DNA of 64,000 nt from Desertimonas flava. GTDB lineage: Bacteria > Actinomycetota > Acidimicrobiia > Acidimicrobiales > Ilumatobacteraceae. The first letter of the stretch is position 1. Each line of letters opens with the position of its first letter. The DNA lies in contig NZ_QKYK01000006.1 in the NCBI RefSeq assembly GCF_003426815.1, positions 1 through 64,000 on the forward strand. The letters are read 5' to 3'. The notes beneath the pieces are model-generated. The model had not been told where the DNA came from, searched no databases, and worked only from the letters and a program-made list of their open reading frames with translations. Shown here one piece after another: positions 1-64,000 of this stretch. The translations under genes were made by a program, and so were the position numbers.

Positions 1-120
1 ACCGGCGGCGTGCACCCGGGATCGTCCGGCGGCAACTCCGGGTCGTACTCACACACCGGCGGCGTGCACCCGGGATCGTCCGGCGGCAACTCCGGGTCGT
101 ACTCACACACCGGCGGCGCC
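1..120. repeat. 54-bp direct tandem repeat inside the secreted protein gene
   Basis: Two identical 54-bp copies (1-54 and 55-108) and the start of a third (109-120) are visible. The period is a multiple of three and keeps the minus-strand frame open, encoding an 18-residue unit. More copies probably lie to the left of the window. Confidence 0.9.
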
Positions 121-503
121 ACACACCCCTGCGGGCGGGTCGCGCTCGCACTCCGTCCCGCGTGGCTGTCGGTCTGCTGCCCGACATCGTCGAACCAACG
201 GGTCATGCCGGATGAATACGAGTCGTTGACGACGTCGAACGCGAGGGTGTGGGTGCGAATGAACGCCTGACTGTCGGGGATGGCCGTGTCGAACCCGCCG
301 TTCTCGATGGACCATCGCGCACCGCGCGCCGCGTCGGACCGAATCGTGTACGTCGCCGTCCAGCCGTCACGTACACACTCGGTGCTGACCGTGATCTCCG
401 GGTGGTGTGCGCTCGCCACCTGGGGAGCGACGAGGGTGATCGTCAACCCGCTCAGAATGATCGCCAACGCCGCGACGATCCGCCGCAACAACGCGCGTTG
501 CAT
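1..503 (-). CDS. Secreted protein with C-terminal 18-residue tandem repeats (partial, runs off left edge)
   Basis: Reading the minus strand from an ATG at 503, the frame stays open to the window edge, so the 3' end is missing. It begins MQRALLRRIVAALAI and continues as a hydrophobic signal peptide ending near VASAHH, so the product is predicted to be exported. The middle (about residues 37-120) carries a Cys and many aromatic residues and matches no family I recognise. After about residue 130 the protein becomes a perfect tandem repeat of 18 residues, CEYDPELPPDDP plus GCTPPV, rich in Pro, Asp and paired Cys. This suggests an acidic, possibly disulfide-linked stalk or cation-binding tail. The next gene upstream (wall hydrolase) is on the same strand, separated by 217 bp with a terminator-like hairpin, so this gene is probably transcribed alone. 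Function unknown. Confidence 0.7.
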   Translation of the reverse strand, partial: MQRALLRRIVAALAIILSGLTITLVAPQVASAHHPEITVSTECVRDGWTATYTIRSDAARGARWSIENGGFDTAIPDSQAFIRTHTLAFDVVNDSYSSGMTRWFDDVGQQTDSHAGRSASATRPQGCVAPPVCEYDPELPPDDPGCTPPVCEYDPELPPDDPGCTPP

Positions 504-701
504 CAAAGTACCCACTTCCGTTCGCCGTTCGAAGACACAGAAAGTGAAGGTCTTGGGGCCGCCGCCCCATTCGCCGCCTTCGCCGCCTGCAGCTCACCAG
601 ATCTAAGAGCCCCGGCGCACGCAAATCATGCGAATCTGGTTACAGATCCGTGACGATCGAGCGAACCCCGGTCCCACGAATGGTAGCCGGCGCCGCTGGG
701 T

Positions 702-720
702 CGCGCCCAAGCGGGGCGCG
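702..720 (-). terminator. Hairpin after the wall hydrolase gene
   Basis: CGCGCCC (702-708) and GGGCGCG (714-720) form a 7-bp GC stem directly after the hydrolase stop codon on the minus strand. There is no U tract, as is common in actinobacteria. Confidence 0.5.
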
Positions 721-1554
721 TCAGACGTAGCGGCGGACGGCGATGATGACGTTCTTCGACGGCAGCGGAGCCGTGATGACGGCGTTGCGGGTACGGCTGG
801 CGTGCACCCAGCTCCGCGAGTCGATCGCCATCCCGACGTGGTCGATCGTGCCGTCCCAGTCGTCGTCGAGGAAGACGAGGTCGCCGGCCTGGATCGATCC
901 GCTCCAGAAGTCGACGGCGGAGCCCTGGGTGGCCTGGGTCGCGGCATGGTGCACGAGCTCGACTCCGACCTGCGCGTAGGCGGTCAAGGTGAGGCCTGAA
1001 CAGTCGAACGTCGCCGGACCCTTCGTGAAGAACACGTACGGCTTGCCGACCTGGGCGAGGGCGTACTGGAGCGCGCGACCTGCCGGGCTCGATGCCGCCT
1101 GTTCGGGCACGGCCGGCGCCGGTGCGCCCGCGGCCGCCGACGCGCCGACGGGGAGCTGGATCTCCTGTCCCGGCATGATCAAGCTGTCGACCGTCATCTC
1201 GTTGACGGCGAGCAGGGCGGCGAGACGAACGCCGTACCGTTGGGCGATGCCGACCAGCGTGTCGCCCGAAACCACGGTGTGCGCCCGCCCGCTGGGTGCG
1301 GCGGCCTCGGCGACGTCGGGGATCACGAGTGCCTGACCGGGCATGATGAGGCTCGATGCCTCGAGCCCATTGGCGGCGAGGAGCGACCGCAGCGTCACAC
1401 CGTGCTCGAGTGCGATGCCCCCCAGCGTGTCGCCCTCGACGACCGTGTACGTCGTCGCCTCGGCGGCGACGGATGACGAGACACCTGCGACGGCGCCGGC
1501 GCCGATGACGGCGGCGAGCGAGACGGTGCGGAGGGTTCTGGTCCAACGTGCCAC
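721..1554 (-). CDS. Peptidoglycan hydrolase with two LysM domains and an NlpC/P60 domain
   Basis: A 277-residue exported wall hydrolase. Residues 1-31 form a signal peptide ending VAAEA. Two LysM peptidoglycan-binding domains follow (about 35-78 and 91-134), each with the YTVVEGDTL or HTVVSGDTL start and an SLIMPGQ end. An Ala/Pro linker leads to a C40 NlpC/P60 peptidase (about 160-277) with the catalytic Cys in FDCSG (C185) and His in DHVGM (H239); H251 in WVHA is also conserved. Such enzymes cleave D-Glu-meso-DAP stem-peptide bonds during growth and cell separation. An ATG 108 bp upstream would give 313 residues but overlaps the divergent channel start and hides the signal peptide, so the GTG at 1554 is preferred. 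Confidence 0.88.
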   Translation of the reverse strand: MARWTRTLRTVSLAAVIGAGAVAGVSSSVAAEATTYTVVEGDTLGGIALEHGVTLRSLLAANGLEASSLIMPGQALVIPDVAEAAAPSGRAHTVVSGDTLVGIAQRYGVRLAALLAVNEMTVDSLIMPGQEIQLPVGASAAAGAPAPAVPEQAASSPAGRALQYALAQVGKPYVFFTKGPATFDCSGLTLTAYAQVGVELVHHAATQATQGSAVDFWSGSIQAGDLVFLDDDWDGTIDHVGMAIDSRSWVHASRTRNAVITAPLPSKNVIIAVRRYV

Positions 1555-1660
1555 GAAAGACCTATCGGCACCGACGACGAAACTACGCAGCTGCAATTCG
1601 CGTTTGGACTGGCCGTCGTGGCCCGGACGCCGGTCCACGACCTGACAGAGTCGGAATGAC

Positions 1661-3385
1661 ATGAAGTCGTTCGGCCTGTTCTTCAGCTACTTCGCGGCGT
1701 CGATGCAGCGGCGCAACCTGCGCTTCCTCGTCGGCCTGCTCGCCGTCTTCGCCGCCCTGGTGGCGGTCTTCACCGTCGTCTTCCACCTCATCATGGACTA
1801 CGAGGACCAGTCGCACAGCTGGGCGACGGGCGTCTATTGGACCTTGGTCACGATGACCACGCTCGGGTTCGGCGACATCACGTTCCAATCCGACCTCGGT
1901 CGCCTGTTCTCGGTCGTCGTCCTCCTCAGCGGCTCGCTTTTCCTCCTCGTCCTGCTCCCGTTCGCCTTCATCCAGTTCGTGTTCACGCCGTGGATGGCGA
2001 TGCGGGAAGCCGCACGAGCGCCGCGGCAACTTCCCGAGGACACCAGCGGCCATGTCATCCTCACCATGCTCGGCGCCATCGAGGAGACGCTGATCCGACG
2101 AGCCGTTCACGCCGGCGTGCCGTACGTCGTGATCGCCGGCGCGCTCGAAGAGGCGCTCCAGCTGCACGACCGCGGCTACAGCGTGCTGTTCGGTGAGGTC
2201 GACCACCCCGACACGTACGCCTCGGCCCGCGTCAACAATGCCGCGCTCGTCGTCGCCACGCGGGGCGACATGGCCAACACCAACATCACCTTCACGGTCC
2301 GCGAACTGGCGCCCGGCGTGCCGATCGTGGCCACGGCCAACGACGTCGCGGCGATCGACAACCTCGAGCTGGCCGGCGCCGACAAGGTGCTGCGGCTCGG
2401 TGACATGCTCGGCGAGTCGATGGCCGACCGGGCGTTGCACCCGGGTCGCGCCCACGTCATCGGGCGCTTCGCCGGCCTCCGGATCGCCGAGGCCACGACC
2501 GCCGGTACCGACCTCGTCGGGAGCACGCTCGCCGCCGTACGGCTGCGCGAGCAGACGGGGACCGGCGTGCTCGGCGTGTGGCAGCGGGGCAGGTACACCA
2601 CCGCCCTGGCCGACACCGTGCTCGGAGAGTCCGACCTGCTGCTCCTCGCCGGCACGCCGGAGCAGCTGGCCCGCTACGACGCGGCACACGCTCCGCCGCC
2701 GACCGAGCCGGCCGGCACCATCATCATCGGCGGCGGACGGGTGGGCCGCGCCGCCGGCGCCCTCCTCGCCGAGGCGGGCGTGGAGTACCGCATCGTCGAG
2801 CAGCGACCGGAACGCATCCGCGACCCCGACACGTACGTGCTCGGCGACGCGTCGGAGCTCGACGTGCTCGAGCGGGCGGGGATCGCCGACGCCGCCACGG
2901 TGATCGTGACCACCCACGACGACGACGTGAACGTGTACCTGTCGATCTACTGCCGGCGGCTGCGCGACGACCTTCGCATCATCGCCCGGGCGATCCACGA
3001 CCGCAACGTCAGCACGCTGTATCGCGCCGGGGCCGACTCGGTCCTGTCGTACGCGTCGATCGGCGCCACGGCGATCTGGAACCACCTGTATCCGAACGAC
3101 CTCGTGCTGCTCGCCGACGGTCTCAGCGCCTTCCGCCGCCCCACACCGCCGGCCCTCGCCGGGCGCACGCTCGCCGACAGCAACCTCGGCCGCGACACCG
3201 GCTGCAACCTCGTCGGGATCCGTCTCGACAGCGAGGTGATCGGCAACCCGGAACCATCCACGGTGCTGCCGGCGAACGGCGAGCTCGTGCTCATCGGCGA
3301 TGCCGACGCCGAAGCCCGGTTCTCGGCGCGGTATCCACCACCCCGCCGCCGGTGGAGCAATCCCATCCGCAGCCGCACTCGCTGA
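1661..3385 (+). CDS. Two-TM potassium channel with two RCK (TrkA-N/TrkA-C) domains
   Basis: 574 residues. Two membrane helices (about 22-44 and 82-108) flank a pore loop with the selectivity filter TLGFGD (67-72), the signature of a K+ channel. Two cytoplasmic RCK modules follow. The first (about 130-330) begins HVILTMLGAIEE and lacks the GxGxxG nucleotide-binding motif. The second (about 350-570) starts IIIGGGRVGRAAG, an intact Rossmann motif, and ends in a TrkA-C region. Ligand gating through the second domain only is therefore likely (inference). It is divergent from the LysM hydrolase and ends at a large palindrome shared with the convergent sugar-binding protein gene. The length is normal for a tandem-RCK channel. 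Confidence 0.9.
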   Translation: MKSFGLFFSYFAASMQRRNLRFLVGLLAVFAALVAVFTVVFHLIMDYEDQSHSWATGVYWTLVTMTTLGFGDITFQSDLGRLFSVVVLLSGSLFLLVLLPFAFIQFVFTPWMAMREAARAPRQLPEDTSGHVILTMLGAIEETLIRRAVHAGVPYVVIAGALEEALQLHDRGYSVLFGEVDHPDTYASARVNNAALVVATRGDMANTNITFTVRELAPGVPIVATANDVAAIDNLELAGADKVLRLGDMLGESMADRALHPGRAHVIGRFAGLRIAEATTAGTDLVGSTLAAVRLREQTGTGVLGVWQRGRYTTALADTVLGESDLLLLAGTPEQLARYDAAHAPPPTEPAGTIIIGGGRVGRAAGALLAEAGVEYRIVEQRPERIRDPDTYVLGDASELDVLERAGIADAATVIVTTHDDDVNVYLSIYCRRLRDDLRIIARAIHDRNVSTLYRAGADSVLSYASIGATAIWNHLYPNDLVLLADGLSAFRRPTPPALAGRTLADSNLGRDTGCNLVGIRLDSEVIGNPEPSTVLPANGELVLIGDADAEARFSARYPPPRRRWSNPIRSRTR

Positions 3386-3412
3386 CGGCCGCTGACGGCC
3401 GCGGGGCGAGCT

Positions 3413-3459
3413 CATCCGAGTATGGAGGGTCCCGGATCGGGACCCTCCATACTCGGATG
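3413..3459. terminator. 22-bp perfect palindrome between convergent genes
   Basis: Arms 3413-3434 and 3438-3459 are perfect reverse complements around a 3-base loop (GAT). It lies between the stops of two convergent genes and would terminate both. Ten bases of one arm (TACTCGGATG) recur at 3467-3476. Confidence 0.75.
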
Positions 3460-3489
3460 ACGTTCAGTACTCGGATGGGCGAACGGTGG

Positions 3490-4572
3490 TCAGGACTCGC
3501 TGGTCTCGGAGCTGTCGGTGGCGACGGTGTCGGCCGCATCCGACGAGTCGGTCGCATCCGACGAGCCGGACTCCCCAGCTGCGGTCTCGGCGGTGATCAG
3601 CTCGCCCTCGACCGTGATGATCTGGCTGGCCGGAGCCTCGCCGGCCGAGCACGCCTCGATCGTCTCGACGGCGGTCGCCGCGATGCCGGGCCAGTCCTGG
3701 CGCACGGTGGCCACCCAGTTCTCGCCCTTGGCCACCTCGGCGACGGCGAAGTCCTGACCGTCGACGCCCGTGACGATCACCTCGGTCCGGCCGGTCTCCT
3801 GCGTCGCCTGGAAGGCGCCGAGCGCCGACGCGTCCCACGCCACCCAGATGCCGTCGATCTCGCCCTCGGGGTACTTCGACAGCAGGTCCTGCACCGTGGT
3901 CTTGGCGAAGCCGGTGGAGTCGGCGGGGTCGCCCTGGATGTCCTCGATGATCTCGATGCCGGCCTCCTCGAACAGCGCGCGGGCGGCCTGAGCCCGCAGG
4001 CGCACCGGCTCGAACGGGTCGAAGTGGATGATGACGATCCGGCCCTCGCCGCCGATGGCATCGATCATGACCTGGGCGCTCGTCTCGCCGAGGAACTCGT
4101 TGTCCGACGTGATGTTGGCCGTGATGCCGTCGGCCGCCCCGGCGTCGAGGCCGAAGACGGGGATCTGGGCGCTGGTGGTCGCGGCCAGGCCGGCGCCGAA
4201 CTCGAGCGGGTCGCCCATGCCGAGGACGATCGCGTCGGCACCCTGAGCGAGAGCGTTCTCCATCTCGCTGTTGACCGCGGCCAGGTCGCCACGGGTGTCG
4301 ACCATGGTCACGTTGAATCCCGCCGCCTCGGCGTCGCCGGTGAACGCGTCGACGACCTCCTTGGTGGCCGGCTGGTCGGAGTAGTACGGCGAGACGATGG
4401 CGATGTCGGTGATCTCGTTCTGGCACACGGCGGGGTCGACGGCCCCACCGCCGGCGGCGGCCGTGTCCGACGGCTCCGTGCCCGCTGCCGCGCCGGTCGC
4501 TCCGGCGACCGTGGCGAGGGCGAGAACGGCGAACGGTGCGGTGGTCCGCACGATCGAACGGCGAGTGGTCAT
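3490..4572 (-). CDS. Ribose-type ABC transporter substrate-binding protein
   Basis: 360 residues. A signal peptide (residues 1-30, ending ATGAAAG) is followed by an acidic linker, then a periplasmic-binding-protein type I fold (Peripla_BP_4). The start IAIVSPYYSDQP, the paired lobes and VIVTGVDGQDF are typical of RbsB/XylF-like sugar receptors. No lipobox Cys is obvious, so its anchoring is unclear. The last 30 residues are a Ser/Asp/Thr/Glu tail (DSSDAADTVATDSSETSES), unusual for this family. It is the last gene of the minus-strand kinase-permease-ATPase cluster, 115 bp after the kinase, so it may have its own promoter for higher expression. The substrate is probably a pentose or polyol, judging from the adjacent FGGY kinases (inference). 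Confidence 0.88.
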   Translation of the reverse strand: MTTRRSIVRTTAPFAVLALATVAGATGAAAGTEPSDTAAAGGGAVDPAVCQNEITDIAIVSPYYSDQPATKEVVDAFTGDAEAAGFNVTMVDTRGDLAAVNSEMENALAQGADAIVLGMGDPLEFGAGLAATTSAQIPVFGLDAGAADGITANITSDNEFLGETSAQVMIDAIGGEGRIVIIHFDPFEPVRLRAQAARALFEEAGIEIIEDIQGDPADSTGFAKTTVQDLLSKYPEGEIDGIWVAWDASALGAFQATQETGRTEVIVTGVDGQDFAVAEVAKGENWVATVRQDWPGIAATAVETIEACSAGEAPASQIITVEGELITAETAAGESGSSDATDSSDAADTVATDSSETSES

Positions 4573-4687
4573 GTCAGTTCTCCCTGAGAAGTCGAAAGTT
4601 CAGTCGTCAAAGTGCAATCGATCAAGGTGCAATCGATAGAGGTGTGTCGATGTGTGCGCCGCCGTCCCAGCCGTCCATCCAACGGGT

Positions 4688-6160
4688 TCAGACGATCGGC
4701 TCCCCCCGGGCCCGGCTGGACTCGGCCAGCGAAGTCAGGAGCGGCGACATCGTAGGCACCAGGGCGTCGAAAATAGAAGCGATGTGGTCATGAATCGACC
4801 GGCGGACCGTGTCGGGTGCCGTCGGCGCGCCGACCGGCTGGATGGTCACCGTGTCCACACCGAGGGCGACGTGCGCGGCGGTGACCGCCCCCAGCACCGC
4901 CGCGTGCTCGACTGCGACGGGGGTGACGAGACACCCGGTGACGTCGGCGATCGCCTGACGAAGGGCCGGCGAACGCGACGCGCCGCCGCACACGACGAGT
5001 TCGTCGCTGCCCGGCGCCACCTGCCCGAGGAGGTCGCGCACGGCATGGGCGAGACCTTCCACCACGGCGGCCGCGATGGTGGCCGTGGTCGTGGCCCGAC
5101 GGGCACCGACGAGCATCCCGGTGGCCTCCGGCACTCCCCTGGCCCCGTCGAGGTAGGGCACGAACAGCACACCCTCGGCAGCCGCGCACGTGGACGCCGC
5201 CATCGCCTCGAGATCGGCGATGGCGGCGCCGCCCAAGAGCTGCTCGCGGGCCCAGTCGAGGGCGGCTCCGGCGACCGACATCTGCGCAGCCGCCATCCAC
5301 GAGTCCGGGCCGAGGCCAGGCAGCACGATCACGCCGGCGGTCCGCCGCGGCACCGCGGTCGATGCGGCGACCCATCCCGACGAGCCGAGGTACGCGTAGG
5401 GCCGCTCCAACGCCAACCCGCACACGCCGATCGTGGTCGCCGCGGCGTCACCGTTGGCGTGCACCACCGGGGTCCCCACGGCCACGCCGAGGGCCGCCGC
5501 ACCGGCCGCCGACACCTCGCCGGCCACGTCGGTCGCGGCGACCAACGACGGCAGGGGCACGCCGAGACGTTCGACGACGGGCGGCCACCACCGCCCGGCA
5601 TCGACGTCGTACAGGCCGGTGGTGGCGGCCGTGCTCGGATCGCACGCGGCGACGCCGGTCAGCCGCATGACCACGAATCCGGCCGCGCCGAACAGCACCC
5701 GCCGGGTTCGCTCCGCCACGTCGGGCTCATGGGTGGTCAGCCAACGCCACTTCGCCGCAACATGAGACGGGTCGGGCGCCGCGCCGATCGCCGTGTCCCA
5801 CGCCGGCCCCAGGTCGGAGACCAGAGCGGCGTGCTCGACGGTTGCCCGTACGTCGCTGTAGAGGATCGCCGGTCGGGTGGCGGCACCGGAGGCGTCGACG
5901 CACACGAGATCCTGCATCTGGCCGGTCACGGCGACGGCGTCGACGCCGATCGAGCCCGGCCCGCACCCGACGCTGCCGGCGACGGCGGCGGCGGCCCTCC
6001 GGGTGGCCGCCCACCAGTCCTCCGGGTCCTGCTCGGCCCATCCGGGGTGCGGGCTGCTCAGGAGGTAGGACTCCTCGGCGGCGGCCACGACGTCGCCGTC
6101 GTCGACGAGCGCCACCTTGACCGCCGACGTGCCGACGTCGACGGCGAGCACGCGTGTCAT
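4688..6160 (-). CDS. FGGY-family carbohydrate kinase (xylulokinase-like)
   Basis: 490 residues, a full-length FGGY kinase. The N-terminal phosphate-binding motif is LAVDVGTSAVKVALVD. The motif HPGWAEQDPEDWW (about 37-50) is typical of xylulokinases. VVCGGASRSPALRQ near residue 400 is the ATP-binding segment of the C-terminal domain. It phosphorylates a ketose or polyol taken up by the surrounding importer. It lies 7 bp after the permease gene and is clearly in its operon. A second, divergent FGGY kinase at 8930-10483 means either two sequential or two alternative substrates. D-xylulose is the default guess, but no xylose isomerase is present in the window. Confidence 0.87.
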   Translation of the reverse strand: MTRVLAVDVGTSAVKVALVDDGDVVAAAEESYLLSSPHPGWAEQDPEDWWAATRRAAAAVAGSVGCGPGSIGVDAVAVTGQMQDLVCVDASGAATRPAILYSDVRATVEHAALVSDLGPAWDTAIGAAPDPSHVAAKWRWLTTHEPDVAERTRRVLFGAAGFVVMRLTGVAACDPSTAATTGLYDVDAGRWWPPVVERLGVPLPSLVAATDVAGEVSAAGAAALGVAVGTPVVHANGDAAATTIGVCGLALERPYAYLGSSGWVAASTAVPRRTAGVIVLPGLGPDSWMAAAQMSVAGAALDWAREQLLGGAAIADLEAMAASTCAAAEGVLFVPYLDGARGVPEATGMLVGARRATTTATIAAAVVEGLAHAVRDLLGQVAPGSDELVVCGGASRSPALRQAIADVTGCLVTPVAVEHAAVLGAVTAAHVALGVDTVTIQPVGAPTAPDTVRRSIHDHIASIFDALVPTMSPLLTSLAESSRARGEPIV

Positions 6161-6167
6161 CGGGTGC

Positions 6168-7139
6168 TCATCGAGACGTCCGAAGGCGGGACACGGCGAG
6201 CGGCAGCACGGCGAGGAGGATGGCGAAACCGAGGATCACGGTCTGCAGGTAGGAGTTGATGCTGGTGTAGTTCAGGCCGTTCTCGAGGACGCGCAGGAGC
6301 ACGACGCCGAGCATCGTCCCGGGAAGGTTGGGCAGCCCGTTGCGGAACATCGCCATGCCGAGGAACACGGCGGCGATCGACGTCAGCATCCACGGGTTCG
6401 GCGCCGTCAGGTTGGCGGTGGCGTTGTTCGCCGACTGGAGGATCCCGGCCGCGGCAGCGGTGACGCCGCAGATGGCGAACGCCAGCAGCCGCATCCGGGG
6501 CACGTTGATGCCGGCGTAGCGGGCAGCGTCGGGGTTGCCGCCGACGGCGTACATCTTGCGGCCGAGCGGGGTCTGGTCGAGCAGGAACCAGATCACGGCG
6601 GCGACGGCGAGGGCGAAGAGCACGCGGTTGGGGATGCCGAGCACCTGACCGCGTGCGACGGCGGCGAAGTTGTCCTGCACCAGGCTGTACACGGGAGACC
6701 CGTCGACGCGGAACGACGCCACATTGGCGAAGATCAACGACGTCGCCAGCGTGGCGATGAAGGCGAGGATGCCGAGACGGGCCACGAGCAGGCCGTTGAA
6801 CACACCGCCGAGCAGGCCGATGAACAGGCCGAGGAGGATGGCGAGCAGCACGTTGGACGGGTCGTGCGGGTCGCCGTCGAGGGTGGTGGTCGACACGAGC
6901 ACGCCGGTCGACACGGATGCGAGCGCGGCCAGTCCGCTCACCGAGAGGTCGAACTCGCCGACGACCATCACGACCGTCTGGCCGGCGGCGACGATGCCGA
7001 CGAACGCCACCGCACCGAGGACGTTGTTGACGAGATTGACCTTCGACAGGTAGCGGTCGCCGTACAGGGCGCCGAAGATGGCGACCATCGCGAGGAGGGC
7101 GAGCGGTCCCGCGAACGGCCGCAGTCGGGTGAGAGTCAT
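6168..7139 (-). CDS. Ribose-type ABC transporter permease
   Basis: 323 residues, strongly hydrophobic with 8-10 predicted membrane helices, matching the BPD_transp_2 (RbsC/XylH) family. The region VVMVVGEFDLSVSG (about residues 60-73) is the family signature in which a short polar loop separates helices. It forms the membrane channel of the importer with the ATPase at 7136-8701 and the binding protein at 3490-4572. Its start codon overlaps the ATPase stop by 4 bp (ATGA), indicating translational coupling. Confidence 0.92.
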   Translation of the reverse strand: MTLTRLRPFAGPLALLAMVAIFGALYGDRYLSKVNLVNNVLGAVAFVGIVAAGQTVVMVVGEFDLSVSGLAALASVSTGVLVSTTTLDGDPHDPSNVLLAILLGLFIGLLGGVFNGLLVARLGILAFIATLATSLIFANVASFRVDGSPVYSLVQDNFAAVARGQVLGIPNRVLFALAVAAVIWFLLDQTPLGRKMYAVGGNPDAARYAGINVPRMRLLAFAICGVTAAAAGILQSANNATANLTAPNPWMLTSIAAVFLGMAMFRNGLPNLPGTMLGVVLLRVLENGLNYTSINSYLQTVILGFAILLAVLPLAVSRLRTSR

Positions 7140-8701
7140 GAGGCCTTTCTGCCGTAGCAGGCGAGGAGGAGGTCGTGTTCGGTGGTGGTGGCGGTGGCGA
7201 ACGTGCCCGTCGAGGCGCCCTCGTGCATGACGAGGATGCGATGGGTCAGACCGAGCAGCTCGGGCAGCTCCGAGCTCACCACGACGACAGCGGCGCCGGC
7301 GGCGGCGCGCTCCTCGATCAACCGGTAGATCTGGCTCTTGGTGGCCACGTCGACGCCGCGCGTGGGCTCGTCGAGCAGCAGCACGTCCGGGTGGAGAGCG
7401 AGGAACTTGGCCAGCACGACCTTCTGCTGGTTGCCGCCCGAGAGCGTGAGCACCGGCTGAGTGAGCGACCGGTAGCGCAGGTCGAGCTGCTCGGCGAGGC
7501 GAGTGGCGTGGCGGCGGCTCCGCGCCCGTGACATCACCGCACCGGCGAGGCGCCCGGCACCGCCCCGACCGGCGCCGTACGTGTGCCGGGCCACGGTGGT
7601 GAGGTTGACGTTGCGCTCGATGTCGCTCGGCACGAGACCCGACGTCCTGCGTTCCTGGGGCACGAGCGCCACGCCTCGGCGGTGTCCGGCGCGCACACTG
7701 CGCGGGGCGAGCGGTTCCCCGTGGAGGTCGATCGTCCCTCCGGCACGGGGTTGCACACCGGCGATCATGCGCAGGATCTCGCTGCGACCCGAGCCGGCCA
7801 GACCGGCGATGCCGAGCACCTCCCCGGCGCGCACCTCGAAACCGACGTCGGTGACGCGCGGCCCCGAGAGCCGTTCCACGCGGAGCACGACGTCGCCTGG
7901 CTCGGCCGCCTTGGGCGGAAAGATCGCGTCGATCGGCCGGCCGGCCATGGCCGCGACGAGACCGTCGACGCTGGCATCGGCGATATCACCCTCGGCGACG
8001 AGTTGACCGTTGCGCATCACCGAGTAGGTGTCGCACACCTCGAGCACCTCCTCGAGCCGGTGCGACACGTACAAGATGGCCACCCCGAGGGCCCGCATGC
8101 GTCGCATGGCATCGAACAGGAGGCGGGACTCGGCGTCGGTGAGGGCCGCCGTGGGTTCGTCGAGGATGAGCAGCCGGCTGTCGTGCGACAGGGCCCGGGC
8201 GAGCGCCGTCATCGTCCGCCCGACCGGGCTCAGCGAGGACACGTCGGCCCTGACGTCGATCGTCACGCCGAGGTCGTCGAACAGCTTGCGGGCGCGGGCG
8301 TGCAGAGCGCGCCAGCGGATGGCACCGAGGCGGGTGGGCACGTCGTGGCCGAGCAGTGCGTTCTCGGCGACGGACAATCCGGGGACGATGGACAGCTCCT
8401 GGTACAGCGTCGAGATGCCGTGGGCCATCGCCGAGCGCGGATCGTCGAGGTGCAGGGGATCGCCGTCGATCTCGACGTGGGCGTCGTCGGGCCGCACGAC
8501 GCCGGAGAGGATCTTGATCACCGTCGACTTGCCGGCGCCGTTCTCGCCGAGCAGGGCGCGCACCTCGCCGGCCTCGATCGTCAGGTCGACACCGTCGACC
8601 ACCGTCACTCCCCCGTACGACTTGGTCAGCCCGCGGGCGACCAGACGCGGCGGAGCCGCGCTCATCACGCCGCTCGCCACGGAAGGATCCACCGCCGACA
8701 T
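7136..8701 (-). CDS. Ribose-type ABC transporter ATPase with two nucleotide-binding domains
   Basis: 521 residues with two fused ABC ATPase domains, the RbsA/XylG arrangement. The first has Walker A GENGAGKST, signature LSPVG (degenerate) and Walker B LLILDEPTAAL. The second lacks a canonical Walker A (GLAGSGRSE) but has signature LSGGNQQKV and Walker B LLLDEPTRGVD. This asymmetry is normal for the family. It is the first gene of the operon and starts 228 bp from the divergent kinase gene, across the 27-bp repeat array. It energises sugar import from the cytoplasmic face. Confidence 0.93.
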   Translation of the reverse strand: MSAVDPSVASGVMSAAPPRLVARGLTKSYGGVTVVDGVDLTIEAGEVRALLGENGAGKSTVIKILSGVVRPDDAHVEIDGDPLHLDDPRSAMAHGISTLYQELSIVPGLSVAENALLGHDVPTRLGAIRWRALHARARKLFDDLGVTIDVRADVSSLSPVGRTMTALARALSHDSRLLILDEPTAALTDAESRLLFDAMRRMRALGVAILYVSHRLEEVLEVCDTYSVMRNGQLVAEGDIADASVDGLVAAMAGRPIDAIFPPKAAEPGDVVLRVERLSGPRVTDVGFEVRAGEVLGIAGLAGSGRSEILRMIAGVQPRAGGTIDLHGEPLAPRSVRAGHRRGVALVPQERRTSGLVPSDIERNVNLTTVARHTYGAGRGGAGRLAGAVMSRARSRRHATRLAEQLDLRYRSLTQPVLTLSGGNQQKVVLAKFLALHPDVLLLDEPTRGVDVATKSQIYRLIEERAAAGAAVVVVSSELPELLGLTHRILVMHEGASTGTFATATTTEHDLLLACYGRKAS

Positions 8702-8808
8702 CGCTGACTAGTTTGGTCGGGGTTTCGGACAATCGCGAAAGTCGGTGCCGAACTCCGCGCGGGCGGACACCCGACCGACCGGTAGAGGCCCGAACCAACA
8801 ACGGCATG

Positions 8809-8904
8809 CATGGCCGGAACACACGACCCGGCCTACATGGCCGGAACGCACGACCCGGCCTACATGGCCGGAACGCACGACCCGGCCTGCGTGGCCTGAA
8901 CGCA
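8809..8904. repeat. 27-bp tandem repeat array between divergent sugar operons
   Basis: Three nearly identical 27-bp units (8809-8835, 8836-8862, 8863-8889) and a degenerate partial fourth (8890-8904). Each unit contains GGCCGG and CCGGCC arms as an inverted repeat around ACGCACGAC. The array ends 25 bp before the kinase start at 8930 and lies upstream of the ATPase operon. It could be a multi-copy operator; no local regulator gene is present. Confidence 0.8.
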
Positions 8905-8929
8905 AATCAACAGAGAGGCGAACAAGGAC

Positions 8930-10483
8930 ATGGCGGCGTACTGCGGCATCGACGTCGGCACGCAGGGTTCCAAGGCGGGCGTGTATCTCGACGACGGGAC
9001 GTGCGTGGGCGAGGGGTACGCCGAGCACGCCTTCCACCACCTCCGCCCCGGCTGGGTGGAGATGGACCCCCACCAGATCGTCGACGCCACCGTCACCGCC
9101 GTCGGCCGGGCGGTGACCGCGGCGGCCGGCGCCGGCGTCGCCGCGACGGGCGTCGCCGCGGTGGCGCTGTCGGGGATCCTGTGCGGCCCGGTGTTCGTGG
9201 ACGACGACTGGCAGCCGGTGCGCCCGCTGATCCCCTTCCTCGACGTCCGGGCGACCGACGAGGTGGCCTGGCTGGCCAACGACGTCGAGCCGCGCTGGGT
9301 GACCGAGTCGGCCAACGCCACGCTCGACACCTACGTGATGCCGGCGGTGTACGAGTGGATCCGCCGCCACGAGCCCGACGTGAGCCGGCGCATCCGCAAG
9401 GTTCTGTCGCTGGCGCCGTTTGTCGGCGGCTGCCTCGCCGGACTGTCGGCGCGGGACGCCTACACCGATCCCTCGCACCTGTCGGGCTGGATCATCGGCT
9501 GGGATGCCGCCGCGGGCCGTCCGTCGCCGGCCCAGCTCGACAGCCTCGGCATCCCGCTCGACCTCGCCCCGGAGGTCCGCGCGCCATGGGACGTGATCGG
9601 CACGCTGACGCCCGCAATGGCCACGCGCACCGGTCTGGCAGCCGGTACGCCGGTCTGTGCCGGGGCCGGCGACGTGATGCAGTCCAACCTCGGCGCCGGC
9701 CTCACCAGGCCGGGTCTGGCGAGCGATGTCGCCGGAACGGCGTCGATCCTCACCGTCGGCGTGACGGCACCCACCCCGGCGATCACCGCCGTGCCGGGGA
9801 TGCTGTACTCCCTGGCCACGATCCCCGGCCAGGGCCTCTACTGGGGCTACGTGAAGGCCGGTGGCCTGTCGCTGCGCTGGTTCCGCGACAACGTGCTCGG
9901 CCGGGTCGGCGACGACGCGATGTACGTGGAGGGCGATGGCCTCGCCGCCGACGTCGGACCCGGCGCCGACGGCGTGCTCTTCACGCCGTACCTGTCGGGC
10001 GGCAATCCCGACAACCCCGACGCCGCCGGCATGTTCCTCGGCATGACCGCGGCGACGACGCTCGGCACGCTGTGGCGCTCGATGCTCGAGGCGATCGCGT
10101 TCGAGTACGCCGACTTCCTCGAGGTCTTCGCCGCCAACGGCATCGACGTCACCGAGGTCCGGGCGGTCGGTGGCGGTGCCCGCAGCCCACTGTGGAACCA
10201 GATCAAGACCGACGTCGTCGGCGTGCCGTGGCGGGTCCCGTCCCGCCAGGACGGTGCCGTGCTCGCCGACGCGGCCGTCGCCGCCATCGCCGCCGGCGGT
10301 GGTGCGGGCGACGAGTTGTCACGCGTCGTCACGTCGTGGGTGGACACCGGCGGAGCCGGCGGGGGCGCCGTCGACCCGGTGGCCCACGCCCGCTACCGGC
10401 AGGTGCGTGACGCCCGCCGCTCCCTCCTCACCGGGCCGCTGCGCGAGTCCTTCGCCACCCTCGCCCCATTGCGCACGGCGTGA
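8930..10483 (+). CDS. FGGY-family carbohydrate/polyol kinase
   Basis: 517 residues. The start CGIDVGTQGSKAGVYLDDG is the FGGY ATPase motif, HLRPGWVEMDPHQI the xylulokinase-like segment, and VRAVGGGARSPLWNQIK (about 410-426) the C-terminal adenosine-binding motif. It is transcribed away from the importer operon and followed 60 bp later by an MtnC-like phosphatase and a GlpD-like dehydrogenase. Kinase followed by an FAD-dependent polyol-phosphate dehydrogenase resembles the EryA-EryB logic of erythritol catabolism, so the substrate may be a polyol (inference). D-xylulose or L-ribulose remain possible. A purine-rich ribosome site (AGAGAGG) precedes the ATG. Confidence 0.85.
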   Translation: MAAYCGIDVGTQGSKAGVYLDDGTCVGEGYAEHAFHHLRPGWVEMDPHQIVDATVTAVGRAVTAAAGAGVAATGVAAVALSGILCGPVFVDDDWQPVRPLIPFLDVRATDEVAWLANDVEPRWVTESANATLDTYVMPAVYEWIRRHEPDVSRRIRKVLSLAPFVGGCLAGLSARDAYTDPSHLSGWIIGWDAAAGRPSPAQLDSLGIPLDLAPEVRAPWDVIGTLTPAMATRTGLAAGTPVCAGAGDVMQSNLGAGLTRPGLASDVAGTASILTVGVTAPTPAITAVPGMLYSLATIPGQGLYWGYVKAGGLSLRWFRDNVLGRVGDDAMYVEGDGLAADVGPGADGVLFTPYLSGGNPDNPDAAGMFLGMTAATTLGTLWRSMLEAIAFEYADFLEVFAANGIDVTEVRAVGGGARSPLWNQIKTDVVGVPWRVPSRQDGAVLADAAVAAIAAGGGAGDELSRVVTSWVDTGGAGGGAVDPVAHARYRQVRDARRSLLTGPLRESFATLAPLRTA

Positions 10484-10543
10484 CCGTTCCGCCCTTCTCC
10501 GGTGGTTTGGCGCCGACCGGCGCCGACGGGGCACAGTGAAGCG

Positions 10544-11260
10544 ATGTCACTGAAGGCCGTCGTGCTCGACATCGAGGGCACCACCTCGTCCACCGGGTTC
10601 GTCCACGAGACGCTCTACCCCTACAGCGCCGAGCGCTTCGCCAACTGGATCGCCGCCCACGCCGACGATCCCGACGTCGCCGCCCAGGTCGATGCCGTCC
10701 GGGAGCTCGCCGGCGAGCCCGACGCCGACCTCGACCGGGTCGTGTGGTGGCTCCACCACTGGCTGTCGCGCGATGAGAAGATCACCCCGCTCAAGGCCTT
10801 CCAGGGCTGGATCTGGGCCGAGGGGTTCGCCGCCGGCGAACTCGTCTCGCACTTCTTCGATGACTCGATCCCGGCGATGCGCCGCTGGCACGCCGCCGGG
10901 CTCGTGCTCTACATCTTCTCCTCGGGCTCGGTGAGCGCGCAGAAGGCGTGGTTCGGCAATTCGCCCGACGGCGACCTGCTGCCGCTGCTCACCGACCACT
11001 TCGACACCGAGAACACCGGGCCCAAGCGGCAGGCGTCGTCGTACGAGGCGATCTCGACATCGATCGGCGTGGCGCCGTGCGAGACGGTGTTCCTCTCCGA
11101 CCTCGTCGCCGAGCTCGACGCCGCCAGGGAGGCGGGCTGGCACACGGTGGGGGTCCGGCGGACTGGTGACCAGTACTACGACCAGGGCGTCGGCGACCAC
11201 CTCGCGATCCACTCGTTCGACGAGCTCGACCTGTCCGGTGACGCCCCCGCCGCTCGCTGA
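10544..11260 (+). CDS. mtnC: Enolase-phosphatase E1 (MtnC)-like HAD hydrolase
   Basis: 238 residues from the ATG at 10544. HAD motif I reads VVLDIEGTTSS; Glu in the DxE position followed by GT is diagnostic of MtnC, the enolase-phosphatase acting on diketo-methylthiopentyl phosphate in methionine salvage. Further family marks are the cap region (LHHWLSRDEKITPLKAFQGWIW), motif II YIFSSGS and motif III with GPKRQASSY followed by FLSD. The length is normal. The other salvage genes (MtnA, MtnB, MtnD, MtnK) are not present; it sits between a sugar kinase and a GlpD-like dehydrogenase, overlapping the latter by 23 bp. It may therefore act on a related phosphorylated diketo or enediol sugar instead (inference). 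Confidence 0.85.
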   Translation: MSLKAVVLDIEGTTSSTGFVHETLYPYSAERFANWIAAHADDPDVAAQVDAVRELAGEPDADLDRVVWWLHHWLSRDEKITPLKAFQGWIWAEGFAAGELVSHFFDDSIPAMRRWHAAGLVLYIFSSGSVSAQKAWFGNSPDGDLLPLLTDHFDTENTGPKRQASSYEAISTSIGVAPCETVFLSDLVAELDAAREAGWHTVGVRRTGDQYYDQGVGDHLAIHSFDELDLSGDAPAAR

Positions 11261-12941
11261 CCGCTACGACCTCGTCGTCGTCGGCGCCGGCATCACCGGC
11301 GTGCAGGTCGCACGCGAGGCCAGCCTGCGCGGGTTCGGAGTGCTCTTGGTCGACAAGGGCGACTTCGGGTCGGGGACGAGCTCGGCGACCACCAAATACC
11401 TGCACGGCGGCATCCGCTACCTCGAGCAGTACGACGTCGCCGTCGTCCGGGAGAGCCTTCGAGAACGACGCATCGCCGCCCTCGCCGCGCCGCACCTGGT
11501 GCGCCGTACCCGCTTCCTCCTTCCCGCCTGGTCGTGGTCCAAGCCGGGCGCGCTCAAGCTCGGCGCCGGGGCCGCCCTCTACGACGCCCTGTCCCTCAAC
11601 CGCAACCGCGACGCGCCGTCCGGCCTCCGCATCGACCGCTCCCGCTGGCTCGGCCGCGACGACGTGCTGCGCGCCGTGCCCTGGCTCGAACCTGGCGAGC
11701 TGCGCGGCGCGGTGGCGATCACCGAGGTGCTCAACATCCACCCCGAGCGCCTGCTGCTGGAGTTCCTCCGCGACGCGATCGCCCTCGGCGCCACGGCCCG
11801 GAACCACACGGAGGTCACCGGCTTCTCCACGCGGCGTCGGGCCGACGGCAGCCTGGAGGTCCGTGGCGTCCAGTTGCGCGGCACCATCGACGGCACCGCC
11901 AGCTCCGTCGAGGCCGGAGCGGTCGTCAACGCCGGTGGTCCGTGGATGGGGACGGTGCTCGACCGGCTCGCCGGCGGCGTTCGTCGCTTCGGCCCCACGG
12001 TCTCGCCGTCGAAGGGCGTCCACCTCCTCACCCGACCGTCACCGGACGCGACGGCGGTGACCGACGCCGTGATGGCGCGGGCCCGCACCGGTCGGCACGT
12101 CGTGGTGTCGCCCTGGATGGGCCGCGAACTGATCGGCCCCACCGACACCCCCGTGGCGGACTCGCCCGACGACGTCGCCGCCGACGACGGCGACGTCGAC
12201 TCGCTGCTCGACATCGTCAACTCGTGCCGCGCACCATCATCCCGGCTCACGCACGAGGACGTCGACGACGTCACCGTCGGCATCCGTCCCCTCGTCGCCG
12301 ATCCGTCCGACGGCGACGGGCGCAGGAGCTACACGGCCAGCAGGCGGCATCGGATCTATGACCACACCGAGGACGGCGTCGCCGGACTCTGGTCGATCGC
12401 CGGCGGCAAGTGGACCACGGGCCGGGGTATCGCCGAGGACATGGTCGATCGGCTGGCCGGTGCCAGGGCCGGTCGCCGCTCACCGACACGGCGCCGTCCG
12501 GCTCCCAGCGCGGCCGGCTGGGCTGCCGAGCCATCGGAGGTGTTCCGCATCGCCTCCGCTCACCGACCCGGCGTCGCGCTCCCCGGCCCGGTCCGCGAGC
12601 ACCTCGCCCGCCTCTACGGCACCCGCGCCACCGACGTGATCGATCTCGTGGCCGACGAGCCCCGCCTCGCCGAGCCGGTCTCCGACCGCGCCGGTCAGCG
12701 TGACATCGCCGCCCAGGTCGTCGTCGCCGTGACCGACGAGGACGCCCGCACGCTTGCCGACATCGTCGACCGACGATTGGTGCTCGGCACGCTCGGTCGT
12801 GTCACGATCGACGACCTGCAGCGCGTGGCCGCCGTCGCCGCGCCGCTGCTCGGATGGGCCGGCGACGGAGCCCCGGCCGCGGCTGCCGAGTTCGAACGAC
12901 GCGAGCGTCGTCGGGCGCGGTGGGCGGCAGTGTCAGGCTGA
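11238..12941 (+). CDS. FAD-dependent glycerol-3-phosphate (or polyol-phosphate) dehydrogenase, GlpD family
   Basis: 567 residues from a GTG inside the preceding gene's 3' end. The FAD Rossmann motif VVVGAGITGVQVAREA (residues 13-28), the segment SSATTKYLHGGIRYLEQ and the C-terminal helical domain (about 440-560) match GlpD/GlpA flavoproteins, which oxidise sn-glycerol 3-phosphate to dihydroxyacetone phosphate and feed electrons to quinone. The same family includes EryB, which oxidises erythritol phosphate. Because the gene is fused translationally to a kinase/HAD operon beside a pentose-type importer, a polyol phosphate is a credible substrate. The last 9 bp overlap the convergent ferric-reductase-like gene. 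Confidence 0.88.
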   Translation: MTPPPLADRYDLVVVGAGITGVQVAREASLRGFGVLLVDKGDFGSGTSSATTKYLHGGIRYLEQYDVAVVRESLRERRIAALAAPHLVRRTRFLLPAWSWSKPGALKLGAGAALYDALSLNRNRDAPSGLRIDRSRWLGRDDVLRAVPWLEPGELRGAVAITEVLNIHPERLLLEFLRDAIALGATARNHTEVTGFSTRRRADGSLEVRGVQLRGTIDGTASSVEAGAVVNAGGPWMGTVLDRLAGGVRRFGPTVSPSKGVHLLTRPSPDATAVTDAVMARARTGRHVVVSPWMGRELIGPTDTPVADSPDDVAADDGDVDSLLDIVNSCRAPSSRLTHEDVDDVTVGIRPLVADPSDGDGRRSYTASRRHRIYDHTEDGVAGLWSIAGGKWTTGRGIAEDMVDRLAGARAGRRSPTRRRPAPSAAGWAAEPSEVFRIASAHRPGVALPGPVREHLARLYGTRATDVIDLVADEPRLAEPVSDRAGQRDIAAQVVVAVTDEDARTLADIVDRRLVLGTLGRVTIDDLQRVAAVAAPLLGWAGDGAPAAAAEFERRERRRARWAAVSG

Positions 12942-13514
12942 CGCCACCGGGTCGGTCACAGCGGTGCGCCCGGCGCGGCCGCGGGTGGCGCTGCGACCGA
13001 TGAGCGCACGGATCAGACCGGCCGCCACCGCCGTGCTCACCAGCAGCCAGGCGACCGCCTGGTACACGGGACTGCCGGCGTCGGTGCCGGCGAGCGCCCC
13101 GTGCACCACGGCGCACCACACCAGCACGGCGCTCAGCGAGTGGAGACGGCGCCACAGTCGCTTCGGGAGCCGCTTCATGAGGAGCGACGAGACGTGCACG
13201 ACCACGAGGATCCACATCGCGACGACGCCGAACGTCACGGCGACCGGCCGCCACGTCGAGGCCATCGGCACGAGCACCTCGATCGGCCCGAAATGCACGA
13301 AGTCGTCGGCGACGAGGGCGAGCACGTGAATCGCCGTGCCCACCACGACCAGCGAGCTCAGCCACCTGTGCATCGCCAGCAGCCACGCGGGGCGGTCGTG
13401 CGGCTTCATCGCTCGCGTCGCCAGCAGCACCCCGAGGACCAAGGCGGCCACGAGCAGCACCAGCGTCATCACGCCCGCAGCCCGCGCCAGATACCACCAC
13501 ACTTGCTCGTTCAT
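12933..13514 (-). CDS. Ferric-reductase-like transmembrane (heme b) protein
   Basis: 193 residues from the ATG at 13514. Six hydrophobic helices with the paired histidines expected of the ferric reductase-like (YedZ/MsrQ, Nox) fold: MHRWLSSLVVVGTAIHVLAL in helix III, VVVHVSSLL in helix IV and RLHSLSAVLVWCAVVHG in helix V. It should carry two b hemes and move electrons across the membrane. It is the last gene of a tightly coupled operon with ApbE; its ATG overlaps the ApbE stop (TGATG). An upstream in-frame extension would run into ApbE and is rejected. Function: a membrane electron conduit, perhaps for ferric iron or a flavinylated partner. Confidence 0.82.
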   Translation of the reverse strand: MNEQVWWYLARAAGVMTLVLLVAALVLGVLLATRAMKPHDRPAWLLAMHRWLSSLVVVGTAIHVLALVADDFVHFGPIEVLVPMASTWRPVAVTFGVVAMWILVVVHVSSLLMKRLPKRLWRRLHSLSAVLVWCAVVHGALAGTDAGSPVYQAVAWLLVSTAVAAGLIRALIGRSATRGRAGRTAVTDPVASA

Positions 13515-14467
13515 CACGAGGCGACCCCGATGCCGCGAGGACACCGCAGGGCGCGCCACGCGGCGTTGGCGACGAGCCGTCCGTCAGCTCGAACGGCGAG
13601 CACAGCGGCCTCGCCCACGAGCCGGTCGCGGCTGGCGAACCCGTCGACGAGGATCGCCGTGGCCAGTACCTCCGCATCGGCGGCCGCACGGGTCGCCACC
13701 GAGACCTGCACGATGTCCGGAGCCGCGACCCTGCTGACCGGGCACCCGGTGCGTGGGTCGACGACCGGACGGCCGCGGTGCCCGACGCCGCCGGGTGCGG
13801 GTCCCGTTCCCGACGTGGCGAGTCCCCCGTCGGCGATCGCCACGTGGTCGATCACTCCGTCCCAGCCGGGAGCTCGCACGGCGATCACGCTTGGGGAGAC
13901 CACCCGCAGGTCGCCACCGACGACGACACGCACGCCGGTCGCTCCCCAGGCCAGCAGATCGGCCGCCACGAGGTCGGCGGCGAGACCCTTGCCGATTGCT
14001 CCGCCATCGAGCTGCACCCCGGCGGGGAGGCGGATGCGCAGGCCGTCGGCGTCGACGATCGTCTCGTCGATCCAGTCCGACCGACCGTTCGTGTGATCGA
14101 GCGTGGTCGTCGCCTCGCCGTCCCGCCCGGACCACCACCTTGCCGGGCCCAGGCCGATGACTCCCGTCAGCAGCGTCGGATCGAAGGAACCCGCCGTTGC
14201 CCGCACCCCGCTGGCCATCGCGCCGAGCAGCACCACCGTCGACGGGTCGACGACCACCGGTCGACCGTCGGCGCGGTTGAGGCGCGAGATGTCGCTGTGC
14301 GGGAGGAATCGGCTCCAACACCGCTCGAGGTGCCGCAGCCGATCGAGAGCGGCGGCGGCGAGCCGGTCGCCGCGGCCGCGAGGGGCCGCCACCGTGATCT
14401 GCCCGCGGCAACCCATCACCCGCCCACGAACCGTCGACACCGCTACGCGGCTCGGCTCGAACGTCAT
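13514..14467 (-). CDS. apbE: FAD:protein FMN transferase
   Basis: 317 residues. Family motifs occur in order: CWSRFLPHSDISRLN, AGSFDPTLL, the substrate loop LDGGAIGKGLAADLV, VVVGGDLRV, LATSG and VVDPRTGCPV, with ATAILVDG near the metal site. ApbE transfers FMN from FAD to a Thr or Ser of membrane or exported flavoproteins. No classical signal peptide or lipobox is seen, so the site of action is unclear. Its ATG overlaps the small membrane protein gene upstream (ATGA), and its stop overlaps the ferric-reductase-like gene. No FMN_bind-domain substrate is encoded nearby, which is unusual for ApbE plus ferric-reductase operons. Confidence 0.92.
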   Translation of the reverse strand: MTFEPSRVAVSTVRGRVMGCRGQITVAAPRGRGDRLAAAALDRLRHLERCWSRFLPHSDISRLNRADGRPVVVDPSTVVLLGAMASGVRATAGSFDPTLLTGVIGLGPARWWSGRDGEATTTLDHTNGRSDWIDETIVDADGLRIRLPAGVQLDGGAIGKGLAADLVAADLLAWGATGVRVVVGGDLRVVSPSVIAVRAPGWDGVIDHVAIADGGLATSGTGPAPGGVGHRGRPVVDPRTGCPVSRVAAPDIVQVSVATRAAADAEVLATAILVDGFASRDRLVGEAAVLAVRADGRLVANAAWRALRCPRGIGVAS

Positions 14468-14811
14468 CGCGATCGCTCGGTCACGACATCGGCGATCGGC
14501 GGTGACGTCGACGAGGCGACAGCGGTCGTCACGGGAACCGGTGCCGAACCGCCGGGCGGGCTGGTGCTCGCCATCACGCTCAACGGGACGGCGGTCGGCG
14601 GCGGAACGGCGGATGGGGCGACGGTCGACACGACCCCTGAGCCCGCGGTCGGACCGGGTTCCAGGTCCGCGGGCGGCGGAGACGGCCGGGCGGTGATGCC
14701 GAAGTAGCCGACGAGGCCGAACGTGATCACGCCCGACGCCCCGAGCGTGACGTAGCGGGCGACCTCGGCGGGGCGGCGAGTGGCTGGACGGGGACGCGGA
14801 TCGTCAGTCAT
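14464..14811 (-). CDS. Small single-pass membrane protein in the ApbE operon
   Basis: 115 residues from the ATG at 14811, starting MTDDPRPRPATRRPAEVARY. One membrane helix (about residues 21-42, VTLGASGVITFGLVGYFGI) is followed by a Pro/Ser/Thr/Val-rich tail with no fold I recognise. It overlaps the neighbouring genes on both sides (8 bp with the acidic exported protein, 4 bp with apbE), so it belongs to the same transcript. The basic N-terminus suggests the N-terminus stays inside and the tail faces outward. Its role is unknown; an anchor or spacer for the ApbE/ferric-reductase module is possible. Confidence 0.75.
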   Translation of the reverse strand: MTDDPRPRPATRRPAEVARYVTLGASGVITFGLVGYFGITARPSPPPADLEPGPTAGSGVVSTVAPSAVPPPTAVPLSVMASTSPPGGSAPVPVTTAVASSTSPPIADVVTERSR

Positions 14812-15499
14812 CGCCACCGCCGTGACCGCTGCTGCCACTCCCGCTGCCGCTGTCCTCGTCCCCACTGCCCCTGCCACTGCCGCTGCTGCTGTCGTCGTCG
14901 CTTGCATCGTCGTCGCCTCTGTCGTCGTCGCTCGTGTCGTCGTCGGTGCGCACGGTCACGACGACGACGCCGCGCACGAGGCTCGCTTCGAATCGCACGT
15001 CGCCGCCCGCCGTCGAGCGCAGGCGGATCTCCACCGACGTCGAGTCCTCCTGCTCGGCCCGGTCGACCTCCCATCCCGGGTGCGGCGCGACCGACACGAT
15101 CGTGAGAACACCACCGGCCGTGTCGAGGATCGCCGTCGCCGCGTCACCGAGACGGAACGTCTGCTGGGTCGTCGATCCCGATGTCGTCGCGCCGGTCCCG
15201 ACCGGGGCCGTCGTGGTGGTGGAGGGTGCCGCCGTCAGAGGTGTGGTCGGCACGATCGCCGCCGTGGCCGCCGTCGTGGAGGGAGCGGTGGTCGTCGCGC
15301 CCGTCTCCACCGGCGGGGCGGTCGGGGCCGGCAGCGTGAGGTCCGCCTCGCCGGGACCGGACGTCGTGGGCGAGACCAGCGGCGCCGTCACGGGAGGTGC
15401 TGCGCTCTGCCGCAACACCTCGGAGTTGACCACTGCCGCCGCCGTACCGGCGACCAGCACGCCGCCCACGGAGAGGATCATCGCGAGGCGTGCCTGCAT
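14804..15499 (-). CDS. Exported acidic protein, first gene of the ApbE/ferric-reductase operon
   Basis: 231 residues. A signal peptide or anchor (MQARLAMILSVGGVLVAGTA) and a long Thr/Pro/Ala linker (about 33-110) precede a compact conserved segment (about 112-183: TFRLGDAATAILDT, then VSVAPHPGWEVD, then VRFEASLVRGVVVVTVR). The protein ends in a tail of Asp, Ser and Gly, likely to bind divalent cations. The conserved segment is clearly paralogous to the protein at 17890-18678. No family recognised. It is transcribed from a promoter containing a 21-bp box shared with that paralogue, divergent from the two-component system, so control by the response regulator is likely. Confidence 0.8.
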   Translation of the reverse strand: MQARLAMILSVGGVLVAGTAAAVVNSEVLRQSAAPPVTAPLVSPTTSGPGEADLTLPAPTAPPVETGATTTAPSTTAATAAIVPTTPLTAAPSTTTTAPVGTGATTSGSTTQQTFRLGDAATAILDTAGGVLTIVSVAPHPGWEVDRAEQEDSTSVEIRLRSTAGGDVRFEASLVRGVVVVTVRTDDDTSDDDRGDDDASDDDSSSGSGRGSGDEDSGSGSGSSGHGGGDD

Positions 15500-15505
15500 G
15501 GCCTC

Positions 15506-15564
15506 ACGGTAGGCAGCCCTGATCCGGCGGTCGGCCAGTGATCATCCAAGATTCGTCCAAGATC
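15506..15564 (-). promoter_or_regulatory. Promoter with response-regulator-like box (copy 1)
   Basis: A 21-bp box at 15544-15564 holds direct repeats TCCAAGAT at 15545-15552 and 15556-15563, one helical turn apart, as expected for an OmpR-family dimer. On the minus strand a -10-like TACCGT lies at 15511-15506, 7 bases from the ATG at 15499, implying a very short leader. A matching box with the same spacing lies before the paralogue gene (18724-18744). Confidence 0.65.
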
Positions 15565-15621
15565 TCCGCCGGAGGGCACCCTGCCGGTGATCACGGCGGC
15601 GTCGCCGAGCAGAATGAGAGC

Positions 15622-16368
15622 GTGAAGCTCCTGCTCGTCGAGGACGACCGGGCCATCGCGCGGTCCCTCACCGAGGGCCTGACTGCCGACGGCCACCACG
15701 TCGAGCACGTGTCCACCGGTCTGGACGCGATCGCCACGGTCACGCACGGCGACCACCAGATGATCCTGCTCGACCTCGGCCTGCCCGACCTCGACGGCCG
15801 CGACGTGTGCCGCGAGATCCGCCGCGTCTCGTCCGTGCCGATCATCATGATCACCGCTCGCGGCGACGAGCTGGATCGGGTGCTCGGCCTCGAGCTCGGG
15901 GCCGACGACTACGTCACCAAGCCGTTCAGCATGCGGGAGGTGCTGGCCCGCATCCGGGCCGTCGCCCGCCGAACGATTCCGTCGCCGACCGACTCCACGT
16001 CCTCGGCCCCGACGGCCGCAGCAACGCCCGGGACCGAGGAGTCCGTCCAGGCCATCGGGCCGCTTACGATCGACCGGCGGACACGGCGCGTCCACCTCGA
16101 CGGCACCACCGTCGAGCTCACGGCCAAGGAGTTCGACGTGCTCGCCTGCCTCGCCGACGACCCCGGCGCGGTGCGGACGCGCACCGAGATTCTCGAGCAG
16201 GTGTGGGACATGAACTGGTTCGGACCGACGAAGACCGTGGACGCCCACGTCGCCGCCCTCCGCAAGAAGCTCGGCGATCATCGCTGGATCGACGCGGTGC
16301 GCGGTGTCGGATTCCGGCTCGAGGTGCCCCCGGGGGTCGACGACGGATCGACGGACTCGACACCGTGA
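15622..16368 (+). CDS. OmpR/PhoB-family response regulator
   Basis: 248 residues from the GTG at 15622. The receiver domain (about 1-118) has acidic residues EDD (7-9), phospho-acceptor D51 in LLDLGLPDLDG, conserved Thr in MITARGDE and Lys in VTKPFS. A Pro/Thr-rich linker leads to a winged-helix DNA-binding domain (about 150-240: LTAKEFDVLACLA, then KTVDAHVAALRKKLGD). It is co-transcribed with the histidine kinase 7 bp downstream and divergent from the ApbE operon. It probably binds the repeated TCCAAGAT box at 15544-15564. Confidence 0.95.
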   Translation: MKLLLVEDDRAIARSLTEGLTADGHHVEHVSTGLDAIATVTHGDHQMILLDLGLPDLDGRDVCREIRRVSSVPIIMITARGDELDRVLGLELGADDYVTKPFSMREVLARIRAVARRTIPSPTDSTSSAPTAAATPGTEESVQAIGPLTIDRRTRRVHLDGTTVELTAKEFDVLACLADDPGAVRTRTEILEQVWDMNWFGPTKTVDAHVAALRKKLGDHRWIDAVRGVGFRLEVPPGVDDGSTDSTP

Positions 16369-16375
16369 GGTCGCT

Positions 16376-17791
16376 GTGAGGTGGCGGCTGCTCGCCGCGT
16401 TGCTCGGCGTCGTCGCGATCATGCTCGTCGCCCAGGATGTGCCGCTCGTGTCTCACCTCCGTCGCGTCGAGCGCGATCGCGAGCTCACCGACCTCGAACG
16501 GGACGCGTTCATCATCGCCGGCCAGGCCGCCACGGCGCTGCGGCTGGCCGACGATCCGGCCGCGGCCGATGACGCCGTCAGCCTGCAGTTCGATGCCCTC
16601 GTGGGCTCGATCGAGAACCACACGTCGGTGTTCGATCGCGACGTCGTGGTGGTCGACAGCGACGGCACGGTCGTCGCCAGCGCCGGCGGCGACGAGATCC
16701 CGGCCGGTGCCGATCTCAGCGCCGACGCCGACATCGCGGCGGCGCTCGGATTGACGCCGGCGGCGGGAGACGACGACGATGTCGTCTCGGTCGCCGTGCC
16801 GGTCCTCGACGGGGCGGCGGCGGTCGGTGCCGTTCGGCTGTCGTCACCGGCGTCGGTCATCGACACCCGGGCGAACCGTCGCGCCCGGGGCCTCGTCTGG
16901 GTCGCCGTGATCTCGCTCGGGGCCGCGGTGGTGGTCGGTCTGTTGCTCTCCAGCACCGTCACCCGTCCCCTGCGCCGGCTCCAACGATCGACCGAGCGGG
17001 TCTCGTCGGGCGACTTCGACGCCCGCGTCGACGAGTCCGAGGGCCCGGCGGAGATTCGGCAACTGGCCCGTTCGTTCAACGCCATGACCGAACGCATCGC
17101 CCGCTCCGTGGAGGAGCAGCGGTCGTTCGCCGGCGACGCGTCGCACCAGCTGCGCACGCCCCTGACGGCGCTCCGGCTGCAGCTGGAACGCACGACGGCC
17201 CTCGTCGGCACCGACCCGGACGGCGCCCTGCGGAACCTCGAAGCGGCCGCCGACGAGATCGCCCGGTTGCAGCGGATGATCGACGGTCTCCTCCTGCTCT
17301 CCCGGTCCGACGACCACGACACGACCGACCTCGTCGCCGTGCGGGTCGACGAGCTGGTGGCCGAGCGAGTTGCCGTGTGGGGGCCGCTGGCCGAGGAACA
17401 CGGCGTCGAGGTGACCTCCTGGGTCGCCGGGCCGGCCACGGCGACGGCCCTGCCGGGAGCGGTCGAGCAGATCGTCGACAACTACCTCGACAACGCCATC
17501 GCCGTGGCTCCGGAGGGAACGGCCGTCGAGGTGGTCGTCGACGTCGGCACGACACGTGAGCGACCGACGTCGGTGACGGTGCACGTGCTCGACCGTGGCC
17601 CGGGTCTGACCGACGACCAGCTCGCCGAGGCGTTCCGCCGCTTCTGGCGGGCACCGGACAACCGCCATGACGGCACGGGCCTCGGACTGGCGATCGTCGC
17701 CCAGCTGGCAGCATCGAGCGGCGGAACCGTGGCGCTCGAACGACGCCCGGGCGGCGGCATCGACGCCTGGGTCCGCCTCCCCGCCGCGTAA
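16376..17791 (+). CDS. HAMP-containing sensor histidine kinase
   Basis: 471 residues from a GTG just after the regulator gene. TM1 (about 4-24) and TM2 (about 166-188) bracket an extracytoplasmic sensor of about 140 residues with no recognised fold but notably acidic. A HAMP linker follows TM2. The dimerisation/phospho-acceptor H-box is ASHQLRTPLTAL (H257). The ATPase domain has N-box DNYLDNAIAVAP, G1 DRGPGLT and G2 GTGLGLAIVAQLA. It phosphorylates the regulator at 15622-16368. The signal is unknown, but the flanking genes (redox membrane proteins and acidic, possibly cation-binding exported proteins) suggest a metal ion or redox state (inference). Confidence 0.95.
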   Translation: MRWRLLAALLGVVAIMLVAQDVPLVSHLRRVERDRELTDLERDAFIIAGQAATALRLADDPAAADDAVSLQFDALVGSIENHTSVFDRDVVVVDSDGTVVASAGGDEIPAGADLSADADIAAALGLTPAAGDDDDVVSVAVPVLDGAAAVGAVRLSSPASVIDTRANRRARGLVWVAVISLGAAVVVGLLLSSTVTRPLRRLQRSTERVSSGDFDARVDESEGPAEIRQLARSFNAMTERIARSVEEQRSFAGDASHQLRTPLTALRLQLERTTALVGTDPDGALRNLEAAADEIARLQRMIDGLLLLSRSDDHDTTDLVAVRVDELVAERVAVWGPLAEEHGVEVTSWVAGPATATALPGAVEQIVDNYLDNAIAVAPEGTAVEVVVDVGTTRERPTSVTVHVLDRGPGLTDDQLAEAFRRFWRAPDNRHDGTGLGLAIVAQLAASSGGTVALERRPGGGIDAWVRLPAA

Positions 17792-17813
17792 CTGACGGGA
17801 TGCGCTCGCCCCC

Positions 17814-17852
17814 GTCGCTCCGAGATAGTGCCAGGCACTATCTCGGAGCGAC
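17814..17852. terminator. 19-bp perfect palindrome at convergent gene ends
   Basis: Arms 17814-17832 and 17834-17852 are perfect reverse complements around one central base. They are nested in an outer pair TGACGGGATG (17793-17802) and CATCCCGTCA (17863-17872). It separates the convergent kinase and acidic-protein genes. Confidence 0.75.
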
Positions 17853-17889
17853 CTGCCGGGATCATCCCGTCAGGTTGCGGGGCAGGGGG

Positions 17890-18678
17890 TCAATCGTCGC
17901 CGCCATGGTCGTCGTGGTCGTCGTCGCCACCGCCGGGCCCGCGGTCGCCACCGTGATCGTCGATGGTCGTGACGGTGGAACCACCCGACGGTGTCGTGAC
18001 CACCGTGCTCGAGGTCCGATCGTCGTCATCGTCGTCGCGGTCACCGCCGTGGTCGTCCACGGTCGTCACGGTCGAGCCACTGCCGGGCGTCGTCACCGCC
18101 GAACCAACGCCCGGCGTCACTGCCGAACCACCGCCCGGCGTCGTGGCCGCCGGTCCCGAACCCATGCCCGGCGTCGTCACCGACGGGCCGTCGTCGTCCG
18201 GGCGAATCGTCGCGACGGGCACGCCATCCACGATCGCCGCATCGAATCGGACCCGATCGATCGGGGACTCGAGCCGGAGCTCGAACGTTCCGTCGTCGTC
18301 CTGCTCGAATTCGACGATCGCCCAACCCGGATGCGGTGCGAGGGCGACGACCTGGAGCCGACCGTTCACCGTGTCGACGATCACGGTGGCCGCCTCGCCG
18401 ATGACGAAGCGTTGCTGCGTCGGTGCTCCGGGCACCGGTTCTCCGACCACGACGGCCTCCCCCGGCAGGGTCAGCACCGGGCCCGGGACCGACGCCGATG
18501 TCGGGACCGAGGAGGAGGAGGAGGAGGAACCCGGCGTGGACGAGCCGGTCGACGCCGGCTGGACGATTCCCGGCAACGACGCGGGGAGGCCGGGTGAGGC
18601 GGCATTCACCGCCGCCGACGCCGAGCCGGCGGTCAAGACACCGCCGAGAGAGAGGAGCAGGATCGTTCGTGTACGCAT
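17890..18678 (-). CDS. Exported Asp/His/Gly-rich protein, paralogue of the ApbE-operon acidic protein
   Basis: 262 residues from the ATG at 18678. A signal segment (MRTRTILLLSLGGVLTAG) and a Ser/Pro-rich linker precede a conserved domain (about 89-160) sharing FxxGEAATVIVDT, then VxxLAPHPGW, then VRFDAAIVDG with the protein at 14804-15499. The tail repeats TTPG and DDHGGDRDDDDDD-type blocks, with many Asp, His and Gly residues suited to Ca2+ or transition-metal binding. It lies convergent to the histidine kinase on the far side of the two-component pair and has a promoter box matching that of its paralogue, so both are probably targets of that system. Function unknown. Confidence 0.8.
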   Translation of the reverse strand: MRTRTILLLSLGGVLTAGSASAAVNAASPGLPASLPGIVQPASTGSSTPGSSSSSSSVPTSASVPGPVLTLPGEAVVVGEPVPGAPTQQRFVIGEAATVIVDTVNGRLQVVALAPHPGWAIVEFEQDDDGTFELRLESPIDRVRFDAAIVDGVPVATIRPDDDGPSVTTPGMGSGPAATTPGGGSAVTPGVGSAVTTPGSGSTVTTVDDHGGDRDDDDDDRTSSTVVTTPSGGSTVTTIDDHGGDRGPGGGDDDHDDHGGDD

Positions 18679-18685
18679 GCCGGCG

Positions 18686-18744
18686 ACGGTATGGATCGCC
18701 CGTCGCAGCCTCGGCGCACGCAGATCCAAGGAACGTCGAAGTTC
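18686..18744 (-). promoter_or_regulatory. Promoter with response-regulator-like box (copy 2)
   Basis: The box at 18724-18744 matches copy 1 at 16 of 21 positions (ATCCAAG, CGTC, AAG and TC conserved in register). A -10-like TACCGT (minus strand, 18691-18686) lies 8 bases from the ATG at 18678. The distance from box to -10 is the same as in copy 1 (32 intervening bases). Confidence 0.65.
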
Positions 18745-18784
18745 CGTCGCAGAGTCTGCGGGCGCGCCCCTCACCGACCCGGGG

Positions 18785-19966
18785 TCACGGCAGGTCGACG
18801 TCGACCCAGACGGCGGCGTGATCGGACGCGGCGTGCCGCGCCGACGTGATCTCGTCGAAGATCGGCCACGAGGGCTTGCGCTTGGTGGTCGGTGCACCCC
18901 ACAGCCCGTCGCGGAACACCCCGCCCGCCGTGGCCCGCAACGCCAGCTCGGGAGACAGGAAGACGTAGTCGAGCCGGTTGCGCAGCGAGCACGTCTGCCA
19001 CGACCCCGGCTTGCCTCCAGCGTCGAACACGGAGAGCGAGTAGCAGTCCACGAGCGCCAGGTCCGGCCGGTACAGCGGCTCGAGCGACGGCGCGACGCCA
19101 TCAGGGGCCGTCGGCCCCTGATTGAGATCGCCGACGATGGCGACGAACCGGGCGCCCGACATGCGCAGCCGCCGGTAGATGTCGACCACCCGCTCGCACT
19201 GCCGGCGGCGCAGCGGCCCGGGGTCGCCGTCGGTCCACGACTGCGACTTGAAGTGGTTGACGATCACCCACAGCGGCTCGCCGGTGGGCCCTGTGTCGAT
19301 CTCGTACACCGGGGCGTCACGCGAGAACAGGCGTCGGTCACGCCGGGCAGGATTGGGATGACCGGTGTCGCGCTCGTCCACGTGCGAGGTCACGCTCCGG
19401 ATCGGGAACGGGGCCGTCGTGAGCAACCCGACGTCGATGCTGCGGCGGTCGTTGCCGTCGACGATCATCACGTGGCGGAAGCGGTCATGCAGCATCACGG
19501 TGTTGAAGTCGACGAGCGCCGGGCGCGCTTCCGCCTCGATCACGGCCAGGACGTCGGGGGCCAGGGTCTCGATGACCTTGGCCGTCATCCGCACGGCCAG
19601 TTCGTCGACCGGCTCGACCACCAGCTCCAGCCAGCCGATCCAATCGGCCCGCCCGGTGGCCACGATCTCCATGCCCGTCGCCGCCCTCACGACGAGGAAG
19701 TCACCGCGGTTTTCGCGCAGGACGGCGAACGCCGCGTCCTGGTTGCGGTTCAACACGACGCGTCCGTCGGGCGCGGTCACCGCGACGCCCAGCGTGAGGA
19801 GGTCGCCGATCATCGCCGCCTTGTCGGCGTCGCTGTACACGAGCTGTTGGGCGAGCCGGTTGAACCGCTCGAACGCCGCCAGCCGCATCGTGCTGTCCGG
19901 GGACGCCGGATCGAGCGCGCGGGCCCGAGCGAAGAGGTTCTCCACGTTGAACGACGCCAGTCGCAC
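18785..19966 (-). CDS. Endonuclease/exonuclease/phosphatase family protein
   Basis: 393 residues from a GTG at 19966 (an alternative GTG at 19987 adds seven residues). The EEP fold is marked by RLASFNVENLF at the start, the catalytic VIEAEA, NHFKSQ, GDLNQGP, RLDYVFLS and the terminal SDHAAVWVDV. The family covers nucleases, sphingomyelinases and inositol-phosphate phosphatases acting through a Mg2+-dependent Asp/His mechanism. No signal peptide is seen, so it is probably cytoplasmic. The start region contains a GTGTC/GACAC dyad (19974-19987). It is divergent from the manganese riboswitch with no shared function apparent. The substrate is unknown. Confidence 0.85.
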   Translation of the reverse strand: MRLASFNVENLFARARALDPASPDSTMRLAAFERFNRLAQQLVYSDADKAAMIGDLLTLGVAVTAPDGRVVLNRNQDAAFAVLRENRGDFLVVRAATGMEIVATGRADWIGWLELVVEPVDELAVRMTAKVIETLAPDVLAVIEAEARPALVDFNTVMLHDRFRHVMIVDGNDRRSIDVGLLTTAPFPIRSVTSHVDERDTGHPNPARRDRRLFSRDAPVYEIDTGPTGEPLWVIVNHFKSQSWTDGDPGPLRRRQCERVVDIYRRLRMSGARFVAIVGDLNQGPTAPDGVAPSLEPLYRPDLALVDCYSLSVFDAGGKPGSWQTCSLRNRLDYVFLSPELALRATAGGVFRDGLWGAPTTKRKPSWPIFDEITSARHAASDHAAVWVDVDLP

Positions 19967-20051
19967 CTCCGGAGTGTCGCATGACACGCCGCGGGCCGCC
20001 TGCGAATTCGGGGTGGGGCTTCGCCGCCGCCCGCACCGCTGGGTATCGTGG

Positions 20052-20165
20052 GCGGCGAACGAGGGGGAGTAGCTCTCAATCCGTCGGTCGACATGCTGGC
20101 TTCGAGGGAAGTCCGGTCGGCGGGCCCGCACGTGCGGGCGAGCGAGACCTTCGGCCGAACGACCT
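20052..20165 (+). ncRNA. yybP-ykoY manganese riboswitch
   Basis: The leader of the GDT1-family exporter carries the conserved loop GGGGGAGTAGC (about 20063-20073), the central CCGTC and GACAT elements, a GC-rich hairpin GGGCCCGCACGTGCGGGC, and the 3' signature GCGAGACCTTCGG (20142-20154). In known members the two A-rich loops dock and bind Mn2+, switching on an Mn2+ exporter. Gene context agrees. The exact ends are estimated by eye. Confidence 0.85.
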
Positions 20166-20227
20166 TGCGTCGCGGCCGGGGTCGTTGCTCTGGTCGGGTC
20201 GCAATGTCCCGATCAGAAAGCCACACC

Positions 20228-20815
20228 ATGTCGCTACGAGAACTGCTCCGGGCCTTCGGCACGGTGTTCCCGGCCGAGCTGCCGGACAAGACGATGATCG
20301 CCACGATCGTCCTCGTCGCGAGGTATCGCCGGCCCCTGTGGGTGTGGGTCGGAGCCGTCGCCGCGTTCTCGGTCCATGTCACTGTCGCCGTCGCTGCGGG
20401 CAGCGCGATCGGCCTGCTTCCCGACGCCGTGGTCGACGCCGTCGTCGCGACGCTGTTCGCGGGCGGCGCGGTGATGCTCTTCCGGGCGGCTCGCAACAGC
20501 GACGACGAGGCCACCGCCAGAGAGCTCGCCGTGATGGCCACCCCGCGCGCCGCGGTGATCGGTAGCTTCGGCCTCGTCGTCCTCGCCGAGTGGGGCGACC
20601 TCACCCAACTCGCCACGGCAGGGCTCGCGGCGCGCAGCGACTCGCCGCTGGCGACGGGAATCGGTGCCCTGCTGGCGCTGGCCTCGGTGGCTGCGCTCGC
20701 CGCGACGTTCGGTCGCCAGCTCGTCGCCCGCATCCCGATCAGCAAGATCAACTACATCGCCTCGGCCGTCTTCGCCGGCCTCGCGGTCTGGACGTTGATC
20801 GAGCTGATCGCCTGA
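20228..20815 (+). CDS. GDT1/UPF0016 (MneA-type) manganese exporter
   Basis: 195 residues with six membrane helices. The duplicated family motif E-x-x-D-[KR]-T appears as FPAELPDKTMIA (first half) and as VLAEWGDLTQLA (second half). These acidic residues line the ion path in TMEM165/GDT1 cation transporters. Bacterial members export Mn2+, and the yybP-ykoY riboswitch immediately upstream fits this role. The ATG at 20228 is chosen because AGAAAG lies 7 bases upstream; an in-frame ATG at 20204 would add eight residues. Confidence 0.9.
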   Translation: MSLRELLRAFGTVFPAELPDKTMIATIVLVARYRRPLWVWVGAVAAFSVHVTVAVAAGSAIGLLPDAVVDAVVATLFAGGAVMLFRAARNSDDEATARELAVMATPRAAVIGSFGLVVLAEWGDLTQLATAGLAARSDSPLATGIGALLALASVAALAATFGRQLVARIPISKINYIASAVFAGLAVWTLIELIA

Positions 20816-20824
20816 TCGGTGAGT

Positions 20825-22141
20825 TCAGTGCTCACCGGGACCGAGCTCGATGCTCGGGTCGAACAGCATCATGTGGGGGCCGGCGGGACCCCTGGTGGTG
20901 GCCCGCTCGACATCGGTGAAGCTCACCCATGCGCTCCCGTCGGGGTCCGATGCCGTGAGCTCCCCCGACGTCGCCGCCTCGAACAGCCAGATCCCGTAAT
21001 CGCTGTTGCGCGGCTCACCGAAGTCGGGGTCGTTGTCCCACGGCGTCAGCAACGAGTTCGAGACGTACAGGCGGCTATCGTCCGGGCTCAGGCGCAGCAT
21101 GTTGGGATGCGGCACGGCCACGGTCGAGCGGAGCTGCGGCTGGAGCGGGTCGCTGATGTCGAACCGCTGCACGGTGTTGCCGAACCAGTTCGACACGTAC
21201 AGCGACATGCCGTCGTAGGACACGAGCAGGTCGACCGGTAGCTCCAAGCCGTCGTCGGTTCCGAGCACCTCCTGGAACTCGAAGTCTCCGTCTGCGTCGT
21301 CGTCGTGGGCGTACCAGACGGTGCTGGTGCCGGGCGTGTTGATGAACGCCCGCCGCACCCCTTCCCCTGGCAGGAAGCGCACTTCGAGGGCACCACTGTT
21401 GACGCCCAGGCTGGCGGTCTGGACGACGGTCTCGCTCTGCACGTCCCAGACCGCCACCTCGTCACCGAGGCATGTGGGCTCGATGCCGGCGGCGCAGAGC
21501 GCCGGTGACCCGAACGTCGTGCTGATCGCCACCTCGGCGTCGGGCGACATCGCGAAGTCGTACATGAAGGTCGGACCGGCAGTGCCCGCCTGCCGCTCCG
21601 GTCCGGGGCCGAAGTAGCCGACGAAGTCGCCCGTACGGTCGTCGATCTCGACGATGCCGCCGGGTTGGGTGGTGTCGTTGGCGGCACCGATCATCGGGGC
21701 CAACACCCTGCCGTGCATGGCCATGACGCCGTGGGGAACGGCGTAACCGCTGTCGGCGACGAGATCCTCGTTGACGGCGCCGAGCGTCATCGTCGATCCG
21801 TCGCTGCCGATGTCGAAGACGTGGATCCGGTTCGAGAAGAGCCCGGGCACGATGAGCCGGCTCTGATCGGCCGAGTAGCCGAAGTGGTGGAGCTCGTCGC
21901 CGACGTTCGGCATGTCGACCCGGTTGACGATCTGGCCGAAGTCGGGGTGTTGTGGGTCGGCGCCGATCACGGCGACGAAGTCGGGATCGTTCTCGCTCTG
22001 GGCGATCGTGCTGACGTAGAGAAAGCGCTCGTGTACGGGCTCGCCGTGCGCCGCCGCACGCTGCGTCGCTGCTGCGAGCGCAGCCGGGGCCAGGGCGACC
22101 GCTGCCAGCGCCAGGCGGATGGTGGATCGAGTGATGATCAT
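20825..22141 (-). CDS. Exported selenium-binding protein 56/methanethiol oxidase-like protein
   Basis: 438 residues, with a strong ribosome site (GGAGGAG) before the ATG at 22141. A signal peptide (about 1-31, ending TQRAAAHG) is followed by a beta-propeller-like domain matching SELENBP1/SBP56. Family marks are PNVGDELHHFGYS, NRIHVFDI, YDFAMSPDAEVAISTTFGSP, YDGMSLYVSNWFGNTVQRFD and PHPNMLRLSPDDSRLYVSNSLL. Relatives oxidise methanethiol to H2S, formaldehyde and peroxide using copper. Here the Cys-rich segment that follows the DELHH motif in many members is replaced by SADQSRLI, so selenium binding is unlikely. Export agrees with a periplasmic methanethiol oxidase role (inference). It is divergent from a TetR regulator across an inverted repeat. 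Confidence 0.8.
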   Translation of the reverse strand: MIITRSTIRLALAAVALAPAALAAATQRAAAHGEPVHERFLYVSTIAQSENDPDFVAVIGADPQHPDFGQIVNRVDMPNVGDELHHFGYSADQSRLIVPGLFSNRIHVFDIGSDGSTMTLGAVNEDLVADSGYAVPHGVMAMHGRVLAPMIGAANDTTQPGGIVEIDDRTGDFVGYFGPGPERQAGTAGPTFMYDFAMSPDAEVAISTTFGSPALCAAGIEPTCLGDEVAVWDVQSETVVQTASLGVNSGALEVRFLPGEGVRRAFINTPGTSTVWYAHDDDADGDFEFQEVLGTDDGLELPVDLLVSYDGMSLYVSNWFGNTVQRFDISDPLQPQLRSTVAVPHPNMLRLSPDDSRLYVSNSLLTPWDNDPDFGEPRNSDYGIWLFEAATSGELTASDPDGSAWVSFTDVERATTRGPAGPHMMLFDPSIELGPGEH

Positions 22142-22220
22142 CGTGTGACTCCTCCTTCGTTGCGGCCCCACCGCACGACCTCTCGGTCGATCGACCGATT
22201 CAACGAGATTGCACCGGTCC

Positions 22221-22270
22221 GCTCGATCCGTCAAGCGCTTATTTGGTGCTTGACGGGCCGATCGAGCGCG
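22221..22270. promoter_or_regulatory. Long inverted repeat in the divergent TetR/SBP56 promoter region
   Basis: The left arm GCTCGATCCGTCAAGC (22221-22236) and right arm GCTTGACGGGCCGATCGAGC (22248-22267) pair with a 4-base bulge around an AT-containing centre. Position and symmetry suit a TetR-family operator controlling both directions. Confidence 0.6.
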
Positions 22271-22313
22271 ACCAGACTCGGGTCGGTCGAACGATCGAAT
22301 CGGAGGCGGCAGA

Positions 22314-22922
22314 ATGGAGACGTGCGTAGCCGAGGCTCGGCACCCGGACACGGCCGCGGTGATCCTCGACGCGGCGCGTCGCTGTCTGCTCGCCGAGGGC
22401 TACGCGGCCACGTCCACGCGCAAGGTGGCGAGCGAAGCCGGCGTCCCGCTGTCACAGGTGCACTACCACTTCGGCTCCAAGGGCGGGCTGATGCTCGCGG
22501 TGCTCGCGGCCGAGGACCGTCGGCGACTCGACCGTCAGTCGGCGATGTACTCGGCGGCTGAACCGCTGTGGAAGCGCTACGAGCAGGCGTGCGACTTCCT
22601 CGAGGACGACCTCGACTCGGGCTACGTGCGCGTGCTCCAGGAGATGATCGCCGCCGGGTGGTCCACGCCGGCGATCGCCGAGAAGGTGCGCGGGATGCAG
22701 CAAGGGTGGTTCGACCTGCTCACCGACGTTGCCTCGGAAGCGGCCGAGCGGCTCGGTGGGCTCGGCCCGTTCACACCTCGCGAGGTCGCGACCCTCATCG
22801 GCATCGCCTTCATCGGCGGCGAGGCCGAGATGCTGCTCGGCTTCGACCGGCAGCAGATGCCGGTTCGCGCCGCGCTGCGCCGCGTCGGCCAGATGATCCG
22901 CGCCCTCGAGGACCGAGCGTGA
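22314..22922 (+). CDS. TetR-family transcriptional regulator
   Basis: 202 residues. The N-terminal HTH (about 12-58) reads VILDAARRCLLAEGYAATS, then VASEAGVPLSQVHYHFGSK, a standard TetR DNA-binding domain. The C-terminal helical domain has no recognised ligand family. Its TGA overlaps the GTG of the hydrolase-glycosyltransferase fusion, so it is the first gene of that operon and probably senses its substrate. A long inverted repeat (22221-22270) upstream is the likely operator, shared with the divergent SBP56-like gene. Confidence 0.92.
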   Translation: METCVAEARHPDTAAVILDAARRCLLAEGYAATSTRKVASEAGVPLSQVHYHFGSKGGLMLAVLAAEDRRRLDRQSAMYSAAEPLWKRYEQACDFLEDDLDSGYVRVLQEMIAAGWSTPAIAEKVRGMQQGWFDLLTDVASEAAERLGGLGPFTPREVATLIGIAFIGGEAEMLLGFDRQQMPVRAALRRVGQMIRALEDRA

Positions 22923-25045
22923 AGGCCCGTTCCGCCGACGAGTCCGGCGTCGTCGATCGGGACGGCGTGCGCATCCACTGGGACCGCTACGGCGACGGGC
23001 CGTCGACGATCCTGCTGCTGCCGACCTGGTCGATCATCCACTCCGAGTTCTGGAAGGCCCAGGTGGGCTACCTCGCTCGGCACCTGCGCGTCGTCACGTT
23101 CGACGGCCGCGGTTGCGGTCGTTCCGGCCGGCCGGCCGATCCGGCGGCGTACACCTGCGACGACTTCGCGCTCGACGCGGTCGCCGTGCTCGATGCAGCC
23201 GGCGTCGACCGGGCAGTCGCCGTCGGCTTGTCACTCGGAGCCGCGTACGGCGTGGCCCTCGCCGCCGAGCACCCACCTCGGGTGTCCGGACTGGTGGCGA
23301 TCGGTCCCGGCCTGGCGCTCGCCCCCGGTCACGCCGAGCGCGACGTTCCATTCGACGAAGCGCTCGAGCGCAGCGACGGCTGGGCGAAGGACAACCTCTG
23401 GTACTGGCGGCGCGGTCCAGCCGAGTACCTCGACTTCCTCGAGTTCTTCGCCGCCCAGATGTACCCCGAGCCGCACTCGACGAAGGCGATCGAGGACTTC
23501 GTCGGCTGGGGCCTCGACGTCGAGCCCGAGACGCTGATCGCCGCCACGACCGGACTGGCTGCCGGACGGCCGGTGGCGCCCCGGTGCTCGCTCGTGCGCT
23601 GCCCTGTCCTCGTCGTGCACGGCGACGCCGACCGCATGGTGCCGCTCACCATCGGGCACCGGATGGCCGAGCTGACGGGCGGCCGCCTCGTCACCATCGC
23701 CGGTGGCGGACACGGGCCGATGCACCGCGATCCCGTCGTTGTCAACCGACTGATCAAGGACTTCGCCACATCGATCGAACCGGCGACCAGGCGACCCGCG
23801 CACCGCACATGGGTGCGCGCCGCCCAGCGCCCGCGTCGGGCGCTCTACCTCTCGTCGTCGATCGGTCTGGGGCACGTGCTGCGCGACGTCGCGATCGCCA
23901 ACGAGTTGCGGCGTCTCCAGCCCGACCTGCAGATCGACTGGCTCGCTCAGCATCCCGTCACCAGCGTGCTCGTCGACCGGGGCGAGCACGTTCATCCGGC
24001 GTCGGCGTGGCTCGCCAACGAATCGGAGCACATGCAGTGCGAGGCGGACGGGGCGGACGAGCACGACCTTCACGTCTTCCAGGCGATCCGCAACATGGAC
24101 GAGATCCTCGTCAACAACTTCATGGTCTTCAACGACGTGGTGACCGAGGGGCACTACGACGTCGTGATCGGCGACGAGGCGTGGGACGTCGACCACTTCC
24201 TCCACGAGAACCCCGAACTGAAGCACTTCGAGTTCGCCTGGATGACCGACTTCGTCGGCTGGCTCCCCATGCCCGACGGCGGTGAGCGGGAGTCGTTCCT
24301 CACCGCTGACTACAACGCCGAGATGATCGAGCAGCGCGCGCGGTACCGACGCCTGCGCGATCGCTCGATCTTCGTCGGCGACCCCGACGACATCGTGCCC
24401 GACACGTTCGGCCCCGGCTTACCGGCCATCCGCGAGTGGACCGAGGCAAACTTCGAGTTCGCCGGTTACATCACCGGGTTCGAGCAGATGCGGGTTGGCG
24501 ATCGTGACGCTCTGCGTGACGAGCTCGGCTACCGATCGGACGAGCGCGTCTGCATCGTCACCGTTGGCGGCTCGGGAGTGGGTGGCGATCTCCTGCGCCG
24601 CGTGATCGACGCCATTCCGGCGACACGGCGACTCGTCGACGACGTGCGATTCGTGATCGTGTGCGGCCCGCGCATCGACCCGGCCTCGTTGCCGCGGCGC
24701 AAGGGAGTGTCGTACCGCTCGTACGTGCCGAACCTCCATCGGCACCTCGCCGCTTGCGACCTCGCCGTCGTGCAGGGCGGACTGACCACGTGCATGGAGC
24801 TGACGGCGCACCAACGACCGTTCGTCTACGTGCCGCTTCGCCACCACTTCGAGCAGAACTTCCACGTGCACCACCGGCTTCAGCGCTACGGAGCCGGGCG
24901 GCGTTGCGACTACGACGAGGCGTCCGACCCCGACGGGCTGGCCAAGGTGATCGCCGACGAGATCGGTCGGGAGGTCGACTACCTGCCCGTCGACACCTCG
25001 GGCGCAGCGCGTGCCGCGGCGTCGATCGCCGAACTGGTGGCCTGA
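22919..25045 (+). CDS. Fusion of alpha/beta hydrolase and GT28/MurG-like glycosyltransferase
   Basis: 708 residues from a GTG overlapping the TetR stop. Residues 1 to about 290 are an alpha/beta hydrolase with nucleophile elbow GLSLGA (S105), acid in HGDADRM and His in GGGHGPMH. Residues about 303-708 are a GT-B glycosyltransferase. The N-lobe begins ALYLSSSIGLGHVLRDVAIA (the GxGH loop of GT28/MGDG-synthase types). The C-lobe contains VTVGGSGVGG and VVQGGLTTCMELTAHQRPF, the nucleotide-sugar-binding signature. No signal peptide is visible, so it should act in the cytoplasm. The domains are joined by a short basic linker (RRPAHRTWVRAAQRPRR) without a frameshift. The substrate is unknown; glycosylation and de-esterification of a small molecule is one possibility. 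Confidence 0.82.
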   Translation: MKARSADESGVVDRDGVRIHWDRYGDGPSTILLLPTWSIIHSEFWKAQVGYLARHLRVVTFDGRGCGRSGRPADPAAYTCDDFALDAVAVLDAAGVDRAVAVGLSLGAAYGVALAAEHPPRVSGLVAIGPGLALAPGHAERDVPFDEALERSDGWAKDNLWYWRRGPAEYLDFLEFFAAQMYPEPHSTKAIEDFVGWGLDVEPETLIAATTGLAAGRPVAPRCSLVRCPVLVVHGDADRMVPLTIGHRMAELTGGRLVTIAGGGHGPMHRDPVVVNRLIKDFATSIEPATRRPAHRTWVRAAQRPRRALYLSSSIGLGHVLRDVAIANELRRLQPDLQIDWLAQHPVTSVLVDRGEHVHPASAWLANESEHMQCEADGADEHDLHVFQAIRNMDEILVNNFMVFNDVVTEGHYDVVIGDEAWDVDHFLHENPELKHFEFAWMTDFVGWLPMPDGGERESFLTADYNAEMIEQRARYRRLRDRSIFVGDPDDIVPDTFGPGLPAIREWTEANFEFAGYITGFEQMRVGDRDALRDELGYRSDERVCIVTVGGSGVGGDLLRRVIDAIPATRRLVDDVRFVIVCGPRIDPASLPRRKGVSYRSYVPNLHRHLAACDLAVVQGGLTTCMELTAHQRPFVYVPLRHHFEQNFHVHHRLQRYGAGRRCDYDEASDPDGLAKVIADEIGREVDYLPVDTSGAARAAASIAELVA

Positions 25046-25047
25046 TC

Positions 25048-25950
25048 GTGCGGGCGCGGGCGCCGGATGCATCCGGATTCGTCAGGCGCGGCGACGTCGA
25101 GGTGTGGTGGGAACGGTTCGGGATCGGAGATCCGGCACTGTTGTTCATGGGCGCCGACACGATCGTCCACTCGCACATGTGGAAGGCGCAGCTGCCGTGG
25201 TTCTCCCGGCGGAATCTCGTGGTGGCGTTCGACCCGGTGGGCAACGGCCGCAGCAGTCGCAGCCTCGATCCAGCTGCCTACGCTGAGAGCGAGGTGCTCG
25301 CCTTCGCGCTCGCCGTGCTCGACGCCGCCGGCGTCGGGCAGGCGGTGGCCATCGGGGTCTGCACCGGCGCGGGACTCTCGCTCCAGCTCGCCGCCGGACG
25401 GCCCGACCGCGTGTGCGGCGTCGTCGCCATCAACCCCGGGATGCTGCTCGCCCCGATGCAGGAGCACCACGGATGGTCGACGTTCGACGACGTGCTCGCC
25501 GACGAGGACGGGTGGCACAAGGAGAACCGCCACTCGTGGGCGCGCGACTGGCCGGGCTACGCCCGCTTCTTCTTCGACCAGATGCTGCCGGAGCCGCACT
25601 CCACGAAACAGCACGAGGACGCGGTCGCCTGGGCCTGCTCCACGACCGCCGATGTGATGCTCGCCGGCGAGGAGTGCGGGGCGCCGACGCGTCGCGCTCC
25701 GGAGGAGGCGGCGGTGGAGCTGTGCCGCCAGGTCCGGTGCCCGGTCCTGGTGATCAACGGCGACCGCGACATGTGTCAGGACCCAGAGCGCAGCCGCCGC
25801 GTCGCCGAACTGACCGGTGGTGATCTCGTCGTGTTCGAAGGCTCCGGGCACCTGCCCCACGCGCGCGACCCGGTCCGCGTCAACCTCGAGATCGACGGCT
25901 TCCTGCGCCGGCTTGCGAGCCGTACTAATGGTCTGTCGTCGAGTTGGTGA
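25048..25950 (+). CDS. Alpha/beta hydrolase with GxCxG nucleophile elbow
   Basis: 300 residues from a GTG two bases after the fusion gene's stop. It is paralogous to that gene's hydrolase domain: HMWKAQ, DPVGNGRSS, EPHSTK and the lid region align. The nucleophile elbow is IGVCTGAG, so residue 105 is Cys rather than Ser; the acid lies in NGDRDM and His in GSGHLPH. Cys-nucleophile hydrolases exist (dienelactone-hydrolase type), so activity is plausible but the substrate is unknown. The last residues (about RTNGLSSSW) and the stop codon are supplied by an inserted-looking 157-bp element starting at 25929, so the native C-terminus may have been replaced. Confidence 0.85.
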   Translation: MRARAPDASGFVRRGDVEVWWERFGIGDPALLFMGADTIVHSHMWKAQLPWFSRRNLVVAFDPVGNGRSSRSLDPAAYAESEVLAFALAVLDAAGVGQAVAIGVCTGAGLSLQLAAGRPDRVCGVVAINPGMLLAPMQEHHGWSTFDDVLADEDGWHKENRHSWARDWPGYARFFFDQMLPEPHSTKQHEDAVAWACSTTADVMLAGEECGAPTRRAPEEAAVELCRQVRCPVLVINGDRDMCQDPERSRRVAELTGGDLVVFEGSGHLPHARDPVRVNLEIDGFLRRLASRTNGLSSSW

Positions 25951-26085
25951 GGTGGATCGCGCCGCTGGGCTCGTCGCTGGCAAGACGCGAGGACGAAGGA
26001 TTACACCCAGTCCTTCGAGGACGAGCAACGCAGCCAGCGGCGGATCCAGCAAGCGAGACACCCTTAACAATCCGGCGACAGACCA
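25929..26085. mobile_element. 157-bp MITE-like element with terminal inverted repeats
   Basis: Ends TGGTCTGTCGTCG and CGGCGACAGACCA are inverted repeats with one mismatch in 13. Inside, GGATCGCGCCGCTGG pairs with CCAGCGGCGGATCC, and CGAAGGA with TCCTTCG around the centre, so the whole unit folds into one long imperfect hairpin. A CTA trinucleotide lies next to each end and may be a target duplication. There is no coding capacity. It overlaps the 3' end of the hydrolase gene. A structured RNA or a transcription terminator is the alternative. Confidence 0.5.
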
Positions 26086-26095
26086 CTAGCTTGGG

Positions 26096-27163
26096 GTGAT
26101 GGGCGCCGACCTGCCGGGGGGCACTGGGCTCGATCGACGTGCGGTCGCGTGGGGGCTCGTGGGCGTGGTCATCACCATGGCCGTCACGTTCGTCGGCTCG
26201 GACCGGCTGGTCTGGTTCGACGCCGCCCTGATCGGCTACCTGTACGGCGTCATCTTCATGGTGTTCGGCGTGATCTACCGCTACCGGGTGTGGGTCCGCC
26301 GGCCGCCGACGGCGATGCTCAACCGCCGCGGATGGGAGGCGTTCCGCCGGCGTCTCGGTCGCAACGTCGCAGCGGCGCCGAGGCTCGTCGCATCGAAGCT
26401 CGTCGGCCAGACCTTCATCCGTCATCGCTCGCGGTCGCGATGGGCGGCCCATCAGCTGGTGTTCTGGGGGTGCATCCTCGCCGCCGCAGTGACGTTCCCG
26501 CTGACGCTCGGCCTCCTGCACTTCGAGAGCGTGGGCCAGCGCGGGGACCGCTACCAGGTGTTCCTGTCCCGCGTGGGCACGATCGAGTTCGACGCCGAAT
26601 CCGTGATCGGGTGGTTCATGTACCACGCCCTCGACGTCGCCGCCGTCCTCGTGCTCGCTGGCGTCTTCATCTTCCTCCATCGGCGTCTTCGTGAGCCCGG
26701 GGCGCTCGCCACCGAGCGCAGCGGCGACTTCCTCGCTCTGGTCGGGCTCTTCGCCGTCTCGGTCACCGGGCTGTTCCTCACCGTGTCCAGCCTCTGGCTC
26801 GACGGCCGGTTCTACGCCGCGCTGAGCACGATCCACGCCCTCACGGTGATCCTCGGGCTGATGTACCTGCCGTTCGGCAAGTTCTTCCACATCTTCCAGC
26901 GCCCGGCAAACGTCGGCGTGGCCTACTACAAGCAGGCCAACGAGGAGGGTGCCCAGGCCGTGTGCCGCCGATGCGGCAGGGAGTTCGCCGGGGTGCAGCA
27001 CGTCGCCGATCTCCAGGTGGTGCTCGCCCAACTCGGCTTCGACTACGGGGCGGACGGCCAGGCCGGAGGTTCCGGCAGCGGCAGCTTTCAGGACACGTGC
27101 CCGCGCTGCCGGCGGGCTCAGGTCGCGCTGGCTCAATCGGCTCGGGTGAGCGGGTTCGGCTGA
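26096..27163 (+). CDS. NarI/HdrE-like cytochrome b membrane subunit with C-terminal zinc ribbon
   Basis: 355 residues (GTG at 26096, or ATG at 26099). About six membrane helices. His residues in [20 protein letters not shown]-like, STIHALTVI and [10 protein letters not shown] are placed as b-heme ligands, the pattern of NarI/HdrE-type quinol-linked cytochromes. After the membrane part, a cytoplasmic tail has two CxxC pairs (CRRCGREF and CPRCRRAQ), a zinc-ribbon or iron site. It starts a translationally coupled operon: its stop overlaps the next ATG (TGATG). It probably moves electrons between quinone and the molybdoenzyme. The start lies 10 bp after the MITE-like element. Confidence 0.75.
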
Positions 27164-29430
27164 TGGCGCGACTCCCGGTGACCGAGGCTGAGCTCGTCGC
27201 GCGCTACGGACCGCACCTCAACCAGGCACCGCCGGGCGGCTGGGAGTCCGAGGGCGAGTACGACCGCATCGTCGACACCCACTGCTGCTTCTGCGGTCAA
27301 CAGTGCGGCATCAGGCTCAAGGTGCGCGACGACGAGGTGACCGGGTTCGAGCCTCGCTACGACTTCCCGTTCAACGAGGGCAAGCTCTGCCCCAAGGGCG
27401 TCAAGCGCTACCTCCAGGGCAGCCATCCCGACCGGCTCCTCACGCCGATGCGGCGCGACGAGTCGGCGCCCGGCGGCTTCCGCCCGATCGGCTGGGACGA
27501 GGCCCTCGACACCGTCGTCGGCGAGATCCGTCGCATCCAGGACCGCTACGGGCCCGACTCGTTCGCCATGCTGTCGGGCGTCTCGCTGACCAACGAGAAG
27601 AGCTACCTCATCGGCAAGTTCGCCCGCCTCGCCCTCGGCACCGCCAACCTCGACTACAACGGCCGCTACTGCATGGTGTCCGCCGGCGCCGGCAACAAGA
27701 AGGCACTCGGCATCGACCGCAACCCCAACCCGTGGAGCGACATCCCCCTCGCCGACGTGCTCTGGACCGCCGGCACCAACATCGCCGAGACGTTCCCCAT
27801 CACCACGAGCTACATCTGGCGGGCCCGCGATCGCGGTGCCCGTCAGATCGTGCAGGACCCGCGAGTCGTCCCGCATGCCCGCACCGCCGATCTCTACCTG
27901 CCCGTCCGGCCGGGCACCGACTCGGCCCTGTTCGGCGCCGTGCTGCACCAGCTGATCCGTCACGACTGGCTCGACCACGAGTTCATCGAGCAGCACACCA
28001 ACGGTTTCGACGAGGCCGCGGCGGCTGTCGCCGACATGACCCCGGCCTGGGCCTCGGGCATCACCGGCGTTCCCGCGGCCCGCATCGAACAGGCGGCCGA
28101 GTGGTGGGGCACGGCAGCAACCGGAATGCTCCTGCACGCGCGCGGCATCGAACAGCAGAGCAAGGGCACCGAGAACGTACTCGCCGCCATCAACCTCGGT
28201 CTCGCCACCGGCAAGTTCGGCAAGCCCGGCTGTGGCGTGTCGACGATCACCGGACAGGGCAACGGTCAAGGCGGGCGCGAGCACGGCCACAAGTGCGACC
28301 AGCTGCCCGGCAACCGAGACATCACCAACCCCGAGCACCGCGCCTACATCGCGTCGGTCTGGGGGTGCGATGTCGACGAGATCCCCGGCAAGGGCGTCCC
28401 CGCGCTGGCGATCATCGAGGCGATCCACGAGGGCCGGATCAAGGGACTCCTCACCATCTGCTTCAACCCGGTCGTGTCCTCGCCCGACACCGCGTTCACC
28501 CGTGAAGCGCTGAGCAAGCTCGAGTTCATGTCGACCATCGACTTCTTCCTCTCGGAGACGGCCGCGTACGCCGACATCGTGTTGGCCGGCTCACTGCACG
28601 AGGAGGACGAAGGCACCTCGACGAGCGGCGAGGGCCGGATCATCAAGATCAACGCCGCCGTCACTCCGCCCGGCGACGCTCGGCGCGACTGGGAGATCCT
28701 TCTCGACATCGCCCGCCGCCTCGGTCGCGGCAAGTACTTCGACTACGCCGGCACCCGCGACATCTTCGAGGAGCTCCGCGTCGCCTCGGCCGGCGGCACC
28801 GCCGACTACAGCGGCGCCACGTGGGAGCGCGTCGAGGCCGAGCAGGGGCTGTTCTGGCCGGTCACCGGCGACGGCCATCCGGGCACCCCGAGGCTGTACG
28901 AGGGCGGCCGGTTCGCCTTTCCCGACGGGCGCGCCCGGTTCAACGCCGTCCCCTACCGGCCCCCGGCCGAGGAGGTCGACGACGAGTACCCGATCTGGCT
29001 GACGACCGGGCGCGTGGTCAGCCAGTACCTCTCGGGCACCCAGACGCGCCGCATCGCCGCGCTGGTCGCCCAGTACCCCGAACCCCTCTGCGAGATGCAC
29101 CCGCGGCTCGCCGACGGTCTCGGCATCGCCGACGGCGACCTCGTCACCGTGTCATCGCGGCGCGGATCGATCACCCTGCCGGCGCGCGTGGTCGCCACGA
29201 TCCGCCCCGACACCGTCTTCATCCCCTACCACTGGGGCGGCGACCGCGCCGCCAACCAGCTGACCAACCGAGTGGTCGACCCCACGTCGTCGATGCCCGA
29301 GTTCAAGGTGGCTGCCGTGAACATCAGGCCGGCGGGTGGCCAGGCCGCCACCGTCGACGAACGCGACCTCGAGATCAGCGACGCCGGCGCGGCGATCAGA
29401 ACGAGTGGACGACGGGAGGATCGGCAATGA
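27163..29430 (+). CDS. Molybdopterin oxidoreductase catalytic subunit (NasC/NapA/formate dehydrogenase branch)
   Basis: 755 residues. N-terminal 4Fe-4S site C41-x2-C44-x3-C48 (CCFCGQQC), closed by C76 in GKLCPKG. The Mo ligand is Cys170 in [10 protein letters not shown], placing it with Cys-ligated DMSO-reductase-family enzymes (assimilatory/periplasmic nitrate reductase and formate dehydrogenase types) rather than Ser/Asp-ligated ones. The cofactor domain continues with [12 protein letters not shown], and the C-terminal moco-binding domain with [19 protein letters not shown]. No Tat signal, so it is cytoplasmic. The ATG at 27163 overlaps the upstream stop. The substrate cannot be fixed from sequence; nitrate is favoured, formate possible. 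Confidence 0.85.
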
Positions 29431-30065
29431 CCATCGCGAGGTACGGCATCGACGATCGGCCGATGTTCGTCATCGACCAGAGCCGCTGCATCGGCTGCGA
29501 AGCGTGCGTGCAGGCGTGCATGGAGTGCGGCACCCACCGCGGGCGGTCGCTCATCCACCTCGACACCATCGATCGCGCCGAGACCACGCAGACCGCACCG
29601 ATGGTGTGCATGCACTGCGAGGACCCGACGTGTGCCCAGGTGTGCCCGGCCGACGCGATCAAACAGAACGAGGACGGCGTGGTGCAGTCGGCACTCAAAC
29701 CCCGCTGCATCGGCTGCTCCAACTGCGTGCTGGCCTGTCCGTTCGGTGTGCCCAAGTACTACGCGCGCGTCGACCAGATGATGAAGTGCGACATGTGCAC
29801 CGACCGCACGTCCGAGGGGCTGAAGCCGATGTGCGCGTCGGTGTGCCCGAGCGAGGCGCTGTGGTACGGCACCCTCGAGGAGTTCGAGGACCAGCGCACC
29901 GGTTCGCTCCTGCGCAACTTCCGATTCGGCCGGCAAGAGGTGCGGACCAAGGTGTTCACGGTCGTCGACGACCTCGATGCGGGACCCGTCGACGTGATGG
30001 GCCCGGCCCGGTCGTCGTGGCTCGACGACCCGTTCGGTCTCGAGGCGTCGGGGGACGAGACGTGA
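29427..30065 (+). CDS. Four-cluster ferredoxin-type electron transfer subunit
   Basis: 212 residues with four Cys clusters: [37 protein letters not shown], and CDMC continued by CASVCP. This is the NrfC/DmsB/FdhB layout that wires a molybdoenzyme to a membrane cytochrome through four 4Fe-4S centres. The ATG overlaps the upstream stop (ATGA), so it is made stoichiometrically with the catalytic subunit. There is no signal peptide and no membrane helix. A short gap then leads to the Rieske gene. Confidence 0.92.
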
Positions 30066-30075
30066 GCGGTGTGTG

Positions 30076-30600
30076 ATGACCGAAGAAGTGAGGATCGACC
30101 CGCCGACGATGGGGAAGCCGGTCTGGCGGCGCGACTTCCCGTATGAGACAGCGGGCGAGGAAGAGGTCACGCGCCGGGAGTTCGCCCGGTATCTCGTGCT
30201 CGGCACCGGCGCCCTGGCCGTCGGCAACGTCGGCCTGGCCGCGTGGACACAGCTGCGCAGCATCAACACCGGTGATCCCCGGTCGATCGTGGCGCTCGCC
30301 GACGTCGCGGTCGGTGACACCCACCTGTTCCGCTACCCCTCCGACGCCGACCCGGCCGTGCTGTTGCGCGTCGACGACGAGACGGTGGTGGCCTTCAGCC
30401 AGAAGTGCACGCATCTCGGGTGTGTCGTGTACTACGAGGCCGATGCCGAGCGCTGGCACTGCCCCTGTCACGAGGGCAACTTCGAGGCGCTCGACGGCGC
30501 CGTCATCTCCGGCCCACCCACCCGACCTCTCGGACGCATCGACGTCGAGGTGCGCGACGACGGGATGATCTGGGCCCTCGGCCGAAGCGACGAGGACTAG
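30076..30600 (+). CDS. Membrane-anchored Rieske 2Fe-2S protein
   Basis: 174 residues from the ATG at 30076. The N-terminal RREFARYLVLGTGALAVGNV resembles a Tat-type signal anchor, so the cluster domain should face outside. The Rieske domain has CTHLGC (C111, H113) and CPCHEG, giving two Cys and two His ligands, with the disulfide Cys of bc1-type Rieske proteins also present (C116 and the middle Cys of CPCH). It is the fourth gene of the operon, probably linking quinol oxidation or an outer electron donor to the cytochrome b subunit. A Rieske protein in a molybdoenzyme operon is uncommon. Confidence 0.88.
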   Translation: MTEEVRIDPPTMGKPVWRRDFPYETAGEEEVTRREFARYLVLGTGALAVGNVGLAAWTQLRSINTGDPRSIVALADVAVGDTHLFRYPSDADPAVLLRVDDETVVAFSQKCTHLGCVVYYEADAERWHCPCHEGNFEALDGAVISGPPTRPLGRIDVEVRDDGMIWALGRSDED

Positions 30601-30605
30601 CGGTC

Positions 30606-30809
30606 ATGCGAACGTCGCCGAGCAGACACCGATCGTCGTCGGCCGTCGTCGTCTACGTGATCGTGCTGATGGCGATGCAGGTGTTCCTCGTCACCGTCGC
30701 CGCCGAGGCGTTCCTCGACGACGACGAGGGCCTGGCCTGGGCCACCGCAGCGGTGTCGGTGGTGCTGTTCGGCGGAGCCGCGGCCTTCCTCCGCCACCTC
30801 CGCCCGTGA
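30606..30809 (+). CDS. Small two-helix membrane protein of the molybdoenzyme operon
   Basis: 67 residues starting MRTSPSRHRSSSAVVVY. Two hydrophobic helices (about 13-33 and 44-63) are separated by the acidic loop LDDDEG. It lies 5 bp after the Rieske gene, and its TGA overlaps the GTG of the transporter gene. No family recognised; probably a small assembly or stabilising subunit. Confidence 0.72.
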   Translation: MRTSPSRHRSSSAVVVYVIVLMAMQVFLVTVAAEAFLDDDEGLAWATAAVSVVLFGGAAAFLRHLRP

Positions 30810-31876
30810 CGATCGACCCGCCCCCGGCGGACCGACCATCGCCGATCGCCACGCTCTTCCCCGGCTACTTCGCCCTGGTGATGTCCACGGGCATCGTCGC
30901 GGTCGCCGCGTCGCAGCAGGACATCGACTGGCTGGCCGAGATCCTCTACGTGATCGCCGTCGGTGCCTTCATGGCGCTGGTGGTGCTCCACGTGCTGCGG
31001 CTCGCCCGTCACTGGGATCGCTTCGTCGCCGACCTCACCGACCACGCCAAGGGGTTCTCGTTCCTCACCGCCGTCGCCGCCACCAACGTCGTGGCGGCGG
31101 CGTCGATCGTCGTCCACCAGTGGTGGGGACTGGCGTGGGGCCTGTGGTGGGCGAGCCTCGGGCTGTGGGCGGGTCTCCTCTACCCCACGCTCATCGCCGT
31201 GGTCATCGGGCGATCGAAGCCCGGCCTGGAGACCGGCATCAACGGCACGTGGTTCCTGCTCACGGTGTCGACCGAGTCGATCGCCGTCGTCGCCGGGTTG
31301 CTCCTCGCGCGCTCGGGGAGTGACGTGCTCGCCTTCGTCGCCCTCGCGGCGTTCGTCCTCGGCGGGGTGCTGTACGTGATCGTGATGACGATGGTGTTCC
31401 TGCGCTGGACGTTCCAGCCGCTCGACCCCGCCGAGGCCGACCCGCCGGCGTGGATCGCGGCCGGCGCCGTTGCCATCACCACCCTCGCCGGCTCCAACCT
31501 CCTGCTCGCCGCGCAGCAGGGTGTCGAACGCCTCGACCGCCTGTCGGCGGTGCTCGAGGCGGGCGCCGTCACCGCATGGGTCACGTCGACGTTCTGGTTC
31601 CCGCTGATGATCGCCATCGGCGTGTGGCGTCACATCGTGCGTCGCGTGCCGCTGCGGTACCACCCGAGCTTCTGGGCGATGGTGTTCCCGCTCGGCATGT
31701 ACGGCGCGGCCACGTTCCGCATGCTCGCCGCCGTCGATCTCACCGACCTCGACTGGCTGCCGAAGCTGGTGCTGGCCGTCGCCCTGCTGGCCTGGGCCGT
31801 GACGTTCACGGGAATGCTCCGCCACCTCCTCGGGCGTGGCGGGAATGCCCCATCGGTTGATCGCCGGAGTCGGTAG
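30806..31876 (+). CDS. TDT/SLAC1-family (TehA-like) anion transporter
   Basis: 356 residues with about ten membrane helices. The opening PIATLFPGYFALVMSTGIVA is the classic signature of the tellurite-resistance/dicarboxylate transporter family, which includes TehA, the malate carrier Mae1, the sulfite pump Ssu1 and the plant anion channel SLAC1. A second mark is the segment FWAMVFPLGMYGAATFRM near the C-terminus. It begins with a GTG overlapping the preceding stop, so it belongs to the molybdoenzyme operon. Since SLAC1-type channels pass nitrate and chloride and Ssu1 exports sulfite, moving the enzyme's substrate or product anion is a reasonable inference. Confidence 0.85.
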   Translation: MTIDPPPADRPSPIATLFPGYFALVMSTGIVAVAASQQDIDWLAEILYVIAVGAFMALVVLHVLRLARHWDRFVADLTDHAKGFSFLTAVAATNVVAAASIVVHQWWGLAWGLWWASLGLWAGLLYPTLIAVVIGRSKPGLETGINGTWFLLTVSTESIAVVAGLLLARSGSDVLAFVALAAFVLGGVLYVIVMTMVFLRWTFQPLDPAEADPPAWIAAGAVAITTLAGSNLLLAAQQGVERLDRLSAVLEAGAVTAWVTSTFWFPLMIAIGVWRHIVRRVPLRYHPSFWAMVFPLGMYGAATFRMLAAVDLTDLDWLPKLVLAVALLAWAVTFTGMLRHLLGRGGNAPSVDRRSR

Positions 31877-31886
31877 CTTCCCCCGG

Positions 31887-32723
31887 ATGCGTTCTCGCCG
31901 TTCCGCCTCCATCTTGTTGCTCACCGCCGGACTCGCAGTCGGTGCCGCCGCCTGCGGCGACGACTCCAATCAGGAGTCGGGCCCAGCGACCACCGAGGTC
32001 GCGGCGGTCGCCACCACCATCTCCGTCACGGACGCACCCGCCGAGCCGGCAACGACCACCGAGCCCGAGGCGACCAGCGAGCCCGCGACGACCAGCGGGC
32101 CGGGATCGACCGCGCCGGACACGACCACCGAGCCCGAGACAACCGCCGGGCCGGAGACGGCGGCGCCGGCCACCGACGACCCGAGCAACACCGAAGAGAT
32201 GACCGAGACCGACACGACAGACGCCGACACGACCGACACCGACACGACCGACACCGACACGACCGACACCGACACGACCGACACCGACACGACCGACACC
32301 GACACGACCGACACTGGCACGACTGCGGTCGCCGACGTCTGCGACTTCGTGGGAGACGACGCGGCGTCGGAAGCCACCGGGCTGACGCTGACCGGCGCGA
32401 CGGCGGACGGCAACGAGGTCCGCAGCGTGTGCACCTTCTCCCCCGCCGACAACGACGGCGTCGGCATCACGATCGGTCTGCAGAGCGGCAGCCGGTTCGA
32501 CGACAAGGCCGAGATCTCCGAGGAGGCCGTCGGCCCCGGCGTCGAGGTCGACGATCTCGGCGACCAGGCGCTGTGGTTCTACGACGACGAGGAAGACCTC
32601 GGCGGGACCCTCGTCGCCGTCGGCGACCTGACGATCGACGTGACGATCCAAGGACTCGACGGCGAAGCCGCGACGCGCGACGCCGCCAACGCCCTCGCCG
32701 CCCTGGTGGTCGAGGGGCTCTGA
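31887..32723 (+). CDS. Putative lipoprotein with Thr/Asp repeats and a DUF3558-like domain
   Basis: 278 residues from the ATG at 31887. A signal peptide ends GLAVGAAAC, a weak lipobox, then GDD, so the mature protein is probably lipid-anchored at Cys. A long Thr/Pro/Glu stalk (about 30-110) is followed by seven DTTDT/DTTDA repeats (about 109-143), then a globular C-terminal domain with the Cys pair VCDFVGD and VCTFSPAD and a Trp-containing strand (ALWFYDD). The paired-Cys layout resembles actinobacterial DUF3558 lipoproteins of unknown function. It starts 10 bp after the transporter and may be the operon's last gene. Confidence 0.78.
   Translation: MRSRRSASILLLTAGLAVGAAACGDDSNQESGPATTEVAAVATTISVTDAPAEPATTTEPEATSEPATTSGPGSTAPDTTTEPETTAGPETAAPATDDPSNTEEMTETDTTDADTTDTDTTDTDTTDTDTTDTDTTDTDTTDTGTTAVADVCDFVGDDAASEATGLTLTGATADGNEVRSVCTFSPADNDGVGITIGLQSGSRFDDKAEISEEAVGPGVEVDDLGDQALWFYDDEEDLGGTLVAVGDLTIDVTIQGLDGEAATRDAANALAALVVEGL
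32211..32315. repeat. 15-bp tandem repeat in the lipoprotein stalk
   Basis: Seven in-frame 15-bp units (GACACGACCGACACC; the first and last are variants) encode DTTDT. Copy number may vary between strains by slippage. Confidence 0.9.
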
Positions 32724-32807
32724 CCGACCAGCGCCGCCGCCGGCGGCCGGAAGTCACGTCGGGTCGAGGCGCCGTCTGCTTCCGTCCCGGGGAGGCCGGC
32801 GACCGAC

Positions 32808-33104
32808 TCAGTCCTCGTCGACGACGTGGGCCTGGATGTGCGAGCCCTCGGCGTCGAGCCAGCCCTTGGAGGCGGCGTAGGCGACCATGCCGTCGAGCCC
32901 GCTGCGCCAGGTGCCGTCGGCCGGGCCGGCGGCCCGGAGCCGCGCGACGCTGATCATCACGTCTCCCGTCGCTGCGGGCCTGCCCCAGCCGTGCGTTGCC
33001 AGCACCGCGCCCACGTCGGCCCCATCACGCCGAACCACGTCGAACCGATCGAACTCGTGCGGACTCTCCAGCGTGACACCGTCGGTGCCGACCACGACAT
33101 GCAT
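32808..33104 (-). CDS. Conserved-looking small hypothetical protein
   Basis: 98 residues starting MHVVVGTDGVTLESPHEFDRF and ending SHIQAHVVDED. It has alternating strand-like and helix-like stretches, no membrane segment and no motif I recognise. WRSGLDGMVAYAASKGWLD looks like a helix with a short acidic loop. It stands alone: the gene upstream on the same strand ends at a 20-bp hairpin (33119-33163), so it should have its own promoter or arise by readthrough. Composition and codon periodicity look like its neighbours, so I think it is real. Confidence 0.6.
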   Translation of the reverse strand: MHVVVGTDGVTLESPHEFDRFDVVRRDGADVGAVLATHGWGRPAATGDVMISVARLRAAGPADGTWRSGLDGMVAYAASKGWLDAEGSHIQAHVVDED

Positions 33105-33118
33105 GCCTCGACCCTATG

Positions 33119-33163
33119 CGCGATGAGCGATGAGGCCGCAGGACGGCCTCATCGCTCATCGCG
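33119..33163 (-). terminator. 20-bp palindromic hairpin
   Basis: Arms 33119-33138 and 33144-33163 are perfect reverse complements with a 5-base loop, just past the stop of the carboxynorspermidine dehydrogenase gene. Confidence 0.75.
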
Positions 33164-33169
33164 GGCGGG

Positions 33170-34510
33170 TCAGCCCGGCTTGGGAGCGACGGCGATCATC
33201 GGGTCGGCAGCCGACACGGTGACCGTCGCCGTCGAGTCGGCGATCTCCTCGGCGAGGCTGCGCACCTCGCCTCGGAACGAGCGCTCCGAGTCCGGCTCGA
33301 TCTCGAGGAACTCGGTCGGCAGACCGATCTCGTCGAGCAGAGCGATGAACGGCTCGGGGTCGAGCTCCTCGACGTTGACCATCGTCTTGGCATCCCACGT
33401 GCCGTCGGCGATCAGCAGGGCGGCGGCCACCGGCGGTACGCCGGCCGTGTAGCTGATGCCCTGCGACTCGACCTCGGCGTACGCGGCGGCGTGGTCCGAG
33501 ACCTGATAGATGAACAGCTCGCGCCGCTCACCGTCCTTGGTGCCGGCGACGATGTCGCCGATGCACGTCTTGCCGGTGTAGTTCGGCGCCAGGCTCTGCG
33601 GGTCGGGAAGCACCGCCTTGACCATCTGCAATGGAACGCCCTCGCCGCCGCCCGGCAGGGGGACCGGCTCGTGATTGAGCAGCCCGAGCGTGCGCAGGAC
33701 GGTGAAGACGTTGATGTAGTGGTCGCCGAACCCCATCCAGAAGCGGATACTGCGGGCGTCGATGTTCTTGAACAGCGAGTGCAACTCGTCGTGGCCGTTC
33801 AGGTACACGGGCTGCTCGCCGACCACCGGGAAGTCGAACGTGCGCTTGACCGTGTGCGTCGGAAACTCCTGCCACTGCCGGTCGATCCATGTCCACACCT
33901 TGACGAACTCGCGGAAGTTGATCTCGGGATCGAAGTTGGTGGCGAAGTACCGACCGTGACGCCCGGCGTTGACGTCGAGGATGTCGATCGTGTCGATCGT
34001 GTCGAAGTACTTCTTCTGCGCCAGCGCGGCATAGGCGTTCACCACACCGGGGTCGAAGCCGGCGCCGAGGATGGCCGTGACGCCGGCCTCGGCGCACCGC
34101 TCGCGCTTGGGCCACTCGTAGTTCTCGTACCACGGCGGGTCCTCGCACACCTCGTCGGGATCCTCGTGGATCGCCGTGTCGATGTAGGCGGCACCCGTCT
34201 CGAGACAGGCGTCGAGCACGGACATGTTGACGAACGCCGAACCGAGGTTGACGACGATCTGCGAGTTCGTCTCGCGGATCAGCGCGGCGGTCGCCGCCAC
34301 GTCGAGGGCATCGAGCTGGCGCGCATGAAGCAGGCGCGACTCGTCGGCCACGTGGCCCATTCGCTTGACGCTGTCGATGATGGCGTCGCACTTCGACTTC
34401 GTGCGCGAGGCGATGCAGATGTCGCCGAGCACGTCGTTGTGCATCGCCGCCTTGTGCGCCGCCACGTGGGCGACGCCTCCAGCGCCGATGATCAGCACGT
34501 TCTGCTTCAC
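33170..34510 (-). CDS. Carboxynorspermidine (carboxyspermidine) dehydrogenase
   Basis: 446 residues from a GTG at 34510 preceded by GAGGAGG. The saccharopine-dehydrogenase-like Rossmann start is NVLIIGAGGVAHVAAHKAA. ADESRLLHARQLDALD, YIDTAIHEDPDEV, GAGFDPGVVNAYAALAQ and WMGFGDHYINVFTVL are typical of CANSDH/Lys1-type enzymes. It reductively condenses aspartate semialdehyde with a diamine (putrescine or diaminopropane) to carboxy(nor)spermidine. The decarboxylase NspC lies immediately upstream in the same direction, completing an alternative polyamine route that avoids S-adenosylmethionine. Confidence 0.92.
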   Translation of the reverse strand: MKQNVLIIGAGGVAHVAAHKAAMHNDVLGDICIASRTKSKCDAIIDSVKRMGHVADESRLLHARQLDALDVAATAALIRETNSQIVVNLGSAFVNMSVLDACLETGAAYIDTAIHEDPDEVCEDPPWYENYEWPKRERCAEAGVTAILGAGFDPGVVNAYAALAQKKYFDTIDTIDILDVNAGRHGRYFATNFDPEINFREFVKVWTWIDRQWQEFPTHTVKRTFDFPVVGEQPVYLNGHDELHSLFKNIDARSIRFWMGFGDHYINVFTVLRTLGLLNHEPVPLPGGGEGVPLQMVKAVLPDPQSLAPNYTGKTCIGDIVAGTKDGERRELFIYQVSDHAAAYAEVESQGISYTAGVPPVAAALLIADGTWDAKTMVNVEELDPEPFIALLDEIGLPTEFLEIEPDSERSFRGEVRSLAEEIADSTATVTVSAADPMIAVAPKPG

Positions 34511-34577
34511 GGATTCCCTCCTCACAGGGGTTGACGGCCGGCGGTGCCGGCCCGGGGGTTGGCGGCCGCGACGGGAG

Positions 34578-35720
34578 TCACGACAGCGTTCGTTTGAAGT
34601 CCTCGTAGGTGAACTGGCGGACGACGTCGATCGCGCCGTCGAGGCGCCTGACAACGATCGACGGCATGCGGAGACCGTTGAACCACGTCGCCTTGACCAT
34701 CGTGTACCCGGCGGCGTCGGCGAAGCGCACCTCGTCGCCCACGCGCAGTGGGGTCGCCAGGCGGTGCTCGCCGAACTCGTCGCCCGCCAGGCACGTCCTG
34801 CCGGCGATCGTCACGAGGTGGTCGCCGTCCGCCGGCTCGGCCACTCGCGGGCGGGTGCCGTAGATGAGGTGATCGAGCATGTGCGCCTCGAGCGAGGCGT
34901 CGACCACGGCGATGGTGGCGTCGTTGTGGACGACGTCGAGCACCGTCGTGACCAGCTCGGCGCACGCCGTGATCGCCGCTTCTCCGGGCTCGAGGTAGAT
35001 CTGCACGCCGTGGCGCTCGCCGATACGGCGGAGCAAGTCGACGAACAGGTCGCGTGGATAGTCCTCGGCGGTGAACGCGATGCCGCCGCCGAGGCTCACC
35101 CAATCGAGCCGGTCGAGCAGCCATCCGTACCGGTCGGCGATCACGCCGACAGCCGCCGCGAGGGCGGCGAAGTCGTCGTTCTCACAGTTGAAGTGGAACA
35201 TCGCCCCGTCGATCAGCGGGGCGACCTCCCGGAGTTCGGCGTCGTCGACCACGCCGAGGCGCGAGTGCGGGCGCGCCGGATCGGCGAGGTCGAAGTGCGA
35301 GTAGCTGACCCCAGGGTTGACCCGCAGTCCGACGGGCACGTCACCGACAGCGGCGCGGTGGGCGCGCAGCTGGGCGACGGAGTTGAAGATGACCTTGTCG
35401 GCGATCCCGCTGACGGCGGCGATCTCGTCGCTGTCCCAGGCGACGCTGTAGGCGTGCACCTCTTTGCCCGAACCGGGCCCGCCGAACTCCTCGTGACCGA
35501 GGCGCGCTTCGTAGTACGAGCTGCTCGTGGTTCCGTCGAGGTAGCGGCTCATCAGGTCGAAAACGCCCCAGGTGGAGAAGCACTTGAGCGCCAGGACCGA
35601 CCGGGCGCCCGACTCCTCCCGGACGCGAGCGATCACCTCGAGGTTCCGTTCCAGTCGACACTCGTCGATCAGGTAGTAGGGCGTGCGGATGCCCCGGGAA
35701 GCACTGGAGGATTCGACCAC
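34578..35720 (-). CDS. nspC: Carboxynorspermidine decarboxylase
   Basis: 380 residues from a GTG at 35720. A PLP-dependent alanine-racemase-fold decarboxylase: TPYYLIDE at the start, the PLP Lys in ALKCFSTWG, HFNCEND, LGGGIAFT and EPGEAA as in NspC. It removes CO2 from carboxynorspermidine or carboxyspermidine to give norspermidine or spermidine. The dehydrogenase follows 67 bp downstream. The Opp-type transporter operon ends 79 bp upstream on the same strand, so readthrough from it is possible. The cytoplasmic location is inferred from the absence of a signal peptide. Confidence 0.93.
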   Translation of the reverse strand: MVESSSASRGIRTPYYLIDECRLERNLEVIARVREESGARSVLALKCFSTWGVFDLMSRYLDGTTSSSYYEARLGHEEFGGPGSGKEVHAYSVAWDSDEIAAVSGIADKVIFNSVAQLRAHRAAVGDVPVGLRVNPGVSYSHFDLADPARPHSRLGVVDDAELREVAPLIDGAMFHFNCENDDFAALAAAVGVIADRYGWLLDRLDWVSLGGGIAFTAEDYPRDLFVDLLRRIGERHGVQIYLEPGEAAITACAELVTTVLDVVHNDATIAVVDASLEAHMLDHLIYGTRPRVAEPADGDHLVTIAGRTCLAGDEFGEHRLATPLRVGDEVRFADAAGYTMVKATWFNGLRMPSIVVRRLDGAIDVVRQFTYEDFKRTLS

Positions 35721-35799
35721 AAGGAACGTGCGACGCTATCAGCGCCTTGCGTCGTCACGGCGTCGTCCCGGTGGCGCGCGACCGACGAACGGCCGAACG

Positions 35800-36732
35800 T
35801 CACGCGGCGCCGGCGGGGCAGCCGGCGTCGGGCGATGCGAAGCAGCCGACGAGGTGCCCCGGCTCGATCTCGACGAGAGCCCTCGACTCCGGCGCGGCGG
35901 CCGCGTGCACCGGGCAGCCGTCGGGGGCGTGGCCGCCCTCGTCCGGCTCGTCGGACCACTTCCGGTCGAGCCGTGGGACGGACGCGACGAGCCGGCGGCT
36001 GTAGGGGTGCTGCGGGTTGCCGAGCACCCGGTCGGTCGGGCCGAGCTCGACCACGCGGCCGAGGTGCATGATCATCGTGCGTTCGCTGATGTAGTTGCCG
36101 AGCGCCAGGTCGTGGGTGACGAAGAGGACGCCGAGCCCTTTGGCCTTGAGGTCGGCGAGCAGGTTGAGCACGTCGATGCGCGTCGACGCGTCGAGCATGC
36201 TGATGATCTCGTCGGCCACCAGCAGCTGGACCTCGAGCAGCAGGGCGCGGGCGATGAGCATGCGCTGGAGCTGTCCCCCCGACAACTGGTGCGGGTATTT
36301 GCCGAGCACCTGCCGGGGGTCGAGCCGCACGTCGGCCAGGGCACGCTCCACCCTGGTGTCCCACTCCGCCGTCGGGAGACGGCGGAAGTACTGACCGCGC
36401 ACCATCGAGAACACCCGATCGGCCCGGAAGACGGGGTTGTACGTGCTGAAGGGGTCCTGGAACACACCCTGTACGCGGCGGTAGTACTCCTTCAGCTCGC
36501 CGCCCCGCCACGACGAGATGTCGGTCCCGTCAACGGTGATCCTCCCCTCGCTCACCGGCAGCAGGCGCAACACCATCCGCCCGATGGTGGACTTGCCGCT
36601 GCCGCTCTCGCCGATGATCGACAGCACCTCGCCGGGGGCGAGACCGAACGAGACGTCCGCCACGGCGACCTTCTCGGCCCGTCCGAACGCGCCCAGCCGG
36701 AACCGTTTCCACACGTGTTCGACCGCCAGCAT
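35800..36732 (-). CDS. Oligopeptide/oligosaccharide ABC transporter ATPase (OppF-type)
   Basis: 310 residues from the ATG at 36732, coupled to the OppD stop (TGATG). Walker A GESGSGKST, signature LSGGQLQRM, Walker B LLVADEIISMLD and switch FVTHDL are all intact. Note that Walker B ends in DEI rather than DEP. The C-terminal oligopeptide-type extension has the Cys-containing tail GCPVHAAAAPESR and VGCFASPDAGC, probably an Fe-S or zinc site as in other OppF proteins. An upstream extension to 36801 would overlap OppD further and is not needed. Confidence 0.9.
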   Translation of the reverse strand: MLAVEHVWKRFRLGAFGRAEKVAVADVSFGLAPGEVLSIIGESGSGKSTIGRMVLRLLPVSEGRITVDGTDISSWRGGELKEYYRRVQGVFQDPFSTYNPVFRADRVFSMVRGQYFRRLPTAEWDTRVERALADVRLDPRQVLGKYPHQLSGGQLQRMLIARALLLEVQLLVADEIISMLDASTRIDVLNLLADLKAKGLGVLFVTHDLALGNYISERTMIMHLGRVVELGPTDRVLGNPQHPYSRRLVASVPRLDRKWSDEPDEGGHAPDGCPVHAAAAPESRALVEIEPGHLVGCFASPDAGCPAGAA

Positions 36733-37682
36733 CACACCACCTTCCAACATGCCACCGAGTGTCCTGGGCCGACCTCGACGAACGGAGGCTCCTTCTCGCA
36801 CTCGGCAGTGGCCAGCGGGCAGCGGTCACGGAAGCGGCATCCCGGAGCCGGATCGATCAGCATGGGTGGGCTGCCGGCGATGCCCTGCAGTCGTGCGTCC
36901 GCGTACCGAGCACCCACCTCCGGCAACGACGACACGAGCAGCTTGGTGTACGGGTGCCGGGGGGCGTTCACCACGGTGTCGGCCGATGCCTTCTCGGCGA
37001 GCTTGCCGGCATACATCACCAGGATCGTGTCGGCGATCTGGTACACGAGCGAGAGGTCGTGGGTCACGACGATCATCGACCTCACGTAGCCCCGGTCGCG
37101 GAACTCCACGAGCATCGACGCCACCGCCCGCTGCGTCGACACGTCGAGCGCGGACGTCACCTCGTCGGCGATCAGCAGCGACGGATCGAGCAACGTCGAC
37201 ACGACCAGCACCATGCGCTGCTTCATGCCGCCCGACAGCTCGAACGGGTACCGCTTGAGCACCCCGGCCGGTAACCCGACGAGCTCGAGCCGCCGCAGCA
37301 GTTCGTGGGAGTAGTCCCCGTAACGGAGTCCCCGAGCATCCAGCAGATCGCGGATGAGATGGCCGATGCGCCGGATCGGGTTGAGGGCGCTCATCGCATA
37401 CTGCGGGACGACGGAGATCTCACCGAAGCGAAAGCGGTTCATCGCCGCGTCGTCGCCGATCGGCAGCTCGACGCCATCGAGCTCGGCACGGCCGCCGATG
37501 TACTGCATCCGACCATCCAGGCGGATGAGGCTCTTGCCGAGCGTCGATTTCCCCGAGCCCGACTCGCCGGCGAGCCCCATGATCTCGCCGTCGTCGACGC
37601 CGAACGTCACGCCGTCGAGCGCCTTCACCGCGCCCGACGTCGTGCGGTAGTGCACCCGCAGGTCGTCGACGTTCAGGGCCAT
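36732..37682 (-). CDS. Oligopeptide/oligosaccharide ABC transporter ATPase (OppD-type)
   Basis: 316 residues. Walker A GESGSGKSTLG, signature LSGGMKQRM, Walker B LLIADEVTSALD and switch VVTHDL are intact. The oligopeptide C-terminal domain has CRFRDRCPLATAEC, the conserved Cys cluster of OppD/DppD. It pairs with the OppF-type ATPase to drive the two permeases upstream. It lies 13 bp after the OppC-type gene. Confidence 0.93.
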   Translation of the reverse strand: MALNVDDLRVHYRTTSGAVKALDGVTFGVDDGEIMGLAGESGSGKSTLGKSLIRLDGRMQYIGGRAELDGVELPIGDDAAMNRFRFGEISVVPQYAMSALNPIRRIGHLIRDLLDARGLRYGDYSHELLRRLELVGLPAGVLKRYPFELSGGMKQRMVLVVSTLLDPSLLIADEVTSALDVSTQRAVASMLVEFRDRGYVRSMIVVTHDLSLVYQIADTILVMYAGKLAEKASADTVVNAPRHPYTKLLVSSLPEVGARYADARLQGIAGSPPMLIDPAPGCRFRDRCPLATAECEKEPPFVEVGPGHSVACWKVV

Positions 37683-37695
37683 CGCGGTCCGGTCC

Positions 37696-38535
37696 TCACT
37701 TCTCGCGCAGCTTGGGGTTGAACACCTCGTCGAGGCCGACGTTCATCACGTACGCCGCGCCGACGATGGCGGCGATGCCGGCGCCGGGCGGGACGAACCA
37801 CCACCACATGCCGAGCGTCTGAGCGCTCCACGACACCGCCTCGTTGAGCATCCAGCCGAGCGACACCGTGTTCGCCGGCCCGAGCCCCAGGAAGTCGAGC
37901 GTGGCGGCGAACAGCACGGCGCCACCGAACGAGAGGATGAACACCAGCAGCAGGTACGAGCTCATGTTGGGCGCGATCTCGCGACGCACGATCTGCATCG
38001 GGCGCATGCCGGTGAGACGGGCGAGGTCGACGAAGTCGCGCGTTCGCAACGACAACGTCTGGGCGCGCACCGCCCTCGCCACCCACGGCCAGTTGAACAG
38101 GCCGATGACCACCGACTGGACGAGCAACGAGTTGATGCCGAGGTAGGCCGAGATCACGATCAGCACGACGAAGACGGGCAGGACCAGCACCACGTTGGTC
38201 AGCATGTTGAGCAGCTCGTCGACGAGACCGCCCCGGTATCCGGCGACGAAGCCGATCGCCATGCCGACCAGCGCGCCGATTCCCCCGGCCACCACGCCGA
38301 CGGCGAAGCTCGCCCGCAGGCCGTTGGCGAACATCACGAAGACGTCCTGACCGAACATCGTCGTGCCGAACCAGTACTCGCCGGACGGGCGTTGGGCGGT
38401 CGGCCCGACGAAGTCGCGCGGATCGTCGTCGGTGAACAGCGGCGACACGAGACCGAGCACGAGCAACGAGAGGATCACGAGCGCTCCCCCGAGCACCTTC
38501 TTGTTCCTCAACCCGAAATACAAGGTCTCCTTCAT
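37696..38535 (-). CDS. Opp-type ABC transporter permease (OppC-like)
   Basis: 279 residues from the ATG at 38535. The N-terminal helix (GGALVILSLLVLGLVSPLF) is followed by the periplasmic loop with EYWFGTTMFGQDVFVMF, typical of OppC/DppC. Five further helices carry the cytoplasmic EAA-like loop DFVDLARLTGMRPMQIVRREIAP. Its start overlaps the OppB stop by 4 bp. Confidence 0.9.
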   Translation of the reverse strand: MKETLYFGLRNKKVLGGALVILSLLVLGLVSPLFTDDDPRDFVGPTAQRPSGEYWFGTTMFGQDVFVMFANGLRASFAVGVVAGGIGALVGMAIGFVAGYRGGLVDELLNMLTNVVLVLPVFVVLIVISAYLGINSLLVQSVVIGLFNWPWVARAVRAQTLSLRTRDFVDLARLTGMRPMQIVRREIAPNMSSYLLLVFILSFGGAVLFAATLDFLGLGPANTVSLGWMLNEAVSWSAQTLGMWWWFVPPGAGIAAIVGAAYVMNVGLDEVFNPKLREK

Positions 38536-39530
38536 TGCGTTCCCCCTTGGAGTCCGGTGCGGGTGCGGGGGTCGACGATCACGTAGGCGATGTCGATGAG
38601 GAAGTTGGCGATCAGGACCCCGATCACCACGAAGAGGAGCACGCCCTGGAGGAGGAAGAAGTCCGAGCGCTGGATCGCCTGGAGGATGAGGTAGCCGAGC
38701 CCGGGATAGGCGAACACCACCTCGGTCACGATGTTGCCGGCGACGATCACGCCGAGCTGCAGGGCGAGCCCGGTCAGCTGGGGCAGGAGTGAGTTCCTGA
38801 AGGCGTATCGACGCACGAGGCGGTTCGGCGCACCGAGGGCGTACAGGTAGTTGGCGTAGTCGGTCTCGAGCTCGTAGATCACCAGGTTGCGCATACCGAT
38901 CGCCCAGCCGCCGACCAGGACGAGGAACAACGACAAGAAGGGCAGGAACCAGTGCGACAGCACGCTGCCGACGAACATCCACGACCATTGCGGCACGAGC
39001 GTCTGGTCGTAGCCGAAGGCGGTCGGGAAGGCGCCCCACACCACGCCGAGCGCCCACGACAGCAGGATCGCCATCCACACGTACGGCGTGGCCGTCAACA
39101 GGTACGACAGGGGCAAGACGGTGTTGTCGAGCGAGCGCCGCCGGGCGGCCGCCGCGCCGAGCTTGTTGCCGACGTACCAGCTGAGCAGGATCGCCGGCAG
39201 GAGCAGGCCGATGGAGTACGGCAAGGCCGCGGTGATCAGCTCGCCGACCGGCTTCGGGAAGGCGAAGACGCTGATGCCGAAGTTCCCCTGGAACAGCTCG
39301 CCCCAGTAGTTGAGGTACTGCCGCCACAACGGGAGGTCGAAGCCGAAGACGCGGTTGTAGTACTCCTCCATGGCACGGAACGACTCGGCCTGCTGCACGC
39401 CCCCCTGGCGGGCCACCATCGAGCTGATCGGGTCGCCGGGCATCAGCCGTGGGATCAACCACGACAGCGTGACGGCGACGACGAACGTCACGGCGTAGAT
39501 CATCGCCTTGCGGCGGAAGTAGCGGCCCAC
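38532..39530 (-). CDS. Opp-type ABC transporter permease (OppB-like)
   Basis: 332 residues, six helices. N-terminal helix AVTFVVAVTLSWLIPRLMPG, the periplasmic domain with a YLNYWGELFQGNFG segment and the loop LYALGAPNRLVRRYAFRNSL (EAA-like coupling motif) identify an OppB/DppB permease. It partners OppC to form the channel. It follows the binding protein gene by 109 bp and is the first membrane component of the operon. Confidence 0.9.
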   Translation of the reverse strand: MGRYFRRKAMIYAVTFVVAVTLSWLIPRLMPGDPISSMVARQGGVQQAESFRAMEEYYNRVFGFDLPLWRQYLNYWGELFQGNFGISVFAFPKPVGELITAALPYSIGLLLPAILLSWYVGNKLGAAAARRRSLDNTVLPLSYLLTATPYVWMAILLSWALGVVWGAFPTAFGYDQTLVPQWSWMFVGSVLSHWFLPFLSLFLVLVGGWAIGMRNLVIYELETDYANYLYALGAPNRLVRRYAFRNSLLPQLTGLALQLGVIVAGNIVTEVVFAYPGLGYLILQAIQRSDFFLLQGVLLFVVIGVLIANFLIDIAYVIVDPRTRTGLQGGTQ

Positions 39531-39639
39531 GCGGCTCCTCGGCTTCGGGTCTCGACGTCCGGACGACGATGCGGCGGCCCACGGTCCCCTGACGCGCCGC
39601 GCCCGGGGGCGCGACGCGTCGGGGGGGACCGCCGATCGG

Positions 39640-41403
39640 TCAGCTCACCGGCTCCACCTGGGTGAGCCAGTAGATGGCCCCCTTCTCCCAGAAGTTGCTC
39701 CAGGTGGTCGGGAACGGCGCACCGTCACCCGTGGGCCAGTTGGTCCAGTGCTCGTTGCTCACCTGCGACCAGAGGCCGTTGTACCACATCGGAATCGCCG
39801 GCATCTCGGTGAGGGCGATCTCCTGGAGTCGCGACAGGGGCTCCTGGATCGCCGGGTCCGTCACCGCCGTGCGGCCGAGCAACTGGGTCAGCTCCCAGGC
39901 CTCGTCGTTGGTGTACCGCGCGAAGTTGGCGTTCGACTGCGTGTCCTGCACCGGCAGTCGGAACAGGTAGTCGTAGTACGTCCACGGCGTGTTCTGGAGG
40001 TCGTTCCAGTTGTTCATCACGAGATCGAAGTCGCCGCTGTTGCGCCGCTCGTCCACCTCCTGGGACGACGGTGTCTCGGACTCCACCCGGATCCCGGCCT
40101 GCGCCGCGCTGTCGGCGATCACCTGGGCCGCCTGGTTCCAATCGGTCCAACCGGCCGGCGTGATGAGGCTCAGCGAGATCGCCTCGCCCTCGGGTGTCTC
40201 GACGAACCCGTCACCGTCCGTGTCGACGTAGCCGGCCGCCTCGAGCTCGGCCGCCGCCGCCTCGGGGTCGAACGAGAAGCCGTTGGCGGCGACGACATCG
40301 GCGTCGACGAACCGGTCCCACGACGGGAGCAGTCCCGTCGGGTTGGCGGGACGGACGATCCCGCCGTACACGTTCGACGCGATCAGCTCGGTGTCGATCG
40401 ACCCGGCGAGGGCCCGCCGGAACGCGGCATCGTCGAGCGGCGGCGTGTTCGTGTTGGGGATCAGCATCGCCGTGTTGGCCGAGAGCATGTACGGCTCTTC
40501 GGGGTAGAAGGTGGTGATGCCGAAGTCGCCGTTGACGAGCTGCTGGATCCCGGGCAGGAAGTTGTTGCTCATGTCGACGTCACCGCGCGAGATCAGGCCG
40601 AGGGCCACCTCGTTGCTGGGATTCACCAGGTCGATGATGTAACGCGGCTTCATCTCGAGGCCGAGGGCCTCGATGCCCCACCAGTCGTCGTTGCGCTCCC
40701 AGACCATGCGGGTCTCGGTGGTGCTGTGGTACCGGTAGGCGCCCGAGCCGATCGGATTGTCGCTGTTGGCGTACGTGCCGAGCTCGTCGAGCGGGATGTC
40801 GGCCCACAGGTGCTGGGGAACGATCTGGTTGGAGGTGAGGAAGTTGTCCCACTCGCCGGCACGCGGGTCGGAGAACGTGAACACGACCGTGGTGTCGTCC
40901 ACGGCCTCGACGGACTCGAGGTAGGTCCACACGTTGGTGAACTTGACGGCCTCCTCGTGGCCGAGCTCGAGGGTGAACGCCACGTCGGCCGCCGTGAGCG
41001 GCTCCCCGTCCTGCCACGTGAGGCCGGCTCGCAGCTTCAGTTCGTACGTGTCCTCGGCGGTCCATGAACCGCTCTCGGCCAGCCACGGCTCGAGCTCGAG
41101 CGTCCACGGGTTGAACAGGAACAAGGTCTCGTAGAGGAGACCGCGTACGCCCATCGCCTGGCCACCGCCCTGCAGCGGGTTCCAGGACGAGGGCGGACCC
41201 CATTGGGTGCCGCTGGTGATCAACGACTCGTTGCGAGGGAACTGGCCGTCGGCCGACTGCGGCGACGCCGACGACGCGGTGGTGACACCGCTGATCGTGG
41301 TGGCGGCGACGAGCACCGACGCGACGAGGAGGGAGCGGCGCCGGGCCGGGCGCCGGGGAGCGGAAGAAGTGACTGCGGCCGTCCGGCCGCGGATCCGTAG
41401 CAT
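39640..41403 (-). CDS. Family 5 extracellular solute-binding protein (probable oligosaccharide receptor)
   Basis: 587 residues. A long, Arg-rich Tat-like or Sec signal (RRPARRRSLLVASVLVAATT) precedes a cluster-C binding protein. The segments SSWNPLQGGGQAMGVRGLLYETLFLFNPWT and ELEPWLAESGSW, then WQDGEPLTAADVAFTLEL, match the OppA/CbtA branch; the early part resembles cellobiose/manno-oligosaccharide receptors more than peptide receptors. The gene neighbours (LacI, GH1 and GH2 hydrolases) support an oligosaccharide ligand (inference). It leads the five-gene importer operon. Confidence 0.87.
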   Translation of the reverse strand: MLRIRGRTAAVTSSAPRRPARRRSLLVASVLVAATTISGVTTASSASPQSADGQFPRNESLITSGTQWGPPSSWNPLQGGGQAMGVRGLLYETLFLFNPWTLELEPWLAESGSWTAEDTYELKLRAGLTWQDGEPLTAADVAFTLELGHEEAVKFTNVWTYLESVEAVDDTTVVFTFSDPRAGEWDNFLTSNQIVPQHLWADIPLDELGTYANSDNPIGSGAYRYHSTTETRMVWERNDDWWGIEALGLEMKPRYIIDLVNPSNEVALGLISRGDVDMSNNFLPGIQQLVNGDFGITTFYPEEPYMLSANTAMLIPNTNTPPLDDAAFRRALAGSIDTELIASNVYGGIVRPANPTGLLPSWDRFVDADVVAANGFSFDPEAAAAELEAAGYVDTDGDGFVETPEGEAISLSLITPAGWTDWNQAAQVIADSAAQAGIRVESETPSSQEVDERRNSGDFDLVMNNWNDLQNTPWTYYDYLFRLPVQDTQSNANFARYTNDEAWELTQLLGRTAVTDPAIQEPLSRLQEIALTEMPAIPMWYNGLWSQVSNEHWTNWPTGDGAPFPTTWSNFWEKGAIYWLTQVEPVS

Positions 41404-41457
41404 GATCTGGTTCTCCTTGGATGCTGGCTGGTTGATTGGTTGGCGATCCGGGAGTCC

Positions 41458-41485
41458 GGGTCGGGGAGTTGCCGCTCCCCGACCC
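41458..41485 (-). terminator. Terminator hairpin between lacI-type gene and importer operon
   Basis: GGGTCGGGGAG (41458-41468) and CTCCCCGACCC (41475-41485) form an 11-bp perfect stem with a 6-base loop, 77 bp past the regulator's stop. It separates the regulator transcript from the importer. Confidence 0.7.
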
Positions 41486-41561
41486 CCCGAACCGGTGGTC
41501 GGCGCCTGTGTGTTGATGTGGTGGTGCGGGATGCTGATGCGGTGTGATGGTGCGGGGCCTC

Positions 41562-42611
41562 CTACGGTGGATGCCCCGGCCGGTCGGACGACTGCGCGAC
41601 GATCAGTTCCGGATCGATCACGATGCGCCCCTTGGGCGGCGAGCCGTCGATGCGGGCGACGAGCTCGTCGACGGCAGCGGTGGCGATCTCTCCGAACGGC
41701 TGACGCACGGACGTGACGGTGATCTCCACCACGTCGGCGTCGCTGGCCGTGCCGTCGAAGCCGACCACGGCGACGTCGTCGGGCACGGCCAGACCGGCGT
41801 GGGTCAGCGCCTTGATCACGCCCAGCGCCATCTCGTCGTTGGCGGCCACCACGCCGTCGGGGCGTTGGCGCCCTCGCATCGTGGCGATGCGCTCGCCCGC
41901 CTTGACTCCGCTGACGCGGCCGAAGTCTCCCTCGATGACCAGCCGCTCGTCGAGTCGGACGCGCCGCCGGTCATGCGCAGCGCGGAACCCGGCCAGACGC
42001 AGCTGGGCGTCCACCCGTTCGAGCGGTCCGGTGACGGTGGCCAACCGCCGGCACCCCTGGTCGAAGAGGTGCTCGGTGAGCCGCACGCTGGCGAGCTCGT
42101 TCTCGACGTCGACGACGTCGACGTCGGTCCGGGTCGGGTGACTCCCGATGAGCACGGTGGGGAGCTCGGCGTTGAGCAGCTCCTCGACCCACCCCTCGCC
42201 GGCGGCGACGGCGCTGACGATGACCCCGTCGATCAGCCCGTCGCGCAGGATGTGGCGGACGGCGCGTCCGGGACCCTCACCGTCGAGGATCAGCATCAGC
42301 CCCTGGTCGGCCTCGGTGGCCGCCCGGGCGACGGCGTGGATCATCGCCGCGCCGTAGGGATCGACGCGGAGGTCGGCGCTCGGGATCACGAGACCGATCA
42401 CCGACGACCGGCCGGTCGCCAGGTTGCGGGCTGCCCGGTTGGGGCGATAGCCGAGCGAGGCGGCGAGGTGGGTCACGCGTTCGCGGATCTCGGGGCGTAC
42501 CCCGGCCCGCTGGTTGAGGGCGCGCGACGCGGACGCCCGTGAGACGCCTGCGAGGCGAGCGAGGTCATCGAGCGTGACCGCGGATCCCCCGTCCGATTGA
42601 CCTTCTCCCAC
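41562..42611 (-). CDS. LacI-family transcriptional repressor
   Basis: 349 residues from a GTG at 42611, placed 9 bases after GGGGGAG (a GTG at 42617 is the alternative). The HTH reads VTLDDLARLAGVSRASASRAL, followed by the hinge YRPNRAARNLATGRSS and a periplasmic-binding-like sensor domain (GLVIPSADLRVDPY, then DGVVAANDEMALGVIKAL, then DVAVVGFDGTASD). It sits between the importer and the divergent GH1 gene, with a LacI-type operator at 42641-42654. Probably a sugar-induced repressor of the glycosidases and importer. Confidence 0.92.
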   Translation of the reverse strand: MGEGQSDGGSAVTLDDLARLAGVSRASASRALNQRAGVRPEIRERVTHLAASLGYRPNRAARNLATGRSSVIGLVIPSADLRVDPYGAAMIHAVARAATEADQGLMLILDGEGPGRAVRHILRDGLIDGVIVSAVAAGEGWVEELLNAELPTVLIGSHPTRTDVDVVDVENELASVRLTEHLFDQGCRRLATVTGPLERVDAQLRLAGFRAAHDRRRVRLDERLVIEGDFGRVSGVKAGERIATMRGRQRPDGVVAANDEMALGVIKALTHAGLAVPDDVAVVGFDGTASDADVVEITVTSVRQPFGEIATAAVDELVARIDGSPPKGRIVIDPELIVAQSSDRPGHPP

Positions 42612-42640
42612 TGGCACGATCTCCCCCTGCGCGCTTGTGT

Positions 42641-42654
42641 TGGAAGCGGTTTCA
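42641..42654. promoter_or_regulatory. LacI-type operator
   Basis: TGGAAGCGGTTTCA is a 14-bp near-palindrome with a central CG, matching LacI/GalR operators (TGGAANCGNTTNCA-like). It lies 30 bp upstream of the repressor start and 100 bp before the GH1 start, so it can control both divergent genes. Confidence 0.75.
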
Positions 42655-42753
42655 CGGTAGACCATGCGCTGACCGGAGGTCAACGGTCCGGTCACTCTTT
42701 GCTGTCGACCTGGGGGAACGCGTCGACGCAGCACCGGAAAGGACGATCACGAC

Positions 42754-44124
42754 ATGACCTCAGCGAGTACCAGTGCAATCGCTTCCACCCGACCAGGAAC
42801 TCGCCGCTTCCCGGCCACGTTCCGCTGGGGATCGGCGACGTCGGCCTACCAGATCGAGGGCGCGGTCGCCGCCGACGGGCGCGGGGAGAGCATCTGGGAC
42901 CGCTTCTGCGCCACGCCCGGCGCGATCGCCGACGGGTCCAGCGGCGCCGAGGCCTGCGACCACTACCGCCGCTGGGCCGACGACATCGCGCTGATGCGCG
43001 ACCTCGGGCTGCAGGCGTACCGGTTCTCGATCGCGTGGCCGCGGATCGTCCCGGACGGTGTCGGCGCGATCAACCAGCGTGGGCTCGATTTCTACGAACG
43101 TCTCGTCGACGGGTTGCTGGCCGCGGGCATCGAGCCGGCGCCGACGCTCTATCACTGGGATCTGCCCCAAGCGCTGCAGGACCGCGGCGGCTGGACCGTG
43201 CGGGCGACCGCCGAGGCCTTCGCCGACTACGCCTCCGTGGTGCTCGAACGTCTCGGCGACCGGGTGCCGCGGTGGATGACGCTCAACGAGCCTTTCGTGT
43301 CGGCCAACCACGGCTACGTCACGGGCGAGCACGCTCCCGGGATCCGCGACGAGCGGGCCGGCCTGGCCGCGGCGCACCACCTGCTCGTCGGTCACGGGTT
43401 GGCGCTGGGACGTATCCGCGACCTGGCCCCCACGGCCCAGGCCGGCATCGTGCTCAACTTCACGCCGGTCGTGCCCGCCAGCGACGAGCCGGCCGACGTC
43501 GCGGCAGCCGAGCTCGTCGACGGGGTGGAGAACCGGTGGTACGTCGAGCCGCTCGCCGGCCTCGGCTACCCCGCCGACACCCGGGAGCGGTTGGGCTGGG
43601 ACGGCGGCGAGATCCTCGACGGCGACCTCGAGCTCATCGCCGGGCGGATCGACGCCCTCGGCGTGAACTTCTACTCGCGCAGCGTCGCCAGCGCCGACCG
43701 GGAGGCGACCGACGAACGCGCCGTCCCGCGCACGTCGATGGGCTGGGAGATCCACCCGCCGTCGCTCGGCGGCCTGCTCCGCCGGCTGCACGAGCACTAT
43801 GGCTTCTCCCGCTACGTGATCACGGAGAACGGCGCGGCGATGCCCGACGAGGAGCGTTCCGACGACGGTCGCGTCGCCGACCACGACCGTATCCGCTACG
43901 TCGCCGCCCATCTCGCCGAGGTGCACGACGCCATCGGCGAGGGCATCCCCGTGGAGGGGTACTTCGTCTGGTCGCTGCTCGACAACTTCGAGTGGGCCCA
44001 CGGGTACGGGCCACGGTTCGGGCTCGTCGAGGTCGAGCCGGGGAGCCTGCGGCGCGTCCCCAAGGCGAGTGCCGAGTGGTACCGCGAGGTGTGTCACACC
44101 GGAGTCGTCGCCGACCCCCTCTGA
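42754..44124 (+). CDS. Family GH1 beta-glucosidase/beta-glycosidase
   Basis: 456 residues, full-length GH1. N-terminal signature FRWGSATSAYQIEGA, acid/base Glu in TLNEPF, nucleophile Glu in YVITENGAA, and the aglycone-side segment VWSLLDNFEWAHGYGPRFGLV. No signal peptide, so it hydrolyses imported oligosaccharides in the cytoplasm. Divergent from the LacI gene and its operator. Beta-glucosidase is the default; mannosidase or galactosidase side activities are common. Confidence 0.94.
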   Translation: MTSASTSAIASTRPGTRRFPATFRWGSATSAYQIEGAVAADGRGESIWDRFCATPGAIADGSSGAEACDHYRRWADDIALMRDLGLQAYRFSIAWPRIVPDGVGAINQRGLDFYERLVDGLLAAGIEPAPTLYHWDLPQALQDRGGWTVRATAEAFADYASVVLERLGDRVPRWMTLNEPFVSANHGYVTGEHAPGIRDERAGLAAAHHLLVGHGLALGRIRDLAPTAQAGIVLNFTPVVPASDEPADVAAAELVDGVENRWYVEPLAGLGYPADTRERLGWDGGEILDGDLELIAGRIDALGVNFYSRSVASADREATDERAVPRTSMGWEIHPPSLGGLLRRLHEHYGFSRYVITENGAAMPDEERSDDGRVADHDRIRYVAAHLAEVHDAIGEGIPVEGYFVWSLLDNFEWAHGYGPRFGLVEVEPGSLRRVPKASAEWYREVCHTGVVADPL

Positions 44125-44147
44125 TCCCACTCGCCCCGCCGACGAAA

Positions 44148-44220
44148 ATCTGGGGCGGGATCGTGCCATCTCACGATCTGGGGCGGGATCGTGACGGAAT
44201 TCGTCACGATCCCGCCCCAG
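44148..44220. terminator. 19-bp palindrome with an extra arm copy between convergent glycosidase genes
   Basis: Arms 44178-44196 and 44202-44220 are perfect reverse complements with loop GAATT. An additional copy of most of the left arm lies at 44148-44165 and can pair with the short CACGAT at 44172-44177. Bidirectional terminator between GH1 and GH2. Confidence 0.75.
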
Positions 44221-44227
44221 GTCCCGG

Positions 44228-46723
44228 TCAGCGCACGCCGAGGTGGCCGGCCGACCACCACACGGGTGGGGTCGGCGGCGTTGCGACGAGCGCGTCCCGT
44301 CCGCCACGGTCGTCGGTACCGCCGAGCACCAGCTCGGCGCGCTCGCCGGGCAGCAGCGTGAGGAGCTGGAGATCGGCCTGCCACCCTGGCGCCACGCGGT
44401 CGACCTCGACCACGAGGTCGCGCACGAACGACCGCGCCGTCACCGTGGCGACCGACCGCGTGGGTTCGTCACCGCCCCACGCCACGTCGATCGCCGGCGC
44501 CGGGTAACGCAGCTCGCGGTCCGGGCGCCAGAACCACCACGCCCGCTGCGGTCCACCGGCAACGGCGAGCGCCTCGCCGGTCGGGTCGCCGGAGACCGAC
44601 ACCCGCGCGGGCAGTTCCCACGACGCCAGCGACCACGGCCCGACCTCCACCTCCCCCTCGGCGGTCGCCGCCGCGTCGCCCCCGAAGCCGATCCGCGACG
44701 CCACCAGGCGGGCCGACCACGGCTCGGCCGTGTCGTTGACGGCGAAGGCGACCAGCCGGTCGCCGCGCGGTTGGATCGTGACCAGCCGCGGCGCATAGGC
44801 GTCGCGCAGCGCATACCAGGCTGGCTTGCGGCCCCCGCCCGAGTCGACGACCGCCCAGCTGGTCACCGGCCAGCAGTCGTTGAGCTGCCACCAGATCGTG
44901 CCCATGCAGTGACCACGCAGCGCCCGGAAGTGCTCGATGCCTGTGCGCACGGCGCGGGCCTGGTTGAGACGGGTGGCGTACAGCCAGGCGTCGATCCCGT
45001 CGGGGACGACGAAGTGATGGGCGAGGCCCCGCTCGAGTTTGCCGTTGCCGTCGGCTGCCTTCTGGTGGTGCAGCATTCCGGGCGAGTCCGGGGTGAGGGG
45101 CTCGTCGCTGATCGACCCGCGCAGGGTCGACCACGTGGGCGGCGCCTGCCAACCGAACTCCGCGACGAAGCGGGGCGTGCGGTCGCGATAGCGGCCGTGG
45201 TCGAGGCGATTCCACACCTCCCACTCGTGGATGCAGCCGCTGGCGTCGGCGTTGGGGGCGACGGATGTGGTTCCGGAGTACGGACTTCCCGGCCAGTACG
45301 GGCGGCCCGGATCGACCTCGGTGACGACCCGCGGCAGGAGTTCGAAGTAGAAGCCGGCGCCCCAGGACCGATCGCCGAGCGTGTCCTGCCACCCCCAGTC
45401 GACGTGGCCCCAGAGGTTCTCGTTGTTGCCGTTCCACAGCACGAGGCTCGGGTGCGACATCAGACGCTCGACCTGCTCTCGCGCCTCCGCCTCGACTTCC
45501 GTGGCGAGGAGATGTTCGGGGTACGCCGCGCAGGCGAACAGGAAGTCCTGCCACACGAGCAGGCCGACCTCGTCGCAGCGGTCGTAGAAGTCCTCGTGCT
45601 CGTAGAGCCCACCGCCCCAGACCCGCACCATGTCGACGTTGGCGGCAACTGCGTCGTCGAGGCGCTCGCGGTAGCGTTCCGCCGTGATGCGACTGGGGAA
45701 CGGATCATCGGGGATCCAGTTCACTCCCCGGGCGAAGATCGGCTCGCCGTTGACGACGAACGTGAACGCCGCACCGGTGGCGTCCGGCGTCGTGTCGAGC
45801 TCGACCGTGCGGAACCCGACACGCCGCGACCACCGCCCCAGGTCCGTGCCGCCGTCGTCACGCAGCCGGATCTCCAGCAGGTATCGCGGCTGGTCGCCGC
45901 GGCCGGCCGGCCACCAGCGCCGGACGATGCCACCGTCGAGGCCGACGGAGAAGTCCGTCCCGTCCTCGCCGAGACGGGCAAGGCGCTCGGCGACCACCTC
46001 ACCGTCGGGGTCGGTGAGCGTCGCAGTCACGGTGAGCGGGCAGGGCCAGCCGGCCCGCTCGACACGGCCGGCGACGTCGATCGTGCCGCGATCGACGGCG
46101 TCCACCGTCACGCGCGGTCGCACCGCGGCGAGCCGAGCGGCGTCCCAGGCTTCGACGGCGACCGGCTTCCAGATCCCGGCGGTCGTCAGCCACGGGCCCC
46201 AGTCCCAGCCCCAGCTGCACGCCATCTTGCGGACGTAGTTGAAGGGACGCCCGAAGCTCGCTGTCGGCCACTCCCCTTCCCGTGCCCGTGCCGCCTCGGC
46301 GTAGCGGGTCGCCGACCGGAACGTCACCGTCAGTTCGTGGTCCCGTTCCGGGTCCAGCAGGGTCCCGACGTCGAAGCGATACGAGCGGTGCATGTTGGCC
46401 GTGCGGGCCACCTCGACCCCGTCGACGGCGATCTCGGCCAGCGTGTCGAGCCCCTGGAAGACGAGGTCGATGCGATCCCGACCGACGGGCAGGGTCCCGG
46501 CATGGATCATCGTGCGGTACGACCAGTCGGCGTCGGCGACCCACGCGACGTCGAGCTCGTTGCGATCGAGGAAGGGATCGGCGATGACCCCGGCGGCCAG
46601 CAGGTCGGTGTGGACGCAACCGGGGACCGTCGCCGGGATGTCGTCGGCCGTCGGGTCGTCGGCCCTCCGAACCGTCCAGCCGTTCCCGAGCCCGATCGAC
46701 CGCGGTTCCCGTGTGGTGGTCAC
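44228..46723 (-). CDS. Family GH2 beta-mannosidase
   Basis: 831 residues from a GTG at 46723. A jelly-roll sugar-binding domain (about 1-180) includes VPGCVHTDLLAAGVI and SWGWDWGPWLTTAGIW. Immunoglobulin-like domains follow, then a TIM barrel with RGVNWIPDD, the acid/base Glu in WNGNNENLWG and the nucleophile Glu in FVAEFGWQAPP. This matches ManA/MANBA-type exo-beta-mannosidases. No signal peptide, so it is cytoplasmic, removing beta-mannose from imported oligosaccharides together with the GH1 enzyme. It is convergent to the GH1 gene and has no visible LacI operator of its own. Confidence 0.92.
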   Translation of the reverse strand: MTTTREPRSIGLGNGWTVRRADDPTADDIPATVPGCVHTDLLAAGVIADPFLDRNELDVAWVADADWSYRTMIHAGTLPVGRDRIDLVFQGLDTLAEIAVDGVEVARTANMHRSYRFDVGTLLDPERDHELTVTFRSATRYAEAARAREGEWPTASFGRPFNYVRKMACSWGWDWGPWLTTAGIWKPVAVEAWDAARLAAVRPRVTVDAVDRGTIDVAGRVERAGWPCPLTVTATLTDPDGEVVAERLARLGEDGTDFSVGLDGGIVRRWWPAGRGDQPRYLLEIRLRDDGGTDLGRWSRRVGFRTVELDTTPDATGAAFTFVVNGEPIFARGVNWIPDDPFPSRITAERYRERLDDAVAANVDMVRVWGGGLYEHEDFYDRCDEVGLLVWQDFLFACAAYPEHLLATEVEAEAREQVERLMSHPSLVLWNGNNENLWGHVDWGWQDTLGDRSWGAGFYFELLPRVVTEVDPGRPYWPGSPYSGTTSVAPNADASGCIHEWEVWNRLDHGRYRDRTPRFVAEFGWQAPPTWSTLRGSISDEPLTPDSPGMLHHQKAADGNGKLERGLAHHFVVPDGIDAWLYATRLNQARAVRTGIEHFRALRGHCMGTIWWQLNDCWPVTSWAVVDSGGGRKPAWYALRDAYAPRLVTIQPRGDRLVAFAVNDTAEPWSARLVASRIGFGGDAAATAEGEVEVGPWSLASWELPARVSVSGDPTGEALAVAGGPQRAWWFWRPDRELRYPAPAIDVAWGGDEPTRSVATVTARSFVRDLVVEVDRVAPGWQADLQLLTLLPGERAELVLGGTDDRGGRDALVATPPTPPVWWSAGHLGVR

Positions 46724-46826
46724 CCGGCGATCCAATCGGCTGGGCGGCGGCCTGTCAATCGTCGGGCTCGTCCGTCGGGCCGGGCTACGCCGTGAGGTGG
46801 ACGGCGCGGCGAGGACGGGCGCGGTC

Positions 46827-47267
46827 TCAGGCCGGCTCGAGCGGGCGGGGCGCGTGGATGCCGGCGAGCGTGGGGTCGACGATGTGGACGAGCTCGACGC
46901 GCATGCCGTCGGGGTCGGTGAACCAGACGGCGTGGAACGCTCCGAGGTCCTCGACCGCGCCGTCGGTGGCGCCGCGCTCGACGAGCCGCCGGCGGGCCTG
47001 GGCGAATCGTTCGCCGTCGGCCGCGGTGAGGGCGAGGTGATCGAGATGCCCGCGGGCGAACATGTCCGGGATCGCCGCCGCGTGGGGATTGCCCACGAGC
47101 TCGGCCGGGTGTAGCCACGAGTGGGGCCCGGTACGGAGAATGGCGTGACGGAACGCCGGGGTGGCCTCCTCGAAGACCACCTCGAGCTCGAACACCTCGC
47201 GGTAGAAGGCGACGAACCGGTCGAGGTCCTCGGTGAGGACGGCGATGTGATTGACGCCGGAGATCAT
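46827..47267 (-). CDS. VOC-family glyoxalase/dioxygenase-like protein
   Basis: 146 residues from the ATG at 47267. Paired beta-alpha-beta-beta-beta modules: ISGVNHIAVLTEDLDRFVAFY with metal His, GHLDHLALTAADGERF with the second metal His, and FTDPDGMRVELVHI with the Glu ligand. It is coupled to the TetR gene (4-bp overlap). Family members include lactoylglutathione lyases and resistance proteins that bind or modify antibiotics. The substrate is unknown. Confidence 0.87.
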   Translation of the reverse strand: MISGVNHIAVLTEDLDRFVAFYREVFELEVVFEEATPAFRHAILRTGPHSWLHPAELVGNPHAAAIPDMFARGHLDHLALTAADGERFAQARRRLVERGATDGAVEDLGAFHAVWFTDPDGMRVELVHIVDPTLAGIHAPRPLEPA

Positions 47268-47863
47268 CGGCCTGCTCCTCTCGATGGGCGGGGTTCGGCG
47301 GACTCGGACGGCGACAGCAGCTGACCGATCGCCGTGGCGACGGCGTCCGCTGCTGTGGTCCCGTCCCACTCCCAGAAGTCGCGGAGCGCCTGCCACACCG
47401 GTGCCGTGCCGAGAATCTGCACCACGGCGGCGACCTGGTCGCGACGCTTCGGGTCGAGGTCGGGCCGGGCGTCCACGACGACTGCTCGAGCCGCGGCGCG
47501 ACGTTCGTCGGCCGCGGCGAGCCGGGCCCGACGGCCGTCCTCGCTGGCCAGCAGCTCGTCGACGACCGGGGACACCGTGTCGAAGCCCGGGAAGACCTGC
47601 CGGACCATCGCCGTCATCTCCTCAGCGGTGGTGGGCAGCGAACCGGAGAAGCCGGCCTGCCGGTTGGCCCACGCGTACACCGCAGCCATGAGCGCCTGCC
47701 GGTTCGGGAAGTGCCGGTACACGGTGCGCTCAGGCACGCCGGCGGCACGGGCCACGGCGGCGAACGTGACGTCTTCACCGTCGCGGAGCAATGCGGCGAC
47801 CCCGTCCAGCACCCGTTCGCGAACGACGTCGTGGCGGGCGGTTCGGAGTGAGGACGAGGTCAT
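47264..47863 (-). CDS. TetR-family regulator controlling a VOC protein and a divergent siderophore locus
   Basis: 199 residues. HTH domain about 12-60 with VTFAAVARAAGVPERTVYRHFPNRQALM. The C-terminal ligand domain is unassigned. The start codon sits inside the first of two 17-bp operators (47863-47899), so it almost certainly represses itself and the plus-strand binding-protein/reductase pair. It overlaps the VOC gene by 4 bp. Confidence 0.92.
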   Translation of the reverse strand: MTSSSLRTARHDVVRERVLDGVAALLRDGEDVTFAAVARAAGVPERTVYRHFPNRQALMAAVYAWANRQAGFSGSLPTTAEEMTAMVRQVFPGFDTVSPVVDELLASEDGRRARLAAADERRAAARAVVVDARPDLDPKRRDQVAAVVQILGTAPVWQALRDFWEWDGTTAADAVATAIGQLLSPSESAEPRPSRGAGR

Positions 47864-47899
47864 GACAGTTACACTGTCATTTTGGCAGTCGCACTGTCA
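47863..47899. promoter_or_regulatory. Two tandem TetR operators
   Basis: TGACAGTTACACTGTCA (47863-47879) is a near-perfect palindrome with TGACAGT arms. TGGCAGTCGCACTGTCA (47883-47899) is a one-mismatch second copy. The centres are 20 bp apart, two helical turns, so two dimers can bind on the same face. Confidence 0.8.
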
Positions 47900-47968
47900 A
47901 GTACTCCGGTCTGTCAAGGGATGGAACTACTTGCTGTTCGGATTGCCTACCTCTACGGTCGGCACGTG

Positions 47969-48634
47969 ATGATTCGATCCGGAACGCGCACCTGGCTGGT
48001 CGCCGCCGCGACGGCCGGCTCCGTCGTCCTCACCGTCCCCTCGTCGGGCACGGCGGGAGCAGCGACCGCGACCGCAACGATGACGTCGTCGACCGGAGCT
48101 GCCGACGCCGAACGCATCGTCGTGCTCGGCGAGGAGGACGTACTCGGGGACCTGCTGGCCCTCGGCATCGTTCCGATCGCTGCCACAGCGAGCGTTCCCG
48201 ACGCCGGGTTCCACGCACTCGATGGCTACGACACGTCGACAATCGAGCCGTTGCCTGTCGATCTGAGCTTCGAGCGCCTTGCCGGGCTCGACCCGGACCT
48301 GATCGTCACCCTCCAGTTCTGGCTCGACCAGGTGCCCGACGGCACGCTCGAGTCGGTCGCGCCGGTCGTCGTCGTGCCCGACGGCCTCGACAGTGCGTCG
48401 CAGGTCACGTTCCTCGGCGAGCAGTTCCGAGCACGCCGCGAGGCTGCGGCGCTCACCACGGAGTTGAAGCACGCTCAGGCCGAAGCCGCCGCAACACTGG
48501 AGGGCGTCGAGGTGACGGTCGCCGCGATCTATCCGGGGCCGACCCCGGCCGTCTTCGTCGACGGTCCGTGGGTGGTCCCTCAGGTGTTGATCGACGCCGG
48601 CGGCTCGTCGGACCTCGGAGAGGCGACGCGATGA
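47969..48634 (+). CDS. Periplasmic iron-siderophore-binding protein, C-terminally truncated
   Basis: 221 residues from the ATG at 47969 (or GTG at 47966). Signal peptide about 1-32. The N-lobe of a BtuF/FepB-type receptor is present: RIVVLGEEDVLGDLLALGIVPIAATASV and FERLAGLDPDLIVTLQFW, then the long linking helix FRARREAAALTTELKHAQAEA. The C-lobe stops after WVVPQVLIDAGGSSDLGEATR, about 80 residues short of family length, where the protein runs into the siderophore-interacting gene (4-bp overlap). No remaining C-lobe is found in other frames nearby. It may be inactive or need a partner. Regulated by the tandem TetR operators. Confidence 0.75.
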   Translation: MIRSGTRTWLVAAATAGSVVLTVPSSGTAGAATATATMTSSTGAADAERIVVLGEEDVLGDLLALGIVPIAATASVPDAGFHALDGYDTSTIEPLPVDLSFERLAGLDPDLIVTLQFWLDQVPDGTLESVAPVVVVPDGLDSASQVTFLGEQFRARREAAALTTELKHAQAEAAATLEGVEVTVAAIYPGPTPAVFVDGPWVVPQVLIDAGGSSDLGEATR

Positions 48635-49443
48635 CCGATCGCTCCATCCCTCTGTACGGCACCGTCGTCGAGACGGTGCGGCTGGCTCCCCGCCTCGTCC
48701 GGGTCGTCCTCGGCGATCCGGGACTCGGCCCCTACGTCCCGAGCGACTTCACGGACCAGTACGTGAATGCTTTGTTTCTCCCATGTGGAGCTCCGTACAC
48801 GCCGCCGTTCGACCTCGAGGAGGCCCGCACGCTGCCGGCAGAGGAGCGCCCGCTCGGTCGCCGGTACACGATCCGTTGGTGGGATCCCGAACACCGCCGG
48901 CTGGCGATCGACTTCGTCGTCCACGGCGACGTCGGGCGAGCGGGGCGATGGGCGGCCAACGCCCGGCCAGGCGACCGGCTGCAGTTCATCGGCCCCCACG
49001 GGTCATATGCGCCGTCGACGACCGCCGACTGGCACCTGCTGGCCGGCGACGAGAGCGCCTTGCCGGCGATCGCCGCCGCGCTGGAGCAGATCCGGTCCGG
49101 GGTCCCGGTGTTGGCGTTCCTGGTGGTCGACGCTCCCGGCCACGAGATCGAACTCGACTGCCCGGGCGACCTGCGGGTCGACTGGGTGCACCGCGAGTCG
49201 TCGCCCGGCGTCGATGCCGTGGTCGCACCGATCGCGGGGGCGGTGTTTCCCGCTGGCACGCCCGACGTCTTCGTCCACGGCGAGGCTGCCGAGGTGCGCG
49301 CCGTCCGCCGCCACCTCCTCACCGAGCGCGGCATCGCGCGCGACGGCACGTCCATCTCGCCCTACTGGCGTCGGGGCATGGACGACGAGGCCTGGCGCGA
49401 GGTCAAACGCGAGTGGGTCGCCGAGGTCGCCCGCGACGCTTGA
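48631..49443 (+). CDS. Siderophore-interacting protein (FAD/NAD(P)H ferric-siderophore reductase)
   Basis: 270 residues. FAD-binding barrel with RRYTIRWWDPEHRRLAIDFVVHG (the RxYT flavin motif), GDRLQFIGPHGSY and the nucleotide-side LLAGDESALPAIAAALE. The C-terminal SPYWRRGMDDEAWREVK is characteristic of the SIP/ViuB family. It reduces ferric siderophores in the cytoplasm to release Fe2+. It overlaps the truncated binding protein and has no permease or ATPase beside it. Confidence 0.92.
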   Translation: MTDRSIPLYGTVVETVRLAPRLVRVVLGDPGLGPYVPSDFTDQYVNALFLPCGAPYTPPFDLEEARTLPAEERPLGRRYTIRWWDPEHRRLAIDFVVHGDVGRAGRWAANARPGDRLQFIGPHGSYAPSTTADWHLLAGDESALPAIAAALEQIRSGVPVLAFLVVDAPGHEIELDCPGDLRVDWVHRESSPGVDAVVAPIAGAVFPAGTPDVFVHGEAAEVRAVRRHLLTERGIARDGTSISPYWRRGMDDEAWREVKREWVAEVARDA

Positions 49444-49495
49444 CACACGCCTGCGCCTCTCGTCCAGGGGCATCCGACGTCGGCCGAGGACCCCG

Positions 49496-49523
49496 GTGGG
49501 GCGGCGGTCGGCCGCCGCCCCAC
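49496..49523. terminator. Bidirectional terminator hairpin
   Basis: GTGGGGCGGCGG (49496-49507) and CCGCCGCCCCAC (49512-49523) form a 12-bp stem with loop TCGG between convergent genes. Confidence 0.8.
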
Positions 49524-49532
49524 CCGGACCGA

Positions 49533-50351
49533 TCAGCGGGTGGCCGGCAGCGTGGGCGGCGGCGGCACGCTCGTGCTGGAGGCGACGATCGTCGTCGTCG
49601 GGTCGACCACCGTGGTCGATGTCGTGGCCGGCGTCGTGGTGGTAGTGGTCGGGGCGCTGATCAGGATCGTCACCGTTGCCACCTCGAGCGGCGCACCGGC
49701 GGGGGCGCGGAATCCGGCACGCCGCAGGGTGGGCGGCTGGATCTGCTCGACGGTGTAGGTGAACGTGTCGACACCGGTGAAGCCGGCGTTCGGCGTGTAG
49801 TCGAACGACCCGTCACCGTTGAACGCCAGCGTCCCGTTGGCCGTCGTCGACACGAGCTCGAGCGGGTTCTCACACAGCTCGGGATCGTTGGCCGCCACCC
49901 CGGGGGCCGCCACCGCCAGCGGCGTGTCGAGTGCCGTCTCGTAGTCGTCGTCGGCGAGATCGACGATGCACGGCAGGGGCGCCACGTAGATGTTGATCGT
50001 GGCCGACACTTCGGTCTCGTCGATCGTGTACGGGATGGTGACGTCGCCGGTGAAGCCGGCCTCGGGAACGAACGAGAACGCGCCTGCTCCCCCGAGGATG
50101 AACGTCCCCGAACTGGCCGCCCCGAAGGTCACGCCGTTGCCGCACAGCTCATCGTTGATGAGATAGCCGGAGGCCGGCACGTCGAGCTGCACGTCCTGCG
50201 TGGTGAAGTAGAAGTCGTCGACAGCGGAGGGCTCGCAGGGAGGAAGCCGGGGATCGGCGGCACTCGCGCTCGGCGAAGTGGCGACGATGCCTCCGAGCAC
50301 CACCGCAGCGAGGGCAGCAGGACGCGCGAGACGGGACGGGATGAAGTACAT
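49533..50351 (-). CDS. Exported protein with tandem cadherin/Ig-like (VCBS-type) repeats
   Basis: 272 residues from the ATG at 50351. Signal peptide about 1-31 (PAALAAVVLGGIVATSPSASA). Two repeated beta-sandwich modules are marked by GAFSFVPEAGFTGDVTIPYTI and GSFDYTPNAGFTGVDTFTYTV, each preceded by an NDxxxC segment; such domains occur in bacterial surface and adhesion proteins. A Thr/Pro tail (TTTTTTPATTSTTVV) ends at LPATR, a sortase-like pentapeptide but with no hydrophobic helix after it. It is therefore probably secreted or attached by an unknown route. Isolated gene. Confidence 0.8.
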   Translation of the reverse strand: MYFIPSRLARPAALAAVVLGGIVATSPSASAADPRLPPCEPSAVDDFYFTTQDVQLDVPASGYLINDELCGNGVTFGAASSGTFILGGAGAFSFVPEAGFTGDVTIPYTIDETEVSATINIYVAPLPCIVDLADDDYETALDTPLAVAAPGVAANDPELCENPLELVSTTANGTLAFNGDGSFDYTPNAGFTGVDTFTYTVEQIQPPTLRRAGFRAPAGAPLEVATVTILISAPTTTTTTPATTSTTVVDPTTTIVASSTSVPPPPTLPATR

Positions 50352-50474
50352 GACTCTCCTGACATTGCAGCCGGAATCGGCGGATGGACCGGTCAACCGC
50401 TCGGGGCGCCACGGGACCCACGACCGTGCCGAGCGGCCGCACAGTAGGAGAGCGGTCGGCCTGGATGCGGCGAA

Positions 50475-50846
50475 TTACCGCGCGAGGGCGGCGACCAACC
50501 CGGCGGGGTCGTCGACCGCGACGCGGAGCACGGCGAGGCGCACGGGCACGAAGCCGACCTTGGCTCGCACGGGAAGATCCAGCTCGATGCGAACGAGACC
50601 CCCCGACGAACCATTGACCAACCACGTGCCACGCCATCCGTGCACGCCCCAGCCGAGCACACGATCGCCGTCCTCGACGGCCGAGCGGATCGACGACACG
50701 GGGATCGTCGCCCGGAAGGCCCAACCCATGCGCACCTCGACCGCGTCGGCTCCGACATCGACGTAGCTGACCCGCGGTCCCATCCCGAGCAACGCCATGG
50801 CCTTGTTGACTCCAGTGAAGCGAATGGGGAATCGTGCCGTCGACAT
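50475..50846 (-). CDS. Conserved actinobacterial hypothetical protein
   Basis: 123 residues starting MSTARFPIRFTGVNKAMALLG. It is beta-rich, with VEVRMGWAFRATIP and VHGWRGTWLVNGSSGGLVRI segments that I recognise from short conserved proteins in many actinobacteria (PH-like fold suspected). There is no signal peptide or membrane helix. It is divergent from the metal ATPase gene, 74 bp apart. Function unknown. Confidence 0.75.
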   Translation of the reverse strand: MSTARFPIRFTGVNKAMALLGMGPRVSYVDVGADAVEVRMGWAFRATIPVSSIRSAVEDGDRVLGWGVHGWRGTWLVNGSSGGLVRIELDLPVRAKVGFVPVRLAVLRVAVDDPAGLVAALAR

Positions 50847-50883
50847 CGGCCGAGAGGATACGGGCCGCAGATCTCACGAGCAC

Positions 50884-50924
50884 TTGCCCATCATCTGCAC
50901 ATCTGTATATTCTTTCACATGTGC
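50884..50924 (+). promoter_or_regulatory. Promoter and inverted repeat of the metal ATPase gene
   Basis: -35 TTGCCC (50884-50889), a 16-base spacer and -10 TATATT (50906-50911) place the transcript start at or just before the GTG at 50921 (leaderless). GCACAT (50897-50902) and ATGTGC (50919-50924) form an inverted repeat over the -10, a likely metal-sensor operator. Confidence 0.55.
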
Positions 50925-53389
50925 GCCCTGCGAAGCTGGCCCTCGACCTCCCGGTGCTGCTTCCCGACGCGCTCGACGGCCGCGACCGCTGCGTCGAGCG
51001 GTTGTCCGACACCCTTCGCGAGGCCAACGGACTCGACGAGGTCCACGTGGTCGCGGCGGCCGACGGCCACCCCGCCCGCCTCTGCCTCCATTACGACCCG
51101 GCGGCCACCAGTCTCACCCGGATCCGCACCCTCGCCGAGAGGAGCGGGGCCACGATCACCGATCGCTACCGCCACCTGCTCTGGACCGTCACGGGCATCT
51201 CGCACGTCCGCCGGGCGCGCACGGTCGCCGAGACGCTGCGACGAGCCACCGGCGTGATCGAGGCCGACGTGACCCCCGGCCTCGTCCGCCTCGAGTTCGA
51301 CAGCACCCTCACCGACATCGAGGCCCTGCGCGGCCAGCTCTCCGACCTCGACGTCCAGCTCGCCGACCGCGCCCGCGCCACGACCGACGACGATCCCGGC
51401 CACGACGAGCACGGTGACCACGATCATCGGCACGGGCGTCGAGAGCTGTGGTTCGCGATCGCCGCGTCGACGGTGTGGCTGGCGGGATTCCTCCTGGAGC
51501 ACCTGACCGACGTGGGCGACGACGCCCTCACGGCGCTGTTCGCCATCGCCGGCGTCCTCGGCGGCTGGTTTGCCGTGCGGGAGGCGGCCACCGCCGTGCG
51601 CAACGGCCGCTTCGAGATCGACTTCCTCATGCTCGTCGCCGCGGCCGGGGCGGCGTCGATCGGCAGGTGGGAGGAGGGCGCGCTCCTGCTCGCGCTGTTC
51701 AGTCTCGGCCACGCCCTCGAAGGAGTCGCCCTCGGCCGGGCGCGCGCCGCCATCGCCGCCCTCGCCGAGCTCACGCCCAGCACCGCGATCGTCCGCCGAC
51801 TGGGCGCCGAGCACACCGTTGCCGTCGACGACCTCCAGCTCGGCGATCTCGTCGTCGTCCGGCCCCACGCCCGGATCCCGGCCGACGGGTTCGTCGTCGC
51901 CGGCACGTCCAGCGTCGATCAATCGGCGCTCACGGGCGAGTCCATTCCGGTGGACAAGCAGCCCGTCGCCGACGTGGAACGGGCCGCCGCCGCGCCCGAC
52001 GACGTCACGGCGGCGTCGCGGCTCTACTCGGGCACGATGAACGGCTCAGGCCCGCTCGATCTGCAGGTCACGCGCCGAGCCGCCGACTCGACGTTGGCGA
52101 AACTCGCCACGTTGGTGCGCGACGCCGAGACGCAGGGCTCGCCGACGCAGCGCTTCACGGACCGGTTCGAGCGGGTCTTCGTCCCGTTCGTCCTCGCCAC
52201 CGTCGTCGCGGTGCTGTTCGCCGGGCGCGCGCTCGGGTCGTCGTGGACCGACGCGCTGTACCGGTCGATGGCGGTGCTCGTCGCCGCCGGCCCCTGTGCC
52301 CTGGCCATCGCCACGCCGAGCGCCGTGCTCGCCGCCGTCGCCCGTGCGGGCCAGCTCGGCGTGCTGGTCAAGGGTGGTGGACCGCTCGAGCATCTCGGAA
52401 CGCTCCGTGCCGTCGCCTTCGACAAGACGGGCACCCTGACCGAGGGCCGACCCCGTCTCGTCGACGTCGTCGCGGCAGCCGGCATCGACCCCGAGCGCTT
52501 GCTCGCCGTCGCCGTCGCCGTCGAGTCCCACAGCGATCATCCACTCGCCGCCGCGGTCCGCCGCGACGGCGGCGCGCGCCTCGGCGGCATCCCGCTCCCC
52601 CGCGTCGAGCGCGTCGTGTCGATCACCGGCCGCGGCGTGACGGGCGTCGTCGACGGCGCACCGGCGACCGTCGGCAGCGTCGCCCTGCTCGATGCCCAGG
52701 GACACCTCGACGCGGACATCGCCCGCACGGCGTCACAGCTCCAGGCGGACGGCCGCACGATCATCGTCGTCGCCCACGGGAGCCGGACGCTCGGCGTCCT
52801 CGGCCTGATGGACACGCCACGTGACGACGCCGCAGCATCGGTCGCCGCACTCGCCGGCGTCGGGATCCACCGGACCGTCATGCTGTCGGGCGACCATCAA
52901 CGGGTCGCCGACTCGATCGCGCGGTGCGTCGGCATCGACGAGGCGTGGGGCGACCTGATGCCCGAGGACAAGGTGACGGCCATCACCCGGCTGCGGGAGG
53001 AGGAGGGCAAGGTGGCGATGGTGGGCGACGGTGTCAACGACGCCCCCGCCCTCGCTCATGCCACCGTCGGGATCGCGATGGGCGCCGCCGGATCCGACAT
53101 CGCCCTGGAGACGGCGGACATCGCGCTCATGGGCGACGACCTCAGCCGCCTCGCGACGGTGGTCGGGCTGAGCCGTCGGGCCAGCCGTATCATCCGTCAG
53201 AACCTCGTGCTCAGCGTCGGCATGGTCGCCTTCCTCGTCCCGGCCACCATCGCCGGCGCCGTCGGCATCGGGCCGGCCGTGGTGTTGCACGAGGGCTCGA
53301 CGCTGATCGTTGTCGCCAACGCGCTTCGTCTCCTTGCGTTCCGACCACCGGCGTCTCCACTGTCGCCGAGGAGGTCGCCGCGAGCCTGA
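50921..53389 (+). CDS. P1B-4-type heavy-metal-transporting ATPase
   Basis: 822 residues from the GTG at 50921. Two degenerate ferredoxin-like N-terminal repeats lack the CxxC metal site. A His-rich linker (GHDEHGDHDHRHG) is about 40 residues before the first helix. The core has TGES, the TM motif GPC (457-459, AAGPCALAIATP), phosphorylated Asp501 in FDKTGTLTEG, SHSDHPLA, GDGVNDAP, and HEGST in the last helix pair. HEG[GS]T is the mark of P1B-4 (Co2+/Fe2+/Zn2+) exporters, which usually have SPC; GPC here is atypical. It probably exports a divalent transition metal. Confidence 0.88.
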   Translation: MRPAKLALDLPVLLPDALDGRDRCVERLSDTLREANGLDEVHVVAAADGHPARLCLHYDPAATSLTRIRTLAERSGATITDRYRHLLWTVTGISHVRRARTVAETLRRATGVIEADVTPGLVRLEFDSTLTDIEALRGQLSDLDVQLADRARATTDDDPGHDEHGDHDHRHGRRELWFAIAASTVWLAGFLLEHLTDVGDDALTALFAIAGVLGGWFAVREAATAVRNGRFEIDFLMLVAAAGAASIGRWEEGALLLALFSLGHALEGVALGRARAAIAALAELTPSTAIVRRLGAEHTVAVDDLQLGDLVVVRPHARIPADGFVVAGTSSVDQSALTGESIPVDKQPVADVERAAAAPDDVTAASRLYSGTMNGSGPLDLQVTRRAADSTLAKLATLVRDAETQGSPTQRFTDRFERVFVPFVLATVVAVLFAGRALGSSWTDALYRSMAVLVAAGPCALAIATPSAVLAAVARAGQLGVLVKGGGPLEHLGTLRAVAFDKTGTLTEGRPRLVDVVAAAGIDPERLLAVAVAVESHSDHPLAAAVRRDGGARLGGIPLPRVERVVSITGRGVTGVVDGAPATVGSVALLDAQGHLDADIARTASQLQADGRTIIVVAHGSRTLGVLGLMDTPRDDAAASVAALAGVGIHRTVMLSGDHQRVADSIARCVGIDEAWGDLMPEDKVTAITRLREEEGKVAMVGDGVNDAPALAHATVGIAMGAAGSDIALETADIALMGDDLSRLATVVGLSRRASRIIRQNLVLSVGMVAFLVPATIAGAVGIGPAVVLHEGSTLIVVANALRLLAFRPPASPLSPRRSPRA

Positions 53390-53411
53390 CGCCGGCCGGG
53401 CGTCCGGGGCC

Positions 53412-54230
53412 TCACTCCCGAACGGCTCCTTCGAGCATGCCGCGGATGAAGTGGCGCTGCAGGAAGACGTAGAGCAACACGACCGGGAGGGCGACGATCA
53501 CCGATCCGGCGGCCAGCAGCGCCGTGCCCTGCGTGTACTGGCCCTGGAAGAACGCCAGGCCGAGCGGCGCCGTCCGCACCGTCCCCTTCGGTGACATGAC
53601 GAGCGGGATGAGGAACTCGTTCCACGTCCACATGAACACCAGCAACACGAGGGTGAGGATCGCCGGTCTCCCGATGGGCACGAGGATGCGCCACAGGATG
53701 CGCATCGAGCCGGCCCCGTCGATGCGCGCGGCGTCGATGAGCGATGGGTTCGCCGTCCGGAAGTACGTGCGCATCCAGTACGTGCCGAAGGCGATCGACA
53801 TGGCGATCTGCGGCAGCGCCACGCCCCACACGGTGTTGGTGAGGCGGAGCTCCCGCAGATCGAAGTAGAGCGGCACGACGATCGCCTCTGTCGGGACCAT
53901 GATGCCGAGGAGGAACAGGTAGAAGAGGAACGTCGCGCCCCGGAACCGCATCGTGCCGAGGGCGTAGCCGGCGAGGATCGACACCAACACCGACACCGAC
54001 ACCACGAGGGCCGAGACCACCACCGACGTCACCATGTACCGCCCGAACCGGCCGAGCTCCCATGCTTCGACGAAGTTGTCGGGGTGGATGACGCCGCCCG
54101 ACCGGCGGGCCTCGGCGTCCCGGGGGCCGAGCGCGTACTTGAAGATCACGCCGACGGGTCCGAGGACGATCAGCGAGAACAGGATCAGCACGACGTAGTT
54201 GACCGCGCGCTCGAACGACGACACCCTCAT
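53412..54230 (-). CDS. Carbohydrate ABC transporter permease (MalG-type)
   Basis: 272 residues, six helices with the EAA coupling loop DAARIDGAGSMRILWRILVP. The segments GYALGTMRFRG and NEFLIPLVMSPKGTVRTAPLGLAFFQGQYTQG are typical of MalG/MsmG. It pairs with the permease at 54227-55147 (4-bp overlap). No ATPase gene is in the operon. Confidence 0.93.
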   Translation of the reverse strand: MRVSSFERAVNYVVLILFSLIVLGPVGVIFKYALGPRDAEARRSGGVIHPDNFVEAWELGRFGRYMVTSVVVSALVVSVSVLVSILAGYALGTMRFRGATFLFYLFLLGIMVPTEAIVVPLYFDLRELRLTNTVWGVALPQIAMSIAFGTYWMRTYFRTANPSLIDAARIDGAGSMRILWRILVPIGRPAILTLVLLVFMWTWNEFLIPLVMSPKGTVRTAPLGLAFFQGQYTQGTALLAAGSVIVALPVVLLYVFLQRHFIRGMLEGAVRE

Positions 54231-55147
54231 CGCCGATTGCCGATCAGGTTGACGACGGCATTGATCGCGAACACGACGAGCGTCAGGACGATCCCGATGG
54301 CCGCCGCACTCCCCACCTCACCGAGCTCGAACGCCCGGCGGTACACCTCGTAGCTCGGCACAGTTGTCGACGTGCCGGGACCACCGCTCGTGGTGACGTA
54401 GACGAGATCGAACGTCTTCAGAGCGGCGACGATCGTCAGTGTGAGGGCGACGGTGACCTCGCCGCGCACCGACGGCAAGGTGATCGCGAAGAACTCGCGC
54501 ACGAACCCGGCGCCGTCGAGACGGGCCGCCTCGTACAGCTCCTTGGGGACCTTGCTCATACCGGCCATCAGCAGCACGGTCACGAGCCCGGTCGACACCC
54601 ACGTGCCGACGAGGCCGACCGCCGGCAAGGTCCACGTGTAGTCGCCGAGCCACGGTCGGGCGAAACGATCGAGGCCGACGAGGCGGAGCAGCGTGTTCAA
54701 CGGTCCGTCGGGCGCATAGATCTGGCGCCACGTGACAGCGACCACCACCATGGCGATCACCTGCGGCAGGAAGATGACCGACCGGAAGAACCCGAGGCCT
54801 CGCACGTGGGAGCGGGAGAGGAACGCGGCGAGCACGAGGCCGATGACCACCGGCAGGATCGAGAAGAAGAAGATCAGCACGAAGGCGTGGCGGAACGCCT
54901 CGTGCAGGCGGTCGTCGTGGAGGATGTCGCGGTAGTTGTCGAGCCCGGCGAACGTGGCGTCGCCGAGGCCATCCCACTCGAAGAACGAGTACCTGGCCGC
55001 TCGACCGAGCGGCCACAGCATGAACGCCCCGTACAGCACCAGGGCGGGCGCCACATAGGCGTAGGGGGCGAATCGGAACCGGCGACCGGGGCGGGGCAGG
55101 CGCCGCGCGCCCGCCCCGCCCCCGGTCGTCGCAGTCGAATCAGTCAT
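54227..55147 (-). CDS. Carbohydrate ABC transporter permease (MalF-type)
   Basis: 306 residues, six helices. The N-terminal APYAYVAPALVLYGAFMLWPL and the EAA loop EAARLDGAGFVREFFAITLPS are MalF/MsmF signatures. It overlaps the binding protein gene by 8 bp and the MalG-type gene by 4 bp, forming a coupled operon. Confidence 0.93.
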   Translation of the reverse strand: MTDSTATTGGGAGARRLPRPGRRFRFAPYAYVAPALVLYGAFMLWPLGRAARYSFFEWDGLGDATFAGLDNYRDILHDDRLHEAFRHAFVLIFFFSILPVVIGLVLAAFLSRSHVRGLGFFRSVIFLPQVIAMVVVAVTWRQIYAPDGPLNTLLRLVGLDRFARPWLGDYTWTLPAVGLVGTWVSTGLVTVLLMAGMSKVPKELYEAARLDGAGFVREFFAITLPSVRGEVTVALTLTIVAALKTFDLVYVTTSGGPGTSTTVPSYEVYRRAFELGEVGSAAAIGIVLTLVVFAINAVVNLIGNRR

Positions 55148-56489
55148 CGCCGGCGATGAACGCCGCGTAGTCCTCCTCGAGGGTCGCCGTGAAGTCCTCG
55201 GGTGACGTCCGGCCGTCGATCAGCTCCTGCAGAGCCGCTCCGATCGTCTCGGAGAACGTCGGCGTGGCGTAGTCGAGGTAGGGCAAGAGGCTGCCGTTCT
55301 CGGTGACGTCGCCGAACACGCCGAAGACGTCGGCCAACACGCCCGACTCCGGGGCCAGTTCGGCCGTGCGGTTCACCGGGAGGTTGCCCGTCTCCGTGAG
55401 CACCTCCATCGCCTCGTCACTCGTGATGAAGTCGATGTACGCGGCGGCGACATCCGGGTTCTCGGCCTCGGACGTGATCGCGAACGGGATGCCGATCCCG
55501 CCCGTGGTCGCCGGCGTGCCCGCCGCCGTGTTCGGCAGGAAGAACCCGACGTCGTCACCCATCGCGTCGCCAAGGTCGGCGGCGAGCCACGATCCGCCGA
55601 TGAGGAAGACGCCGTCGCCCGACGTCAACGACTGCCAGGCGGCGTCGTAGTCGGTGCCGTTGGCGCCCTCGTTGAAGTAGCCCGCCTCAGCCCACCCCTG
55701 CAATGCCGCGGCCGCCTCGACGTTCTCGGGGGTCTCCCAGCTCGACCCCGGGTTGCCGAGACCGAGGTTGACGATGTCGGCGGCATCGACGTGGTTGCCC
55801 TGCACCGGACCGAACACGTGGAGTGCCGGCCACTGCTCGATGTTGCCGAGCAGCAGGGGCGTCTCGCCGGCCTCGGCGGCTGCCGCGAGGGCCTCGTCGA
55901 ACGCAGCCCAGTCGGCCGGCAGCTCGAGGCCGAGGTCGGCGAGCTTCTGCTTGGAGTAGAAGACCCCGACCACCTCGCCGACCTGAGCCAGGCCGTAGAG
56001 ACTGCCGTCACCGAACACCACGGCGTCGTCGCTGTAGGTCGAGTACTGCAGCACCGTCGGCGAGTAGCGGTCGAACCAGCCGAACGCCTCGGCGTAGTCG
56101 TCGAGCGGAAGGAGCAGGCCGGCCTCGACGAAGCGGCCCATCATGTTGCGGCCGTTGTTGGCCTGGACCACGTCCGGTGCGTCGGCGTCCGTCAGCGCCA
56201 GGCGCAACGTCGTCTCGAGATCCTCGAAGGCCTGGGAGTGCCGCTCGATGGTGACGTTGGGGTAGGCCTCCATGAATGCCGCGTTGAGCTGCTCCATCTG
56301 CTCGTTCTGGCCGCCCCGGACCTCCTGGTCCCACACGGTGAGCGTGACCTCGCCGGCGGCGGCGATGTCAGGGACGTCTCCGCCGGCACCGCTCGTGTCG
56401 TCGGGCGTGGTCGCGGCGACGATGCCGGACGCCGACGCGGTGAACGCGACGGCGGCGAGCAGCGCGCTGACCCTGGCGGTTCGTTTCAT
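55140..56489 (-). CDS. Sugar ABC transporter substrate-binding protein (family 1)
   Basis: 449 residues. Signal peptide about 1-26 (ALLAAVAFTASASGIVAAT). The cluster-D binding fold is recognised by VTLTVWDQEV, NVTIERHSQAFEDLETTLRLAL, APDVVQANNG, ELPADWAAFDEALAAA and GDGVFLIGGSWLAADL. It is the first gene of the operon and binds an unknown mono- or oligosaccharide. Since no ATPase follows, a shared MsmK/MsiK-type ATPase elsewhere must energise it (established for actinobacterial sugar importers). Confidence 0.92.
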   Translation of the reverse strand: MKRTARVSALLAAVAFTASASGIVAATTPDDTSGAGGDVPDIAAAGEVTLTVWDQEVRGGQNEQMEQLNAAFMEAYPNVTIERHSQAFEDLETTLRLALTDADAPDVVQANNGRNMMGRFVEAGLLLPLDDYAEAFGWFDRYSPTVLQYSTYSDDAVVFGDGSLYGLAQVGEVVGVFYSKQKLADLGLELPADWAAFDEALAAAAEAGETPLLLGNIEQWPALHVFGPVQGNHVDAADIVNLGLGNPGSSWETPENVEAAAALQGWAEAGYFNEGANGTDYDAAWQSLTSGDGVFLIGGSWLAADLGDAMGDDVGFFLPNTAAGTPATTGGIGIPFAITSEAENPDVAAAYIDFITSDEAMEVLTETGNLPVNRTAELAPESGVLADVFGVFGDVTENGSLLPYLDYATPTFSETIGAALQELIDGRTSPEDFTATLEEDYAAFIAGDD

Positions 56490-56579
56490 GATGTGCCTTC
56501 CTCTCGTGACGGTCGTTGACCGGAACTCCCCGACCGTAGACCCACCGCCCGGCTCGGTACACCTCCCTCGATCGTCTCC

Positions 56580-57005
56580 TCAGTCGTCGGCACCGGGCAG
56601 GTGCCGCCAGAGGGCGGCGAACTGCGGACGAAGGCGCGAGAGCTCGGCCAGGTGGGCCGCGCTGAGCGCGGCCAGTTTGTCCTCCCCCCGGGCGGTCAGC
56701 CGCACGCGGACCATCCGGTGGTCCGTCTCGTCGGCGAACCGCTCGACGAATCCGGCACGCTCGGTGCGGTCGACGAGGCCGACGACGCTGTGGTGGCGAA
56801 GCAGGAGGTGGTCGGCGAGCTCGCCGATCGACGGCGGCTCGCCGTGTCCCCGGACGGCGAGGAGCAGCTGGTGTTGAGGGGCGGTCAAGCCGACCTCGGT
56901 GGCCTGTGATTCGCTCCAGCGGAGGAAGCGCCGCAGCCCGTCGCGGAACTCCAGCAAGCGGACGAAGTCGTCGTCACTGAGGCGGGCCGGGTTCGAGGAA
57001 GTCAT
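56580..57005 (-). CDS. MarR-family transcriptional regulator
   Basis: 141 residues. Winged helix with GLTAPQHQLLLAVRG, the recognition region SIGELADHLLLRHHSVVGLVDR, and the wing RFADETDHRMVRVRLTARG. It is divergent from a CLC channel gene with a 27-bp gap that consists almost wholly of palindromes, so it controls both. The ligand is unknown. Confidence 0.92.
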   Translation of the reverse strand: MTSSNPARLSDDDFVRLLEFRDGLRRFLRWSESQATEVGLTAPQHQLLLAVRGHGEPPSIGELADHLLLRHHSVVGLVDRTERAGFVERFADETDHRMVRVRLTARGEDKLAALSAAHLAELSRLRPQFAALWRHLPGADD

Positions 57006-57034
57006 ATCGTACTACGATATTATCGTTCCACGAT
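57004..57034. promoter_or_regulatory. MarR-type operators between the regulator and CLC genes
   Basis: ATATCGTACTACGATAT (57004-57020) is a perfect 8-bp-arm dyad overlapping the regulator's start codon. ATCGTTCCACGAT (57022-57034) is a second, shorter dyad reaching the CLC start. Confidence 0.75.
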
Positions 57035-58781
57035 GGTTCATGGAATGTCGTCGCCCCAGAAGTCGTCGCGTCTGCTGCTGCTCACCGTCCTCGCCGCGGC
57101 GCTGGGGATCGCCGGTGGCGGGGCCGCCTGGGTGCTCGTTCATCTCATCCAGTTGATCACCAACGTGGCGCTGTTTCACCGCTTCGACACGGCGGAGCGG
57201 TCGATGGCGGGCTTCGACGTCGGGCCCAGTCTGTTTGCCGTGGCGATCGCCGGTGGCCTGCTCGTGAGCCTGCTCGCCAAGTGGGCACCGACGATCCGCG
57301 GACATGGGATCCCCGAGGCGATGGAGGTGATCCTCACCAAGCAGAGCAGGATCGCGCCGCGTACCGCGGTGGCCAAGCCGGTCTCGGCCGCGGTGGCCAT
57401 CGGCACCGGCGCGCCGTTCGGCGCCGAGGGCCCGATCATCGTGACCGGCGGAGCCCTCGGCTCGCTGGTCGGCCAGATCCTTCCGGTCTCGCCCTCCGAG
57501 CGCAAGATCCTCCTCGCCGCCGGCGCTGCCGCCGGTATGTCGGCGACGTTCGGCGCTCCACTCGCCGCCGTCGTGCTGGCGATCGAGCTCCTCCTCTTCG
57601 AGTTCTCCGTGCGCGCCTTCGTTCCACTCGTGGTCGCCACCTCGATCGCCGGGGCGATGCACTCCGCCCTGTTCGAGGACGGCCCACTGTTCCACGTGCC
57701 ATCCCACGACGTCGCCGGCCTCGACGTCCTGCCGGCGTTCGTCCTGCTGGGGCTGGCCTGCGGCGTGCTCGCCATCGTCATCAGCCGAGGGCTGTTCCTC
57801 GTCGAGGACGGCTACCGGCGTCTGCCGATCTCCGAGTTCTGGCACCCGGCGATCGGCGCCGTCGGCTTCGCCACGGTCGCCCTCTTCGTCCCGCGTGTCC
57901 TCGGCGTGGGCTACGACAGCATCGGCGACATCCTCGACGAGCGGCTCGCCCTCGGAACCGTCGCGGCCCTCGGCGCCGGGAAGCTCGTCGCCTGGTGGCT
58001 TGCCCTCGGCTCGGGCACGTCTGGCGGCACCCTCGCCCCGGTCCTGATGATCAGTGCCTCCTTCGGCACGGTCGTCGGCTCGGGTATCAACCACGCGCTG
58101 CCCGGCCCCGACGTCGCCCTCGGCGCCTTCGCCGTCGTCGCCATGGCCGCCACGTTCGGCGCCGCCACCCAGGCCACGTTCACGGCGATGGTGTTCGTGT
58201 TCGAGCTGACCCGCGACTACGACGTGATCCTGCCCCTGATGCTCGCCACCGTCGTCGCCGATCTCGTGTACTCGGCGGTCAACGACGACAGCCTGATGAC
58301 CGAGAAGCTCCGCCGCCGGGGCCTGCGCATCGGCCGGCACTACGCCGCCGACCCGTTCGCCAGCGCATCGGTGGAGTCGATCATGACCCGCCGGGTCGAC
58401 ACGCTCGACGCCGCGTGCACGGTCGGCGCTGCTCGGGACCGCTTCGCCGGTGGCCGCCACGGCGCCTACCCGGTGCTCGACGGCGGCCGGCTGGTCGGCA
58501 TCGTGGCTCGCGGCGACCTGCTCGAGCTGGACGCCGACGACAGCGCGCCGCTCATCGACCACACCACGCGCGACGTCGTCACGGCGCGGCCGGGCGATTC
58601 GGCGCACGACGCCTTGCGGCTGATGGTGGACGAACACGTCGAGCACGTCCCCGTCGTCGACGACGACCGGCTCGTCGGCATCTGCACCCGCACCGACCTC
58701 CTCAAGGTCCGCCGCAGCCAGCTCGACCTGGAGCGGCGACCAGCCCGACCAGCGCGGGCCGGACGCGTGTTTTTCAGCTGA
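57033..58781 (+). CDS. CLC-family chloride channel/transporter with C-terminal CBS pair
   Basis: 582 residues. A core of CLC helices includes the ion-binding loops GHGIPEAM (GSGIP type), GAEGPIIVTGG (GxEGP, with the gating Glu) and GGTLAP (GxFxP type). Two CBS domains follow (about 450-560: VESIMTRRVDTLDAACTV, then TTRDVVTARPGDSAHDALRLM), which usually bind adenine nucleotides. It starts at 57033 (ATG) inside the operator region of the divergent MarR gene; an ATG at 57045 is the alternative. Confidence 0.92.
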   Translation: MVHGMSSPQKSSRLLLLTVLAAALGIAGGGAAWVLVHLIQLITNVALFHRFDTAERSMAGFDVGPSLFAVAIAGGLLVSLLAKWAPTIRGHGIPEAMEVILTKQSRIAPRTAVAKPVSAAVAIGTGAPFGAEGPIIVTGGALGSLVGQILPVSPSERKILLAAGAAAGMSATFGAPLAAVVLAIELLLFEFSVRAFVPLVVATSIAGAMHSALFEDGPLFHVPSHDVAGLDVLPAFVLLGLACGVLAIVISRGLFLVEDGYRRLPISEFWHPAIGAVGFATVALFVPRVLGVGYDSIGDILDERLALGTVAALGAGKLVAWWLALGSGTSGGTLAPVLMISASFGTVVGSGINHALPGPDVALGAFAVVAMAATFGAATQATFTAMVFVFELTRDYDVILPLMLATVVADLVYSAVNDDSLMTEKLRRRGLRIGRHYAADPFASASVESIMTRRVDTLDAACTVGAARDRFAGGRHGAYPVLDGGRLVGIVARGDLLELDADDSAPLIDHTTRDVVTARPGDSAHDALRLMVDEHVEHVPVVDDDRLVGICTRTDLLKVRRSQLDLERRPARPARAGRVFFS

Positions 58782-58801
58782 CCGCTAGATATACCGGGTG
58801 C

Positions 58802-59299
58802 GTGAGGACACCGCACGCCGATCTCGACACCGCCGAGGCGATCGACACGCTGGTGCGCCGGTTCTACGCCGACGTCGCCGTCGACGACGTGCTCGGCCCG
58901 ATGTTCAACGACGTCGCCCGCGTCGACTGGTCCGAACACATCCCCAAACTGGCGGCGTTCTGGCGGCGAGCCCTCCTCAGCCGTCCCGGGTACGAGGGCA
59001 ACCCGTACCGTGTCCACCAGCTCGTCCATGCCAAACGGCCGATGACGCCCGAGCACTTCGTGCGGTGGCTCGAGCTGTTCCACGACGTCGTCGACTCGGG
59101 ATGGCGTGGCCCACGCGCCGAAGACGCCAAGGACCTCGCCCGCCGCGTCGCCGACGTCCACTGCCGGCAGATCGTCGGCCGTCCCGTGCCGTTCTCGCCG
59201 CCTCCGGTACCGGGCCGGGGCGATCCCCTCGACGAGGGCGGAGAGGCCGCGTGCTGGGCGCACCTGTTCCTCGTCGACAGCGAGGGCGAGCCACGATGA
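58802..59299 (+). CDS. Truncated hemoglobin, group III-like
   Basis: 165 residues from a GTG at 58802. The 2-over-2 globin fold includes IDTLVRRFYADVAVDDVLGPMFN, IPKLAAFWRRALLSRPGYEGNPYRVHQLVHAKRPM with the proximal His in the HQLVH region, and HFVRWLELFHDVVDSGW. The spacing and the WxELF segment fit group III (Ctb-type) globins, which bind O2, NO or peroxide. A C-terminal extension of about 30 residues (VGRPVPFSPPPVPGRG) is unusual. The gene overlaps the next regulator (ATGA), so the two are co-expressed. A -10-like TAGATA lies 58786-58791. Confidence 0.85.
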   Translation: MRTPHADLDTAEAIDTLVRRFYADVAVDDVLGPMFNDVARVDWSEHIPKLAAFWRRALLSRPGYEGNPYRVHQLVHAKRPMTPEHFVRWLELFHDVVDSGWRGPRAEDAKDLARRVADVHCRQIVGRPVPFSPPPVPGRGDPLDEGGEAACWAHLFLVDSEGEPR

Positions 59300-59973
59300 G
59301 CCCCGATCGCCGACAGCGCGATGGCCGGCTGTCGGAGCAGGCACGGGCGCTCGGCGACCCCACCCGGTTCGCCGTGTTCCGCTACATCGACGAGTCGACG
59401 CTGCCGGTGGGCGTCGCCGAGCTGACGCGACACTTCGGGCTCAACCACAACGCGATCCGCCAGCATCTCGCCAAGCTCCGCGACGCCGGGCTCGTCGTCG
59501 AGGAGAGCAACGCCCCGAGGGGACCGGGACGTCCGTCGCTCTCGTACCGGCCGACGCCCGGCGCGGCGGAGCGTTGGGAGGGAAACGGCGCCTACCAGCG
59601 CCTCGCATCGCTGCTCATCGACGTGCTGGGCGGGGCGAGCATCCACGACGTCGGCTACGCCGCCGGTCGCGAGCTCGCCCGATCACTCTCCGGCGACGTG
59701 CCGGCGGCCGATGCCCTCGAAACCATCACCCGCCGCCTCGGCTTCGAGCCGCGTCGCGCCACAGGCGACGGCGACGGCGACGGGGTGACGATCGTGCTCG
59801 ACCACTGCCCGTTCGCCTCGCTGGCCGAGCACGCCCCGCACGTGGTGTGCGAGCTCCACCGCAGCCTCGCGGCCGGCATCGCCGACGGGACGGCCGCCGA
59901 CATGGCCGTCACCGGCCTGGAGATCCGGCCGCCCGCCCTCGCCGGGTGCCGCGTCCAGCTCACTGCCGTCTGA
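59296..59973 (+). CDS. COG2345-type HTH regulator with a Cys-containing sensor domain
   Basis: 225 residues. The winged helix (about 12-80) reads LGDPTRFAVFRYI, then VAELTRHFGLNHNAIRQHLAKL, then GPGRPSLSYRPT. The C-terminal domain (about 95-225) has LDHCPFASLAEHAPHVVCELH, the CPF-plus-C pattern of this family that can carry an Fe-S cluster or sense NO/redox in SufR-like regulators. Translationally coupled to the globin and directly upstream of ctaD, it may govern both (inference). Confidence 0.85.
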   Translation: MSPDRRQRDGRLSEQARALGDPTRFAVFRYIDESTLPVGVAELTRHFGLNHNAIRQHLAKLRDAGLVVEESNAPRGPGRPSLSYRPTPGAAERWEGNGAYQRLASLLIDVLGGASIHDVGYAAGRELARSLSGDVPAADALETITRRLGFEPRRATGDGDGDGVTIVLDHCPFASLAEHAPHVVCELHRSLAAGIADGTAADMAVTGLEIRPPALAGCRVQLTAV

Positions 59974-60016
59974 TCGGTCGGCGCCCGACGCCCCTTCGGT
60001 CCGACATCGGCGCGTC

Positions 60017-60062
60017 TTGCTCAATATTTCGATCGTTGACTAGATTTATTAAGTGACGATCG
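60017..60062 (+). promoter_or_regulatory. Leaderless-type promoter and dyad for ctaD
   Basis: -35 TTGCTC (60017-60022), 18-base spacer, -10 TAGATT (60041-60046), then a GTG start at 60053, so the mRNA probably begins at or next to the start codon. CGATCGT (60030-60036) and ACGATCG (60056-60062) form a dyad around it. AT-rich island in GC-rich DNA. Confidence 0.55.
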
Positions 60063-62011
60063 CAGACCCCCGGTCGACCACCCCGGTCGGCGCCCCCTCC
60101 CGTTCCCTGCCGCCCGCTGCTGTCGAGACGGCCCCGCCCGGCACGTGGCGCGGGCGTCCGGTCTCGGGGTGGCGAGCGTGGCTGGTGACCGTCGACCACA
60201 AGCGCATCGGGCTGATGTACGGCACCGCGGCCCTGGCCTTCTTCGTGATCGGCGGTGTCGAGGCCCTACTGATCCGGGCCCAACTCGCCGGACCCGACGG
60301 GCGGGTCCTGTCCGCCGACCTCTACAACCAGATGTTCACGATGCACGCGACCTCGATGATCTTCCTGTTCGCCATGCCGATGGCCGCGGCGTTCGGCAAC
60401 TACCTCGTCCCGCTCCAGATCGGGGCACGGGACGTCGCCTTCCCCCGACTCAACGCCTTCAGCTTCTGGTGCTTCCTGTTCGGCGCGCTCGTCACCAACT
60501 CGTCGTGGATCCTCGGCGGCGCCGCCGACGGCGGCTGGTTCATGTACGCGCCCAACTCCAGCGTCACGTTCTCACCCAGCCACGGGATCGACCTGTGGGC
60601 GATCGGGCTGCAGATCACCGGCATCGCCTCGCTCACCGGGGCGATCAACCTCATCGTGACCGTCCTCAACATGCGCACCAAGGGGATGACGATCATGCGC
60701 ATGCCGACGTTGACGTGGATGACGATGGTGACGCAGTTCATCCTGCTGTTCGCCATCCCCGTGATCACCGTGGCCCTGTTCCTGCTGACGTTCCAGCGCA
60801 CGTTCGGCGCCCGGTTCTTCGACGTCGAGGCCGGCGCCGACCCGCTGTTGTGGCAGCACCTGTTCTGGATCTTCGGCCACCCCGAGGTGTACATCCTCAT
60901 CCTCCCCGCCTTCGGCATCGTCTCGGAGGTCCTGCCGGTGTTCTCGCGCAAGCCGCTGTTCGGCTACCCGTTCGTGGTCCTGTCGGGCGCCGCGATCGGT
61001 TTCGCCGGATGGGGCGTGTGGGCCCACCACATGTTCGCCTCAGGCGTCGGCCCCGTGACCGTCGCCGTGTTCTCGGTGTCGAGCATGGCGATCGCGGTGC
61101 CGACCGGCGTCAAGATCGTCAACTGGACGCTCACCATGTGGGGCGGCAAGCTGTCGTTCACGACGCCGATGCTCTTCGCCGCGGCGATGATCGTCGAGTT
61201 CACCATCGGTGGTCTCTCCGGGGTCACCCACGCCGTCTCGCCGTCGGACACCCAGCAGACCGACACCTACTACATCGTCGCCCACATCCACTACGTCCTG
61301 TTCGGCGGTGCCGTCCTCGCGTTCTTCTCCGCCTTCTACTACTGGTGGCCGAAGATCTTCGGCAAGTGCCTCGACGAGCGGCTCGGCAGGTGGAACTTCT
61401 GGCTGATGATCGTCGGCATGAACCTGACGTTCGCCCCGATGCACATCATCGGCCTCCAGGGCCAGCCCCGCCGGATGTACGTGTGGACCGAGGCCCGTGC
61501 CGGCAGCGGGGTCTTCGACCTCGGCTTCTGGAACCTCGTGGCGAGCATCGGGGCGTTCGTCCTCGCCGCCGGCATCGCCGTGTTCTTCCTCAACGTCGTC
61601 CGCACCCACCGCCGGGCGCCACGGGCACCACGCGATCCGTGGGACGCCCGCACGCTCGAGTGGCTCACCGAGTCACCGCCGGCGCCGCACAACTTCGACG
61701 TGCTTCCCGAGGTGCACCACCTCGACGAGTTCTTCCACCGCAAGTACGCCGACGTCGGCACCGGCTCGACCCACGACATGCGCCGCGTGGCGACCGCCGA
61801 CGAGGTCATCGCCGCCGAGGCGCTGCGGCCGCGACAGCCCATCCACCTCCCGTCGCCGTCGTACTGGCCGGTGCTGGTGGCCCTGATGCTCCCGGTGATC
61901 GCGTTCGGGGTGATCTTCTTCGTGCCGGCGGCGATCGCCGGGACCGCTGGCGTGGTGATCTGTCTGTTCGGCTGGGCCCTCGAGCCCTCCGTCGAACCCA
62001 CGCCCCACTGA
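60053..62011 (+). CDS. ctaD: Cytochrome c oxidase subunit I (heme-copper oxidase)
   Basis: 652 residues, 12 core helices plus a C-terminal extension ending in two more helices (about 595-645). Heme and CuB ligands are visible: MFTMHATSMIFLFAMP, the cross-linked His-Tyr motif FGHPEVYILILPAFG, WGVWAHHMFASG, and THAVSPSDTQQTDTYYIVAHIHYVLFGG. At 403-404 the usual HD (Mg/Mn ligands) is TD. D-pathway segment GARDVAFPRLNAF. The long tail (RTHRRAPRAPRDPWDARTLEWLTESPP) resembles actinobacterial subunit I/IV fusions. No subunit II or III gene follows, so it is an orphan. It reduces O2 at the membrane; the partner subunits must lie elsewhere. Confidence 0.92.
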   Translation: MTIADPRSTTPVGAPSRSLPPAAVETAPPGTWRGRPVSGWRAWLVTVDHKRIGLMYGTAALAFFVIGGVEALLIRAQLAGPDGRVLSADLYNQMFTMHATSMIFLFAMPMAAAFGNYLVPLQIGARDVAFPRLNAFSFWCFLFGALVTNSSWILGGAADGGWFMYAPNSSVTFSPSHGIDLWAIGLQITGIASLTGAINLIVTVLNMRTKGMTIMRMPTLTWMTMVTQFILLFAIPVITVALFLLTFQRTFGARFFDVEAGADPLLWQHLFWIFGHPEVYILILPAFGIVSEVLPVFSRKPLFGYPFVVLSGAAIGFAGWGVWAHHMFASGVGPVTVAVFSVSSMAIAVPTGVKIVNWTLTMWGGKLSFTTPMLFAAAMIVEFTIGGLSGVTHAVSPSDTQQTDTYYIVAHIHYVLFGGAVLAFFSAFYYWWPKIFGKCLDERLGRWNFWLMIVGMNLTFAPMHIIGLQGQPRRMYVWTEARAGSGVFDLGFWNLVASIGAFVLAAGIAVFFLNVVRTHRRAPRAPRDPWDARTLEWLTESPPAPHNFDVLPEVHHLDEFFHRKYADVGTGSTHDMRRVATADEVIAAEALRPRQPIHLPSPSYWPVLVALMLPVIAFGVIFFVPAAIAGTAGVVICLFGWALEPSVEPTPH

Positions 62012-62247
62012 CGTTCGCATCGCCAGCGCGGAAGCCGCATCCGGTCGGCCTCCGTGCCACGCTCCGACTCCGTCGGGGGGTTCGGGGGGCGGTAGCCCCC
62101 CCGATGCGGCGGAGTAGTCAGCTTGCTGGCTACCGCCAGCACGGCCGGCTTTGCCGGCCGCCGCCTGCAGCTGAGCGCGGCGAAACCGCTCTTCGCAACT
62201 CGACCGCTGCAGCGAGGAGCGAAGCGACGATGCGGAAGCGGTCGAAA
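62012..62247. repeat. Structured 236-bp convergent intergenic region
   Basis: Holds several inverted repeats between ctaD and gdhA: GTAGTCAG/CTGGCTAC (62114-62133), CGGCCGGC/GCCGGCCG (62142-62160) and CGACCGCT/AGCGGTCG around a GAGGAGCGAAGCGACGATGC core (about 62200-62247). No reading frame is supported. Probably bidirectional terminators; the last part may be a dispersed repeat. Confidence 0.5.
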
Positions 62248-63642
<1,395 letters not shown>

Positions 63643-63806
63643 TCAACTGGAACAGCGACACGAAGTTGCCGACGAGGCGCGCTCGCCGGCGCACGTGTTC
63701 GCGGGCTCGACGACGTTGGCGAGGCACCGACCGTGCAGGGCCGCACTGTAGGGACCACCCTCGGCGCCGCCCAGCGCCGACAGCACTGCTGTTGTGGCGC
63801 GACGGC

Positions 63807-64000
63807 TCAGTCGCGCACGATCCAGTAGAACGACGCCGGATCGGCCCGGAGGTTGCGCCAACCGCTGAGTGGGGCGGTCGTGGCGAGCAGCGAATCTCCC
63901 GCCCGCAGCACGGGTGTGTCCTCACCGACGTCGACCTGCACGAGGCCCGACGCGATCGCCACCAGCTCGGTCCCTTTGTGGGCGAACGGCGGGACGCCGC
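63807..64000 (-). CDS. Cupin-domain protein, C-terminal part (runs off right edge)
   Basis: The last 63 residues of a minus-strand gene that begins beyond the window. It reads VPPFAHKGTELVAIASGLVQVDVG, then VLRAGDSLLATTAPLSGWRNL, then FYWIVRD and a stop: the second half of a cupin_2 beta-barrel, as found at the C-terminus of XRE-cupin regulators and small metal-dependent enzymes. The His before KGTEL is a plausible metal ligand. The full length and role cannot be seen. Confidence 0.72.
   Translation of the reverse strand, partial: GVPPFAHKGTELVAIASGLVQVDVGEDTPVLRAGDSLLATTAPLSGWRNLRADPASFYWIVRD

Follow-up and report, generated by a model that had tools for sequence, protein, structure and literature searches.

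Which protein, if any, could accept flavin at a locus that encodes an ApbE-like protein next to a ferric-reductase-like membrane protein and no FMN_bind protein? We addressed this question in a window of 64,000 nucleotides (the whole stretch of DNA that was analyzed), in which the relevant features are arranged as follows.

12933 to 13514, minus strand: FRE, a ferric-reductase-like (MsrQ-like) membrane protein (PF01794, E 3.2e-8) with two His pairs and without a flavin/NAD domain
13101 to 13142, minus strand: second heme-ligand-like His pair of FRE
13326 to 13370, minus strand: first heme-ligand-like His pair of FRE
13514 to 14467, minus strand: ApbE-like protein (PF02424, E 1.2e-33) with a diverged active site and hardly any space for a signal peptide after TM1
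13754 to 13771, minus strand: catalytic His site of ApbE, HH..DP in relatives and RPVVDP here
14464 to 14811, minus strand: TM1, a one-helix protein with a Pro/Ser/Thr/Ala-rich tail, the proposed ApbE substrate (tether)
14467 to 14481, minus strand: C-terminal tip of TM1, TERSR here and [ST]-x-[GA]-S in relatives
14695 to 14751, minus strand: membrane anchor of TM1, of a family related to the anchors of some FMN_bind proteins
14804 to 15499, minus strand: ExpA, an exported protein with an acidic tail
14936 to 15169, minus strand: core domain of ExpA, predicted all-beta (AlphaFold2 pLDDT 92.4)
15622 to 16368, plus strand: OmpR-type response regulator (Response_reg and Trans_reg_C)
16376 to 17791, plus strand: HAMP/HisKA sensor kinase (HAMP, HisKA and HATPase), start uncertain, frame open from 16304
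17890 to 18678, minus strand: ExpB, a second exported protein with an Asp/His/Gly-rich tail
18190 to 18420, minus strand: core domain of ExpB, shared with ExpA

Gene calls and Pfam matches confirmed the layout described in a sequence-only reading of this DNA, namely coupled genes for an exported protein, TM1, ApbE and FRE that are divergent from an OmpR/HAMP pair, and a second exported protein. The coupled genes overlap by 8 nt (ExpA/TM1), 4 nt (TM1/ApbE) and 1 nt (ApbE/FRE, with FRE counted from its ATG); whether a protein is exported, and how many helices it has, was assessed by eye or taken from family literature. The same reading had noted the absence of FMN_bind from the locus, and this absence extends to the whole genome assembly (6.2 Mb, 96.6% complete, 73 contigs), where PF04205 has no match at E 0.001. 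No FMN_bind domain was detected by Pfam in TM1 or the exported proteins, and none was found in 80 loci picked by ApbE. A second locus in the genome, on contig C1, has the same arrangement, with genes for an exported protein, TM1, ApbE and FRE in that order and a divergent regulator-kinase pair.

The component that accompanies ApbE-FRE is the one-helix protein TM1, not the exported core. TM1 lies directly upstream of apbE in 62 of the 63 ApbE-FRE loci sampled in the class; L045, which has ApbE, FRE and the core, falls outside the 63 because its FRE is not directly downstream. Upstream candidates were defined by a hydrophobic stretch and a tail of which more than half is P, A, S, T, G or V, a rule that could favour Ser/Thr-rich frames; a single candidate was present in 61 of the 63 loci, and all shuffled controls were made from the same frames. 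The rule gave no candidate at L253 and L301, leaving 62 TM1s in the class and 32 outside it, the latter from a set of 34 loci with best ApbE matches in two other classes, which is not a random draw. TM1 has no Pfam or NCBIfam match; the sequence-only reading had listed the one-helix protein without comment. An HMM of the TM1 anchor, with seeds picked by a basic motif, finds 6 of 21 FMN_bind proteins at E < 0.01 (best values 6.5e-8, 1.1e-7 and 4.8e-6) and misses the other 15 at E 0.01. The anchors of L036, L046, L053, L191 and L282 (the last containing unknown bases) were misplaced by the hydrophobicity rule, which leaves the tips unaffected.

The C-terminal end of TM1 carries a conserved short motif. 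Its strict form, [ST]-x-[GA]-S, is present in 47 of the 62 class TM1s (against a mean of 0.97 and a maximum of 7 when the last 50 residues were shuffled 1000 times) and its loose form, [ST]..S, in 54 (shuffle mean 4.3, maximum 13). Outside the class, the strict tip was found in 24 of 32 TM1s (shuffle mean 1.1, maximum 5), and [ST].[GA][ST] lies within the last nine residues of 30 of them (shuffle mean 7.1, maximum 15). These rows are related by descent, a kinship that the shuffles leave in; the 47 strict tips comprise 44 different last-eight strings. The upstream frames of L286 and L293 are perhaps wrong and were scored as misses. L314 and L315, whose TM1 ends are identical, each count as a miss of the strict motif, so that one end enters twice. 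Cys-bounded loops take the place of the tip at the C-terminus of four of the 62 proteins. The tip has the spacing of the ApbE target [ST]GA[ST]. Against its being such a target, its third position is usually Gly, not Ala, and the canonical [ST]GA[ST] occurs near the end of 3 of 62 class and 4 of 32 outside-class TM1s; one TM1, that of L285, ends in TGAS. Where ApbE has no FRE behind it, the motif is seen in just 5 of 20 upstream candidates, which also counts against this role. As a point in its favour, neither the strict nor the loose form is present at the C-termini of 21 FMN_bind proteins, 17 of which are encoded directly upstream of ApbE.

From these comparisons, on which all of the evidence rests, we propose that TM1 is the missing ApbE substrate. 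On balance, we think that TM1-ApbE-FRE probably constitutes an electron-transfer module with TM1 as the flavin carrier, bearing FMN on its C-terminal Ser. FRE, a membrane protein with two heme-ligand-like His pairs, would send electrons outward; TM1, anchored by its helix, would extend a disordered tail across the space outside the membrane, and the C-terminal Ser of [ST]-x-[GA]-S would be the attachment site used by the diverged, signal-less ApbE. The flavin tip could then pick up electrons at FRE and hand them to an outside acceptor, perhaps metal that the core proteins bind with their acidic tails, and the two-component pair would control the module. The four FRE His are conserved in 65 of 65 ungapped rows among 67 type II rows. 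Three weak matches of FRE in a PDB search, all to SAKe entries built from short repeated stretches, were taken as chance. The extracytoplasmic redox or metal-handling system suggested earlier is supported in part: the locus is likely an extracytoplasmic redox module, next to two-component genes and without FMN_bind; metal binding is putative.

A broader claim, to which we give slightly less than an even chance, concerns the phylum (presumably Actinomycetota): a signal-less ApbE branch with Asp-to-Glu/Asn replacement would flavinylate a disordered tether, anchored in the membrane and devoid of domains, at its C-terminal Ser. This flavin on a string would carry electrons from a membrane protein with two hemes to acceptors outside, as a natural flavin tag in place of FMN_bind. 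If true, TM1 would be the acceptor for this phylum's ApbE-FRE loci without FMN_bind, natural flavinylation would need no folded domain, and a minimal natural flavin tag would be on offer together with an ApbE with an altered active site.

Several known systems are comparable. The window locus has a PF01794 gene clustered with ApbE; such a gene in a cluster with ApbE or FMN_bind marks the MsrQ-like flavinylation clusters of Actinobacteria, for which outward electron transfer was proposed (Meheust et al. 2021, PMC8238504); as far as the accessible text of that paper goes, these clusters typically, although not by strict definition, have FMN_bind, whereas the window locus has TM1 instead. The gene order also differs: it is TM1-ApbE-FRE here, against FRE-FMN_bind-ApbE for 17 of 20 fetched loci with FMN_bind. 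The ApbE described here is not part of the FMN_bind-linked group (a split with support 0.856 that sets 17 of the 146 tips on one side). The type I FMN_bind proteins of the class (L134-L153) share an N-terminal anchor and linker with TM1, which lacks their FMN_bind domain and has the terminal four-residue motif only. According to the same text, ApbE without FMN_bind is common (17% of the genomes in its data set, 2571 genomes), which implies other substrates (PMC8238504), and TM1 is a candidate acceptor for part of these genomes. The DUF2271 and DUF3570 substrates of orphan apbE genes (PMC8238504, accessible text) are, like TM1, ApbE partners without FMN_bind, but they are larger domains with a conserved [ST]GA[ST]; a relation to TM1 was sought by Pfam only, and none was detected. 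A short terminal peptide as the sole ApbE target, as proposed for TM1, is known from the engineered Flavin-tag: in the available part of a review (PMC12052999), the seven residues D-x-x-[ST]-G-A-[ST] suffice, an Asp to Ala change has a minor effect, a change of the motif Gly or Ala lowers flavinylation, and tags function best at a terminus. TM1 differs from this tag in being a natural protein with usually Gly at the third position and a diverged ApbE, and its modification is only proposed. No description of a one-helix ApbE partner was found in the literature covered (including the accessible parts of PMC8238504, PMC12052999 and PMC11334425, and few subscription journals), which is not proof of absence.

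The ApbE active site bears on an alternative that we regard as unlikely, though deserving serious attention, namely that no flavinylation takes place: the diverged ApbE would either bind flavin or be inactive and would serve FRE on the cytosolic side, with the tail and tip of TM1 as a structural subunit or docking peptide of FRE. Every one of the 63 class loci, and 29 of the 33 others, has Glu or Asn in place of the triad Asp, so the transferase activity of ApbEs from ApbE-FRE loci is putative (the best solved relative of the window protein is 1vrm, E 2.1e-15). The window ApbE additionally lacks the catalytic His. ApbE also seems to have no signal peptide, with little room for one behind TM1, and the TM1 tail is expected outside; ApbE would therefore have to act before export. 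The FMN_bind loci are alike in this respect: in 17 cases, the gap from FMN_bind to the ApbE domain is 2-111 nt. Ferric_reduct is the only Pfam domain found in FRE, another point in line with this alternative. However, 62 of the 63 class ApbEs and all 33 others (95 of 96 rows) retain the general-base His, all 96 rows have Ser or Thr at the Ser site, the TM1 tip has the spacing of a known ApbE target, and the anchors of TM1 are similar to those seen in some FMN_bind proteins.

The exported proteins raise two further alternatives. ExpB is a paralogue of ExpA, with 49% identity over 86 aa (E 5e-24, far beyond chance) and a different tail, as the sequence-only reading had stated; its suggestion of an undescribed family was borne out, since neither core protein matches a Pfam family, and the structure prediction that it recommended gave the all-beta core listed above. 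Among 32 core rows, Pfam matches are scattered and weak (lowest E 0.0083, CBM13-like, one row; commonest PepSY_2, three rows, E 0.032). The best E is 0.37 against PDB sequences and 0.04 in Foldseek, and the best VIA match, 4k15_A (lmo2686; Z 7.7, rmsd 2.5 over 74/78), is under the tool's trustworthy level and may reflect merely a common arrangement. The sole NCBIfam match of ExpA, GltJ (in the linker, 19.3 bits against a cut-off of 450), was taken as chance, as was the sole locus from the core A related-locus search (L003), which was dropped because its match lies inside what we judged to be a FAD-monooxygenase frame. Thus, nothing trustworthy on remote homology emerged from Pfam, NCBIfam, PDB sequence or fold searches.

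The expectation that the core always accompanies ApbE and defines the system was not supported: within the stretches fetched, ApbE is present in 14 of 40 core-picked class loci and in none of 20 outside the class, and the core occurs in 9 of 49 ApbE-picked ApbE-FRE loci, 5 of those 9 having been picked with the core already known. Most occurrences of the exported core, a general beta-domain that belongs to no Pfam family, are without ApbE, so the core was rejected as a hallmark of the system. Regulator and kinase genes are present in 25 of the 40 core-picked loci, 7 of which lack ApbE and have core genes on either side. This distribution agrees with a two-component sensor of metal or envelope stress, with the acidic exported proteins as sensed ligands and ApbE-FRE as an accessory output; we consider this improbable, as it leaves unexplained TM1-ApbE-FRE, repeatedly found where no core is present (40 of 49), and it is compatible with the flavin-carrier explanation, not exclusive of it. 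That the core proteins are themselves ApbE substrates or carriers, as implied by an earlier idea of staining them for flavin, is very unlikely: the 14 loci with ApbE and two TGAT sequences in the ExpA linker would fit, but of the 27 exported proteins encoded at ApbE loci just 2 carry [ST]GA[ST], no excess over shuffles (mean 3.1), the motif is absent from ExpB and from the C1 exported paralogue, and the predominance of cores without ApbE, and of ApbE-FRE without cores, argues against it. Least probable of all is that overlap with the Shine-Dalgarno sequence and start codon of apbE accounts for the conserved end of TM1, a cause judged insufficient although tip codons could hold the apbE start in many loci (e.g. 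AAT GGC AGT), because the strict motif is kept in all three apbE frames (+1 in 28, +2 in 17 and +0, without overlap, in 2), its last Ser uses two codon families (AGY 34, TCN 13), none of 17 FMN_bind genes in the equivalent position has it, and two TM1 copies without apbE behind retain such a tip (the second copy of L035, ...TSGTTSASG, and L051, ...DATSGGSN).

With TM1 as the preferred flavin carrier, the window locus appears to be a diverged copy of a module that many related bacteria have. Both partners have drifted: TM1 ends in TERSR and lacks the acceptor motif [ST]GA[ST], and the window ApbE is the sole one of 96 rows (63 from the class and 33 other ApbE-FRE rows) without the catalytic His, its Asp-Ser-His triad being reduced to Ser, with His replaced by Pro and Asp by Glu. 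Since the general-base His and the strict TM1 motif are both missing, probably either flavinylation by the window ApbE has ceased or the C1 paralogue has taken it over. The C1 copy, whose TM1 ends in RTHGSR, keeps both the TM1 tip and the ApbE catalytic His, its triad retaining Ser and His with Glu in place of Asp.

On the minus strand of the window (G+C ∼70%; genome size 6.2 Mb; presumably Actinomycetota), the genes for the exported protein ExpA, the one-helix protein TM1, ApbE and the ferric-reductase-like membrane protein FRE overlap by 8, 4 and 1 nt, respectively, and therefore they probably form a single transcript. An OmpR-type regulator and a HAMP kinase (RR-HK) are encoded in the opposite orientation, and a second exported protein gene, expB, faces the 3' end of the kinase gene. 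This arrangement had been described in a sequence-only reading and is confirmed here. Pfam domains were detected in ApbE (E-value 1.2e-33), FRE (Ferric_reduct, 3.2e-8) and the two-component proteins; TM1, ExpA and ExpB have no match in Pfam or NCBIfam, except for one NCBIfam match below the cut-off in the ExpA linker. ExpA and ExpB are 49% identical across 86 residues. A second locus with the same gene order and one exported protein is located on contig C1 of this genome. FMN_bind, a domain normally encoded in ApbE/ferric-reductase operons, was not found in the genome by a search that was positive in four of 14 control genomes. Two other frames of the window are:

20048-20815 (+): open frame near the locus, presumably similar to the UPF0016 cation transporter family
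20825-22351 (-): protein-coding frame, whose product we take to resemble selenium-binding/methanethiol-oxidase-like propellers

ApbE was identified in 151 and FMN_bind in 50 of 296 genomes sampled from the taxonomic class of the host, where two types of ApbE loci were distinguished. The type I order, FRE-FMN_bind-ApbE, was observed in 17 of the 20 loci fetched for FMN_bind (no ApbE was detected in two of the others, and the remaining one is ordered differently). Type II loci, TM1-ApbE-FRE, are represented by those 49 of 80 loci, hand-picked from the ApbE listing, in which FRE directly follows ApbE; FMN_bind was found in none of the 80. The stretches around these 49 loci contain both a regulator and a kinase in 26 cases, and the domain shared by ExpA and ExpB (the core) in nine. 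In the ApbE tree, FMN_bind-linked proteins (17 of 146 tips) fall together on one side of a split with a support of 0.856. At the Asp position of the catalytic Asp-Ser-His triad, all 17 resolved type I rows have Asp, type II rows of the class have Glu (55/63) or Asn (8/63), and type II rows from outside the class have Glu (11/33), Asn (18/33) or Asp (4/33). Of 67 type II rows of FRE, 65 are ungapped, and all of these have the four His residues; taken one by one, the four are present in 20, 20, 20 and 19 of 20 type I rows.

TM1 is a new element of the locus; no earlier description was found in the portion of the literature covered by our search. The protein consists of a basic N-terminal part, a single helix and a tail rich in Pro, Ser, Thr and Ala, and is encoded upstream of apbE in 62 of 63 ApbE-FRE loci (49 picked by ApbE, 13 picked by the core, and the window). 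A strict tip motif, [ST]-x-[GA]-S followed by no more than one residue, terminates 47 of the 62 proteins, as compared with a mean of 0.97 and a maximum of 7 when the last 50 residues of each TM1 were shuffled in 1000 rounds. The loose motif [ST]..S is found in 54, including TERSR of the window (shuffle mean 4.3, maximum 13). The other eight have either Cys-bounded ends (L154, L157, L161, L260) or a similar sequence two to five residues inside the end (L073, L160, L178, L282). Outside the class, the strict tip occurs in 24 of 32 TM1s, and [ST].[GA][ST] within the last nine residues in 30 of 32. Where ApbE is not followed by FRE, 5 of 20 upstream candidates carry the tip motif. Cys-bounded short loops in place of the tip include CSGSKC and CGPSSC, and Cys-bounded TM1-like ends were also seen at two loci lacking FRE (L165, L176).

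TM1 tips often overlap the apbE start, and the motif was first suspected to be an artefact of this overlap. However, apbE occurs in all three frames relative to TM1, two tip-bearing loci have no overlap, and the last Ser is encoded by AGY in 34 cases and TCN in 13. Moreover, the motif is present in 0 of 21 FMN_bind C-termini, though 17 of them directly precede ApbE, and TSGTTSASG and TSGGSN terminate two TM1 copies that lack a downstream apbE. Locus L035 has two TM1 copies (7464-8207 and 6329-6946) with nearly identical ends, TSGTT[SK]ASG; apbE follows only the latter.

According to a 2025 review (PMC12052999), ApbE transfers FMN from FAD to the final Ser/Thr of D-x-x-[ST]-G-A-[ST], with a His as the general base; seven residues are a sufficient target, replacement of Asp by Ala has little effect, changes of Gly or Ala lower the yield, flavin tags are best when terminal, and some ApbEs are cytosolic. 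The TM1 tip agrees with this target in spacing, residue type and place, but not fully in sequence. The ApbE domain is separated by at most 62 nt from TM1 in type II loci, and by 2-111 nt from FMN_bind in type I loci. Unless apbE starts far inside the preceding gene, this leaves little room for an ApbE signal peptide in either type, and thus the flavin may generally be attached prior to export at these loci. Electrons would then travel from a donor, either cytosolic or a quinol, through FRE to the flavin tip of TM1, and on to an acceptor outside the cell, possibly a metal, to judge from the acidic tails of the core proteins.

An HMM of the TM1 anchor, built from 34 TM1s and no other proteins, matched six of 21 FMN_bind proteins below an E-value of 0.01 (best 6.5e-8) and missed the other 15 at this threshold; one TM1/FMN_bind pair from a single genome aligned by BLAST with 30% identity over 93 aa (E-value 5e-5). 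TM1 thus has the appearance of an FMN_bind protein that kept its anchor and linker, with a terminal tag either in place of the domain or as its remnant.

The ApbE of the window is the only one among 63 + 33 ApbE-FRE rows that lacks the His (RPVVDP versus HH..DP), and its TM1 end, TERSR, falls outside the strict motif. The C1 copy retains the His, and its TM1 ends with RTHGSR. Joint loss of the His and decay of the tag, a single case, would be expected if ApbE and TM1 cooperate; 14 other TM1s of the class lack the strict motif although the ApbE His is present. The ExpA linker contains two TGAT sequences, through which ExpA could conceivably act as an acceptor in the window copy; such sequences are no commoner in these exported proteins than in their shuffles.

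With an alignment of three cores (E-value 0.01), the core was detected in 72 of the 296 genomes sampled from the class; a 32-row profile (E-value 1e-4) matched 34 of the 396 genomes sampled from the phylum, 24 of the 34 being outside the class. Gly-Trp is the sole invariant feature of its alignment, which has no conserved Cys or His. AlphaFold2 predicted a seven-strand domain (two sequences; five models, pLDDT 55.9 to 92.4; best model pTM 0.79), and structure searches returned no trustworthy relatives. Among 40 core-picked loci of the class, ApbE and FRE are each present in 14, a regulator together with a kinase in 25 and FMN_bind in none; in 20 core-picked loci outside the class, neither ApbE nor FRE was found within the fetched stretches. 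Therefore, the core does not mark the ApbE system; it is a general domain of exported proteins that is frequently encoded close to two-component genes. The sequence-only interpretation, an extracytoplasmic redox or metal-handling system with these exported proteins as components, was half right, and TM1 is what the present analysis adds to it. Judged by eye, several core-picked loci outside the class resemble lipoproteins with tandem cores, and two apparently have cell-wall-binding repeats. In L233 and L239, the core is preceded by repeat-like sequence with acidic linkers, which we take to be similar to cell-wall-binding repeats.

RR-HK flanked on both sides by core genes, as in the window, recurs as a two-component/exported-protein unit, with no ApbE found, in seven of the 40 loci (L040, L044, L047, L056, L058, L060, L063); L048 has the same arrangement with ApbE present. 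RR-HK also lies between core proteins in L228, where ApbE was not found, and L240 is similar, with the regulator alone detected. Finally, a 665-aa open frame in L053 (978-2972) appears to contain both a core protein and TM1, possibly reflecting a fusion or a frameshift.
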